Source of the DNA: Juglans regia
Lineage: Eukaryota > Streptophyta > Magnoliopsida > Fagales > Juglandaceae
Length of the DNA: 64,000 nucleotides
Direction of reading: 5' to 3'
Assembly (NCBI RefSeq): GCF_001411555.2
Contig: NC_049904.1
Coordinates: 32,817,473-32,881,472 of the forward strand
Notes under the pieces: generated by a model
The model's database searches: none
What the model was told of the DNA's origin: nothing
What the model saw: only the letters and a program-made list of their open reading frames with translations
Shown here: piece after piece, positions 1-64,000 of the stretch
Layout of the letters: every line of letters starts with the position of its first letter
Position numbering within the stretch: the stretch's first letter is position 1
Position numbers and translations under genes: made by a program

Positions 1-22
1 CGGTACGGTATTCAAAACATTG
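1..22. mobile_element. Right end of a CGGTACCGG-rich hAT-like MITE
   Basis: The first 22 bases match the right end of the element at 4879-5332 (CGGTATTCAAAACATTG). The rest of this copy lies before the window. Confidence 0.6.
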
Positions 23-540
23 CTTGATAGTAGGTTTGTCTCAAATTTTCATTCGGTTTTCACTCAAATTTTTGTCAAAACAAATCATAATAGAAGTAAT
101 CCTGAGATTTTATCGATGTTTCCGTGTCAAAATCATCTCGTTCCGCTGCCGCATGCACCCCCACGCGAAGCCCAAACGCACTGCACATTGCCCTCACTTG
201 CCCCATGCGCCGCACGCACCATCCATCAATCCTACGCGTGACCCCCACGCACCCAAGCGCCTCACGCGCCACAGACCTCCTTTGCCCATTTCAACACAGC
301 CCAGCCCATTTCAAGTAAGATCCAATATTTTTTATTCTCTTTTATTCTACTTTTAATTTTTGGCCCAAACCAATTTCGGTCTAGCCCATTCGGTACAGCC
401 CAATTTCAGCCTAGCCCAAACACTGTCCCAGCCCACTTAGGCAAACATTGTTGACTGTTGACCATCAACCTTTGACCGTTGACCCAAAAAAAAAATGTGT
501 CTTACCTCTCGGCTCTCTCCCAACCTTGACACCATTGTTC
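23..540. other. Intergenic, no gene recognised
   Basis: This stretch is locally C-rich with many AGCCCA words and short overlapping frames that show no recognisable domain. I see no gene in it. It could be the flank of the Copia relic that follows. Confidence 0.5.
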
Positions 541-559
541 ATCCTATTGATAATATTTT

Positions 560-1400
560 AGATGACTCTAATTATAATATGTGAGTCTAAAATATAGAAA
601 TTTTTCTTAGAGGATGAAAATTGTAATGCTATGATTCTGATGATATTCTTGCACCCAAGCAACAAGAGGGTGAGAGTCTTGATGTTTTTGCATGTCGGCT
701 TGAAGATTGGCATAGTATTCATTATAAAATACTGTCTTGGTTTATCAATACTTATGTTCCATCCATCCTTAGCCTACTTCCCAAGGTTTGCAATGTTAAA
801 GCTGCTTGAGATTTTCTTGCTAAAAGATACAACTGCACTCATAATGCTTCGTTGTAGTTTTAGCTTGAGACTAAACTTTATTAGATGCATCAGGAATCAA
901 GTCAATTCATTGTTGATTTATATTCTCAAGTTAATAATCTTTGGGAACAGTTGTCTGTTGTAAATCCTCAATATAAATGTTCTAAAGATATTGAGTTATT
1001 TGCAACTTACCGTCATCGTCGTAAATTTATGCATTTTATGATGGCACTTTGTGAGAATTTTGAATCTACTCAGACATCTCTTTTGCATCGCACCTCTTTC
1101 CTCTCTTGAGGTTGCAGTTGCTGAACTTAACTAAAAAAAAAATTGTCGTTTCACCATGAAGATGCAAACTCCGAATTTAGTTGTTAATATCATCCCTAAT
1201 ACTACCTTTGGATCTTCTCCAGCCTTGGCCGTTTTCCTTCACAGTCATCAAAGGTTGTCTATTGTAAATACTGCAAACGTCCTGGTCACTCTATTACTGA
1301 ATGTTATAAATTGCATCACAAAAATCAGTCTCGAGACCCCTTGTTGCAAGCTGCTGCAGTGGAGGAGGATACTGCCGGAATAGCTGATGGTGGGGACATC
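560..1400 (+). pseudogene. Degenerate Copia-type gag remnant
   Basis: Fragments in shifting plus-strand frames give the usual order of a plant Copia gag. A 'DWHSIHYKILSWFINTYVPS'-like segment comes first (about 690-760). A 'FIVDLYSQVNNLWEQL' segment follows (about 905-955), then 'RRKFMHFMMALCENFE' and 'TSLLHRTSF' (about 1018-1100). Last is a CCHC zinc knuckle, CKYCKRPGHSITEC, at about 1263-1304. Stops and frameshifts separate the pieces, so nothing functional is encoded. No protease, integrase or RT follows, and no LTR pair is recognisable. An A-run at 1533-1549 follows. The identification rests on the zinc knuckle and the gag motif order; the exact ends are uncertain. Confidence 0.75.
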
Positions 1401-1639
1401 TTGGGGGGTGATCGTAGGAAACCGAACGTTGGGGAAGAAGAGGGAAAGGTGAAATTTCTAATACGCTTGGGAAAGAAACTGAAGTGGAGAGGGGAGAGGG
1501 GAGAGGTGGGTTCGGTTGGATGAATATTTATTTAAAAAAAAAAAAAAAAAGATGACTGTATCAGACTTACTGTAGATGAAATCTTGGGTTAGCTAATCCA
1601 GTGCCAGCAAATTTAACCAGAATTCGCCATAGCCTTTGA

Positions 1640-1980
1640 CTGAGCTCTCAGCAGTTTGAGATTCTAGTACTGCGACTGCCATTTATGGTCAGGTCTCTCT
1701 CTCTCTTCGAAAGTTGACTTATCGAACAGTGTACAGCATGCACACTTTGTCCGCATGCTTTTGCGTTTTCTACGGGTATTCCGTATTCACCTCGTGTCCA
1801 TTCGGAGCACTCGTACGTCATCATCAAATACCAAAGATATTACTTCTTCAATTTTCTACACAATCTATGGCCGTGCGATTCGTCTTTCTAACCAGTCATC
1901 TGCTCTGCCCCTTCCTCTTCCTAATGGGACTTTTCCTGTTATATCCACTGATTTGAGACACCTTAATTAATTATTAACTA
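1640..1980 (-). promoter_or_regulatory. Relic of a HIPP-unit promoter without its gene
   Basis: The sequence repeats the upstream region of the HIPP genes further right: CAGTTTGAGAT, then CCATTTAT, AGGTCTCTCTCTCT, TTGCGTTTTCTACG, and an ACACCTTAATTAATTATTAAC tail like that near 9700. The TATA box seen in HIPP2 and HIPP3 (CCTATAAATGG on the minus strand) is changed here by extra bases. No HMA coding exon lies downstream on the minus strand. I infer it is the oldest, decapitated member of the array. Confidence 0.6.
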
Positions 1981-2790
1981 TTTTAAATAAAAAGTTGCTA
2001 ATGAGCACTAGAATTAGATTAGCTATCTCAAAGTCAAAATTTAGCTAATACGTGACTTTTTGACTTTTGATTAATTATTCAAAACTTGATCTCCATATTA
2101 GATTAGCCATCTCATTCTTTATAATAATAAAATATTATTATTTTTTAAATATATTTTTTAATACAATTTTTTATTTGTTTAAATACTTTTTTTATTTTTA
2201 TTTTCATAATCTCCAACACTTCCCAACAAGCTCCAACAATTATTTTCATTTTTATTTTCACAACTATCCCCAACAAGCATTTCTAGTTGAGCAACAAACC
2301 GTGCTATATACCACTACTACTATCATTTCAGCACAACCACTATCCCAAAATTTATACAACTTATCACAAAATGTTGTTGCCCACATGTAACAGCAGGTCA
2401 TAGTTGCTGCCCAACCACATGTATTTCTAGCACATGTTGGATGCAAATAGGCTAATGTAACTAGTTGCTGCTGTAAATAGGTTAATGTAACTTGCTGCTG
2501 AAAACCAAAAACAGATTCACTCCCAAACGTTGGATGCAAACTCATGCACATCAGACTGTTAGATTAACCAAAATATAAAGGCCTTGCATGCTGTCAGATT
2601 CACTCCCAAACAGATTCAATTTAGTATGGACGTGTGATGGATGTAGCAGGAAGTGAAGATATTAGTGCAGAAAATTGAATGTGTGCACAGATTCTATCTA
2701 AATATATGCTCAGTAATGGAAACAAAGACAGTAATGAGATTTATACAATGTTATATGACACATAACATTGGATTAGCAAACATATTGTTT
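1981..2790. other. AT-rich intergenic DNA with a decayed MITE-like stretch
   Basis: At 1990-2290, phrases such as TTAGATTAGCCATCTCA and TATAATAATAAAATATTATT resemble the interior of the AGAGCATTAGCATTGG MITEs at 16.9 and 46.7 kb. The remainder shows no gene. Confidence 0.4.
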
Positions 2791-2963
2791 ATTTCAGAGA
2801 TTATCGGATAAAACTCTAAAATAACATGATATTGCTCCACAAACCAGATAACAAAATAAATAACTACTAGAAACATCAGGGTTCCATCGAATGGAGAGGA
2901 ACGCCCATAAATTGAGATGATTAACATCACAATATGGATATAACCAACAATTGCTATACATAC

Positions 2964-3662
2964 CAGAATTCACAAGAGGCAAGATCAAGAAGAAATTGAG
3001 AGAAAGACCCAGAAGAGCGTTTATTGTGTCTGAACTGATGGCCCACGCGGGATCTCCATGAGATAATACAAGCAAAACTTGATTTAAATTTAAAGTATTG
3101 CCTATCAATCTTGGTATGGTAACATAGGAGTGAATGAAATGCTATGGTTGACACTATTTTCCTGTCAGATAAATCCCACGGATAATATCAACGAAAGCCA
3201 CAAACTTTTCATTGAGCTTGAAACTCCAACAATTTCAAATTACATAAACCAATAGATAATGCTTGACAAGCAATTGGATAGAGAGAGTGGCTAGAAAGGG
3301 AAAGCGGCTCTGGGGCATAAGGAAGCAGGAAGAGCCAATAAATGTAAACTCCCTCGGCCACCCACAGAGTTATTTGCAGCAAACACCGTGTGTTATCATC
3401 GCCCTCATCTGCGGACGAAGATACTACAGTAGCAGGCTTGCATCGAGCAGCGCGGCACACTGGTTTCCTTATACGACTGGAGATGATGCGATGTGGTGTT
3501 GGTGGTAGAGGAGGCGGCGTTGTAGTTGCCCACGTACTAGCTTTCGAGGATCCTATTGAGGCTGTTGATTTGGGCAATTGCCATTGAGAAAGTGAAGGTT
3601 TTGAGGGGAAGAATGAGTAGCTGTAGCCTGTTGCAGAGCAAAGAATGGGACGTCGTTGCCAT
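2964..3662 (-). pseudogene. 5' fragment of a plastid membrane-protein-like gene
   Basis: The minus strand carries a Ser/Pro/Arg-rich, transit-peptide-like leader followed by 'LLQITLWVAEGVYIYWLFLLPYAP' in an exon of about 3662-3310. A second block, 'AWAISSDTINALLGLSLNFF', lies at 3056-2964 and ends at a good GTATG donor. The two blocks read as one protein with hydrophobic segments across a 253-nt intron. That intron starts with AG instead of GT and ends with TG instead of AG. The ATG at 3662 is in a different frame from the long ORF. No later exons are found. I think I recognise an uncharacterised plastid membrane protein family but cannot name it. I infer a truncated, splice-dead copy. Confidence 0.5.
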
Positions 3663-3805
3663 ATTTCCGAGAGCGGGAGCCGGAGGGAGACAATGTGCGT
3701 GGTTCAGCTCCCTTCACCCAAATATAATAATAATAAAAAAAAGACATTTGAACTTGTTACAGTATTTGAAAAGAATTATTATAATTCATATTTTAAATAA
3801 TATCA

Positions 3806-3993
3806 GTTTGGTTGTCAAACTCATCTCAACTTATTTCAACTCATCATTACAATTTTTTTAAATTTTAATATAAAATATAATAAACAATTCAATTTTTTCA
3901 AATCTCAAAATAATAATAATATTAAAAAATAATATTCTAACAATATTTTATCATTTCAACTCAATTCAACTCAACTCACTCTAACATCCAAAC
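3806..3993. repeat. TCAACTCAACTCA MITE, family R1
   Basis: It runs from GTTTGGTTGTCAAACTCATC to CTCTAACATCCAAAC, with an AT-rich core containing ATATAAAATATAATAAACAA and AACAATATTTTATCATTTCA. The same element recurs in both orientations, for example at 5664-5853, 9227-9395 and 39100-39262. Confidence 0.75.
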
Positions 3994-4345
3994 ACAAGTG
4001 TAGGTCAAATGTAGATTAAATTTAAAAATAATAAAGATATTTTTTGACTAAGTCAACATCAATGCTCTAACATTTCTCATGAGTTAATAAAGAGAGTAAC
4101 TCGTGACCAAATAGCAAGGAAAAAAAAATAAGTATGGCTGTATAGAAAATAAATGGTTGAAGTGCAGTAATTTATTTTTAGCCGTTAGGATTGATAATAA
4201 AATGGTTAGATAATGATTAGATAAAAAATTAAAAAATTAAAAATTAAAAATGTTTAGTTTAAATTATCAGTTCTTATTTTTATTTTTTAATAAAAATAAA
4301 AAACAATTGAATAGAAAGAAGACAAGAAAGGTCATCTTCTTCCCA

Positions 4346-4870
4346 TTTTTTTTTTTTTCTACTGACTTTTGCTAGCCTCTGTATTTCGAGCTGTACATAT
4401 TCCATAGAACTACAACAAAGGTTTTTTATGGAGTTCCATTGACAGACTTTGTTTGCAAATTACTCGAGAAAGAAAATCCAAGCATACAATTAGAGAGACA
4501 AAAGGGAGGGGGTATACTTTTTTTTGTTTTATGAGTTTTACAGAAGTTGAATTGTTATAATGGATGAAATTTTCTCTCATAGTTTCTATGTAACAGATAT
4601 TCGAACAGTCATTACCCCTACTGCTGGTCCTGTTATACGAATTTTGACTATCGGCTTCTCGATTGCCACAAGTTCAAGTGACCCACTAGCTGCTCCAAAA
4701 TACGGTCTTATTTCTTGGAGTACCTTCTCAATATTTTCCTCATTCAACTCAAGGCCAGTTTATTCATCAGCTATGGATTTCACTATAATTATTTCGGAGA
4801 TCTTTTCCATCAAACAGCCCTCAATACCCATTTTCATTCTTGCAATAGAGCTGTAAACCTTATTTTGGCA
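4346..4870 (-). pseudogene. NFU: Processed pseudogene of a plastid NFU (NifU-like) scaffold protein
   Basis: The minus strand reads KMGIEGCLMEKISEI, then [44 protein letters not shown] and [12 protein letters not shown]. These are the end of the NifU domain and the C-terminal domain of plant NFU2/NFU3-type Fe-S scaffolds. The frame is broken by TAA after 'IADE' and by TAG and TGA flanking 'KL' near the end. The natural stop is at 4538-4540. No introns interrupt it. About 180 nt of 3'-UTR-like sequence is followed by a poly(A), seen as T-run 4346-4358 on the plus strand, so it is a retrocopy. A MITE (4879-5332) abuts its 5' end. NFU proteins assemble and transfer Fe-S clusters in chloroplasts; this copy cannot. 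Confidence 0.85.
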
Positions 4871-4878
4871 CTTATGGT

Positions 4879-5332
4879 CAATGTTTTTAATTTCGTACCG
4901 TACCGGCCGGTACGGTCGAAATTTTTCGTTTCGGCCGTCCGGCCGGTACAGGTACTACATGTGTTCCGTACCGGCCAAAATACCGGCCATACCGGACAGT
5001 ACCGGCCTATATTTCGGCCGGTACCGGCCGATATTTCGGCCTTTTTTTTTTTTTTTTTTTCGTTTTTTCAAACTACAAATTTATTTTTTAACCCCTAATT
5101 CTGACTAGACTATTTATAATTTATATATATATGTATTTATATATAATTTATTTATATATAAACTATTATTTTGAAATATAATTTTTATATATATTTTTAT
5201 ATATAATTTATTTATATATCGACTATCCCGAAACATTATCCCGAAACGCTATCCCGAAACGGTACCGGTATCGAAATATTTCGTTCCAGTGCCTTGACCG
5301 GTACGTCATCCAGTACGGTATTCAAAACATTG
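4879..5332. mobile_element. hAT-like MITE with CGGTACCGG-rich 5' end and 8-bp TSD
   Basis: The ends are inverted: CAATGTTTTTAATTTCGTAC on the left and GTACGGTATTCAAAACATTG on the right. Flanking 8-mers CTTATGGT (4871-4878) and TTTATGGT (5333-5340) match at 7 of 8, the TSD size of hAT elements. The left third is packed with short palindromes of the ACCGGCCGGTA type; the core is AT-rich and non-coding. A diverged copy lies at 12916-13321 and a third ends at base 22. Confidence 0.75.
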
Positions 5333-5340
5333 TTTATGGT

Positions 5341-5663
5341 ACCAAAAAGGCTTTTAAAATGATAATAGGAATAATAATAAAAATAATATTTGATACAGTT
5401 ATAGACAATTTTTTACACTTTATTTACAAATATATGACTTATTATTAAAATATAAATTATTTTTTAGATGAGATTTATTTTGTTTGCTTCGTAAACTCAT
5501 TTCAATTTATAATTATAACTTTTTTAAATTTTAATATAAAATATGATAAATAATTTAATTTTTTTAAATCTTAAAATAATAATAATATTTTATATTTCAA
5601 CTCAAAATTTAAACGCTGTCTTATATTTCCTTAGATTTTTTTTTGTATTTTTAAGTAAGATTA
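5341..5663. other. AT-rich DNA with a partial R1 MITE
   Basis: About 5480-5610 resembles the R1 family interior (TTTTAATATAAAATATGATAAATAA). No gene is seen. Confidence 0.45.
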
Positions 5664-5853
5664 CGTTTGGATGTTGAAGTGAGTTGAGTTGAGTTGAGTT
5701 GAGATAATAAAATATTGTTAGAATATTATTTATTATAATTATTATTATTTTAGAATTTGAAAAAATTGAATTGTTTATTATATTTTGTATTGGAATTTGA
5801 AAAAATTGTAATGATGAGTTGAGATGAATTGAGAGGAGTTGTGATTCCAAACG
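5664..5853. repeat. R1 MITE, plus orientation
   Basis: It starts CGTTTGGATGTTGAAGTGAG with four GAGTT tandem steps and ends GGAGTTGTGATTCCAAACG. It is the reverse orientation of the copy at 3806-3993. Confidence 0.75.
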
Positions 5854-6819
5854 AAGCCAATGCGTGAGTCTTATGCTGTACGAGACCGTAGAAATCATTC
5901 CAAATAATTGACGTTTGAACCGTCAACGCAAAATAATCAGCATCTGTCTAAATTCTGTCCCTTTTCCCTCTATTGCCGGGTGATTCTGTTAGCGTACTAA
6001 ATAAATAATAAAATTTATTTATTTTTAAAAGTTTAAAATTTTGAGATTAATAGTGATTTTATATATTATTAGAGTAAGGATTTTTCAAATCTTAACTTTA
6101 CATTTTATTTTATTTAATTAAATATATTATATATTAGATTATTTATTGAAAGAGAGTCTGATACACATGTAAAGAAAAATATTAAGATATTCAATAAATA
6201 ATAAAATTTATCTTTTTTTATTAATTTAAATTTTTGAAATAAATAATAATTTTATAATGCTAATCCGGCCTGATTCGTTCGGATTCCATCCTAGAAAGTT
6301 GAATTTTCCGAGGAATTTTGCTGACTCTTTCGTGGGTGGTATTGGGGAAGTCATCCAGTTCCAATCATAAGGCTGATATTATAAACCATTTCAAACAAGC
6401 TTTTTGTCGAGTTGGATCGTGGGTTTTTTTCACAGTTTGCTATTTTTTTATTAATGATCGTACGCCAGAGTACTTCAATTAATTCCTTTCTTCGAGCAGA
6501 GCATTAATTTGTTTGTGCTCTCGCAGTACATTGAAGTTAATCACCCACGAGCAGAATTATCAAACACAACCTATATATGTTGTTCTTCGATCAGTTTCAT
6601 AATCTTCACATCATAAATCATCAAAATAAGGATTCAAAAAATGATATCTAAGAGGTCAGAAACTCAACAAACCAACAACTTTTATTGATAACAAGCGATG
6701 ATTCAATTCCAAATCTGCATGCTCACCCTTGGAAAGCATTTGAAAAGAGAAAAACAAAAACTCATATGTTGAAATTACTCAACCGCTATCTAGATCTACT
6801 GATCATAAATGTATATGAG
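5854..6819. other. 3' flank of the HIPP1 unit, no gene
   Basis: The stretch is AT-rich. From about 6240 it is recognisably related to the HIPP2 3' flank at 11190-11640, sharing CCATTTCAAACA, GAGTTGGATCGT, GCAGAGCAT and TTCAAAAAATGATATCT-type words. No coding feature is supported. Confidence 0.5.
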
Positions 6820-8994
6820 TTACATGATGGAGCAAGGGTTGGAGCTCTCATGGCAATCCCTGACCTCATAGATTGGATAGGAGCAGGGCTGTAAACGAGC
6901 CGAGCTCGAGCGAGCCTGGGGTGTGCGAGCTCGGCTTGTTTACTACTCGAGTCGAGCTCGAGCTCGGCTCGTTTATCAGTCGAGCACATTATAGCGTCCA
7001 AGCTCGGCTCGTGTAGAAGGGAAGTAAGTTCGAGCTCGGCTCGAGCTCGATTCTGTTAACGAGCAGAGCCCGAGCTCGGCTCGCTTATGACAAAAATTTA
7101 AAAATTAAAATGTTTAATATAAAATTAAAATAAATGCTCATAATTTATATATTTTGTCCAACATTATAATTTATTACTCATAATATAATATTATATTTAT
7201 ATTAATTAGTGTAATATAGTAGTGCTATTATACTAATTCCATATAAAACTAAATTAATATGTAAGTTGTAACACATGTTATATACTAATACTATAACATA
7301 TTATATTTATATTAATTAGTATAACACGTCATATAAGTATATAACATTATCTAACTTTATCTTTTATCAAACATTATAATCTATTATTCATAATATAATA
7401 TTATAGATCTATTATATACTAATACTATAATACTATTATACTAATATGATAAGGAGATGGTGTAATTTGTAAATTTATAATGTTATATATTATGTAAGAC
7501 TATACTACTAATAAATTAATAATAGTATATATTTATTAATACACCACTAATACTGATACACTACCATATGTATATACTAATACACCACTAATATTGATAC
7601 ACCACCATATGTATATACTAATACTAATATGACATGTTAAGATTATACATCATCATACATAGTAACATATACTAATATCTTATAGACTTATACTAATACA
7701 CCACCATCTTTCTTTCATATATTAATATTAGTATATTAGCATATTAGTATATCATACACGTAACACTACCATACATTAGCAATAGTATATCAATGTATCA
7801 TCTTTCTAACACCACTAATATATTAACATACATTTACTATTACTAATATCAATATACCATCTTTCTAACATTCATATACTAATATGAATATATATATATA
7901 TATATATAATATGGACCATATGGTGTAATTTGTAAATTTATAATGTTATATATTTATTGGACTCATGTATTCATCATATCTTCTAGTTCTATAAAACTAG
8001 AAGTTAATATTATAAATTTATATATTGTATATGTAGTGGACTATAAATCTATAAAACTAAGTCTATATACATATTTATGTATATTATAAATTATATATAT
8101 CTAACTTTTGGCTATTATATATATATATATAAATATTGTATTATATATATACAAATATATACGAGTCGAGCTCACGAGTCAAGTCGAGCTTCAAACGAGT
8201 TTGTTCACGAACATTAATCGAGCCGGTCGAGCTTTATACGAGTTTGTATTGTTTAATAATCGAGCCTAATTCTATGTTTACGAACGGCCCATTTAATATT
8301 TGATCCGAGTCGATTTCGAGTTTAATCGAGTCGAATTCGAGCTGCCTATCGAGTAGCTTGTTTATTTTACAGCCCTAGATAGGAGTGGCAGGAAGGAACA
8401 CCACCACCATAAGGCCACGCAATGCACTCCAGTACTTTCTTCTCTTCTTTCTTCTCTTCCTTTACAGTAATTATGTGTGCAGGTCCCACTTTCTTTCTGA
8501 GTAACGATGTAAGTTCCACTGTATCAATCATATCCCCTTTTACTTCTATTTGGTCCTTGTCATCCCCTTTTAAAGAAGCTGATTCCACCCCTGAACATCA
8601 CATATATATCATGGCCACCCATCAAAAACAGATCAAATGGAAAAAAATATTATTTGTAATTTTCAGTATTAATAAAATGCAATATATATATATATATTAA
8701 CAGCGGTGGTCTATACAATATAGTACTGTCGACCCAAATTAAATGTTTTATTTGATCGTTACGTACCTCTAACGCTAACTGCAATCTTCAAGGCTTTTGT
8801 CCGGACTTTCTGTCCATCCAGCCTGTAGCAAAAAAGGCACTTCATCTGGCCATCCATGGACACCCTGATCAGCACCGTTTGCTGCAAAAACCAATGCAAC
8901 TTTATGTTAGCAAAAACTATATTATATATCTTCGGTCTGATTTTTCTCACATGCAGCACGTACTCCTAGCTAGCAACCTCCAATATACCTTTAT
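6820..8994 (-). pseudogene. HIPP1: HMA-domain isoprenylated-type gene split by a hAT element
   Basis: Three exons on the minus strand: 8994-8989 (2 codons), 8881-8767, and a last exon at 8590-8378 plus 6875-6820. Joined, they encode 129 residues. A betaalpha HMA fold is seen in 'QTVLIRVSMDG', 'RTKALKIAVSV', 'GDDKDQIEVKGD' and 'TSLLRKKVG', followed by a Lys/Glu linker and 'IYEVRDCHESSNPCSIM', a complete CaaX prenylation box. A CLFC metal-binding-type motif sits at residues 17-20. There are two lesions: the start is ATA instead of ATG, and a 1494-bp hAT element lies in the last exon so that translation would end 'SYLGL' without CSIM. HIPPs of the HIPP46/47 type bind metals or partners at membranes. 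The frame is otherwise clean, which suggests recent inactivation. Confidence 0.85.
6884..8377. mobile_element. Non-autonomous hAT-like element inside HIPP1
   Basis: The ends are CAGGGCTGTAAA on the left and TTTACAGCCCTA on the right, an inverted pair. They are flanked by perfect 8-bp duplications GATAGGAG at 6876-6883 and 8378-8385, diagnostic of hAT insertion. Both subterminal regions are packed with GAGCTCG and CGAGCTCGGCTCG words. The core is AT-rich with many TATACTAATA repeats and no transposase ORF. A second family member is at 22030-22870. Confidence 0.9.
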
Positions 8995-9210
8995 AATTGT
9001 CTTGGTTTTTCAGCTACGTCGATGATGAGTATATATTGAGTATTGGACGTAAAGCCTCACGTCTTTTAGCTAGAAAGAGAAATATGCACAGGCCAGTCGG
9101 GTGCTTAACAATTTCTTCTTTTTTTGAGGTACTCTCAGCTGTTTGAGATACTACTCCCATTTATAGGTCTCTTTGTCTTCGATAGGCTTGAAGCCTTCTT
9201 TACCTATCGA
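8995..9210 (-). promoter_or_regulatory. HIPP1 upstream region with TATA box
   Basis: The minus-strand TATA box CCTATAAATGG lies at 9167-9177, about 170 bases before the expected start. The block from TTGGTTTTTCAGCTA to GGTACTCTCAGCTGTTTGAG is shared with the other units. Confidence 0.6.
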
Positions 9211-9226
9211 ACATGTAACACTTGAA

Positions 9227-9395
9227 AAAGTTGAGTTGAGATGATAAAATATTATTAGAATATTATTTTTTAATATTATTATTATTTTGAGATTTAAAAA
9301 AGTTGAATTATTTATTATATTTTGTATTGAAATTTAAAAAAATTGTAATGATGAGTTGAGATGAGTTGAGATGATTTTGAAAACCAAACAAAGGG
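9227..9395. repeat. R1 MITE
   Basis: It carries GTTGAGTTGAGATGATAAAA, the AT-rich core, and ATGAGTTGAGATGATTTTGA near the right end, as in the other R1 copies. Confidence 0.75.
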
Positions 9396-11149
9396 TCTGC
9401 GTGCTTTTGCGTTTTTCACGGGTATTCACGTCGGAGTCGTGCCGTAGGTTCGGGATGGGTCCCGATAAAGTTAAATATTTTATATATATATAAATATATA
9501 TATTCTTAAATATTTTTAAAAAAATTCACATTATATTTTAATCACTAAATAAAAATAAATAAATTATCGGGTCCCTCTAGGTGACTTTAGCTTTTTCCAC
9601 CCACTGACCTCGTGTCCATTAGCAGCACTCGTACGTCAACATTTACTCGTCATGACTTGACTATTCAATGTATAGCGACTGGTTAATTTAAGAGAGATCA
9701 GACTTTAATTAATTATTAACTATATATTTTAAATAAATAAAAAATAGATTTTTCATAAAGGGTTGATCATCATCAAGAGAAAGACAGATCATAAGCACAA
9801 CCTAGAGTAAGAAATTTATTTTCCAGTCGTTGGGGATCAGACAAATAAAATGTTGGATATTAAGAATTAAAAACCTGTTCCGATTGCTTTCTTCCTTAAG
9901 AATAGTCGTTTGTGGGGGTCGGATTATTAAAAAGTTTCCACAAAGACCATGAATATTATATCTATCAGCTTTGGCTGGCTACATTACTCCGGCCACTGAC
10001 TAGCAAGCGCCTCGTCGGGTAGTGAGAAGCGTCCAGAAGAATTATGAATAGTATTAAGAAGATAATAATAAAATATGAAATAATAATTAAGTAAAAAATA
10101 ATAATAAAATATTCTAAAAATATGTAAAATACTTTACCCTGACGAAATTTTAAACCAAGCCGAAGACCTGTGGAATAGTCAGTGTGAACGTACAAGGGAT
10201 AAGTTGGCACGAACAGGTCGTACTGAGAAGCATTCCAGCTCGTCCTGCCAGCAAGGCGAGTTATAAGTTAATTGCTACTGGTAGTACTACTTCTTCTAGA
10301 TCATGATTATTTTGTTTAAGATTAATTTTTTCTGAGAAATATGTTATTAATCGAGAATGAAGAATATTATTAATGTGATTATTGGTTAAAAGAAAAAAAA
10401 AATCAAATTGGGTTTTTAATTATCTGTGGGTTCGCAAGTTCTTTTATTTTCTGGGTTTTTATGATCTGCTTCATGCATGCATGCATACGTCATGCACTCT
10501 TGTCTTATCAAGAAATAATTCTCACAAATTTTATCCTCCGTGAACGCCATCAAAGTGCACTTTGATCCTCTACTTCACGACTCAAGTAACATTTTTATTA
10601 AGGCCTCCTTTGAGTATATACCCAGTTTCGATAAGATGAAATTAGATTAGATTAGATGATTTATGTATCTAAACCGGGCTTAATAATTTTTAAAGAGTTT
10701 TTAACATTTTGCCAGCAATGAAATTGGAACGATTACACATAACAGCACACGCACGTGAAAAAGCATATCTGGGCCAAATTAATATTTTTTAGTTTCAGGT
10801 GAGATTGGTTTAGTTACGTAAAATTAAATTATTTCATTTCATTTTATCTTATATAATTATTATAATTTTTTTTAAATTTATGTATAAAATATAATAAATA
10901 ATTTAATTTTTTAAAAATATTAAAATAAAAATTATATTATAATAATATTTTATTTAATTTTTAATAAAATATCTCATCTTCTCTCGTAACGACGGTCTTA
11001 CCGGTTGTAAACCTATTGGAGTACAATTATTATACCTCCACTATTCCGCCTTGGCTCCGGAATATTCCATCCAAAAAGATATAAAATTTTCAAAGACTTT
11101 CAGTTGACTCTTGTAAATATGTGGCATCCAGGTCCAACCCCAGTAGACA

Positions 11150-11191
<42 letters not shown>

Positions 11192-11648
11192 CCATTTCAA
11201 ACATGCTTTTTCGTTGTAGAGATTGAGTTGGATCGTAAATTGCTGTTTCGTGATTTTATTTCTAATTGCAAACCAGACTAATCAATTCCTTCAAGCAGAG
11301 CATGAATTCGTTCGTGATCTTGTAGTACTACTATTGCATCATTGAATTAGTTAATAATCACTAATCATCCACACGAGTACGTAGATCGATAATAAATAAT
11401 ATTTGGGACGTTCTACGCATGAAATGTAATAATCTTTACGAAGAATGACTAGAAGAAAAGATTCCAAAAATGATATCTTAGAGGTGAGAATGTACTGAAC
11501 ACCATCGATTTATATCTAATATAGAACATAATCATAATGATAGATTTGCATCTCACTCCTCGGGAAAACATTTGAAAAGATAAAAAACCAAATACTCATG
11601 CACGAATAATATTGAAATTTCTCGACTGCTAGCTCGCTCATGTCTCTA
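9396..11648. other. Distal HIPP1 unit and HIPP2 3' flank, no gene
   Basis: About 9690-10260 aligns with parts of 14130-14830 and 26910-28140 (TAGTCGTTTG, GGTCGGATTATT, TTGGCACGAACAG, CAAGGCGAGTT). About 10800-10990 is MITE-like. 10470-10495 has CATGCATGCATG. 11151-11190 is a TA microsatellite. ORFs here show no domain. Confidence 0.5.
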
Positions 11649-12233
11649 TTAAGAACAGTAATATGTAATCCCTGACGGCGCATAGAATGGATGAGAGGAG
11701 TAGGAAGACATATAAGGCCACGCCAAGTATTCTACTTTCGGTTCTTCTTTCTTCTCCTCTTTCTTGTCTTCCGTCACAGTAATTATTTCTGCAAATCCCA
11801 CTTTCTTCCTGAGTAATTTTGTAAGTTTTACCGTATCAATCCTTTCTCCTTTTACTTCTATTTGGTTCTTTTCATCTCCTTTTAAAGATGCCGACACCAC
11901 CCCTGAATATATATGTACACCCATCAAAAAAAGATTGAAATTGAAAAATATATTGTAATTTTCAGTATTAATAAAATTATAATATCTTATCGACCCAATT
12001 AAATGTTGTATTTCGTTACCTGAAATGCCGACTGCAATCTTCAAGGCTTTGGACCTGACTTTTTGTCCATCCAGCTCACCAAAAAAGGACTTGTGGCCAT
12101 CCATCTCCACCTTGATCACCACCGTTTGCTGCAAAAAAAGCCAAGTCATTAACTTAATTTCAACCAGCAAAAAACTATACATGAGTAGTGAATTTGTTTG
12201 CTATGAATGATGAATCGATTCCGATACCTTCAT
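11649..12233 (-). CDS. HIPP2: HMA-domain protein of HIPP46/47 type, lacking CxxC and CaaX
   Basis: Exons 12233-12228 (ATG AAG), 12128-12020 and 11902-11649 give 122 residues with correct GT-AG sites and continuous phase. The HMA core shows 'QTVVIKVEMDG', 'RSKALKIAVGIS', 'GDEKNQIEVKGE' and 'TKLLRKKVGFAEIITV', then an EDKKEEKKEE linker and a WPY motif. The metal-loop CxxC is absent: residues 12-25 read DGHKSFFGELDGQK, longer than the usual loop. The C-terminus ends ITYYCS instead of the family's VRD...CSIM; a two-base difference near GCGCCGTCAGG versus GAGGTCAGG in HIPP1 shifts the frame. A TATA box lies at 12412-12422. The protein is expressible but probably neither prenylated nor a classic copper binder. 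Confidence 0.85.
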
Positions 12234-12411
12234 GATTGTGTTGGTTTTTCAGCTAAGATTGATGATGAGTATTGAGTATAGGACTGGCCAGAAGACTGAT
12301 CACGTTCTCTAGGATCAGAGAAAGGTACTGATAAAGGTGAAGGTAGCTTGGAAGGGGAGAGATATAGTATTTCTTGTTGTTTTGAGGTACTCGGCTGTTT
12401 GAGATATGCTG

Positions 12412-12422
12412 CCATTTATAGG
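12412..12422 (-). promoter_or_regulatory. TATA box of HIPP2
   Basis: CCTATAAATGG on the minus strand lies 179 bases upstream of the ATG. The same position is conserved in HIPP3 (26103-26113) and HIPP1, and lost in HIPP4. Confidence 0.6.
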
Positions 12423-12915
12423 TCTCTTTCTCTTCGGAGACTTGACATGTCCAACAGTCTATACTTTGTCTGCATACTTTTTAACGTTTTCTACGATGAT
12501 TCCCTCGCGTTCACTCGGAGCTGATCTGGTCAACATCAAATATACGTAATCCCCGCGCCAACGCAGAAGACTACTTCTACGTGACTTTAATACAAAAGTG
12601 GCTTTATTTAACATTAAAAAACAAAAGTGGCTTTATTTAGACGAATAATAAATTAATGTTAATTTTATTTTGAACTTTATTTTTTAGTTACTAACACATT
12701 ATATATTATTTTATGAATCGATCTTTAAATGAAAAATTATTTAAAATAAAGTACATCAACTAGTGATTTGGTGGACTATTAAAATTTAGAGAAAATCTTC
12801 TAACAAGGAGTGTTATGGGCCAAACAATACCCTCCAATGGTGTCTTGACATGTAGGCCACCCACGAGACTTTTCCAAATTGGAAAGGAAACGCCACACGC
12901 GCGCGGAATCGACCG
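12423..12915. other. HIPP2 upstream flank
   Basis: The first 300 bases align with the HIPP3 flank at 26114-26430 (GACTTGACATGTCCAACAGT, TGGCTTTATTTAGACGAATA). No gene is seen. Confidence 0.5.
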
Positions 12916-13321
12916 CATTGTTTTAAATATCGTATTAGGCCCGCCGTATATGCCGTACTAGTCACTGTTTTGATACAATTATTACATATATTTCATATCG
13001 GCCGATATTTTAACATATAGTAACTTGTATTTCGATTCGTATTGGCCGATATTTTGATCTTCAATTTATTTTTATTTTATTTTTTTAAATTACAAACTTA
13101 TTTTTTTACTCTCAATTCAAATTAAACTATTTATAATTTTTATATATGTATTTATATATAATTTATTAATATATAAACTATTATTTTAGAATATAATATA
13201 TATATATAATTTATTCATATATCGACTATCTCGAAACGGTATACGAAATGGTATCAGTATCTAAATATTTCATTCTAGTGTCTTGTTCGATATGGCATCT
13301 GGTACAATATTCAAAACTTTG
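12916..13321. mobile_element. Diverged copy of the CGGTACCGG MITE
   Basis: The ends CATTGTTTTAAATATCGTA and ACAATATTCAAAACTTTG, the GGCCGATATTTTGAT interior and the TCGACTATCTCGAAACGGTA tail parallel 4879-5332. Flanking 8-mers no longer match well, so this copy is older. Confidence 0.65.
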
Positions 13322-14499
13322 CTCAGCGGCGTCTGGACAGGGACTCAACAGGAGCTCAACGGCGTTTGGGCGTGGCTTGACAGCATCTGGACAGGGATCG
13401 AAGGAGTCTCGCATCAGCTCGATGAGTGAAAGGAAAAACAGCAGATGAAATTCGTAGGCTTCACACTTTGATTTCTCATTAACAATCCCATGTAACTGAT
13501 CTCATTTGTTTAATTTGTAATGCGCTAACGTGACGTGTTTGGATTTGTGGGTGTTAAACGGACTACAATACCCAGTCTGTTCTAAAGAGAAATTATAAAA
13601 TTTAACGTATTATGTGAAATCGTATAAATTTATGGGTTTATTTTGTAGAATCTAATTATAGATGTAACACTTATCTTAGAGCTCGTTTGGATACTAAAAA
13701 TATTTTAAAATATCTGTTAATAATTTGTGAATATCAATGAAATAGTTTGAGAAAAAAATTGAATAAAAATATTATAAATTTAAGAAAAAAATTATTTAAA
13801 TATAATTTTTAATATAATTTTTGTTTTAAAATTTAAAAATATTGTAATATTTTTTGTATTTTGTTTGGATGTTTAAAAAAATTATAATGATTATATAAAA
13901 AAGTTAAACAGTTGAAATTATAAAATATTTTATGTTGGAATGATATTTAAAAATAAAATAGTATAGAGCAGTCGTGTTTACATACGAGCCTCAATATAAA
14001 TAAGAATATATTTCATAGGTCAACAAGAGAGAGAAATAAGTGACGGCAAAAAATGGAAATGTTGAAAAGGAAAGACAGACAGGCACAACCCAATGTATTT
14101 ACACTTTAGAGTGGTCTATTTTTCAGTCGTTGTGGAAAATTAATGGTTGGTACTAACAATTTGAAGGTTCCCCATTGCTTTCAGGTCTGCCTCCTTCAGA
14201 CTAGTCGTTTGAGGTGGTCGGATTATTAAATGGTTTTCACAACGACCCTTTTGGCCACATTGGGAGAAATCAACACGCATGGAGTCCATTGACTCCATAT
14301 TTTAAGTCTTTCTATGTACCGTGTAGCTTGTTGAATTCTTTCGAGTAGGTTAAATATTTTAAAAAAATTATATATTTTTTTATATCTTTAAATATTTTAA
14401 AAAAATTATAACATTCTTAAAAAATAATTACTTAATCACTAAATAAAAAGAAAATATCGAAAGAATTCGCCACATATACATATTCTTGGTGACTTGGCC
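13322..14499. other. Duplicated intergenic DNA with a TTTGGATACTAAAAATATTT MITE
   Basis: About 13680-13985 is an AT-rich MITE-like unit with a counterpart at 26530-26860. About 14040-14480 aligns with 26870-27230 (GTTGAAAAGGAAAGACAGAC, GAGGTGGTCGGATTATTAAA). No gene is seen. Confidence 0.5.
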
Positions 14500-15625
14500 T
14501 CGTTTGCATTCAAAATTCACATCAATTCATCTCATCTAATCTAATCTTATAATTATAATTTTTTTAAATTCTCACATAAAATATAATAAATAATTTAATT
14601 TTTTTAAATTTTAAAATAATTTTTTTAAATTTTTACATAAAATATAATAAATAATTTAATTTTTATTCTACTATTTACTATTCATTTTAATACATTTCGT
14701 TTTTTCTTAACTTGTAGATCGGCAGGAACATTGTACGAAGTATGGAGGCCTAAAGCCACCTAACGCTAACTACTTGGCACGAACAGGGTGTGACCGTGTG
14801 AGAAACACGACACCTCGAGCAAGGCAAGTTGCAACCTCTGGTACTTCGTTTAGGATGATTTTTGTTTTCTGACAAAGTTTTTCTAGAACGAAGAATGTGA
14901 TTGGTCAACTAAAAAATAAGAACCTCGAGGCGTATAGAATTTATCTCCTCTTCTTGATACATGTACGAACGCGTTGATGCTCAGTTTCTGACGTAATAGT
15001 CAACAAAAACGCGTTGAGTGCAAAACTCCATCAAAATCATCTCTCTCTAAGATTTCGTTTGTATTCGTAATTCATCTCAATTCACTTCAATTCATCTCAT
15101 CTAATATCATCTCATCACTATAATTTTCTTAAATTTTCACACAAAATATAATAAATAATTTAACTTTTATTCTACTATTCACAAACTATCTCAACTCATC
15201 TCTGAATCCAAACCACTCTTAAAAAGGTTTGAAACTTACCTGTGATGAATGATTTTGCAGTCATTGTCTTGAGTTTATCCAGTTTAGAAGTTGAATTGAG
15301 TTGAAATTAATTCAGTTCAGTCTAATTTTAAATTGATTATAAAATTTAAACACTCAATTCTCAAATCATTAAATTCATCTCAATTCAAGATTTCTTTATA
15401 CGTAAGATCTATAACTTTTTTTAATTCAACACATTTTTACACACGGAATCTATAATCTTTTTGAACTTTTCATAAATATATCTAAATTCATCTTAATATT
15501 CAAACACACATAAACTCATCTTAGATAGATCCCACAAAACTTATTACAACATCTCCACTAACTACTATTCATAAAGAATTAAAGTCATCTCAACTCAGCT
15601 CAACATCCGAAGAAGACCTAAAATT
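14500..15625. repeat. Cluster of R1-related MITEs
   Basis: 14500-14690 and 15050-15225 carry TCATCTCATCTAAT, ACAAAATATAATAAATAATT and ACAAACTATCTCAACTCATC. 15270-15625 is a related unit that recurs at 46190-46535. Unique DNA at 14710-15010 aligns with 28010-28260. Confidence 0.6.
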
Positions 15626-16169
15626 TATTTTGTTTTGTCTTGGTGATTGTCATCCAAATAGGACCTAATTTCGTATTAATTATTTATTTAAATATTATAT
15701 AATAAAAAAAATATTCTTAATTTCATATTTATTATTCTTCTTTTTGTCTATTTTATTTTTGTCATATTTTACAGCCAGTCATCTGTTAATTTTTAATCTA
15801 ATAAAATATATTTTATGCTGAGTTTCATAATTTATAATATGCACTTCTATGATAATTTTATATTTAATAATATAACCATTATATCGTTTATTCTAATTAA
15901 ATTATTGTCTTTACTTATATTTTCAATGATCATTTTATGATAATATCTAAATTTTAGAGTATAATAGAAAAGTCAAATGTGGTATGATATCCAGATCTCC
16001 GTCTTTATATCCCTTCTAAATAAAATTATGATATTATAATTTCTATCTAATTATAGATAAATATTACATTAACGTGTGTATTTTATAATTATAATATTTA
16101 ATGTTGAAATTTCAAACTTCTCTAGTTGAGGGGATTCTTCTCCTTTCAAAGTTTAAATTTCTATCTAAT
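15626..16169. other. AT-rich duplicated DNA, no gene
   Basis: 15660-16030 is near-identical in word order to 28705-29290, including CAAATGTGGTATGATATCCA. It belongs to the segmental duplication. Confidence 0.55.
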
Positions 16170-16184
16170 TAGTTGAATAAGGTT

Positions 16185-16705
16185 TTTTTTTTTTAAATAA
16201 ACCTCATTGTATTCAATTTCAAGTTGTAACTGAATTAGTATACATTTCGTCTATCCTTAACTGATTAGTAATACACTCAGGGCCCTCCTCCATCCAATAC
16301 AAATCGTTCACCCCATGTACTGCCCCTTTTGCAAGTTGATGAACAACCTCATTACCTTCTCTATGAGTAAACCTAATCTCCCATTCTGGATAGACTCTCA
16401 GTTTCTGCTACAGATCTTCCACCAGATGACTCAAACTTGAATCATTCATCTCTCCCATCTTCACAGCTTCGATCACACCCTTTGCATCCTCTTCAATTAT
16501 AACCTCTCTCACTCCCAACTCTTCACATAGGGCCTCCCACATGGCAAAACACTCAGCCCCAAAGGCATCATAGTTAACTTCTCTTATAATAGAAGTTGCA
16601 GCAAACACCTCACCCTTTCCATCTCTTATAATCCCCCCAATACCCATCATTTTAGAAGACACATTGATGGCTGCATCAAAATTTGCCTTTAATTTCAGGT
16701 CACCA
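16185..16705 (-). mobile_element. 5'-truncated LINE with RNase H domain and 15-bp TSD
   Basis: The minus strand encodes the plant-LINE RNase H domain: ANFDAAINV, GIGGIIRDGKGEVFAA, GAECFAMWEAL, EEDAKGVIEA, then a stop, then IRFTHREGNEVVHQLAKGA. The acidic residues of FDAA, GAECFA and EEDAK are retained. The 3' end is a poly(A), seen as T-run 16183-16194 on the plus strand. The direct repeats TAGTTGAATAAGGTT at 16170-16184 and 16706-16720 are perfect target-site duplications. One internal stop makes it non-coding as a whole. Confidence 0.9.
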
Positions 16706-16856
16706 TAGTTGAATAAGGTTGAGTTCCCTTTTTCTTCCCTTGATTTTGACTTAGGCCTGGTTAAGTTCTTCCCTTTCTATTAGCTTGATGTGTGTGCCTC
16801 TATCCTAGCAGCAATTAGTCTCTTGGTAGCAGCATATTTGAATATGGAAATGCTTG

Positions 16857-17340
16857 TAAGAGCATTAGCATTGGTGTGTAACTAAATATTTAGGTAAATT
16901 TTGAATAAAATGTCACCTATTGTTTTTTGCCTATCCATAATAATTTATATCCCATATTGAATTAGCCATATCACAAGCTATAATAATAAAATACGATAAC
17001 TTTAAAAAAGATTTTATTAACACATTAATGTATATCTTTTATATATTTTTTACCTAGTTTTTTATTTTACTTTTCATAATTTCTAATAATCTACACATCA
17101 AAATATATAAAACCTATCAAGAGAACATAGAAGAGAGTTTGACAGTGAGGGAAAGACATGACAGAGAAAATAACATAAATTAATCAATTGGAATGTGAAT
17201 AATGATCATACATATTTGGTTATAAACGATAGCATTTAAGGCAAACCATTTGACTCTTTCAATACAGACAATTTTAAGGTATTATTAACCAAATTTTAGA
17301 TTGCAAAGGCATTTGGCTAAGCCAATGACAATGTTTTAAG
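16857..17340. mobile_element. AGAGCATTAGCATTGG MITE
   Basis: The left end is AAGAGCATTAGCATTGGTG and the right end GGCTAAGCCAATGACAATG. The interior contains GAATTAGCCATATCACAAGC and AT-rich DNA. The related full copy at 46711-47212 has matching ends. A second right end (TTTGGCTAAGCCAATGCCAA) lies near 17736-17755. It may be Harbinger/Tourist-like, but the TSD is not clear. Confidence 0.6.
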
Positions 17341-17999
17341 AGACTCGGTTGCTTTTCCCTCTAGTTGAGGAGATTCCCATCCTTCATTGTCTTTTAGTTG
17401 CTTACAGTCATTAGCTTTCCCGAAATTATGTACGTACAACATCACATATTATTGGTTCAGTAACAAATAAATGTAAAGAATTTATTTGTCTTATACATAA
17501 GATTAATTTCTTATCGTCTCCACGGGCAAGAAATTAAGCATAATATAATTCAGTTGAACGAAATAATAATAAGAAATTAAATGGCCTTGCTACAACAGAA
17601 GTTATATTTGTTGATTTCATGTGTTACCGCAACTCAAGAGTTGGATGGTTTTATGATGCCTAATCCAATCAATGTAGTCCAACTTATAGTCACACTAGTT
17701 CAATTAAGGGTTGCACTAGCATTGGCTTACTGGCATTTGGCTAAGCCAATGCCAATACTCTAAAGAGATCAAAGGACAATTGCCCGAAGCCAAACTATCA
17801 CACGACACTATGTTAAAAGAGGTGCTGACCCTACAGTAAATATGAACAGCAAACAACGTGCATTGAATGCCACAACATGTAAACATTACAACATGGTTGT
17901 TTCTTGCACTAATCACAATGGAATTTTCTAGCAAAAATAGATGCTATCAACAATTTTTTCGAATAACTTTGATAAAGAAATATGATAGTTATAAGTAAA
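17341..17999. other. No gene recognised
   Basis: It contains a second MITE right end near 17736-17755. Short ORFs at 17581-17763 and on the opposite strand have no recognisable domain. Confidence 0.4.
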
Positions 18000-18735
18000 C
18001 TTTTAGGTTACAAATGACCATACTGGGAGGGGTAGTTCCCACTTGGCCCATCCTGATTGGGCCTGAGCCCAACACTGGGTCCCATTCTAGCCTAAGTCTC
18101 ACTATTCCAAGGCCTCAGAGTCGCCAAAAGGTTCAAGCCCTCAAGATCGTATTAGCAAAAGAAAGATTTGTGACGTGGGAAACCACACAGTGGGGACAAA
18201 TGGGACTTGATGACTCAGATATCTCCTCTTACACCTAGCGTTAAGGGGTTACGCCAGTAGATAAATGGAAGATGCAGATGACCATCCATTCTCTAATAGA
18301 GGGGAACAGAAGTGACTATGCCGTTCACCTACCATCGGAACTCGCCCTGGGAGCCAAGCCTCATTAAAAGTGCCATTTAGTTCCGTATTGAATACTCTGC
18401 CTCAAAACACCACGTCGCATTAAATATCCAAACTAATACAAATGCATGTGGGACGACTTAACCCTGACATAAGGAACAAAATGTCCCCTAGGGACTTCGC
18501 ATAAAAACCCAATCCTAAGTACTAATAAGTCTCTTTGGACTCAATTATTCTAAGGCTAATACAAAAAATACGCAAGACTAACTTAGACAGCAAAGGTTCC
18601 TCGAGTCCACCCTCTTCTTTGTATTCACTGGTAAAGATCATGGCTCGAGTTGTTAGAGCCTTGTTTAGGCGTATAAAACATGGCGTTAACACAATTTGCC
18701 CATAAATACTCTTAAAACACACGGTTATATCTTCT
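18000..18735. mobile_element. LTR-like sequence, probably from a Gypsy-type element
   Basis: A GC-richer block with transcript-start-like ACTTCGCATAAAAACCC followed by CGCAAGACTAACTTAGACAG, a layout common in plant Gypsy LTRs. No internal coding region is attached. No TG...CA pair or TSD could be fixed. Confidence 0.4.
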
Positions 18736-19109
18736 AATATTAACTCATTTGTATTGTAATTTAAATATATGATTCATTTTTCATTGGGCTTAATCAATTT
18801 TAATCTTATTTCCTTGCATATAAACATTGGTGGCTTCAAAGGGTGGCTTCCACAATCCGAAACCATACTAACAATGTGTTTTAAGTTCATGGGGTTTTAT
18901 ATGAACAATACTCTATTTATTATGAGTAATAATACATACAATTATAAAGTGCACAAGCTTTGTGTACTTATTTTTAAAAAGTGAGTAAATATGACACACA
19001 CATGAAAAAATTAATTTTTTAATAATAAGCTCCAATATTTTTCAAAAGAAGTGTACTACGCATGCATAACCTATGATTGTATATCGCATTATTCTTTTGT
19101 TGCTAGAGT
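18736..19109. other. AT-rich DNA, no gene
   Basis: No feature is supported. Confidence 0.4.
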
Positions 19110-21065
19110 TTCATATATTGGAAGAAGTCGGGCGTTGAGGTCTAATCATCATCCAATCATCCATTTTTTAAGGAAATTTTATACCAAAATTCAAATAATA
19201 TATAAATAACATTTCTACTGAATTTCTAATTATCCACTGTTCACATTATAATGAATCAAATTATTTATTACATGAAATGACATGAAAATATTTATAGTTT
19301 TCAAATGTAAGTCTAACCTGAGAAATTATTTCAAAACCATGATTTTAAAATTGTTAACCAAATATCAAAAATTATTGTCCAGAACAACTTTTGATTATAA
19401 AGAAACATTGTACTTTATTTCAAAAATATTTTCAGACGCAAAGATATTCTGACTTTTAGTTGAAAGAAAAAATATTATTAGAGCATCCACATCTCCTTTC
19501 CTATAAATTTTCCTAAATTTTATCCTAAACTCAATCTTTCAAAAATCACCTACATCCCATTTTCCTATAATTTTTGGGTAATAATAGTTTTGAAAATATT
19601 ACGGTTTTAAAATTAATAAAATGTTTAATAAGAATTTGTCATTTCTAGCGGTATTTTATTTTACAACCAAGAGAATGTTTACATCCATAATATTGTCTCA
19701 ATTCTATTTACAAGTATTGAAACTATCCATACACCGACCGCAAAAGTTCTGTACATGTGCCCATAATATTTCTTAGAAATTTTCAAAATAAATTCTCAAA
19801 TCAATTAACCTCGATAGTGAAATTGCTATAATGAAACTGGTTTTATCTAGTTTTCTCGTGCGCCTCTCTAAAACAATTTATAGTCGATGTCGAATAATTT
19901 GGATCTCCATTGATGCTTGTATCTTTCGGAATTTGGTTTTTAACCGGTTTATTATAATTTTGCCATATGCTAGTATTTTTGGGGTCATACCAATAGAAAA
20001 AAACCTGCAATGATGCCCAGCCTGCAAAATTGACTGATACATATTAGCAAACAAGACTACCAACAAATGACGTACCCCATAGTTTTGGCAACCGAAAAAT
20101 CGGTGCCCCTCGTCGTCCGTATGGGCATTTCTTCGATATGTTTTAATTCCACAATAACATATTAGGAATTCATTTTGACGAAAATTTACAGAATGTGAGA
20201 TATTGCTAGTGCTACTACGTGATTCACTCATTGGGTAGTGTTGTCTTTTCTTTTGGTTCAAGCTTGTGGATTCAAACACATTAGAAGCTTAAAAGCAATG
20301 AGGACAATATATTGCAAACCGGCTCAGGAAATGGATTGTGACATATAGGAAGTGTTAATTTTCTTAATGGTTGCAACACAATCGGTTGCCAGTATTCATT
20401 GACCATCCGAGTTACCCTATCAATGAGTATGTTCTAATTCTCCTTTGTCCCCACCGAACTTTGTCATTATCACAGCCGAAGGGTATACAATTAACTTCCA
20501 ACAACACAATCCAACCAACAATCGAGATGTATGAGAAATAAATAAACATGCTAAATGGATGAAAAACAGTAACATATAGTGATACTACACAACATGCTAA
20601 GTGGAAATGAACAACACGGTAAATAGATTAAAAAAAAACAAAAACAAATGATAATGATAGAAAACAGTGGCTAAAACAATAATAGGAAATGATACAAAAC
20701 AATTAGAGAAATATTTCTTGACAAGGACACTTGGAAAGGAAAAACTGTTGGTATGTTAAAACAACTTGTTTCATACAGTATGTTTAATACATGTTAAAAC
20801 AGAGTATTAATAAAGAACAAATAGCATGTATGCTAAATAAATAAGAGCAGCCAAGTCCGCTTCAAAGGCTCATATTCTCTAAAATAGAATAAAACATGTT
20901 AAAACAGAATCACATTCATGTTAATATAGTTTGTTAACATAATACTAATAAATAAACAAACAACATGCATGCCAAATGAATAAGAGCAGCCTCATCCGCT
21001 CTCCTAAAGAACGACATTATTTAAATTTACGGCATGGCATGTTAACCTCAACATCAGTCAAGCAT
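19110..21065. repeat. Duplicated segment A carrying a GRF zinc-finger gene
   Basis: The 1.95-kb stretch aligns end to end with 29796-31763, beginning ATATTGGAAGAAGTCGGGCG and ending near CAAGCATTTAAATTT. Differences are point changes and small indels. Confidence 0.85.
19878..20279 (-). CDS. GRF-type zinc-finger protein, small uncharacterised plant family
   Basis: The minus-strand ORF shows a GRF zinc finger: CYCGIKTYRRNAHTDDEGHR then FFGCQNYG, with the family's Cys-x-Cys-Gly start and RFFGC signature. A 54-nt in-frame GT...TTTTGCAG segment (20022-20075) looks like a short intron. Splicing joins 'CQNYG' to 'AGHHCRFFSIGM' and then a basic helix 'YGKIIINRLKTKFRKIQ', the usual C-terminal layout. 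The product is 115 residues if spliced and 133 if not. GRF fingers bind nucleic acid in other proteins; the role of these short plant proteins is unknown to me. It is open here but frameshifted in the paralogue at 30734-30997. It could be part of a transposon rather than a host gene. Confidence 0.6.
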   Translation of the reverse strand: MFESTSLNQKKRQHYPMSESRSSTSNISHSVNFRQNEFLICYCGIKTYRRNAHTDDEGHRFFGCQNYGVRHLLVVLFANMYQSILQAGHHCRFFSIGMTPKILAYGKIIINRLKTKFRKIQASMEIQIIRHRL

Positions 21066-22029
21066 TTAAATTTTTTCCCATTGGACTTATAATGGTTTGT
21101 TTTTTTATTTACAGCATGCATAAGATAGAAGCCCAAGCTTGAATGGTTGCAAAACCTTCAACCTCGATTGTCTTTGTGGAAACTATCAAAATAAAAGGTG
21201 GTCATTCGTGTTAGGATTACACTGTCATATCGATCGAGCCCCATTGACAACACTCCTGCTTTTACACTTCGAATAATAATTAGAACGATCATCACAACCT
21301 CACACTATACATGCAGCCCCAACAATAGCCCTAAATCAATACCAGAAGTTACAAAGAACAAATATAGAACATTTATGGCAGGGTGAATGAAATAGGTGTA
21401 GAAGAGAATTAGGTAAGCCATCAACACAAAACAGGTGTAGAACAACAGAATGGAAAAAATCAACACAGCTAAAATTACAGAGGCACGAGAAAAAAGAGTG
21501 GCTAAACTCGAACTCAGAATAAGGACTAGGTATCCCATTTAATAATTCAACATATAGTGGCAAAAAATCACAGCACGGTTTTAAATAACAGTGGCTGAAC
21601 TCGAACTCAAATAACATAAAACAACAGAATCACCAAAATTGTCAACAATTCTTGAAATTATAGAGGCACATGAGGAGGTTTCCATCCCTTAGAGAATCAA
21701 CACATGTATCTCATTCAATTCACAGAACATTTGAATCATAGTGACTCAACAAAGATTACATAGGTTTGAATCTAATCCAACCAACATAGAGTGGCAGTGC
21801 CTTAACATCAAAGCATCACAACATAGAGGCTAAAACAGAAACACTAGAATTACAATAGCAACTGGCGCATAAAACCAACAAGAGCCATATCTCAGGAAGC
21901 AGAAAAAATACAAAATCTCATAGGCACAAAATCTCACAGATTTACAGCATGAAAGCATCACAACATCACAACATAGAGGCTATAACATAAGAAAAACTTT
22001 ATGTACAATCATTTTTGCATACTTCTAGC
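21066..22029. other. Intergenic DNA, no gene
   Basis: Repeated motifs such as CATCACAACATAGAGGCTA (near 21816 and 21968) hint at local duplication. ORFs lack domains. Confidence 0.4.
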
Positions 22030-22870
22030 TAGGGCTGTAAATAAACCAGTCTATTCGATAGCCCGCTCAGTACTCGCTTGATTAAACTTGACTTGTGAAA
22101 AAAAAAAAACTTGTTCGTAAAAGCAGATACTCGCTCAATTTGTAAACGACATATACCCAACAAAACTCGACTCAACTCGACTAAGGCTTGTTAAGGCCCG
22201 CTCGTTAGCTCGACTCGATTAAAATTCATTCATATATTGATAAATATATACATACACTTATATATACATATATATATGTATTAACTAATAATATAAGCAT
22301 ACAACTTTTATAATTAAATATATCATATGTAATTTAATTACTTATGTCTATATAGTAAATATACTTCATAGGTATATTTTATAATTTGTATAATAATTAG
22401 TCGATAAAATTTAATAATTTCATATACTTGTACGTGAGAACCATATATGAAATAGATATATGTTATCATATTAAGTGTAAGTATTAATAATATGTGTAGG
22501 CATATAATATATTGTTATTTTGGATAAATATCAACTAGTTAGATATTAATTATATATAAATTTTTTAAAATTTAATAATTCAATAGAAGTTATACTTGTT
22601 AGTTGTATAAATTCAATATTATATCTTTTTCTTAATTTATTAATTATTAAATCTTATTCAAAAAATTAAAAAATAAATAATTCGAGCTCAAGCTCGGGCT
22701 CGACTCGACTCGACTCGAACTTGTTTGTAAGACGAGCTCGAGTTAAGAGTTTAATTTATCGAGTGGAGCTTGAACAAATAAAAAAAAAAACATCTCGAAT
22801 TCAAGTATTTTGAGTCAAGCCGAACTCAGCAAGCCAAAGACCAGCTCGGCTTGGCTCGATTATAGCCCTA
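22030..22870. mobile_element. hAT-like element, second member of the GAGCTCG family
   Basis: It starts TAGGGCTGTAAATAAACC and ends GGCTCGATTATAGCCCTA. The flanking 8-mers CTTCTAGC (22022-22029) and CTTCTCGC (22871-22878) match at 7 of 8. The subterminal regions are rich in CTCGACTCGA and GAGCTCGAG, as in 6884-8377. No transposase. Confidence 0.85.
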
Positions 22871-22878
22871 CTTCTCGC

Positions 22879-25059
22879 ACACGTGTTTGCCTGAGTCACT
22901 TTAATGAAATGCGGCGTGTTGAGTTTTTTCTTCTTCTTACGCTGCAAAGAGGCGTTTTGAGCGAGATAAATGAAAATGTGAGCGGGAGAGGACTGCATTT
23001 TAAACAACCAGTACAACATTTCATTAATAAAAATTCTAAAACACATTGTTTCACCACAAAGAATTTTCATGCCCCAAATCAAACTTGATTTCCCGGCTTG
23101 TTTGGAAATAGATCTCATCTTAAAATTCTCATTTTATCTCATTCCTAAACATAATTTAAATACAAACATATTCAAACTAATCATTACGACTTTTCCAAAC
23201 ATTCAAATAAAAAATAAAATTTTTTTAACTTTTTCAAATCTCTAAACAAAAATAATATTATAAAACTATTTTTTAACAATATTTTAACTTTATAATATTT
23301 TTTATTCAACGTTCTTTCTATTTCATTTTTCAAAACTTAAAAAATATTCAACTCAAACTATATCATTGTTATTCACAAACTATCTTACTACAATTTAAAA
23401 AATTATAATCTCATCTCACTTCCTAATCAAGCCCTAAGTCCCTTCCCCGGGAGACACCACAAATGGTCTACTTCCCTTTCCCTGTCGCCACCTGCCGAAA
23501 CCGAGGTCGTCGCCCTCCATCGGCCTCATCCCCGTGAGGTCTCCTCATCAAATAGCCTCATCCACCTGATGAAACCGAGGTCCTTTTCCCTGATACTACA
23601 TTTCGATGTCGGCTGTTACCATGACTGGTATTTATGATCCTATAACTTTCATCCTCTCATTTCCAATTAGCTCCACGTTGATTTGGAATGACAAAGAGAA
23701 GCCCTAATTATTAACAGTTGGTACGTTTGCTTTTCTTTTCTATATTTTATAGGAACACAAGGTCAGAATCTTGCACATCTTGCCGATAAAGTTTAAAGAG
23801 AATGAATTCAGGAGACTTGTGGGTTCTAACATGCAGTAGTGATACGGTTGATACTCAAATTATGTTAAAGGAGGGATATGTTGCGCTTCAATCTTTACGT
23901 AAAGAACCTACCTAAGGATATCCTAGATGCTCTGTTCTAATGTACTATGGGTACTTGTTTTAATCTGAAAGGCAAATAATGTTGTACATAAAGAAAAAGA
24001 AAGCTATTGACCACCACCTGTAAAGTGTCTGGTAAGATTTTTATGCAGAAAATTTTATTTTATCTATTTTTTATTATTTTTTATATGGGGAAATCTCTCT
24101 AAAGTAGTCTTTTGGATCTATCCCTACTGAGTAAACTTTAATTTTGTGCACCGTATCTTAAAAAAATTTTATATACAGAACTGGTTAAATCTCTAATTTT
24201 TCATTAAGAGGTGCGGTCCCAAATAATTGTTTACACTTATTAAATGTTGAACCTTGGATCTTGAAATGATTGATATCTCAAAACTAAGGACTTCATCCCT
24301 TGAGCCAACTCCTTAGGGTTAGAAAGTTTTATTTCAACTTGATATAAAAGACCCAATTATTAATTTAGAAATTGCAGTACTTCTTTCATCATGTGGATTT
24401 TTTTTTTTCAATATCACATAAGCGGATGGTGCTGTCTCTAGTGATTTCTGGCGTTATACTGATCATTTGCATCGCAAACATGTTCTTACCTAATCTCACT
24501 TTTTGTTGAATGGTTGCATGGTCAAATGATCTTTGTAAGTAGAGCCCCATTTCATCACACAACAAGCAGGAACCAGCTTGATATAACGTGAGAGGCATGC
24601 AACCACGTACGTACGAGAGACTAATGGTAGTGCTTTAAGATATAGAAAGGCGCCGATCCTTCCTGGAAAAACTAACCACGAGATCAGATATTCATGGAGA
24701 TCGGTTTATTAGATTTAAATATAATATGATTCAATCTTGGATATTATTTTCATTTCCCTATCAATCAAATTAATGAGAAGCATCCCTACACTTGCATTTA
24801 GAACTTGCAGGCTTTCTGATGATCGATTTAACAATTAAAGCTTCAAGCAGTCCACCATGTTACCAATACTAGATACTTAATGATCTAACGTTTTAAATTT
24901 TGGAGAGAAGTAATTACTGTGAACAAAACTTCTGGCATAATATTTATGATGGTATTCTTTCACACATGTTTCCAACTACAGTCTACAAGCCCAACTTTTG
25001 ACAATATCACAACAAGGATACATAGTGTTTATTCAACCTGAAAGTGGTTTATAAATTAT
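22879..25059. other. Intergenic DNA with one R1-like MITE
   Basis: 23095-23440 is an R1-related AT-rich repeat (CTCATCTCACTTCCTAATCA near its end). 23450-23990 is GC-richer with no convincing ORF. The minus-strand ORF 24389-24598 has no recognised domain. No gene is supported. Confidence 0.4.
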
Positions 25060-25263
25060 ACATGGACTCTTGCTTGTCCTTCATAGCCCAGTTAATCTTC
25101 TTGTTGTTTCCAGTGCCAAGGTCAATCATGTTTTGGAAGAAGAACATCATGAATGTGGATGGGTCCTACATGAGCTCTTACGTCCATTTCGTTGAAATCA
25201 GGCACCTCGGTCATGTCCACAAGATAGATTACAGCTAAGTTCTTAATTAATTGTCTCAGCAAC
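25060..25263 (-). pseudogene. YLS8: Fragment of a DIM1/YLS8 (U5 snRNP 15-kDa) pseudogene
   Basis: The minus strand gives VAETI, AVIYLVDMTEVPDFNEM, then after a frameshift DPSTFMMFFFQNM, IDLGTGNNKKINWAMKDKQE. This is the thioredoxin-like DIM1 splicing factor, about 65 residues from its middle. A four-base duplication (ATTAATTAAG) and further indels break the frame. There is no start, no C-terminus and no intron. It ends exactly where homology of the HIPP3 unit begins (about 25262), so it marks a rearrangement breakpoint. DIM1 is a near-invariant spliceosome protein, which makes the identification secure. Confidence 0.85.
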
Positions 25264-25324
25264 AAATACTCATGCACTTATAATATTGAAATTTATCCAC
25301 TATTAGCTCATATCACTATTGAGA

Positions 25325-25920
25325 TCAGTAATATGTAATTCCTGACGGCGTATAGAAAGGATATGAGGAGTAGGAAGGTATATAATTATAAGGCCACGCC
25401 TTATATTCTACTTTCGGTTCTTCTTTCTTTTCTTCTTTCTTGTCTTCTGCTACAGTAATTATTTCTGCAAATCCCACTTTCTTCCTGAGTAATTTTGTAA
25501 GTTTTATTGTATCAATCATTTCTCCTTTTACTTCTATTTGGTTCTTTTCGTCTCCTTTTAAAGATGCCGACACCACCCCTGAATATATACGTACACCCAT
25601 CAAAAAAAGATCGAAATTAATATACATATATATATATATATTGTAATTTTCAGTATTAATAAAATTATAATATCTTATCGACCCAATTAAATGTTGTATT
25701 TCGTTACCTGAAATGCCGACTGCAATCTTCAAGGCTTTGGAACGGACTTTTTGTCCATCCAGCTCACCAAAAAAGGACTTGTGGCCATCCATCTCCACCT
25801 TGATCACCACCGTTTGCTGCAAAAAAAAAAAAACCAAATCAACTTAATTTCAACCAGCAAAAAACTATACAGTACTGAATTTGTTTGCTATGAATGATGA
25901 ATCGATTCCGATACCTTCAT
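25325..25920 (-). CDS. HIPP3: HMA-domain protein, paralogue of HIPP2
   Basis: Exons 25920-25915, 25816-25708 and 25578-25325 encode 122 residues. Exon 1 is only ATG AAG; the acceptor TTTGCAG gives MKQTVVIKV. The HMA core is almost the same as in HIPP2, with the same CxxC-less loop GHKSFFGELDGQK and the linker EDKKEEKKEEPKVEYKAWPY. The end is TPSGITYY followed directly by TGA, so it lacks even the penultimate Cys of HIPP2 and has no CaaX box. The TATA box is at 26103-26113. No internal stop or splice defect is visible. The two ORFs staying open while two other units are broken suggests HIPP2 and HIPP3 are either functional or recently duplicated. Confidence 0.85.
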
Positions 25921-26102
25921 GATTGTGGTGGTTTTTCAGCTAAGATTGATGATGAGTATTGCGAATAGGACTGGCGGCCAGAAGCCTGATCACTTTCTTT
26001 TAGGATCAGAGAAAGGTACTGATAAAGGTGAAGTTAGCTTGGAAGGGGAGAGATATAGTATTTCTTGTTGTTTTGAGGTACTCGGCTGTTTGAGATATGC
26101 TG

Positions 26103-26113
26103 CCATTTATAGG
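26103..26113 (-). promoter_or_regulatory. TATA box of HIPP3
   Basis: CCTATAAATGG on the minus strand, 183 bases upstream of the ATG, within a promoter block shared with HIPP2. Confidence 0.6.
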
Positions 26114-29100
26114 TCTCTTTCTCTTCGGAGACTTGACATGTCCAACAGTCTTTACTTTGCCTGCATACTTTTTTGCGTTTTCTACGATGATTCCCTCGCG
26201 TTTACTCGGAGCTGCTGATCTGGTCAACAATCAACATCAAATGTCATCCCCGCCAACGGAGAAGAAGACTACTTCCACGTGACTATTATACAAAAGTAGC
26301 TTTATTTAACAAAAAAAAGTGGCTTTATTTAGACGAATAATAAATTAATGTTAATTTTTTATTTTTTTATTTTATTATTTTTAGTCACTAACCCAGTATA
26401 TATTATTTTATGAATCGATCTTTAAATAAAAATTTATTTAAAATAAAATATATTTTTTCTGTTAACATATTATATGAATTTGTATAAATTTATAAATTTA
26501 TTTTATAAAATCTCTTTATAGATGTAGCATTTCTGTTAGAGTTCGTTTAAATAATAATAATATTTCAAAATATCTTTTAATAGTTTATAAATAATAATAA
26601 AATAATTTGAATTAAAGATGTTTTATTAAGTTTTGATAAATGAAATAATAAAAATTAAATAAAAGTATTATAAAGTTAAATTTTTATTTAAATATAATTT
26701 TTTTTTAAATTTGAAAATATTGTTTTATTTTTTATATTTTGTTTGAATGTTTAAAAAAATTATAATGATTAGATAAAAATATTAAATATTTAAAATTATA
26801 AAATTTTTTATATTAAAATGATATTTGAAAATAAAATATTTAAAAACATCTAAAAAATAGTATAGAAGTGACGGCCAAAGCTGGCAATGTTGAAAAGGAA
26901 AGACAGACAGAAATTAATGGTTGGTACTAACAATTTGAAGGTTCTCATTGCTTTCAGGCCTCCCTCCTTCAGACTAGTCGTTTGAGGTGGTCGGATTATT
27001 AAATGGTTTTCAAAAAGACCTTCATGAATCTTTTGGCCACATTAGGAGAAATCAACACACATGGAGTCCGTTTACTCCATTTACTTTCAAGAGTCTTGCT
27101 ATGTATCGTGTAGCGTGATGAATTCTTTCGAGTAGGTTAAATATTTTAAAAAAAATTATATATATTTTTTATATCTTTAAATATTTAAAAATAATTACTT
27201 AATCATTAAATAAAAAAAATTTTCAAAAGAATTCGTCAAACATATATATTCTAGGTGACTTCAGCTTTTTCCCTTTCCTAAGAAAAAAACTTCAAATCTG
27301 AATTTCACTTTTACACCTACTAATAAAATGTAACACGTAGTAGACTTAATTGAAGTTACGGTAGAATCAAATCTATTCTATCTTCCCTCTTCTCCTGTTT
27401 CTCTTCTTTCTTCTTTCTGAAACTCTCCCTCGAACCATCTATGTCTACTTCAATAGAGGCCATCTTCGTATTACATCTTCTTCTTCAGATTTAATCTTCG
27501 TCTCCTTCAATATTTACACCCTTAACCAAAAAAAAACATCCAAACTGTATCTTAAAACTTATCATAGAATCACATATTAATTTCAGTCGCTCTCTATCTG
27601 CTCACTGCAAACTCTCTCTCCCTCTCTCTCTCTCTGCTTTCTCTCTCCTAATTCTCAGCAATCTCACTCTTAAAAAATTGTTTAGGATTTTAATAAAAGC
27701 TCAAGATCAGGTTGATTTACAACTTTTTATTTAGGAGAGAGATATTATTGAAGAGTAAAGAAATAGATAAATATTAAGCTCTTTGTCAAATGTCGCTTGA
27801 GGAGAGAGAGAACTTGAGAGAGAGAGGGAGAGCTTGAGAGCGATGGAGATGGGCTCAAATAATTTTTTCCGATCTGCTGCAGCTGTGTTCACAATAACAA
27901 AATTAATCAAGTGACGTGGTTGTATTTCATTGGAGTTGTAAATCTCAAATTTACACCCATCCGCTCCGAAGTGCCTCCCTTCTCCTAATTTTAAACCATC
28001 ACGTCGATCGGCAGGAACATTACACGAAGTCTGAAGATAAAATTATGTTTAGATGTTGAAGTAAGTTGAGTTGAGTCTGGTAACCAAACTCAAAGCGACC
28101 TAACACTAACTACTTGGCACGAACAGTAAGGCAAGTTGCAACCTCTACTTTTTCCGGAACGAAGAATGTGATTGGTCAACAAAAAATAAGAACCTTGAGG
28201 ATTAAAGAATTTATCTCCTCTTCTTGATACATGAACGCGTTGATGCTCAGTTTCTGACTTAATAATAATTTGTCGAGAAATATTTTGGATCACGAATTAG
28301 AGATTTAAAAAATATCTTAAATGAGATTTTTTTTTTTTTATATTACTGATTGATTAAAAAAATATTTTTTAATGATATTATAAATTTTTTATTTTTTTAA
28401 ATATTTATAATGATTAAAAAAAGAAAAAAAAATTATTCTTTTCAAAACAATTTTTGGGTCTCAATTCGGAATCCGTAACAGGACTCTAATTTGCCACACC
28501 CTTTTCTCTGAAGTTGATGCCTGATGGTCAAAGTTTTATGCAAATAATTTTAATAATAGATTTTATTTTTTTTTAAATAATTATATAATGTTTATATATT
28601 TTATAATTACATGTAACATTACTCAGTACCAAAAGGGGGTTACCTTTACATGCAATAGCATTAGCCGGATTGATTGTCTCATTGGTCAAAATTGGCCTAA
28701 TATTATACATTTTACGTTTTATCTATTCGACTCGAAACCAAATTTCATATTAATTAATTATTTAAATATTCTATAATAAAAAAATATTATTAATTTCATA
28801 TTTATTATTCTTCTTTTATTTTTTTTATTTTTTTCATATTTTTCAATTCTACATGTCATATGTTAATTTTTAATCAAATAAAATATATTTTACGTCAAGT
28901 TTTATAATTTATAACATGCACTTCTTCGATAATTTTATATTTAATAACATAACGATTATATCATTTATTTTAATTAAATTATTATCTTTACTTATATTTT
29001 TAATGATCATTTAATGATAATATCTAAAAGAGTAATTTTATATATAATCGTGAAGTGCGTAAACGTCGCGTAATCACTTTAAAAAAAAGTAAGATTCATA

Positions 29101-29290
29101 TTAAAAAATTAATTTTTTTATATAGATCCCATATTTTATTTACTTTTTTCAAAATGATTATACGACGGTTGTACAATTTACGATTGTAAATTTATTTTCT
29201 CTATCTAAAATTTAAAGTATAATAAAAATTTCAAATGTGGTATGATATCCAAATCCTTGTCTTTATATACCTTCTAATTAAAATTATGAT
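26114..29290. repeat. Duplicated HIPP3 upstream DNA with MITEs
   Basis: It aligns in order with 12423-16030: MITE 26530-26860, unique DNA 26870-27230 and 28010-28260, AT-rich 28705-29290. A short R1 fragment (GTTGAAGTAAGTTGAGTTGA) at about 28050 interrupts the copy relative to 14740. 27590-27650 is a CT-rich microsatellite (CTCTCTCCCTCTCTCTCTCT). No gene is seen. Confidence 0.6.
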
Positions 29291-29797
29291 TGTAAGGGGA
29301 TTTCTCTCCCCCCACCCCCCTAGAAGACCCAAGCCTAACAACTAAGGGAATTAGAATCGAAGACTCAGTCCAGAACGAACAAAATCTTCAATCTGACTCA
29401 TGGATAGGCTCTTTTGGACGTAACCCGTATGAGGGAGCATGCTGCAGGGGATGCAACTCATTAATCTAGAAACCCCTTAAGTAGTGTCCAACTCTTGAGT
29501 GCTCACTCGTGTAGTAGGCGTAATGTACGGGGAACCCTCGATCATCTGACATGAATGGTATCAACAAACCACCAAGAATACTAGTTGGGAGAGGGAAATC
29601 AGAAAATGGTGCCGCATTAATGATACCACTACCCAAACTATACGACGTATTAATGACGCGGTCGCAGAGTCATGCCGCATTAAAGAACTTTGATAAAGGA
29701 AACAGTATAAATGACAGACTCCATGGGGCAGACACGATCTGTCCCCCCAAATTTATGGTATAAATAGCAAATATTAGATACGAGAAAATCTCAATCA
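29291..29797. mobile_element. Possible solo LTR
   Basis: The block runs from TGTAAGGGG to TCTCAATCA and contains GGTATAAATAGCAAAT near its right end, the layout of an LTR (TG...CA, TATA box late). It is absent at the equivalent place in the other duplicate. No 5-bp TSD is visible, so the ends are uncertain. Confidence 0.4.
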
Positions 29798-31763
29798 CAT
29801 ATTGGAAGAAGTCAGGCGTTGAGGTCTAATCATCATCCAATCATTCATTTTTTGAAGAAATTATATACTAAAATTCAAATAATATATAAATAACATTTCT
29901 AATGAATTTCTAATTATCCACTGTTCACATTAGAATGAATCAAATTATTTATTATATGAAATAGCATGAAAATATTTATAGTTTTCAAATGTAAGTCTAA
30001 TGTGAGAAATTATTTCAAAACCATGATTTTAAAATTGTTAACTAAATATAACAAGTTATTTTCCAGAACAACTTTTGATTATTTAGTCAAAAATAAAAAA
30101 GAAGCATAGTACTTTATTTCAAAAATATTTTCAGACACAAAGATATTCTAACTTTTAGTCGAAAGAAAAAATATTAATAGACCATCCACATCCCCTTTCC
30201 TATAAAGTTTCTTGATTTTATTCTAAATTTTACTCAGTCTTTTAAAAATCTCATACATCCTATTTTCCTATCATTTTTGGGTAATAATAATTTTGAAATT
30301 ATTATAGTTTTAAAATTAATAAAATTTTTAATAAGAATTTGTCATTTCCATTGGTATTTTATTTGCAATGGTATTTTATTTTACAACCAAGAAAATGTTT
30401 ACATCTATAATATTATCTCAATTCTATTTACAAATATTGAAATTGCCCATACACTAGCCCCAAAAGTTCAGTACATTTGCTCATAATATTGCTCGGAAAT
30501 TCTCAAAATAAATTTCCAAAATAATTAAACACAACAGCGAAATTGCTATAATAAAACTGGTTTTATCTAGTTTTCTTGTGTGCCTCTTTGAAACAATTTA
30601 TAGTCGATGTCGAGTAGTTTGGATCTCCATTGATACTTGTATCTTTCAAAGTTCAATTTTTAATCGGTTAGTTATATTTTTGCCATATGCTGGTATTTTC
30701 GGGTCATACCTACAGAAAAACTCGCAAGGATGCCTAGATTGCAAAATTGACCGATACATATATTAGCAAATAAGACCACCAACAAATGATGTACCTCATA
30801 GTTTTGGCAACCGAAAGCCGGCGCCCCTCATCCTTCGTATAGATAGTTCTTCGACATGTTTTAATACCACAATAACATATTGAATATTCATTTTGATGAA
30901 AGTTTACTGAGCGTGAGATATTGTTAATGCTACTACGTGACTCACTCATTGGATAGTTTTGTCTTTTCTTTTTGTTCAAGTTTGTGGATTCAAACATATT
31001 AGAAGCTCAAAAGAAATGGGGACAAGATATTGCAAACCGATTCAGGAAATGGATTGTGACATATAGAAAGTGACAATTTTCTTAATGGCCGCAACAATTG
31101 CTTGCCAGTATTCATTGATCATCAAAGTTACCCTGCCAATGAGTATGTGCTAGTTCTCCTTTATCCCCACCAACTTTGTCATCATTACAGCCAATGGGTA
31201 TACAATTAACTTCCAACTAACAATCAGGATGTATGTGGAATAAATGATCGTGCTAAATGAATGAAAAACAGTAACATATAATGATACTACACAACTTGCT
31301 AAGTGGAAATGAATAACATGGTAAATGGATAAAAAATAGCAAGCGATAATGATAGAAAACAATAGGCTAAAACAACAATAGGAAATTATACGAAATAATT
31401 AGAGAAATATTTATTGACGAGGACACTTAGAAAGGAAAAATTGTTGGTCTGTTAAAACAACATGTTTCATACAATATATTTAATACACCATGTTAAAACA
31501 GAGTATTAATAAAAAAACAAATAGCATGCATGCTAAATGAATAAGACGCTTCCCTAAAGGCCCATATTCTCCAAAATAGAATAATACATGTTAAAACAAA
31601 ATTACATTCATGTTAATACAGCTTGTTAAAACAAAATACTAATAAATAAATAAACAACATGCATGCCAAATGAATAAGAGCAACCTCATCCGCTCCTCTA
31701 AAGATCAACATTATTTAAATTTGCAACATGTTAACCTCAAATATCAGCCAAGTATTTAAATTT
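29796..31763. repeat. Duplicated segment B
   Basis: Copy of 19110-21065, starting ATATTGGAAGAAGTCAGGCG. Its right end abuts the 3' flank of HIPP4 at about 31765. Confidence 0.85.
30734..30997 (-). pseudogene. Frameshifted GRF zinc-finger copy
   Basis: The ORF begins like the paralogue (MFESTNLNKKKRQNYPMSES) and keeps CYCGIKTCRR, but one T is lost where CGATTTTTCGG became CGGCTTTCGG. The RFFGC signature therefore moves out of frame and the ORF ends in unrelated residues. The copy at 19878-20279 retains the frame. Confidence 0.75.
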
Positions 31764-33610
31764 GCAGCCATGTAATCCCTGACGGCACATAAAATGGAAA
31801 GGAGTAGGAAGGTATATAATTACAAGGCCACGCCTTGTATTCTACTTTCGATTCTTCTTTCTTCTCCTCTTTTTTGTCTTCGACCACAGTAATTATTTCT
31901 GCAAATCCCACTTTCTTCCTGAGTAATTTTGTAAGTTTCATTGTATCATTCATTTATCTTTTTACTTCTATTTGGTTCTTTTTGTCTCCTTTTAAAGATG
32001 CCGCCACCACCCCTGAACATCACATACACACACACACATATATATATACTAGTGGTGATAAACGTGCAAAGCACGTTTGCCACATCTATCAAATTAAAGA
32101 AAAAAATAAAATATAACTTTGAATATTAAAATATTCTAATGTATAAAAATAAAATTATTATTTATTTATGTTCATCATTTATTATGAAATTTAAATTATA
32201 TTAAAAATTCAAATTAATTAGATAATTTTTTTTCTTAAAAATGTACAGTAAAATTTTATTATTTATTTAATGATAAAAAATTAGTATTTTAATTATCTAT
32301 TTTATGTTAGTTTAAATCAATATTTAAACTTCTATCGTTAGATTAAATCTGAAAATTAAAGATGAAGAGTTGTAATTTAAAACCTATAAACCAATATTTT
32401 TCCCCACCTTTCATTTCTCTCTCTCTTTCATTCCCCCCATACAATTGTGGTATTACGTCGCACATTGACATTCACACAGACGAACCTAAAAAGAAACAAA
32501 AAAACAAAACAAACGTGGAAAAAAAAAAAAAACCTCTTTACTGTTCATAACAGTAATGAACAGTATAGGAATATGCGAAAAAAAAAACCACACAGCTTAT
32601 TTACTGTTCATTACTGTTGATTAACAGTAATAGGATAGCCTCTTTTAAGATATCGACAAATATATATATAGATATATAAATTGAAGTTAATTTTAAGTGT
32701 ATGATAGAATATTTATATTTTAATTATCTATTTTATGTTAGTTTAAATCAATATTTAAACTTCTACCGTTAGATTAAATCTGAAGATTAAAAATGATATA
32801 TCACTTTTAGTATTACTCTATAAAAGTCTAAATAACTTAAATAAAAATCTAAAAAATACTTATCACACAAATTTGATCCAATCAATTCAATTATATATAC
32901 TTGCTTTTACAAATTCTAATATAATCACTAAAAATTCAAGAATTATAAATAACAATTACATAACAATCCGACTATAAAGCAAGCATTTGACAGAAGTAAT
33001 AATTTATTTTACTCTTTAGATGAATACAGAAAAAAGTCTATTTAAAGAGAAAGAGATAATATAAACACTTGCGGAAAAAAATATGCGAAAAAAGAAAAAA
33101 AAAAAAACTTTACACTGTTTATTATTGTTGATGAACGATAATGAAGGTAATATAAACAATTGTAAAAAAAAAAAAAACTTTACACTGTTCATTACTGTTG
33201 ATGAACAGTAACATCAACAGTAATAAACAGTACATACATAGCCACTTTTAAGTATAGGCGCAAGGCGCAGATATATGTACACCCATAAAAAAAAGGATCG
33301 AAATTGAAAATATATATATATATATATATTGTAATTTTCAGTATTAATAAAATTATAATATCTTATCGACCCAATTAAATGTTGTATTTCGTTACCTGAA
33401 ATGCCGACTGCAATCTTCAAGGCTTTGGAACGGACTTTTTGTCCATCCAGCTCACCAAAAAAGGACTTGTGGCCATCCATCTCCACCTTGATCACCACCG
33501 TTTGCTGCCAAAAAAAGCCAAATCAACTTAATTTCAACCAGCAAAAAACTATACACGAGTGGTGAATTTGTTTGCTATGAATTATGATGAATCGATTCCG
33601 ATACCTTCAT
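31756..33610 (-). pseudogene. HIPP4: HMA gene with a nonsense codon and an intronic Helitron
   Basis: Exons 33610-33605 (ATG AAG) and 33504-33396 are intact and match HIPP3. Exon 3 starts at 32012, but codon 58 is TAA (31954-31956), where HIPP3 has GGAGAAATG and HIPP4 AGATAAATG, so only 57 residues would be made and the second half of the HMA fold is lost. Downstream residues TKLLRKKVGFAEIITV are still readable to 31756. Intron 2 is enlarged by a 1.2-kb Helitron (32049-33271). The promoter copy breaks at 33792, just before the TATA box, so the unit lacks the CCTATAAATGG of its siblings. Confidence 0.85.
32049..33271 (-). mobile_element. Non-autonomous Helitron in HIPP4 intron 2
   Basis: Read on the minus strand, it starts TCTGCGCCTTGCGCC directly after a host A and ends CTAG directly before a host T, as Helitrons do. 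An 8-bp-stem hairpin (AAACGTGC / GCACGTTT, 32060-32078) sits 7 bases before the CTAG. No terminal inverted repeats or TSD. The interior is AT-rich with several TACTGTTCAT...ATGAACAGTA palindromes (32539-32565, 33184-33209) and no Rep/helicase ORF. The equivalent intron in HIPP2 and HIPP3 is empty. Confidence 0.75.
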
Positions 33611-33792
33611 GATTGTGATGGTTTTTCAGCTAAGATTGATGATGAGTATTGAGTATAGGACTGGCCAGAAGACTGATCACGTTCTTTTAGGATCAGAGAA
33701 AGGTACTGATAAAGGTGAAGTTAGCTTGGAAGGGGAGAGATATAGTATTTCTTGTTGTTTTGAGGTACTCGGCTGTTTGAGATATGCTGCCA

Positions 33793-36100
33793 AAATTTCA
33801 AAGTTTAGTATATGGTAAATTCAATGCAGTGATTTTAATGAGAAATTCATCAAATTTTAGAAATGTTACTCATTTGATGGTACTTTAATTTTAGGAAACC
33901 AGCTAGAGAAGGGAAGGAGACTTTATCACTTTGCAGACGACACCGTTTAATAATCTTAAAGGCGACGTCGGGTTGGCTGGAGTAAAACGGTGCAGCTTGC
34001 TCTTTTGCCAAACGGAGTAGATTTTACTTATGTTTAAGATGTAGTTCTTTTATTTCATACGATGTAGTTTTACTCTACGTTAAAGACTATAGTAGCGCAG
34101 GGCTAGTTGGTAATTTTCGTTTGGAGGTTGTTAAAACCCACGCCAGAAGGGGGTTTAGCATTCTGGAACCTTGAAGGACTCGTTTGATTTCCATTACAAT
34201 TCATTCTATTCAAATTGCGGAGATAATGACACCAAATTTCACACAAATTGCAACTAGCAAGTCTCCAACACGAAAAATAAAAGAAAAAAAAAAACTTTTC
34301 CAAATCGAGTGTTGCTACACAATCTTCACCACAATCCACATTTCATATTTTTTTAAACTTTTTAAAATTTTAATTTTTTTTTAATTTTTTTTGAGTTTAT
34401 TCTTTTTAAATTATTTCAAATTTTCTATTTATTATTCATATAATAAATATTTGATAAAAGAAAAAAAAATAAAAAATAAAAATAATGTAGAGTGTGGAGT
34501 GTTAGGAGATTGTGAAAATTTATTCTTCCAAATCATTCTCAAAGTCAGAGTTTGGAGAATCGAAGTGCTAGGTGGCGGAAGAGGACAACCAATCTTCAGG
34601 ATCTGAAAGAGAGACGAATGTACCTCTTAGAGTAGGCGGAGGAACAAGAGAACCAAAAAAGAATGCGAAAATGAGGAGCTGCAAAAATAGGATCTAAGTT
34701 AGAGGAACTCCAAAATGGGATCTGAGACCTGTCTTCGTCTTTTTCATCTTGTTTTTTTTTAATATAAAATAAGTTACGCCACTTCAACAGAGTGTGCAAA
34801 GAATACACGAAATTGACTACATATAACGGAATTGAAAACATAAACATCATAATCACAAAATCTTAGAGCCACAATGAGAGCCAAGAGTCAAGCACCACAT
34901 AAAATACACAGTAGAAAAGATTATCCAATTGCTCACCAAATGCATTTTCCCTCAATGTGATTTCAAAATTTATAGGAAAATATCATATTCGTAAAACCCT
35001 AGAGAAGCTCATAGATAGAGAGATGAAAAATTCGAAATCCAACCGTACAACATTGGCTAGGGTTTTCAATTTGCATCTCACAAAGATCAAATCAATACAT
35101 ATCGCAAAAAAGCCCCAAGCTCAGAGCCGTATATTTATCTTAGAGGAAAGACATGATAGAATTTGAGAGAGATTTCAAGCGTCTCAGGGTATTGTGTGAG
35201 AGAGAAGGGCAGAAACTTGCCAAATGTGCCAATTGGAGGGACTGCTGTCGATGGTGGCAAATGGTGTGAGAGAGGGCCAATACAAACGACGAACAATAGA
35301 GAGAGTTTCATGGGGAACCAACAAGAACCAGATAGAAAAAACACAAGATGTAGATATATAATGAATCTCTATATTTGGAGAAGGAAAATACTACTCTTAC
35401 CATTTGTTTTTACCGTTAGTTTTTACCATTGTCATTTTTATTTATTTATTATTATTATTTACTTAATGATTAAATAAATATTTTTTAATAATATTATAAA
35501 TATTTTATTTTTTAAAAATATTTAAATGTGTTAAAAATATATATATATAAAAAAAAAATTCAAAATTACTAACGGGAGCCCCAACGAGAGCTCCTCGTGG
35601 TGAGAGTAGCATCACTCTTTGGAGAATCATTGTATAAATATTAAATGAAATTTCTAATTTAGGGATACAGAAACTGGTTAGGGAAGACTAGTTTCTCTAA
35701 AATATTTTATCCAAATTTTAAAATATACGGACCTTTAGAAAAACCGATGAGGCTGCTCTTACTTGCACCACATAGTGAGATAAACATTATATGTTGGTTT
35801 TTGGATAATGAAATAAGATTATTTTAGATAAATTAAATAAAATATTATTAAAATATTATTTTTTAATAGTATTATTATTTTAAAATTAAAAAAAATTAAT
35901 ATTATTTATTATATTTTATATAAAAATTTTAAAAAAATTATAATAATGAGACGCTAAAATATTTATCGGACAGCATCACAGCCAAGCAAGTTGCTACAGT
36001 ATTTATTATCAGACGCGGTGGAAAATTACTGGTCTGCCCATTAGGATAACATGGTCGTCCACGCAATGAATAATAGAAACAAACCGCACGTTAGCCCCAA
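33793..36100. other. Intergenic DNA, no gene
   Basis: HIPP-unit homology stops at 33792. Short ORFs (34103-34339, 34596-34856, 35163-35477) show no domain. 35760-35980 is an AT-rich R1-related MITE. Confidence 0.4.
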
Positions 36101-36108
36101 GGGCACCC

Positions 36109-36185
36109 TATAAATATTAAAATTAGGGTTTTATCCCCCCTCATCGTCGCTCCGAGAGATAGTGCGCCTCAACATCTAGGGTTTT
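36109..36185 (+). promoter_or_regulatory. RPS5 core promoter: TATA box and telo-boxes
   Basis: TATAAATA lies at 36109-36116, followed by ATTAGGGTTTT (36122-36132), a pyrimidine stretch TTTTATCCCCCCTC, and CTAGGGTTTT (36176-36185). AGGGTTT telo-boxes are typical of plant ribosomal-protein promoters. Confidence 0.7.
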
Positions 36186-36218
36186 CGCTCTCTCTTTAGA
36201 GCACAAAAGCTCGTAGCC

Positions 36219-38350
36219 ATGGCTGACGTGGAGGTTGCGATAGCTCAGGAACCAGCGGAACCTCACCACGATGTGAAGCTTTTCAACCGCTGGAGCTTTG
36301 ATGACGTGCAGGTTTCCATATATTCCAAATCCTTCAAATCTTTAGTTTTTCTCACTTAACTGTAGTATTTTACTCTATGTTTGGTTTTAAGAACGTAACC
36401 GTAACGGGCCAAAAATGAAATCCAGAGAAGTGCAAGACGGCTATTTGTTTTAGTCGCGAACAGATTGATGTTATGCGACATTTTGGACAGATCCGTTTCT
36501 TTCTTGTACATTAGCATTTACTTAACTGGTGTTTTTCTTTTTATAGTTTTTCCGATTTGTTGGTCGAATAGGTTTAGCGGTTATTAATGGAGGCGGTCAT
36601 TAATGGATTGCTATGTAGCTTTTGCTGCTATAGCTGGATCTCATTGCATTTCCTGTTGATACTTGTTCATTTTGTTGTCCGTTGTTAGCTTGAATTAATG
36701 ACTGCGATTTCGAGATATTGACCTTCTGTCCCCTTTCCTAAGATCGTAAACGATGATTTGTATTTTAGCCTGACCGTATCTCCGATTCATTACATCAATG
36801 CATCATTGAAACTAATCCTGGGTCTTTCTTGTTTGGATCAACTACTGCGTTCTAAATTTCCGTGGAATGATTTTATTCATCTACGTGGATTATTAAAACA
36901 AAGGGGCAATCTGTGGTTGAAAGATGGTTTTATCATCCTTGGAGCACTACTTGATATTATGCAAACTGTTGACGCATGAGGCAATCGTTCCCATGAAACT
37001 GGTTTTTTTCCCTGTTTTATGATGCCCATGAGATTTTCGTACTGCTTTTCTTTTGAGGTTACATCGCGTCATGGTTAAACTCGTACTAGTTGACAGTGGC
37101 TGATGATCCAATTTTAGATTGAACAAGATTCTTCTGATTAGTTGTTAAGGATCATTTAAATTTCTTTGATTGTTGCGGGAGGTACCTCATCCCTGATTGG
37201 ATCATACCTAGAAGCCATGTTTTTCTTTGCTTTGCCTCTTTACGTTGTGCCATATACCATGTTCAGTGTGATATGTTCATGTAATTTAATTGGAATCCCT
37301 TAATTGGTTTTTCTTATGCAACTTTTTTAGTTAAACTTGTCCGTATAAATTACTATCTCCTTCGCCATTGTGATTTTGCTTTATTTTTTTTATCATTTAG
37401 GTCAGTGACATTTCACTTGCTGATTACGTTGGAGTGGTACCAGCCAAGCATGCTACCTATGTTCCTCACACTGCTGGAAGATACTCTGTCAAGAGATTTC
37501 GTAAGGCTCAGTGTCCTATTGTGGAGAGGCTTACAAACTCTCTGATGATGCACGGCAGGAATAATGGAAAGAAACTAATGGCTGTCAGGATTATTAAACA
37601 TGCAATGGAAATTATTCATTTGCTAACCGATCTGAATCCCATTCAAGTTATTGTTGACGCCGTTGTGAACAGGTACACTGGATGAGTATAATTTTTCCCC
37701 TTGCATGTAGGAAAATCAGAGGTTCATCTATGTATCATCAAATCTTCTAATGGGAAATATTAGTTGTCAAAAGTGGGAGGGGAGATTCAGAAAATGCTAA
37801 AAGGAGTTGCATTTTAATATGTACTAATGATTTGTCTATTCAAATTGAGGAGTTGGTGTATGCTCACTGATAGTGAGTCATTTTATAGTTTTCAATGTTC
37901 TAAAATGAAATTTCTGGTGACAAAATCTTCTGAACATCTGTAACTGCAGTGGACCTCGTGAAGATGCAACCCGTATTGGCTCTGCCGGAGTGGTTAGGCG
38001 TCAGGCTGTTGATATTTCCCCTTTGCGACGTGTTAATCAGGCCATTTATCTGCTTACCACTGGAGCTCGGGAATCTGCATTCCGCAATATTAAAACCATT
38101 GCAGAATGTTTGGCAGATGAACTTATCAATGCTGCCAAGGGCTCTTCAAACAGGTAAAGAAGAGCTTAGTTATTCCACTTCACCCCCTGCTTCAGCTTGG
38201 GAATTGCGTGGGTATTTCCTTCTCTCCCCAAGGAGAGGAGTGTCCCTTGCTTCTTGATGTCATTGACTTACTGAATTTTTGCTTTCATTGTCCAGCTATG
38301 CAATAAAGAAGAAGGATGAGATCGAGAGAGTTGCCAAGGCAAATCGTTAA
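36219..38350 (+). CDS. RPS5: 40S ribosomal protein S5 (uS7)
   Basis: Exons 36219-36311, 37401-37672, 37950-38153 and 38296-38350 give 207 residues, the normal plant length, with GT-AG introns and continuous phase. Key segments are '[14 protein letters not shown]', 'ISLADYVGV', '[20 protein letters not shown]', '[20 protein letters not shown]', '[14 protein letters not shown]', '[20 protein letters not shown]' and the C-terminal 'ERVAKANR'. uS7 sits in the head of the small subunit near the E site and contacts mRNA and tRNA. The first intron, just over 1 kb, is long for the gene and may help expression. Nothing is broken. In Arabidopsis, RPS5A is close to UBP13, which matches the UBP gene 17 kb downstream here. 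Confidence 0.97.
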
Positions 38351-39451
38351 GGGATCAGACAAGAGATTTTGCCTGGGAGTGTTTTGTATGGTTATCTCAT
38401 AGTACTTTAAATTGTTTCTAGAACTCTTGAACATTGTAGTTGGTGGTTTTTTGGGGCGATGAGGATTTGCATCATTTTTGTTTGGAGCTTATATCATTTT
38501 ATTCATGAATATTGAGTAAGCTTTCAATTGATAAATGTCTGCTTCAAATTTATTTTACCTATTTTTAGCATGTTTACGGTCAGTGCTGTGTGTTGATGTA
38601 TTTCAATCCCACTAAAAACAATTGAGGCTCATTTAGAAGGCTTCATCCTCAACAACCTCACTTAATGAGCAGTTGTTCACACCTTTTCAAGGATGAGGTA
38701 ACGAGCAGCCTGAGAGAATCTGCGCTATAACAATCTTTTCTGATGAAACATGCTATAGTCATTCTATGCACAAAATGGTCTCTTGTGAAAATATTTCTGC
38801 AATGCAAAATCTTTCCATCCTTGGAAAAACAGCGGAGTGATGTCGGCCGGTATGATTTGCTAGATATTCTTGGCCAATTGCAGTACAGTTTTTTACGATC
38901 GCAACTCAATTAGCATTTTGATGAGGAAAATGATATTACTTCGACTAAGTTAGCAACTTAGACCCATCAATTTGACTGTTCATATTTTAATTTTTTTATT
39001 TAATAGTTAATGAATTAATTATTAGTATATTAATTATTTTTTTATTGTATTCAAAGATATTTTAAAATATTTTTAAAAAAAAAATACAATTTCAAAGCTG
39101 CGTTTGGTTTGTAAACTACTCTCAACTCATCATTACAACTTTTTCAAATCTCAACACAAAATATAATAAACAATCAACTTTTTTAAATTTCAAAATATAA
39201 TAATATTTAATTTTATTAATATTTTATCATTTCAACTCAATTCAACTAACTTTAACGTCCAAACTCAGAGGACGTCAAGTAGACAAATACCCATTTTTCA
39301 TAGAACAATATTTGGGTAAAATAATGCAGCTAAAGGATTAGGGTAGTGGTAGATCCTCGACACAGCGACATAAAAGTCACTGTTCTGCAGCGATTTTGCT
39401 TTCAAACTGTCGCTTCTCTCTCTAACCTTAAACCCTCACGGCTTCCCCCGA
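38351..39451. other. RPS5 3' flank and intergenic DNA with an R1 MITE
   Basis: 39100-39262 is an R1 MITE (GCGTTTGGTTTGTAAACTAC to ACTTTAACGTCCAAACTC). The minus-strand ORF 38658-38909 has no recognised domain. Confidence 0.5.
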
Positions 39452-41641
39452 ATGATTACAGCAAGAAACTTGTGCGCTCGTTTCGTTCTCCGGAACGGTG
39501 GGGGCGTTTCGCTCTACTCAACCTCAACCGTGCCAACTCGTTCTGGAAAACCATGGAACCCCTGTTTGAACGTTCTCTACCGTCGGATTTCTCCCATCGG
39601 AGATCCCAGGGTCTCCATCGTTCCCATACTCGAGCAATGGATCGAAGAAGGCCGAACTGTCAGCAGAGCACCACTACTTGCCATCGTCAAGGAGCTCAGA
39701 CGCTACAAACGATATGCCCACGCCCTTGAGGTATTCCTTGACGTATTACTTCTTTTTCTTTCTTTTTGATCTCTCAGGATTTGAAATCTTTGATTTTTAT
39801 CGTTCATTGAAGCCATTTGGTTGTTAATCGAGTTGGTCAATATTTTCTCTAGTGCCGAATCTGAACAACATGTTTTGTTGTTCCCACGTAAATAGTCTCT
39901 CTTTAATTTAGTAAACCGGCATTGCTATTTGCCTCTCAAATATCGAGGCACTGATTGATCTGTTACTGAAATAACTGGATGGCTTTGGATATTTTAAATC
40001 TTCCCTTTTACCTGTAAAAGTAAAGAAATAACTGGATGCATGTCTCCAATGCGCTCTTTGACATGTACAAAACAGTCTCCAAGCGTATTTGCTGCAGGTA
40101 GAGCTCATAGCAAGCTGGGTCTGGGTGCCCTCTTTAAAGGATTAGTGTCTAGTTTTGTACCTCTTACTTGGACTCAAAATAACATCATCCATCTTCATGA
40201 TGGTGAAAACGGTTGAAATAACTTTCTCAATTAATGTCGTGTTGTGGGATCCTGAATAACCATTAACCAGAACATAACTGTTATTGTGAAGATAGTTGAC
40301 TTATTATATAAGAAACAAAACTGTTATTTTCATATTTGTTATTTTTATAAGCAGGTATCTATGTGGATGACTGACAGAAGATACTTTGACCTTTCGTCCC
40401 GTGATATTGCCATCCGACTAGACTTGATTTCAAAAGTTCGTGGGATAGAACAAGCTGAGAATTATTTCAATAATGTTCCAACAAAGTTAAGAGCTCTTGA
40501 GGTTTATAGTGCTCTTCTCAACTGCTATGCCTATGCAAAACATGTGGAGAAAGCAGAGGCCATTATGCAGAAGATGAGAGAATTGGGGTTGGAAAGGACT
40601 GTAGTGGCTTTCAATGTTTTGCTTAATCTTTATTATCAGACCGGAAATCATGAGAAGCTGGACTGTCTGATGCATGAAATGGAAGAAAAGGGAATTAGTT
40701 TTGACAAATTTACTTATTCTATCAGGCTCAGTGCATATGCAGCTGCTTCTGATGTTGAGGGAATTGACGAGATTCTAAGAAGGATTGAATCCAATCCTGT
40801 TGGTCTTTTGGATTGGACTGTCTATGCTGTTGCGGCAAACGGGTACACAAAAGCTGGGCTGGTGGAGAAGGCTTTGGCAATGCTGAAGAAATCAGAGGGA
40901 TTAGTAACTGCCAAAAGGAGACATTCAGCTTTTGATCACCTCCTCACACAATATGCTGCAATAGGCAAGAAAGAGGAAGTGGTAAGGCTCTGGGAGGTGT
41001 ACAAGAAGAAGGAGAGGATATACAATAGGGGGTATATAAGTATCATAAGCTCACTGTTAAAGTTTGAAGACATTGACGGTGCTGAGAAGATACATAATGA
41101 GTGGGAATCCAGTGAGTTAAACTATGATATCAGGATACCCAACCTCTTGATTAGTGGTTTTTGCAGGAAAGGTCTTCCGGAGAGGGCTGAAGCCCTTGTA
41201 AACCGGGTAGTGGCGAAAGGAATAAAGCCTAATGTAAGAACCTACTATTGTTTGGCAACGGGGTACATTCAGATTAATCAAATTGAAAAGGGACTCAAAG
41301 CAATGAAGGAAGCAATTCTGGTCTGTGGGCCTTGGTGGAAGCCAAGCAAGGAAAGCTTGGCTGCCTGTCTGGACTACTTTATATGCAAAGAAGATGTAGA
41401 GGGAGCACAGGAATTTATCAGATTACTCAGGGATAAGGAGATTGTCTCTGCGGATGTTTATGACAGCTTGTTGAATTGTATTAAAGATAGTGAATCAAGC
41501 TTTTCTGCGTTCAGTGAGATGGGAGGGGATGCTCCAGTTGGAAATGGAGAAACAATTGGACTTTCAGAGCTCGAGGAGGACAGCGGTAATCACAAAACAA
41601 GTAGCAGCAACATGTTCGATATAAATTCAGAACATTTCTGA
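39452..41641 (+). CDS. Mitochondrial P-class pentatricopeptide repeat protein
   Basis: Exon 1 (39452-39730) and exon 2 (40355-41641) encode 521 residues. The N-terminus MITARNLCARFVLRNGGG is Arg-rich without acidic residues, a mitochondrial presequence. A 'IGDPRVSIVPILEQWIEEGR' segment and 'ALEVSMWMTDRRYF' follow, as in the At2g20710 / At4g21705-like clade. Then come tandem 35-residue repeats, for example 'EVYSALLNCYAYAKHVEKAE', 'VAFNVLLNLYYQTGNHEKLD', 'FTYSIRLSAYAAASDVEGID' and 'VRTYYCLATGYIQINQIEKG'. There are no E or DYW extensions, so it is a P-type RNA-binding factor for organelle RNA stability, splicing or translation. The RNA target is unknown. The single intron sits just before VSMWMTD. 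The start follows a clean in-frame ATG. Confidence 0.92.
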
Positions 41642-42522
41642 AGCTTTTGGAAGCAGTTGGGGGCTAATTTTATGAACAACAGTTTGGGAAAGATAGATCT
41701 GGTTCTCCTTATCTGTTGCCCTTGGGCTAAATGAGTTGTAACAATAGTTATCCGCAAACTGATGATAGCAGCACAATTTATCTTACCATGGTATAGGTTT
41801 TGGTCAAAACTTTAAAAACAAATGCATCTTTATTCAATTGCCTTGTGCAGACATGGATGGGTTAGAGTTTTATGTTGCCGAGTCTTTGATAATTGTTGCT
41901 TTATCCTACCTCACTACATAAAATTGCGAACGTTCAGCCCATAATTAGTATTGTTTTTAGTGGTTTTCACGCTTCAACCCCTTGAAATTTATCCTAATTA
42001 CCTTCTTTCTCGCCACCTGAACAATTTGTTCAACGTGTAATGCAATACACCGTATTTCAATTCTATTTTGATTTTGTTATATAAAATATGGTTTTTATTA
42101 TTTTTTAATTTTTTTTTAATTTTTCTGAATAAAAAATATAAAGATTGATAGACAATAACATCTTATCATAATGAAATGAAAATATGATGTACAGAATTTT
42201 TTTCGTGTGACGGAATAATTGATTGGCCCAATATATGCATAAACAGCAATCTTTTTAAAGATTGTACTGACTGAGTACTAATCTTTAGATTGCATTTAGG
42301 TAGTAAAGTAATATCAGATATTTTATAAATAATAATGAAAAAATAATAAAATATTAAATAATAATAATAAATAATAAATAAGAGTGGAGTCCAAACTTGC
42401 CCTAGATTATGTGGGCCTCCAAAAGTGACGCAGCCGCCGAAGGGCACAAGGATCATCTAATATTGGTCGGTTGCTTGTCGCAATTTCCTAGCTTCACTGC
42501 ACCGTCGCAGGAAGTCAAGGAA
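41642..42522. other. Intergenic DNA
   Basis: AT-rich, with a partial R1-like stretch at 42285-42400. An in-frame ATG at 42409 would lengthen the next protein, but the conserved start is at 42523. Confidence 0.5.
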
Positions 42523-45376
42523 ATGGAGGAGCTCCGAAATTATCCGGACACCCATAAGGACGCCGTTGATGACGACCTCCCGCCGATGCTGAGCTCCGAA
42601 ACCCTCGCGGCACTCAGAGAGTTCCTGGCCGAGCAGAACCGGTCCCTCGGTGTTGACCCAGACATGGACAATGAAGGAGAGTCGGAGGGGACGGAAAAGG
42701 AGGTGGCTTTGCTTGCGGAGGACTGGAGGATGAGCCAGTTCTGGTACGACCGCGAGACCGCCGAGACAGTGGCCCAAGAGGTCCTCACTCTCTGCGAGGC
42801 CTCCGATTCTCCCGTTGCTTGCATCGCTTGTCCCACTCTCTACGCCTATCTCAAGGTTGTTGATAATAATTTTTTTCTCTCTTATTTTCTTACGTTTTCC
42901 AATTTGCGTTTTTCTGAAGAAATTGGACTTTTGTGGTCATCTGCTTGGGTATCTGGAATTTGGGACAATTCGGATGAGGGGATGAAAATATGGAAAATGT
43001 GGGCAAACAATAGGCTTTTGGTTTTGGCAGTGTATTAAATTTGTCATCGCATGTTGTTATTCTCATGGCATTGTCTTGTTCTGTAATGAGCTAAGTGTAA
43101 GGTATCGCACGAGAATGAAAATGATAAGTAGAATTCTGTGGTAATACGTTTCTTCGAGCTAGAGATTGCGAGGGAACTATTGAGCTACCTCGGTCCAGAG
43201 ATAATACATTGAAACCAACAATCAAAAAGAAGGAAGGATATACATGGAACAAGCTCCATGGCTCCTTGGGCGGTACATATTTTAGTCTGAAGAATTAAAT
43301 AAGGAAATCTCACTTTTTATATGATTAGGATTCTGTCATTAAGCTTTTCAAGGGACAGTTTCTCAGTTGAGAGCAATCACAGAACCCAGTAGAAAGGTAA
43401 ACAATAAGTTAGCTTTACTGAGAAGAGAAATGCTACTTATCATCCCCACATCACACAACAACATGTGATTTGTCATTTTTTTCCTTTTATTTAAATACAC
43501 ATATTTACACATCAATAACACATCAATATGTATGCGTTTAAATAGAAGGACTAAAATGACAAATCCCATATTGGTGTATGGTGTAAGGGATGATAAATAT
43601 AATTTTTGACTGAGAAAGTGCATTGCCTGGAACAAGCCAGTTCTGCTAAAAGCATAGCCTGCTTGTATCAGTCTTCGGTATCATTAACAATCTTTTGAAA
43701 CAAGGCGCACGTGCAGTGTTTGGATATTGCCTCTTACATGGGAATACTGTTGATAAATCTCCCATCTCTTGCCCAAGCAAATCAACTTTGTCACGTGTAA
43801 GATCATCTGCATAACAAGTACTTATTTGCGTTAGCTTACACCTTCCCTTTATCTGATTGATTCCAGAAATTTGATCATAAGATCTCAGTGCAACTTCTTG
43901 AGTATGACAAACGTTTTGAGCAATATGGAAGTGATTTCATCTTTTATGATTACAATCGACCAGAAGAGCTGCCATCGGAACTGAAGCATGCTTATGGCAT
44001 TGTGGTTGCAGATCCTCCTTACCTGGTAAGCTTATTTGTTTATAGTACGGAATACTTGATAACTGGCCCTTTTACCTCTTTGGTCTTGTTATTGCCTTGT
44101 GTACTGCTATCAAGTGCCCATCCTTTAAGCGGAAGTTATTCAAAACAACTCTTCTTTCACTTATGAAGGATTTTACCCCCTCATTATTTCTTCTATTTGT
44201 TTGTTGTCTTAATAACAAAACTCTAGACAGGCCCCAGGGAATGCTTTGTTTGCTGTGATGTTTCATATAATGAACTTTATCATGTTAATATTTCAATGAA
44301 GTTATCAATTATAGAAGTAAATGAACTGCATAATTATTATGTGCCCTTTATCCACGAGATCTTTAATCTTATTGAAAAAAAATCGAGAGGATCAATTTTG
44401 GTTAATTCTTCTTTTAACCAGTCTGTAACAGCAACTATGTGAAACCAAGTTGATGTTTGATCCTTCCAATATGCTTATAAACCAATTTCTTGTGCATTCC
44501 TTATAAAGGGAACTCATCGGTTAAATATAGCATGCACGAATACCGCCATTGTAAAAAAGTAGAGTAAGAGATGGCTATGTATGAGAGGGGTCATAAAGGA
44601 CTTTCTTGAGCCAACTTTCGGGAATAGATGAGAAGGGAGTGTGATTAGTAATCGTACCAGTGAGTGATGGGCAGTTGAGAGCCGTTACCAACGACTATGT
44701 GATCATTACCAAGGTATTCAGTTCGGCTGCCAAGACTTTGAGCATCTGCTGTCACATGGTTCACAGAATATTACACCTAATTACCTAGAGATTGACATGT
44801 GGTGCAAAGGATTAGAAGTCTCCAGTGGGTTCAACCTATTTGTCACAACTCCTTGGTAGATACCTATTAGGGATGTCTATTTCTTGTCACTGCATGTGCC
44901 AATAAAGCTTTCTTTGTTGTGTGTTGTGAAATTTAGATTTTTTTATGGTGATAAACAAATTGACGAGCTCATATAAATGGCATTATCATGGCAGAGTATG
45001 GAGTGTTTGGAGAAAGTCACTAAAACGATTTCCTTTCTTTCTCGACCAGCAGAACCTCACTTACTTCTACTTACAGGTAGACATTTTACCATTTCATCAG
45101 TGAGAACAATGGGATAGAAAGAGATTTAGTGAAGTATCTATTATCATCACAGGGCATTGATTGTGCCATTTCCTTTATGGCTTTCTAGGATAAATTTAAA
45201 AGATTGCATTATGATTACTTGCAGGAGAAGTGCAGAAGGACAGAGCTTCTGAGCTTATGGGTTTGCATCCATGTGGTTTTCGGCCTCAGCACTCTAGCAA
45301 ACTTGGAAATGAGTTTCGGCTGTTCACAAACTATGACCCAAAAGATAGATTAGGAGGCTGGGAGCGAGGGAATTAG
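42523..45376 (+). CDS. EEF1AKMT1: EEF1A lysine methyltransferase 1 (N6AMT2 family)
   Basis: Exons 42523-42855, 43867-44025, 44995-45076 and 45225-45376 give 241 residues, the size of the plant orthologue (At3g58470). 'LSSETLAALREFLAEQ' and 'WRMSQFWYDRETAETVAQEV' form the N-terminal part. 'QLLEYDKRFEQYGSDFIFYDYN' precedes the catalytic VVADPPYL, with the DPPY motif at residues 160-163. 'PHLLLLTGE' and 'GLHPCGFRPQHSSKLGNEF' complete the Rossmann methyltransferase. Animal and yeast members methylate a lysine of elongation factor 1A; older annotations call the family N6-adenine DNA methyltransferase. RBL15 starts 2.3 kb downstream, as in Arabidopsis. Intron 1 contains a palindromic MITE. No defect is seen. 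Confidence 0.93.
43426..43605. repeat. Palindromic MITE in the methyltransferase intron 1
   Basis: The arms GAAATGCTACTTATCATCCC and GGGATGATAAATATAATTTT, with inner arms GATTTGTCATTTTTTTCC and AGGACTAAAATGACAAATCC, form a long imperfect inverted repeat. Confidence 0.65.
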
Positions 45377-47706
45377 GTACATTTTCTTGTAAGCGCTGAT
45401 CATTTTGACAAACTTTATGCATGTACACATGCACTTGCTCATACACACGGACAAGTACTACGCATATCCTGGACAGGATCCATATTATTAAATTTAACAT
45501 CCTGACAGTTCATAACTAGATTTGTTTTCTTAAAAAACTTGTCATCTTCCAATTTGAAACTTATCTACACAGTTGCACATTCTATGGCCACTCTAGAGTT
45601 TTCTTTGATTATTTTTTTCCTTCGTCCGTCTGACACACTTCTGAACACCAAATTCAAATACTTAATGCAAAATGTCTCCGTGCTGTGACAATTCGAGACA
45701 GGTGAACTTTTGATTGCAGAGTTATCGATGGGGGTGACTGAAGAATCATGCCTCCCTACCAGATTCTCACTGCCAAAAGGATGATATGGACCGGTTTTGC
45801 TATGAAAGTGAATGTCGGGCTACAGAATGCAGTATAAATAATCTATCCAGAATGTCATATAGATGTTCATCCAGCGTATTTTTCGAAACACTTTGCTGCG
45901 TTTCCCCTACCCAACCCCTTTACCAAAGTTAGTTTGATTTTAATGTTGAACTTGTAAATTATCCCAATTCCTGAAGCAAAAATTTAGAGAACGAAATTCG
46001 TTTTATTGGCGTCTCTTTTTTTCTTTTACCTTTTCCATTTCTTTCTCCAGAACTGAACCCATTAATCTTTCTTAAGAGTGATGAAGTTTTATTTGTAATT
46101 GTTGATTGTTTTGATACGAGGGTTAAAAGCTTAACCAAATTAGTATCTAATAATTTCAAGGCTTTTGGATCAATGATTGGTTTTTTAAGGTCTCGTTTGG
46201 TTGTTAAATTCATTTGAGTTTAACTCAGTTCAGTATAATTTTAAGTTAAATTTAACATCTAAATATTTAATTCTTAAATTATTAAATTTATCTCAATTTA
46301 AAATTTATTTATATGTGAAATTTACAATCTTTTTCAATTCAATATTTTTTTATATGTGAGATTTTACAAGTTTTTTTAGTTTTCTATAAATACATCTAAA
46401 CTCATATTAATATTCAAATTTATCTTAACTCATTTTAGATAAATTCTATAAAATTTATTCTATTATCTCAATTTACTATTATCTATAAAAAAAAAAAAAA
46501 AAACTCAACTCAATATTTAAATTTTCCAATCTAGCTTTTGTCTCTTTCAGAATTTTCGACTGTTATTTGCAAGCCCTTCGAGTGAAAAAAAGAAGGAAAA
46601 AACAAAAGCGATACAGTTGACAACACAACAGGCGGATGTTGCAACGTACAAATTGTCGTATCACTAACCTGCAACTACATGAACATATAAACTGACGTCA
46701 ATTTTTATGAAGAGCATTAGCATTAGCATTAATTATCTTATTCTTTAAATTTTAATTAATATGTAATTTTTTTATCTTTAATTAATCATTTAAAATTTAA
46801 AATCTATATTGAATTAGTCATCACACTTTCTATAATGATAAAATATTATTATTTTTTATTATTTATATTTTTTAATTAATTTTAATTTTAATTTTTATAA
46901 TCTTCAATAACCTCTAACAAATCACATTTATTTTTATTTTTACAATCTAAAAATTTATAATATAATAATCTCAAATTTATATGGATGGTAAAATCTCATA
47001 TGAATAAAAATCTCATATCTATAATATAATAATTTTAAAAAATACTTTTAGACTTGTTATAGTTCTTTTTATATTTGAAAAGAAGAATGGATTTACTGTA
47101 ACTTATAGTTTTGATGAAAGCAATTTAGTTAATTCAATGTGGAGCATATATGGATGATATTTGTTAAATTTGAAGATAAAAATATATTTGACTAATCCAA
47201 TGCCAATGCTCTTAGGTACAGTACAATCGATTCTCTCATTAAATCGCATATCGATGTTAATGTCATTTTTTTTATTAAAAATAATAAAAAGAAAAAAATT
47301 TTGAAAAAAAAAAAATCTCTATCTTATAAAAATTATTTTAATTTTCAATTTATACCGTTTCGTTATGGATGTTTTATATGTAACATCGGTGTAATTTACT
47401 GTACAAGATCGCTTGTAATAAGAATTTTGCTTTTATGAATATTAGCAGAACTAAAAAAAAGAAAGAAAGAGAAAACACGAGTAAAATGACGCAGGCATTA
47501 GCATGGTACAGCCCGGTTGAACCCGGTTAGTGTGCCACCCTAACCCCGAGGCCCGAGCTGTTAGCCCGAACCGGTTTGGGTTTTGGACTTCCGAAAACTC
47601 GAGTGCATGTCATTACGTTTAAGTTGGCCGGTTCGTCACTCCAAGCAATTATTCTCGATCAAAGAAAGAAGGAAAGAAAGTCCCAGAGAACGGAAATTCG
47701 GAGAAA
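45377..47706. other. Intergenic DNA with two MITEs
   Basis: 46190-46535 matches the unit at 15270-15625. 46711-47212 is a complete AGAGCATTAGCATTAG...CCAATGCCAATGCTCTTA element related to 16857-17340. 47500-47700 is GC-richer and likely the RBL15 promoter and 5' UTR. Confidence 0.6.
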
Positions 47707-50700
47707 ATGAGGACAAGCATTGTTACCGAGGTAAACTCCGATCCACTACTTCCTTTGCAACTCCTCTTTTTGGTTCGTAATTTAGGTGATGCTGTGTTAC
47801 TGATGCTGGGACTCCTAACTTTAATTTAGCTCCGGTTGGTTGCTGAGAAACACTGGGAAATGCGAAAACAAAATTCTTGAACTTTGCTTCTGTCTTAGAG
47901 GACATGGTAAAGCAAACTAAATGTGTTCGAAATCGTGTTAAGCTACCACATTGGACTTGGTGGGGTTGACTTTCTTCTTTTTGGCAACGAAAAAGTAGGA
48001 ATTATGTATAGGACGTAGATTCTGGTTGTTTCCTTTGGCTTTGTTCTCTGAGTAATTAGAAGAAGAATTAGTGTTTTATTTTATTTTCCAATCTGAATTG
48101 CGCGTGTGTTGGATCTGGTTTGGGATTTCCGAAGTTTAGGCTGTTACTTAAATCTTTTACGTTACAGTTAGGAGTATTTGTGGCAGGTAGTTGCTTCAGG
48201 TGATGAAGTTTCTCCAGTACAAAGTTTTAGGCATGGGGGAAATTCGCCTTTACTGGAGGATTCATCTAAGGATGTACACCTAACTTGTGATTTTAGTGAC
48301 ATGGGCATGGAAGTGCATAAAATGATGGTTGGTGGGGGAAATTCGCCTTTCCCGGAGGATACATTTAACGATGTACACCCAACTTGCTTGTGATTTTAGT
48401 GGCATGGGCGTGGAAGTGCATAAAATGATGGTTGGTGATGTTTGGCTTTGTTCCAAGTAATTACAATTTTTTACCCTCCTTTTAATTGGGTCTACACGAT
48501 TAGTAAATAATCTGTTAAATTGATATGTAATGTCAGGGAAACTGGCATAAAGATAGAATAAAGTGGAAATAGGTATTTGCTGTTTCCTTCTGTTGTTGGT
48601 TTGTTCCATAAAATTATTTGTTACTGGAAAGAAGACATCCATGTTTTGATATAACTACTTTTGGCTTTTGATCAAAATCGTTTCCTGAGTTTTTATTGTA
48701 TTGAGGTATATACTCTATAGAAGATACAAATCAAAGTAGGAAACAGAACGGGAGGGATTGCTATTTTTTTATTAGTGAGGGCAAGCAGCTTTCAATTTTT
48801 TTTTTAAATATGGTAGGGGACTAGAACTTAAAAAGCATAAGTATCCTCCACGCACCTTGAAATTTTGCTGAAAAGCTTGGTCATCATTTTGACTCCTCAT
48901 TCTAATGGGATATATGTGGTGCTTATCATCCTTCCTTTTTTTCCCCATCCAAAACAAAGGGTTGTCCCTCAGTACTGAGAATTCCATTATCTCATCAGGT
49001 TTGAATGGATAGGAAGTTTACCATTCAGAATATAATTCTTTCTTTTACTCTTGAGCTGTTGGATTCACATTGGTTTTGTGTTGTTGTGTACAGGCAGGAT
49101 TGCCTACTAGGTTGGGGCAATGGTGGGATGGCATTCCATTCCTTACTTCTGCTGTGGTGGTTGTTTGTGGGATTATATACTTGGTCTGTCTCTTAGTTGG
49201 ATATGACTCCTTTTTTGAAATATGCTTCTTGCCCTCTGCAGTTCTATCACGTTTCCAAGGTACACCCTTGCATATTGGATATGACTATTTTGCAACCTAT
49301 GAATCTTTTCTTTCTTATATGTATCTTTCATGGTTTATCTCATGTCTTCAGAATGTAGATTGTTTGTGTCTTATCAATTGACCTTACTCTTTTTGTTTCT
49401 TTCAGTTTACAGGATTTATACCTCCATCTTTTTTCATGGTTCACTGCTTCATGTTCTGTTCAACATGTTGGCATTGATTCCTTTGGGTTCTGAATTGGAG
49501 AGAATCATGGGATCTGTCCGCTTCTTGTACATGATAATTCTATTGGCTACAAGCAATGCTATATTTCATCTTCTCATTGCACTAGTGGTGGCACATAATC
49601 CTTTTCACCCTTATCTATTTCTTATGAATGAGTGCTCAATAGGCTTCTCAGGGATTATATTTTCTACGATTGTGATTGAAACGAGGTTGAGTGGAATCCA
49701 ATCTAGGAGGTTGGTCAGTATGATGATTAGTTTTACAACATATGACATGGCTATTATTATTTTTTCAATAATTACATAATATAATCTTGGAGAACTAAAT
49801 TTTCAAATGCATGCAAAATTTTACACTCATGATAGTGCGTATGCCTGAGTCCTGTTGGCTCAATATTATTATCATCCAGAAGAGATTGCATAGTTTCTTT
49901 TAATTTCACCCACCTATGGGGTCTTCTGATTTTTAACTGTTTGCTTTCATTTTACAGTGTCTTCGGACTCTTTAATGTGCCTGCCAAATGGTAAGTGCTT
50001 ATCTGTTGTCTATTATCTTCTATATATTGTTCTTATATAATTCATTGAAAATAACGTATAAAAAAAAAAAAAAAATTTATTGAAAATAAGATGTGATTAT
50101 TTGAATTATATGTTCCAGGTATGCGTTGATCTTGCTGATTGTGCTGCAGCTTCTTATGACAAATGTCTCATTAGTGGGCCACCTATGTGGCATTTTGTCT
50201 GGATTTGCATGTGAGTTCCCTCCATGTTTGATACATCTCTCTCCTACTAATAGCCCCATCTTATTCCACCATATTTTGTAAGGAACTTAGTTAAAATTTA
50301 TAATTTTGTTTAATTTCAGATGCTTATGGCTTATTCAACTTCTTGATGCCTGGAACATCATTTTATTCTAGCATCGAGTCCTCCTCTTGGCTTGTAAGTA
50401 TCATAACTATACTGCTTTCGATACAGCAACACTATTTGGAAAAGTGTCATAATTTGCTTCCTTCCCTGAAGTTGTGTTAAGTGAGTTTGAGCAGCAGTCA
50501 AAGGACATGTAACTTTTAGAGGGGACAGGGGGTGGATGATAAGCCTACATCAGTTATCTTCCTCCCAACAAGTTTGGATTTATCTTTCAATTCACCTCTG
50601 CATTTTGTCCACCCGACTTGTCCTTACCTATTGCTAATATGAGGTCTCTAGATTTCAGAGTCCTATAATGTAACATCATTTGACAGCCAGCATTGCTGAT

Positions 50701-53700
50701 TTCGAGGACTACCTCCCCTCACTCCCACTGGAGTAGAGGGAAAATGTGGTTTTGAACCACTAGAGCTAGGAGTCCGTTACCTTACTAGAGAAACAGGCAG
50801 TGGCTCTTGGCTGAGTTATGTGCCAGGTAACTAAGGAAAGGATATTCAGGTTCTATCTAAGCCAGCTACCAACTTTAGCTCATTGACAATTGCCAAGATT
50901 GCAAGATCAGAGGCGTATAGCCTTAGTTCAAAAGCAGGTTATCTTTAAAAAAAAGTGTAGGGGGAGAAGGATGCTTCTACTTCTGTACGAGCTATAAATT
51001 GGGATGCATTTACTCAGGTGCAAGAGTGGAGCTCGACAGGATCCTAGCCCTGAAAGGCAAGCAAACTGCATTCTTCCTCAAGAGTGAGGGGATCAATCTC
51101 TGTCAAGCTCCACTCTCCCCATTTATTTTCATATTTTATGTGTTTTTTTTATGGCTTTTATGTCAAGTTTGAAATCCCGACATTCACATGATTGGCATCT
51201 CTGTTAGCCCAACAATGCTATATTGTTTTTCTCCTGCACCTTGGTTTGTTTTCCTTTTGTGCTTGTTCATGTCATTATCCCTGTAGTAACCTTAAAGGCG
51301 GCATGCTATATATGGTGCCATCGGGATATGATCTTTCCTAATATGATTTTCAGTCATCTTGCGTGAGATGGCCTAAATTTATCTTGTGCACTGGCGAGAA
51401 TTCAGCGGGTTTCATCCCGACATATTCAAGCCAAAATACGGCTTCTAGGTATGTTATGCTTTCACAGCCATTTATTATTGACACTCTAACTAGAATCATA
51501 ACATGATATTATTTCTTAAGCAGTGGATTATTTTCTGGAAATATTTGGAGAAATTTGTTGTCATGGATGCCACAAAGGGAATCATCTGCTCAGGTATTGA
51601 GTGAACCACCTTTGCAGGATCTTTTAAAGTGTTCAAGAAGTTTTTACACATGCTATGGGCCATAGCTTTAGATTTTAATGGCCTGACTTTTCATGGCTTT
51701 CTAGTATCTAATATTGTGACCTAGATAGGCATTTTCTCTTGTATATCATCTTGTGTACTTGGGCTTTGCCTATTCTTTATTAATAACATTATCGTTTACT
51801 TATTAAAAAAAAAAAGTTTTTACACATTCCTCTTTCATGACGTAAATGGTTGTTCACTTATTTTGCAAGTCTCGGATCTGGCAAATTGATAACTGACCTC
51901 ATCTTTAAAGGAGCATACTCTTGGTCTGATTTTTCCCTGGTGTGGCTTTCAGGAACGTATTTTATTGTTAAGATAGAGTGGTCTCCGTCTATTTCATAAG
52001 TTCACTTATTCAATAATTAGGGGTTGGCTCAAGTGGTAAAGGCTTTGGTCCTGGTAGTATGCTCCCTCCAAGGTCCAAGATTTGAATCTCATTGGGTGCA
52101 AACAATCTCTAGGGGCTATCGGATTGGGACATTTTTCCCTTGAATTACCCGAGATGCACTTGCAGAAAACTCCATGCCGAGTGCCTGTGCACCCCTAGGA
52201 TTAGTCGGGACGTTGTTCCCGGACACTCAGTGCCAATAAAAAAAAAACTTATTCAATAATTAGGGATTTTAGAGGTTGGGATATTTTTGGAGAGAATTCT
52301 GTGGTTATCATTCACATCAACTCAACCTGTGGTAGCAGATTCTGGAGAAAATGGTCAAATTTCTGGTTTCCCCAAGTTCCCTTCACCGTGGCTAAAGGCC
52401 AAATAATTTGTGGAAAATAAGATAGAGTGACAGTTGAGCCCAAAATTCAAAGTTTCGTCCTTCTGTCAGTTTAAGCCAACAAATTTCTTTTCTTTACTTT
52501 TTGTATTGTTGTCTACTTATTTCATCTTTGAATCCTCTACCCTGAATCATCATAACAAAGTTATGAAAATTTATAGATTTAATATGCTCTTTTTTTATTA
52601 CATGCAGTCTACTGAAGACAGTCAAAGATTTCTGGGGAGGGGGAGGACACTTGGATCTGGGCAAAGTCAAATAGTTTCTGCTGATAATTCAGATTCAAAC
52701 CTACAGGCCAGACTCTTGGATAACATCAACCTAGATCATCCATCAGATGTGGCAACAACTGGAACAGGACAACAATTATCTGATGGGAGGTACTAGAAAA
52801 ATACTTCCGTGCATGCTTAATGATCTAATTGGCTCTACGAGGATTATCCTGATGCTGGTCTGGAATGATATAGTACTTCGTTTTTAATCATTGGTGGAAC
52901 GTGTTTAGTTTTCTTGACTTCAAAACCTTATGAAGTAGATGAACACCCCCCCCCCCCCAACCCCAAAAAAAAAAAAAAGAAAAAAAGAAAAAAGTGTGGT
53001 TAGACAATAAACAGTTCATGTTGAGGTCCACTATTTTTAGTACAAACATCAACAGTTCATGTTCGGTTAGGGCTATGGTGGCGCTGGATTAAGAAGAACA
53101 AGTAATCAAAGGGTGTGCATTCTTTCCATTTTTGTGGCCTGATGTTCATCCCTTTTTTGTTCTTGGGAATTTTAGGCAGCAAGCAGCAGATAATGCAGCA
53201 GCTGGAGTCCCTGCACGCCATCAGGTCTATTTAGTAATTCTATGTGTTTATTTTATTTTATTTTGAACACCTGTTCTGATTCATCTGCTTTGGCTATCCC
53301 TCTTGGTTCACCTGGCAATTGGACACAGGGTTCAGAGGCTTCTGATGAAGAAATCCTAAAACTTGTATCAATGGGCTTTGAGAAGGTAAAGTTCACCCTA
53401 CTTGTTAATCATCCATTTCACCATATGCATGTCCTTTCACGGTTCTCCTGTTTCAGTTTATTTTAATGTTAATACTTTGTCTCTTTTTTCAGTCTTTGAT
53501 TATTTTGCAGCATATGGGATTTTTTGTAACCTACAAAATTTGTGGAAAACATTGCTAAAATCATATGATTAATTTTTGGTCTGTTTCAGACACAGGTAGA
53601 AGTTGCACTAGCAGCTGCTGATGGGGATCTGAATGTGGCAGTGGAAATTCTCATGAATCAACAGGTTTGTTAGTTTGTATATGAGACTTGACCATCTGGG

Positions 53701-53767
53701 GGCATTTGGTGGTTATTCTTGCCTCTTATAATTTTGGGGGCCCTTGTTCTTTTGGCTGCAGGGATAA
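47707..53767 (+). CDS. RBL15: Rhomboid-like protein 15 (rhomboid protease with UBA domain)
   Basis: Thirteen exons: 47707-47730, 49094-49259, 49406-49709, 49958-49990, 50119-50210, 50320-50393, 51354-51448, 51524-51593, 52608-52789, 53176-53224, 53329-53385, 53590-53664 and 53762-53767. They encode 408 residues, about the Arabidopsis length. The rhomboid core has 'HGSLLHVLFNM' (H74, H79, N83), the catalytic serine in GFSG (S145) and the catalytic histidine in 'VGHLCGILSG' (H197), so an active intramembrane serine protease is expected. A polar linker follows, then a C-terminal UBA domain from about residue 366 ('EEILKLVSMGFEK', 'VEVALAAADGDLNVAVEILM'). Exon 1 has 8 codons and the last only Gly-stop. 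Introns carry a tandem repeat, a hairpin, a LINE tail and a SINE. Confidence 0.95.
48235..48436. repeat. Tandem duplication (about 100 bp x 2) in RBL15 intron 1
   Basis: Copies at 48235-48333 and 48334-48436 both read GGGGGAAATTCGCCTTT, then GATGTACACC, GTGCATAAAATGATGGTTGG. They differ by scattered substitutions and a 4-base CTTG insertion. Confidence 0.85.
51022..51118. other. Imperfect hairpin in RBL15 intron 6
   Basis: GAGTGGAGCTCGACAGGATC on the left pairs with GATCAATCTCTGTCAAGCTCCACTC halves on the right; the core GAGTGGAGCT-GACAG is complementary but for one G-T-type position. The loop is about 55-60 bases. It resembles neither a known MIR family nor a clear MITE. Confidence 0.45.
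51652..51813 (+). mobile_element. 5'-truncated LINE tail in RBL15 intron 8
   Basis: The last ~160 bp of a plant LINE (CCATAGCTTTAGATTTTAAT, CTTGTGTACTTGGGC, TTAATAACATTATCGTTTAC, then poly(A)). The direct repeats AAGTTTTTACACAT at 51638-51651 and 51814-51827 are a 14-bp TSD. The sequence closely resembles the tail at 63340-63479. Confidence 0.88.
52021..52246 (+). mobile_element. tRNA-derived SINE in RBL15 intron 8
   Basis: It opens GGGGTTGGCTCAAGTGGTAA, a Pol III A box, followed about 30 bases later by the B box GGTCCAAGATTTGAATCTC. The body ends ACACTCAGTGCCAATAAAAA with an A-tail. The direct repeats ACTTATTCAATAATTAG at 52004-52020 and 52247-52263 are perfect 17-bp target duplications. 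It is a retroposed SINE, not a tRNA gene. Confidence 0.9.
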
Positions 53768-55501
53768 AGATGCAAAAGGAGCTTTGATTTATCATTTAAA
53801 TCTACCATGAGCTCAGTTCTGTTGACCTGCTTACCTGCTTCTATCATGATTTTGGATTGTGTTTTCTGAACATCTTCCAATGGTCATTTAAAAAGGATGC
53901 GGCCGATTAGGGAAAGATCCAAGCGGTGGCAAATATACTAATTTTTTATAAACAGGGGAAGAAGAAGAACAAAGTCGACGAGGTTGGTGAACATTCAGAG
54001 CCAATTTAAAAAGTGTATCTTTAATTTGCCTTCTAACTGATCGAAAGTTCTCTCTCCTTAGAATCTTCCATAATCCAGGCAATGACCAACCCTTACCTGT
54101 ATTTATACTTTTGTTATCGTACCAATTGACCATATTTGCCACTTCGAAGTTCGGGCTCATCATCCAGTGCCTTGATCTGAACAACCCTTGTCCAAGAAAA
54201 TAAATCATAATTTTCTTCCTGGCTTTCCTCACAGATTCGCCTACATTTGATGTTGCATACAATGCTGTGTAAGAGAAACAACCCTAACTAACTTGACTCA
54301 ATTTTTATTCCGTATGTGAAAGGCACACCCAATCCATTTACGATTGGAATCTTGACAAATTTACAAGAAAATACAATCAAACTTAAAGCAAAGAAAAAAC
54401 AATAAATAGGCACGAGGAAAGGCAGTTGCATGCACCTGGCCCAGCCGGGAAGTCGTCATGTGATGGTCGAATGGCTGGCTGAACGTGAACCCAGGTGTAC
54501 CTACCATGCCCATTTCAACCAGCCTCGTTTCGGATGGAAGGCCGTGTAGTGATGAAGATTGGCCTTCACTTAGGTGCAACGAAATTACATGGCGGCACTT
54601 GTCGTCCATGCACGAACGAACAAATGATTAGGAATCAAGTTGATCTGCCTTGTTCTTGGAACGGCCTTTGAGTTCAACAGATTTGACAAAATAACATAGG
54701 ATATTTTTATAAAATGATACTATTTATATAAATTATTTTATTAAAATATTTCTCATTTAAAACATAATTACGTACAAAATGATAAAAAAAAAAATTGTCT
54801 ATCTGTTATTTTCGATAAATAATTTATTTGGTAGTTAAAAGTTTCAATCATTTGATCAGCACGTGAAAGTCAGAACAATTCAAAGTGAAAATTGCTCGAT
54901 CGGAGCATTTTTTGGACGTTTTGATTTGAACTAAAATAGTAATGAATTATTTGTTTCTTTTTTTTTTAAAGTTTCGTTTAAATAATAAGATAAGATAAAG
55001 GTGATTTATGAATAATAATAAAATTATTAATTAAAATTAGATTATATAATATTTCACCACTATATCCAAATTCCAAACGGTCCATAACAATAAAATGGGA
55101 GTAGTACTCTGCTAGGAAAGGATTACCTAGTCATCACGCACCAGTGTACACGCACGTGACCCCTTGTGCCCGCCACGTCATGTAACTGTACGTCACTAAA
55201 TCCAGATTGACTACGTGTCCCCCTCCCACTGGTCCTTGACCATAAATCCCAAAACGTATCGGTCACAAACTCACCACGCGCCATCGCTTTCGTTCCCCCC
55301 CCCCCCAAATACCCTCATACTTTTCCGAAAACCCTCAAATACCCCTCACGAAGCAAAAACACCGACTCTTTGCTCTCAGCCACTTCTCTCCGTACTCTGC
55401 CTCGTTGCCCACTCCTGCTTGGCGCTCTATTCCTACTTGGCGCTCTCTTTCTTTCTGGTTCTCAGATTCGCCGATCGGACGGGTCGTCTCTCCCACTACC
55501 A
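53768..55501. other. Intergenic region between RBL15 and UBP
   Basis: ORFs 53888-54262 and 54361-54609 (minus) show no domain I can name. 54965-55085 is an AT-rich MITE-like stretch. 55293-55306 is a C-run in the likely UBP promoter/5' UTR, which is rich in CTC and CACG words. Confidence 0.45.
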
Positions 55502-59594
<4,093 letters not shown>

Positions 59595-61306
59595 GTTCTA
59601 GTGATTTCTCAATTTTGGTTGACAGATAAATTGTTTTCTAGAAGCTTGTGATATATTATAAATGACTTCTATGAGCATCTTGCTTGATCATAAAGATGGT
59701 ATTTAATTTGATGTGTTGCGATAGGTCTTCGTGCCTGCCTGCTCACCGTTGACTTCTATTAGTTTTGTCTGTCTTGTTTTTGTTTGTGGTTTTGGTCTCT
59801 TTCTTTATAGAGTTCCGCTTCAAAGCGGTCGGGCTTATTTTCTTTGTTTAACAACCTTCCACACATATGCTGCCACCTCAGAAATTACACCAAATTTACA
59901 ATACACTCATTCACATGGGAAACAAAAGGAGATACGCCAATCCTCTATGCTTCCAGTTTCTTAGCACCGCTGCACGATAGAAATCCAGAGTTCTACCGCC
60001 ACCAGTCCAACTCTGATAGTTTTGGGCGTCAAAAAGGAAAGGAAAAAACCACCACCCCAAATACAAAACTCCAATGCAAATTCCTGTGTTCCTCCAGTTT
60101 CTCAGCAACCAAACAAAATGATTATATCCAAACACCAAATAAAATACATATATTGCGGGAAAATCTAAGTCACAGAAGTTGAAACAGAAACCCTAATTTA
60201 AACTTTTTTTCCTTAATATGTTCATAAACAACAATCAGAGACAAAAGGAAAAACGTAAAATAAAATTCAATAAGATCAATTTCGGAATGGACATAAGAAG
60301 AAATATACAGCAGAGAGATTTTCACATACTTGTCGAAAACTAAAAATTAAAATTAAAAAAATGTTCTCTGATCAAGAACTTTCTGGATTCCTTGAAAATC
60401 TGAAAGCTGAAGGAGTTGATTGGAAATAAATCTTGGGAGAGAGGAAAAAGAAAGAGGGTCTCTCGCAGTTGGGTGCCATGAGTCCAAGGAGCAGCATTGG
60501 GAGTCCAAGCTCTCCGAGGAGAAGCGTTGCAAGCTCCAAGACCGCGTTTCTAAACTCCTCGACGAGGCCCCATTTCGAGACGCCGCCAGTGAGGGTTGGG
60601 TGAGGGGCTCCAGATCTATGCGTTCGTCGTCATCATCGAGGGGCTCCAAATCTCTGCGTTCGCCGTCGTCTGCGAGGGACTGGGATGGGTTGTGGGTGTG
60701 AGAGGGGGAGAGAGGGGGAACGAAGGGGAAGTTGAGATCTGAGTGTGAGAGTGGTTTCCTGGGGTGTGGTCACATTGTAGCTCAAATGAAAAGCCTACGT
60801 GGCACTAATCTATTGGAAGGCTGTTTTTTGGTGGACAGCAGTCGGACCGGTTATAAGATTTTCTCTTCTTTATATTCTCTAGCCTTGCATGTCTATATCA
60901 TCAATGAGATACATGAATTTTGCTAGAGGCAATTTTGTTGCATTACATGAACCATTTCACCAAGCATTGTTCATACTTTACTGTGCCATACTGTTCATTT
61001 AAATTAACTAAGGCCTCGTTTGTATTCGTAACTTTTTCCCACACAAAATATAATAAACAATTCAACTTTTTCAAATTCCAAAACAACTTTCTCAAATTTC
61101 CACACAAAATATAATACATAATTCAACTTTTATTCTACGATTCACAAACCATCTCAACCAATCTCAACTCATCTCTGAATCCAAACCACTCTTTAAGTTT
61201 TAATCCCATCCAATTGTGGGCCCATTTTATTGCTCCTCATCAACCTATCGGGATTTGCTACAGTATTATTTTTTTGTTAATCCTATCTAGAATCACATAA
61301 TCTCTA
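59595..61306. other. Unassigned DNA after the last visible UBP exon
   Basis: 59595-59740 looks like intron. ORFs at 59844-60182, 60353-60649 and 60420-60701 overlap on both strands, and none shows a family motif; a Ser/Arg-rich stretch at 60590-60690 is low complexity. 61013-61194 is an R1-related MITE nearly matching 15055-15222. Confidence 0.45.
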
Positions 61307-61700
61307 TCATCTTCCTTTGTTTTGTGAACCCTTTGTTTTGTTAATCTTATCGAGATTTGCTACAAAAACTTGAGTTTTGCGAGCCCTTTCAACTTCTGAC
61401 ATTTCCCTTACCTCCAATATATTCTCCAAACCTTTAAGTTCCTCCAAGAGTGTCTTCTTCTGGCTTTCCACATTACCAAACACCTGTTCATTCAAGCTCT
61501 TCAGATCTTTTTTCAATGCCTTCAATTCACGTGCCAGAATGTAACTTGGGGTTCCATGGAAATGATAGGAAGTTTACCATTATTGAACGCAGTCAATAAA
61601 GCCATCAGATTTTAGCCACATGTTCTCAAATTTGAATTACCTTGGACCTCCATGTATTCTGCCTCAGTCATGGGAAAGTGGTCTGAACATAGTCAGGGAA
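61307..61700 (-). mobile_element. LINE-A, linker region (minus strand)
   Basis: The minus strand reads 'DHFPM', a frameshifted 'FENMWLKSDGFIDC', 'GTPSYILARELKALKKDLKS' and 'NEQVFGNVESQKK', the conserved segment between endonuclease and RT of plant LINEs. It continues the endonuclease piece at 63480-63790; the two are separated by the insertions described next. Confidence 0.85.
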
Positions 61701-63182
61701 GCACACTGGGTTGCAAGATAGCGTTTCTTCCGATGACTTATCTAGGATTACCGCTGGGTATAGCGTCGAGGGCATGCTCGATTTGGGATACAATGATTGA
61801 AAAAGTAGAGAAGAGACTGACAGGGTGGAAGAGAATGTACTTGTCGAAAGGAGGCCGGATTACGTTAATCAAAAGTATACTTTCTAACCTACTCACTCAC
61901 TTTTTATCATTATTCCATTTACCGGTAAGTGCGGCGGGTCGACTTGAGAAGCTATAGAGAGATTTTATGTTGGGGGCTTAGGAGAAGAGTTTAAATTCCA
62001 TCTAGTCAAGTGGGAGATGGTGTGTCGTCTTATCTCTAATGGTGGTTTGGGTATTATAAATTTGAGGTTGTTCAATCGGGCGTTACTTGGCAAATGGTTG
62101 TGGTGATTTACCAAGAAATCAGAAGCTTTATGGAAAACTGTGATCGAGAACAAATATGATGATATAGGGGAGGGATGGTGTACTAGAGAAGTTAGAGGGG
62201 CCTCTGGAATGGGGTTATAGAGACATATTAGAAGAGGATGAGAGGTCTTCCATCAACACACTAACCTGCAATTGGGGACAGGTTCCAAGATTAGATTTTG
62301 GAAGGATGCTTAGTGTAGCAACAGTGTTCTACAAGATCTATTTTCTACACTTTTCTTGATCTCAAGTGCCAAAGATGCCACGGTGGAGGAGGTTATGGAA
62401 GTCTCAGGTAGGAGCATTCACTGGAACATCAATTTCAACCGAGCGGCACAGGATCGGGAGATGGAGAGTTTTGTAGATTTTTACAATCTCTTGTATTCTT
62501 GTCGTCCAAATATTCAACATGAAAATGACTTGTGGTGGAGTCCTGCAGGGAAAGGGGTGTTCACTGTTCGTTCCTTCTATAACGTCCTCACACAAGTTCC
62601 TGAGATACAGTTTTCTTGAAGGAGGCTTTGGCTTCATAAGGCTCCTCCCAAAGCTTCTTTCTTTGTGTGGACAACGTCTTTAGGCAAGATTCTCACTACA
62701 GATAATCTGAGAAAGAGGAGGATAATCATTGTTGACTGGTGTTGCATGTGTAAAAGTTGGAGTGAGTCGGTTAATCATTTACTTTTACATTGCGAGGTAG
62801 CCAGGACTCTATGGGATGAGGTGTTTAAAAGAATGGACTTAGCGTAGGTTATGTTGGAAACTGTGTTGGATGTATTGGCTTGCTGGACCTCAATTCGAGG
62901 TTTGAGACAGATCATAGCAGTTTGGAAGATGATCCCTATCTGTATTATCTGGTGCTTGTGGCAGGAGCGTAATGAAAGGACTTTTGAAGACAGAGAGATC
63001 TTTGGCGGAGCTAAAAATGTTATTTTTTAGGACTCTTTGTACTTGGGCCATTGTTATGGACTGTAATGGCATGGACCTTCATGGCTTCTTAGTTTCTAAT
63101 GCACCTACATAATTAGGGCATTTTTAACTTTGTAATCGACAGTTGTTGGATTAATAAATACTTGTTTTACTTGTAAAAAAAA
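61701..63182 (+). mobile_element. LINE-B, 5'-truncated, inserted in LINE-A
   Basis: It begins inside the reverse transcriptase ('STLGCKIAFLPMTYLGLPLG', 'KVEKRLTGWKRMYLSKGGRI', 'TLIKSILSNLLTHFLSLFHL'). It passes through decayed sequence to the zinc-binding region ('WWSPAGKGVFTVRSFYN', 'KAPPKASFFVWTTSLGKILT', 'CCMCKSWSESVNHLLLHCEV') and ends with 'CIIWCLWQERNERTF' and a poly(A) at about 63174-63184. Several stops and frameshifts. The 15-bp AACATAGTCAGGGAA lies at 61686-61700 and 63183-63197. Confidence 0.9.
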
Positions 63183-63197
63183 AACATAGTCAGGGAA

Positions 63198-63479
63198 ATT
63201 GGAAATTGGTGCCTATTTGCATCTTGTGGTGCTTATGGAAGGAGCGGAATGACCGGACGTTTCAAGATAAAGAACGCTCTATAGAGGAACTTAGATCACT
63301 TTTTGTTAGAACTTTATTTTTATTGGCCATAGCTATAGATTTTAATGGCATGGGTATTCATGATTTTCTTCTTTCTTTTTCTTCTTCCTAGATAGGCGTT
63401 AACTTGTGTATACCCTCTTGTGTACTTGGGCTAGGCCTTTTGTTATTAATACAATCGTTTACTTATCAAAAAAAAAAAA
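63198..63479 (+). mobile_element. LINE-C, short 3' fragment inserted at the same target
   Basis: 'PICILWCLWKERNDRTFQDK', 'SLFVRTLFLLAIAIDFNGMG' and a stop are followed by CTTGTGTACTTGGGC and poly(A) 63467-63479. It is flanked by AACATAGTCAGGGAA (63183-63197) and AACATAGTTGGGGAA (63480-63494). Confidence 0.9.
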
Positions 63480-63790
63480 AACATAGTTGGGGAAAACGCT
63501 TTTGGATGAGTTTTGGAAAATGGGTTTCCCAATACGAGGAGACCAAGAATCTATCGATCCTTGACTAAGAAGGAAATTCATAGTTGCTCGACCAAGTGAA
63601 GGAACCACCTGCAAGAGGGATATCTAATAGATCTTGGTAAAAAATGAAGTTAGAAAAGTCTACCATTGTTGAGTTGTAGTTCGAACCACCCGATCTTTCA
63701 CTTGGGAACCGAGTGACATTAAAATCTCCTCCAATGCACCAAGGCATATCCCAAATGCTACGTAGCCCAACTAACTCATCCCATAATTAA
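63480..63790 (-). mobile_element. LINE-A, endonuclease region (minus strand)
   Basis: The minus strand reads '[20 protein letters not shown]', with the catalytic GDFN of APE-type endonucleases, then '[16 protein letters not shown]', a TAG stop, 'RFLVSPYWETHFPKLIQKRF' and 'PQLC' up to the insertion point. The reading resumes at 61700 with 'SDHFP'. Confidence 0.9.
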
Positions 63791-63796
63791 CTTAAT

Positions 63797-64000
63797 CCGT
63801 GCACTGAGGGCTCTCCTTCTATGCTTTGAGGTCATTTCCAGATTGAAGGTGAACTTGGGCATATCAGATTTAATTCTAGTGGGGCAAGTGAAAATGTAGA
63901 TGGTATGGCTTCTATCTTGGGATGTAAGATATCTTATTTACCAATGAAATATCTTGGCCTCCCATTATCTATTTGCAAAGTCACTCATTAAAAGTACCCT
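63797..64000 (+). mobile_element. LINE-D reverse-transcriptase fragment, running off the window
   Basis: Plus-strand pieces 'LLCFEVISRLKVNLGISDLI' and, one frame over, 'MASILGCKISYLPMKYLGLP' match the RT region of plant LINEs. It stops at the window edge. Confidence 0.8.

Follow-up and report, generated by a model that had tools for sequence, protein, structure and literature searches.

A non-autonomous hAT element separates the CaaX box from a tandem walnut HIPP copy that has also lost its start codon

HIPP1, a HIPP-type gene of Juglans regia, has its last coding exon split by a 1494-bp element that leaves the CaaX box stranded on its far side, and the same copy carries ATA in place of its start codon. 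We consider it highly probable (about 0.82) that a hAT element inserted into one tandem HIPP copy, a decaying duplicate that also lacks its ATG and has an intact paralogue, HA, nearby. The DNA analysed, hereafter the window, comprises 64,000 nucleotides and corresponds to C4:32817473-32881472 in our genome search; positions given without a prefix are those of the window. The window had no Rfam match at gathering thresholds, and no title or abstract on this HIPP1 insertion was found among open-licence papers.

HIPP1 lies on the minus strand. Its gene model consists of the coding part of exon 1 (6 nt, 8989-8994), exon 2 (8767-8881) and exon 3, which extends over 8378-8590 up to the insertion point and includes one copy of the target-site duplication. 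The detached tail, with the other copy of the duplication, is located at 6820-6883 and encodes CSIM followed by TAA (6834-6820). Exons 2 and 3 are open and the splice sites are usable. Read into the element, the frame gains the residues LGL and reaches a TAA stop at 8369-8367, so that it ends ...VPSCHSYLGL. When the element and one duplicate are left out, the frame becomes ...VPSCHSYPIYEVRDCHESSNPCSIM, followed by a stop; its tail reads SYPIYEVRDCHESSNPCSIM. The insertion removes the last 18 residues, the CSIM box among them; the encoded product, ending SYLGL, has no C-terminal CaaX box, and CSIM is present beyond the element only. The initial annotation had described a HIPP-type gene with its CSIM tail cut off, a last exon split by a 1494-bp element with hAT-type ends and a perfect 8-bp duplication, and frames ending SYLGL with the element and CSIM without it. 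Every detail of this observation that we tested was correct: the element was located at 6884-8377, both frames were reproduced by translation, the duplication and ends follow a pattern common to six complete copies, and the gene type and lost tail agree with protein relatives and with an empty paralogous site.

The element (6884-8377, plus strand) has the ends CAGGGCTGTAAA and TTTACAGCCCTA and is bordered by GATAGGAG at 6876-6883 and 8378-8385. This octamer occurs exactly twice in the 64 kb, both times abutting an element end, although two matches alone are not rare (reached in 32 of 100 shuffles). A chance pattern is excluded by the five other complete sites, which have different perfect 8-bp duplications, and by the uninterrupted HA. 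The 12-bp inverted ends are complementary at 11 of 12 positions; the outermost plus-strand base is C instead of T, a change private to this copy. We rejected the mismatch as an Ac-like family feature: in each of the five other complete copies both tips are T. CGAGC-type motifs are concentrated near the ends (first 200 bp, last 211 bp), with none in the middle, and such crowding of motifs is expected of subterminal transposase-binding sites. At 22030-22870 on the plus strand lies an element that is older and smaller and whose ends are related (TAGGGCTGTAAA ... ATTATAGCCCTA); it spans 22022-22878 with its duplications, CTTCTAGC and CTTCTCGC, which agree at 7 of 8 positions and differ by one base. 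The end sequence TAGGGCTGTAAA was not found in open-licence papers.

A search of the 571-Mb assembly, in which 40 of 381 candidates were scored, returned at least 62 matching pieces of the element. Counting that of the window, six copies are complete, each flanked by a different perfect 8-bp duplication; the five others have inverted ends complementary at 12 of 12 positions and are 0.5-1.1% different. At two near-identical loci, L007 and L008, one end each was found. L008 proved to be an end of a longer element, 7841 bp in length, at C1:27104925-27112765 (L021:526-8366), which has the same 12-bp ends as the window element and the perfect 8-bp target-site duplication CGTATCAG, present twice. 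The first 254 bp and the last 1236 bp are 96% and 97.6% identical, respectively, between the two elements: positions 2-254 and 261-1494 of the window element align to the ends of the long one, and this deletion junction is common to all six complete 1494-bp copies. L021 contains zf-BED (E 9.9e-05), hAT-like_RNase-H (5.2e-32) and Dimer_Tnp_hAT (2.7e-25) domains, each over the Pfam cut-off, spread over two open frames about 240 bp apart. Since both of its ends match this hAT element and the transposase is absent, the 1494-bp element is a Ds-like internal-deletion derivative of the 7841-bp element, a relationship new to the present work. By its domains, the C1 element is a candidate transposase source for the 1494-bp family.

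The family looks recently active, as two of its copies, L002 and L003, differ at one of 1497 sites, a near-identity that we read as a sign of recent movement. We also scanned eight open frames from L003, L004 and L005 for host genes (L002 and L006 contributed none), and no other element copy was shown inside a host gene in this set. Two frames flanking the element at L003 encode a reverse transcriptase with an endonuclease domain, which places this copy in a LINE-type retrotransposon; one frame at L005 is a Ty3-type gag, and five of the eight frames had no domain match. A 101-aa open frame at 61652-61957 of the window resembles, by eye, a LINE reverse-transcriptase tail like that of the L003 frame.

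The empty site was found in HA (J. regia protein P0002, F2P56_010017), whose exons match C4 32802714-32803267, about 21 kb from HIPP1. HA is uninterrupted at the insertion point, has a single CTCCTATC, and its frame continues to CSIM. All 64 bases of HIPP1 6820-6883 are identical to HA, the duplicated 8 included. Elsewhere, the two genes diverge unevenly: introns 1 and 2 differ by about 1%, while the figure is 8% for the downstream flank and 9% for exon 2, a patchiness that suggests gene conversion. For this reason, the identical tail alone is no clock. Seven of the ten exon-2 differences between HIPP1 and HA fall within 21 bp (8823-8843), in the loop after strand 1; this concentration could stem from selection acting on that loop as well as from gene conversion in patches.

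The age of the insertion was estimated from the element itself. Of the 1475 sites that could be compared, 6 carry substitutions private to the window copy, private meaning different from the unanimous state of the other copies at sites with letters in at least 5 copies. At the published J. regia rate of 1.51e-9 per site per year (PMC9899254), this corresponds to an insertion about 2.7 My ago, with Poisson limits of 1.0-5.9 My. The recency claimed initially from the exact restoration of the frame holds through these private substitutions, while frame exactness by itself is a weak argument: dating by the intact frame was rejected, since the duplications and unchanged tail allow about 7-23 My at assumed rates of 7e-9 to 2.1e-9, and this upper limit rises further at the slower walnut rate. 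Divergence from sister element copies is the better clock. Methylated transposons mutate faster, so that the true age may be below 2.7 My. As the split of J. regia and J. sigillata is dated to about 0.85 Ma ago (PMC9254524), the HIPP1 insertion may be shared with J. sigillata.

The closest protein to HIPP1 is P0001 of J. microcarpa x regia (120 of 129 residues), which ends CSIM. Its structural model shows a beta-alpha-beta-beta-alpha-beta fold over residues 2-86 followed by an unstructured tail (mean pLDDT 68, tail mostly <50). The best structural match of this model is to the rice Pikp-1 HMA domains (E 1.9e-09, TM 0.95 by target), OsHIPP19, sHMA25, sHMA94 and RGA5 are among the 50 structural matches listed, and PDB sequence matches for P0001 start from 1.1e-12. 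It is on homologues and on this model that we assign an HMA-like fold; Pfam at E up to 1 gave no HMA domain in HIPP1, P2 or P3. The modelled fold ends at residue 86, about 29 residues ahead of the insertion point, which follows residue 115. A MKCLFC string that fits MxCxxC, encoded in exon 2 at about 8825-8850, lies inside a lengthened loop, off what we take to be the usual position of the CxxC metal-binding site in HIPPs. CaaM motifs typically lead to farnesylation (PMC12609287). In Arabidopsis HIPP7 and N. benthamiana HIPP26, mutation of the prenyl-cysteine is reported to abolish plasmodesmal localisation largely, with some left for HIPP7 (PMC10459601). Effector targets include several HMA-like host proteins (PMC12835825). 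A truncated HIPP1 product, if translated, would thus be expected to lose membrane anchoring.

HIPP1 belongs to a cluster of seven HIPP-like copies on C4 between 32.802 and 32.851 Mb, with a further partial match at C4:32789501. Three tandem paralogues lie on the minus strand of the window. P2 (11649-12233; exons 12233-12228, 12128-12020 and 11902-11649) ends YYCS and P3 (25325-25920; exons 25920-25915, 25816-25708 and 25578-25325) ends YY, both without a CaaX box; P3 and J. regia P0008 agree at 122 of 122 residues. P4 (31750-33617, limits approximate) is broken, having an in-frame stop in exon 3, a long interruption between exons and no CaaX box. L013 and L012 end CSQ, again without CaaX, and of the seven copies HA is the only one that keeps both ATG and the box; L015, a further copy on C1, ends CSIM. 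Orthology of HIPP1 with P0001 was considered and set aside: P0001 is the best match, but the tree does not resolve the five Juglans copies that have a CaaX box. Among the protein relatives, P0002 (J. regia) and P0001 (J. microcarpa x regia) continue to CSIM, and neither an LGL end nor SYLGL occurred in the best 120 of 152 relatives. Among 34 relatives picked by hand for alignment, 21 end CSIM, nine have variants (CSIL and CNIM twice each, CSVM, RSIM, CSIS, CPIM, CTIM) and four, P0008, P0009, P0010 and P0014, have no box. The CaaX-less clade contains proteins of J. regia, J. microcarpa x regia (P0010) and pecan (P0009) with support 100/99; as it is common to Juglans and pecan, the loss in the P2/P3 clade is probably older than the Carya-Juglans split. 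The pecan protein P0006 has the tail NPRSIM, with arginine at the CaaX cysteine; if the sequence is right, this is a further independent loss. A further HIPP-like exon, L016, lies on the unplaced 857-bp contig C15060; it ends ESSNPCSIV and lacks the part of the tail before this end, a gap also seen in J. microcarpa x regia P0007.

A decidedly improbable reading, in our judgement, takes these cases together as recurrent box loss that is tolerated or favoured in the walnut-family HIPP cluster. Membrane-anchored HMA proteins would thereby become soluble, perhaps as decoys of pathogen effectors, and a still-active Ac/Ds-like walnut hAT family would have made the newest case. Such a reading counts the ancient loss in the P2/P3/pecan clade, the point change in pecan (NPRSIM) and the recent hAT insertion.

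A second lesion, absent from the initial annotation, affects the start codon. Exon 1 of HIPP1 reads ATAAAG, with ATA instead of ATG at 8994-8992, while the six other cluster copies (HA, P2, P3, P4 and two copies left of the window) have ATGAAG; the start codon of HIPP1 is lost. The first in-frame ATG is at residue 11, and strand 1 of the P0001 model comprises residues 2-9, so that a start at M11 would drop this strand from the fold. Upstream, an in-frame TGA lies six codons away with no ATG between. Initiation at the near-cognate AUA or from an unseen upstream exon is possible. The proposal that the insertion cut the prenylation box off a HIPP gene therefore needs qualifying: CSIM is indeed detached, but from a copy that, having an ATA start, probably makes no normal protein anyway.

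These features bear directly on whether truncated HIPP1 is still expressed as an HMA-like protein that is soluble and lacks prenylation, in function an HPP, the insertion having changed its localisation instead of killing the gene. The frame and splice sites upstream of the insertion are intact, the HMA-like fold is complete before it, and the CaaX-less sisters of the cluster persist as open frames in a clade common to pecan and both Juglans records. We nevertheless regard this as unlikely, given the ATA start with its upstream stop, the loss of strand 1 that initiation at M11 would entail, and a SYLGL end met in none of the best 120 of 152 relatives.

If the element were spliced out as a cryptic intron, as is known for some maize Ds alleles, the protein would again end in CSIM, its tail being slightly altered. 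Frame-compatible pairs do exist, for instance donor 8370 in the element end with acceptor 6859 in the exon, giving ...CHSYLGLDCHESSNPCSIM; but the score of this donor is 2.2 bits, compared with 7.5 and 9.4 in HIPP1's own introns (rough matrices), and shuffled elements perform no worse in 246 of 1000 cases, or 314 of 1000 for body-keeping pairs, which makes such splicing very improbable. Least credible is an assembly artefact or chimera with no real insertion. In its favour, a search with the flank 8386-9200 yields a single copy of this locus in the assembly, the other matches being HA (88%) and copies more distant still. Against it, misassembly would hardly produce a perfect duplication that differs from those at the other sites, together with correct boundaries and private substitutions.

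Most likely, HIPP1 is a duplicate in decay and not a gene whose product changed from prenylated to soluble. A zf-BED hAT transposase, of which a full-length 7841-bp relative is present, would have mobilised the Ds-like element in trans. The sequence shows that the element entered the last coding exon of a tandem HIPP copy, with an 8-bp duplication. An ordinary three-exon transcript would run into LGL and the stop and lose the last 18 residues, the predicted HMA-like fold region being untouched in sequence. With the ATA start and the next ATG at residue 11, most likely no functional HIPP would come from HIPP1, whose role the intact HA may cover. On the other hand, an undecayed tail and open exons 2 and 3 are what would be expected if HIPP1 had worked until recently; the low intron divergence from HA suggests that gene conversion may have kept parts of HIPP1 alike.

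The element resembles two-component Ac/Ds hAT systems in its short inverted ends, 8-bp duplications, internally deleted copies and full-length relative with zf-BED and transposase domains. It differs in that the walnut ends are TAGGGCTGTAAA and not the maize sequence, and in the CGAGC-type arrays near both ends; its mobility is putative. The gene resembles HIPP16/46/47-like HIPPs, of the HMA-like clade with OsHIPP19, sHMA and the Pik-1/RGA5 HMA domains, in its single HMA-like fold, its lysine/glutamate-rich linker and the CSIM of intact copies; unlike these, HIPP1 has neither an ATG nor an attached CaaX box, and it has a longer loop behind strand 1 than most of the non-Fagales relatives among the 34 aligned sequences. 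As it stands, its product lacks a CaaX box like those of HPPs, the heavy metal plant proteins without a prenylation site, but here the loss came by insertion into a copy without ATG, which is not an established expressed HPP.

Overall, the locus offers a clean, datable and young cut-and-paste insertion in a coding exon of a tandem plant gene, for which the empty site, the family of the element and a candidate source of transposase all lie in the same genome. The event is ordinary in kind, a non-autonomous hAT element in a tandem duplicate; its controls are unusually complete. Counts of functional HIPPs should leave out HIPP1, which is probably unable to encode a normal prenylated protein. Given the apparent recent activity of the family, walnut trees may differ at its sites, which could serve as markers and, possibly, as a natural transposon system. 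Finally, the window also contains a PPR gene at 40286-41641, for which a pecan protein, at 93%, is the best among the 120 of 234 matches listed, none of them named as J. regia.
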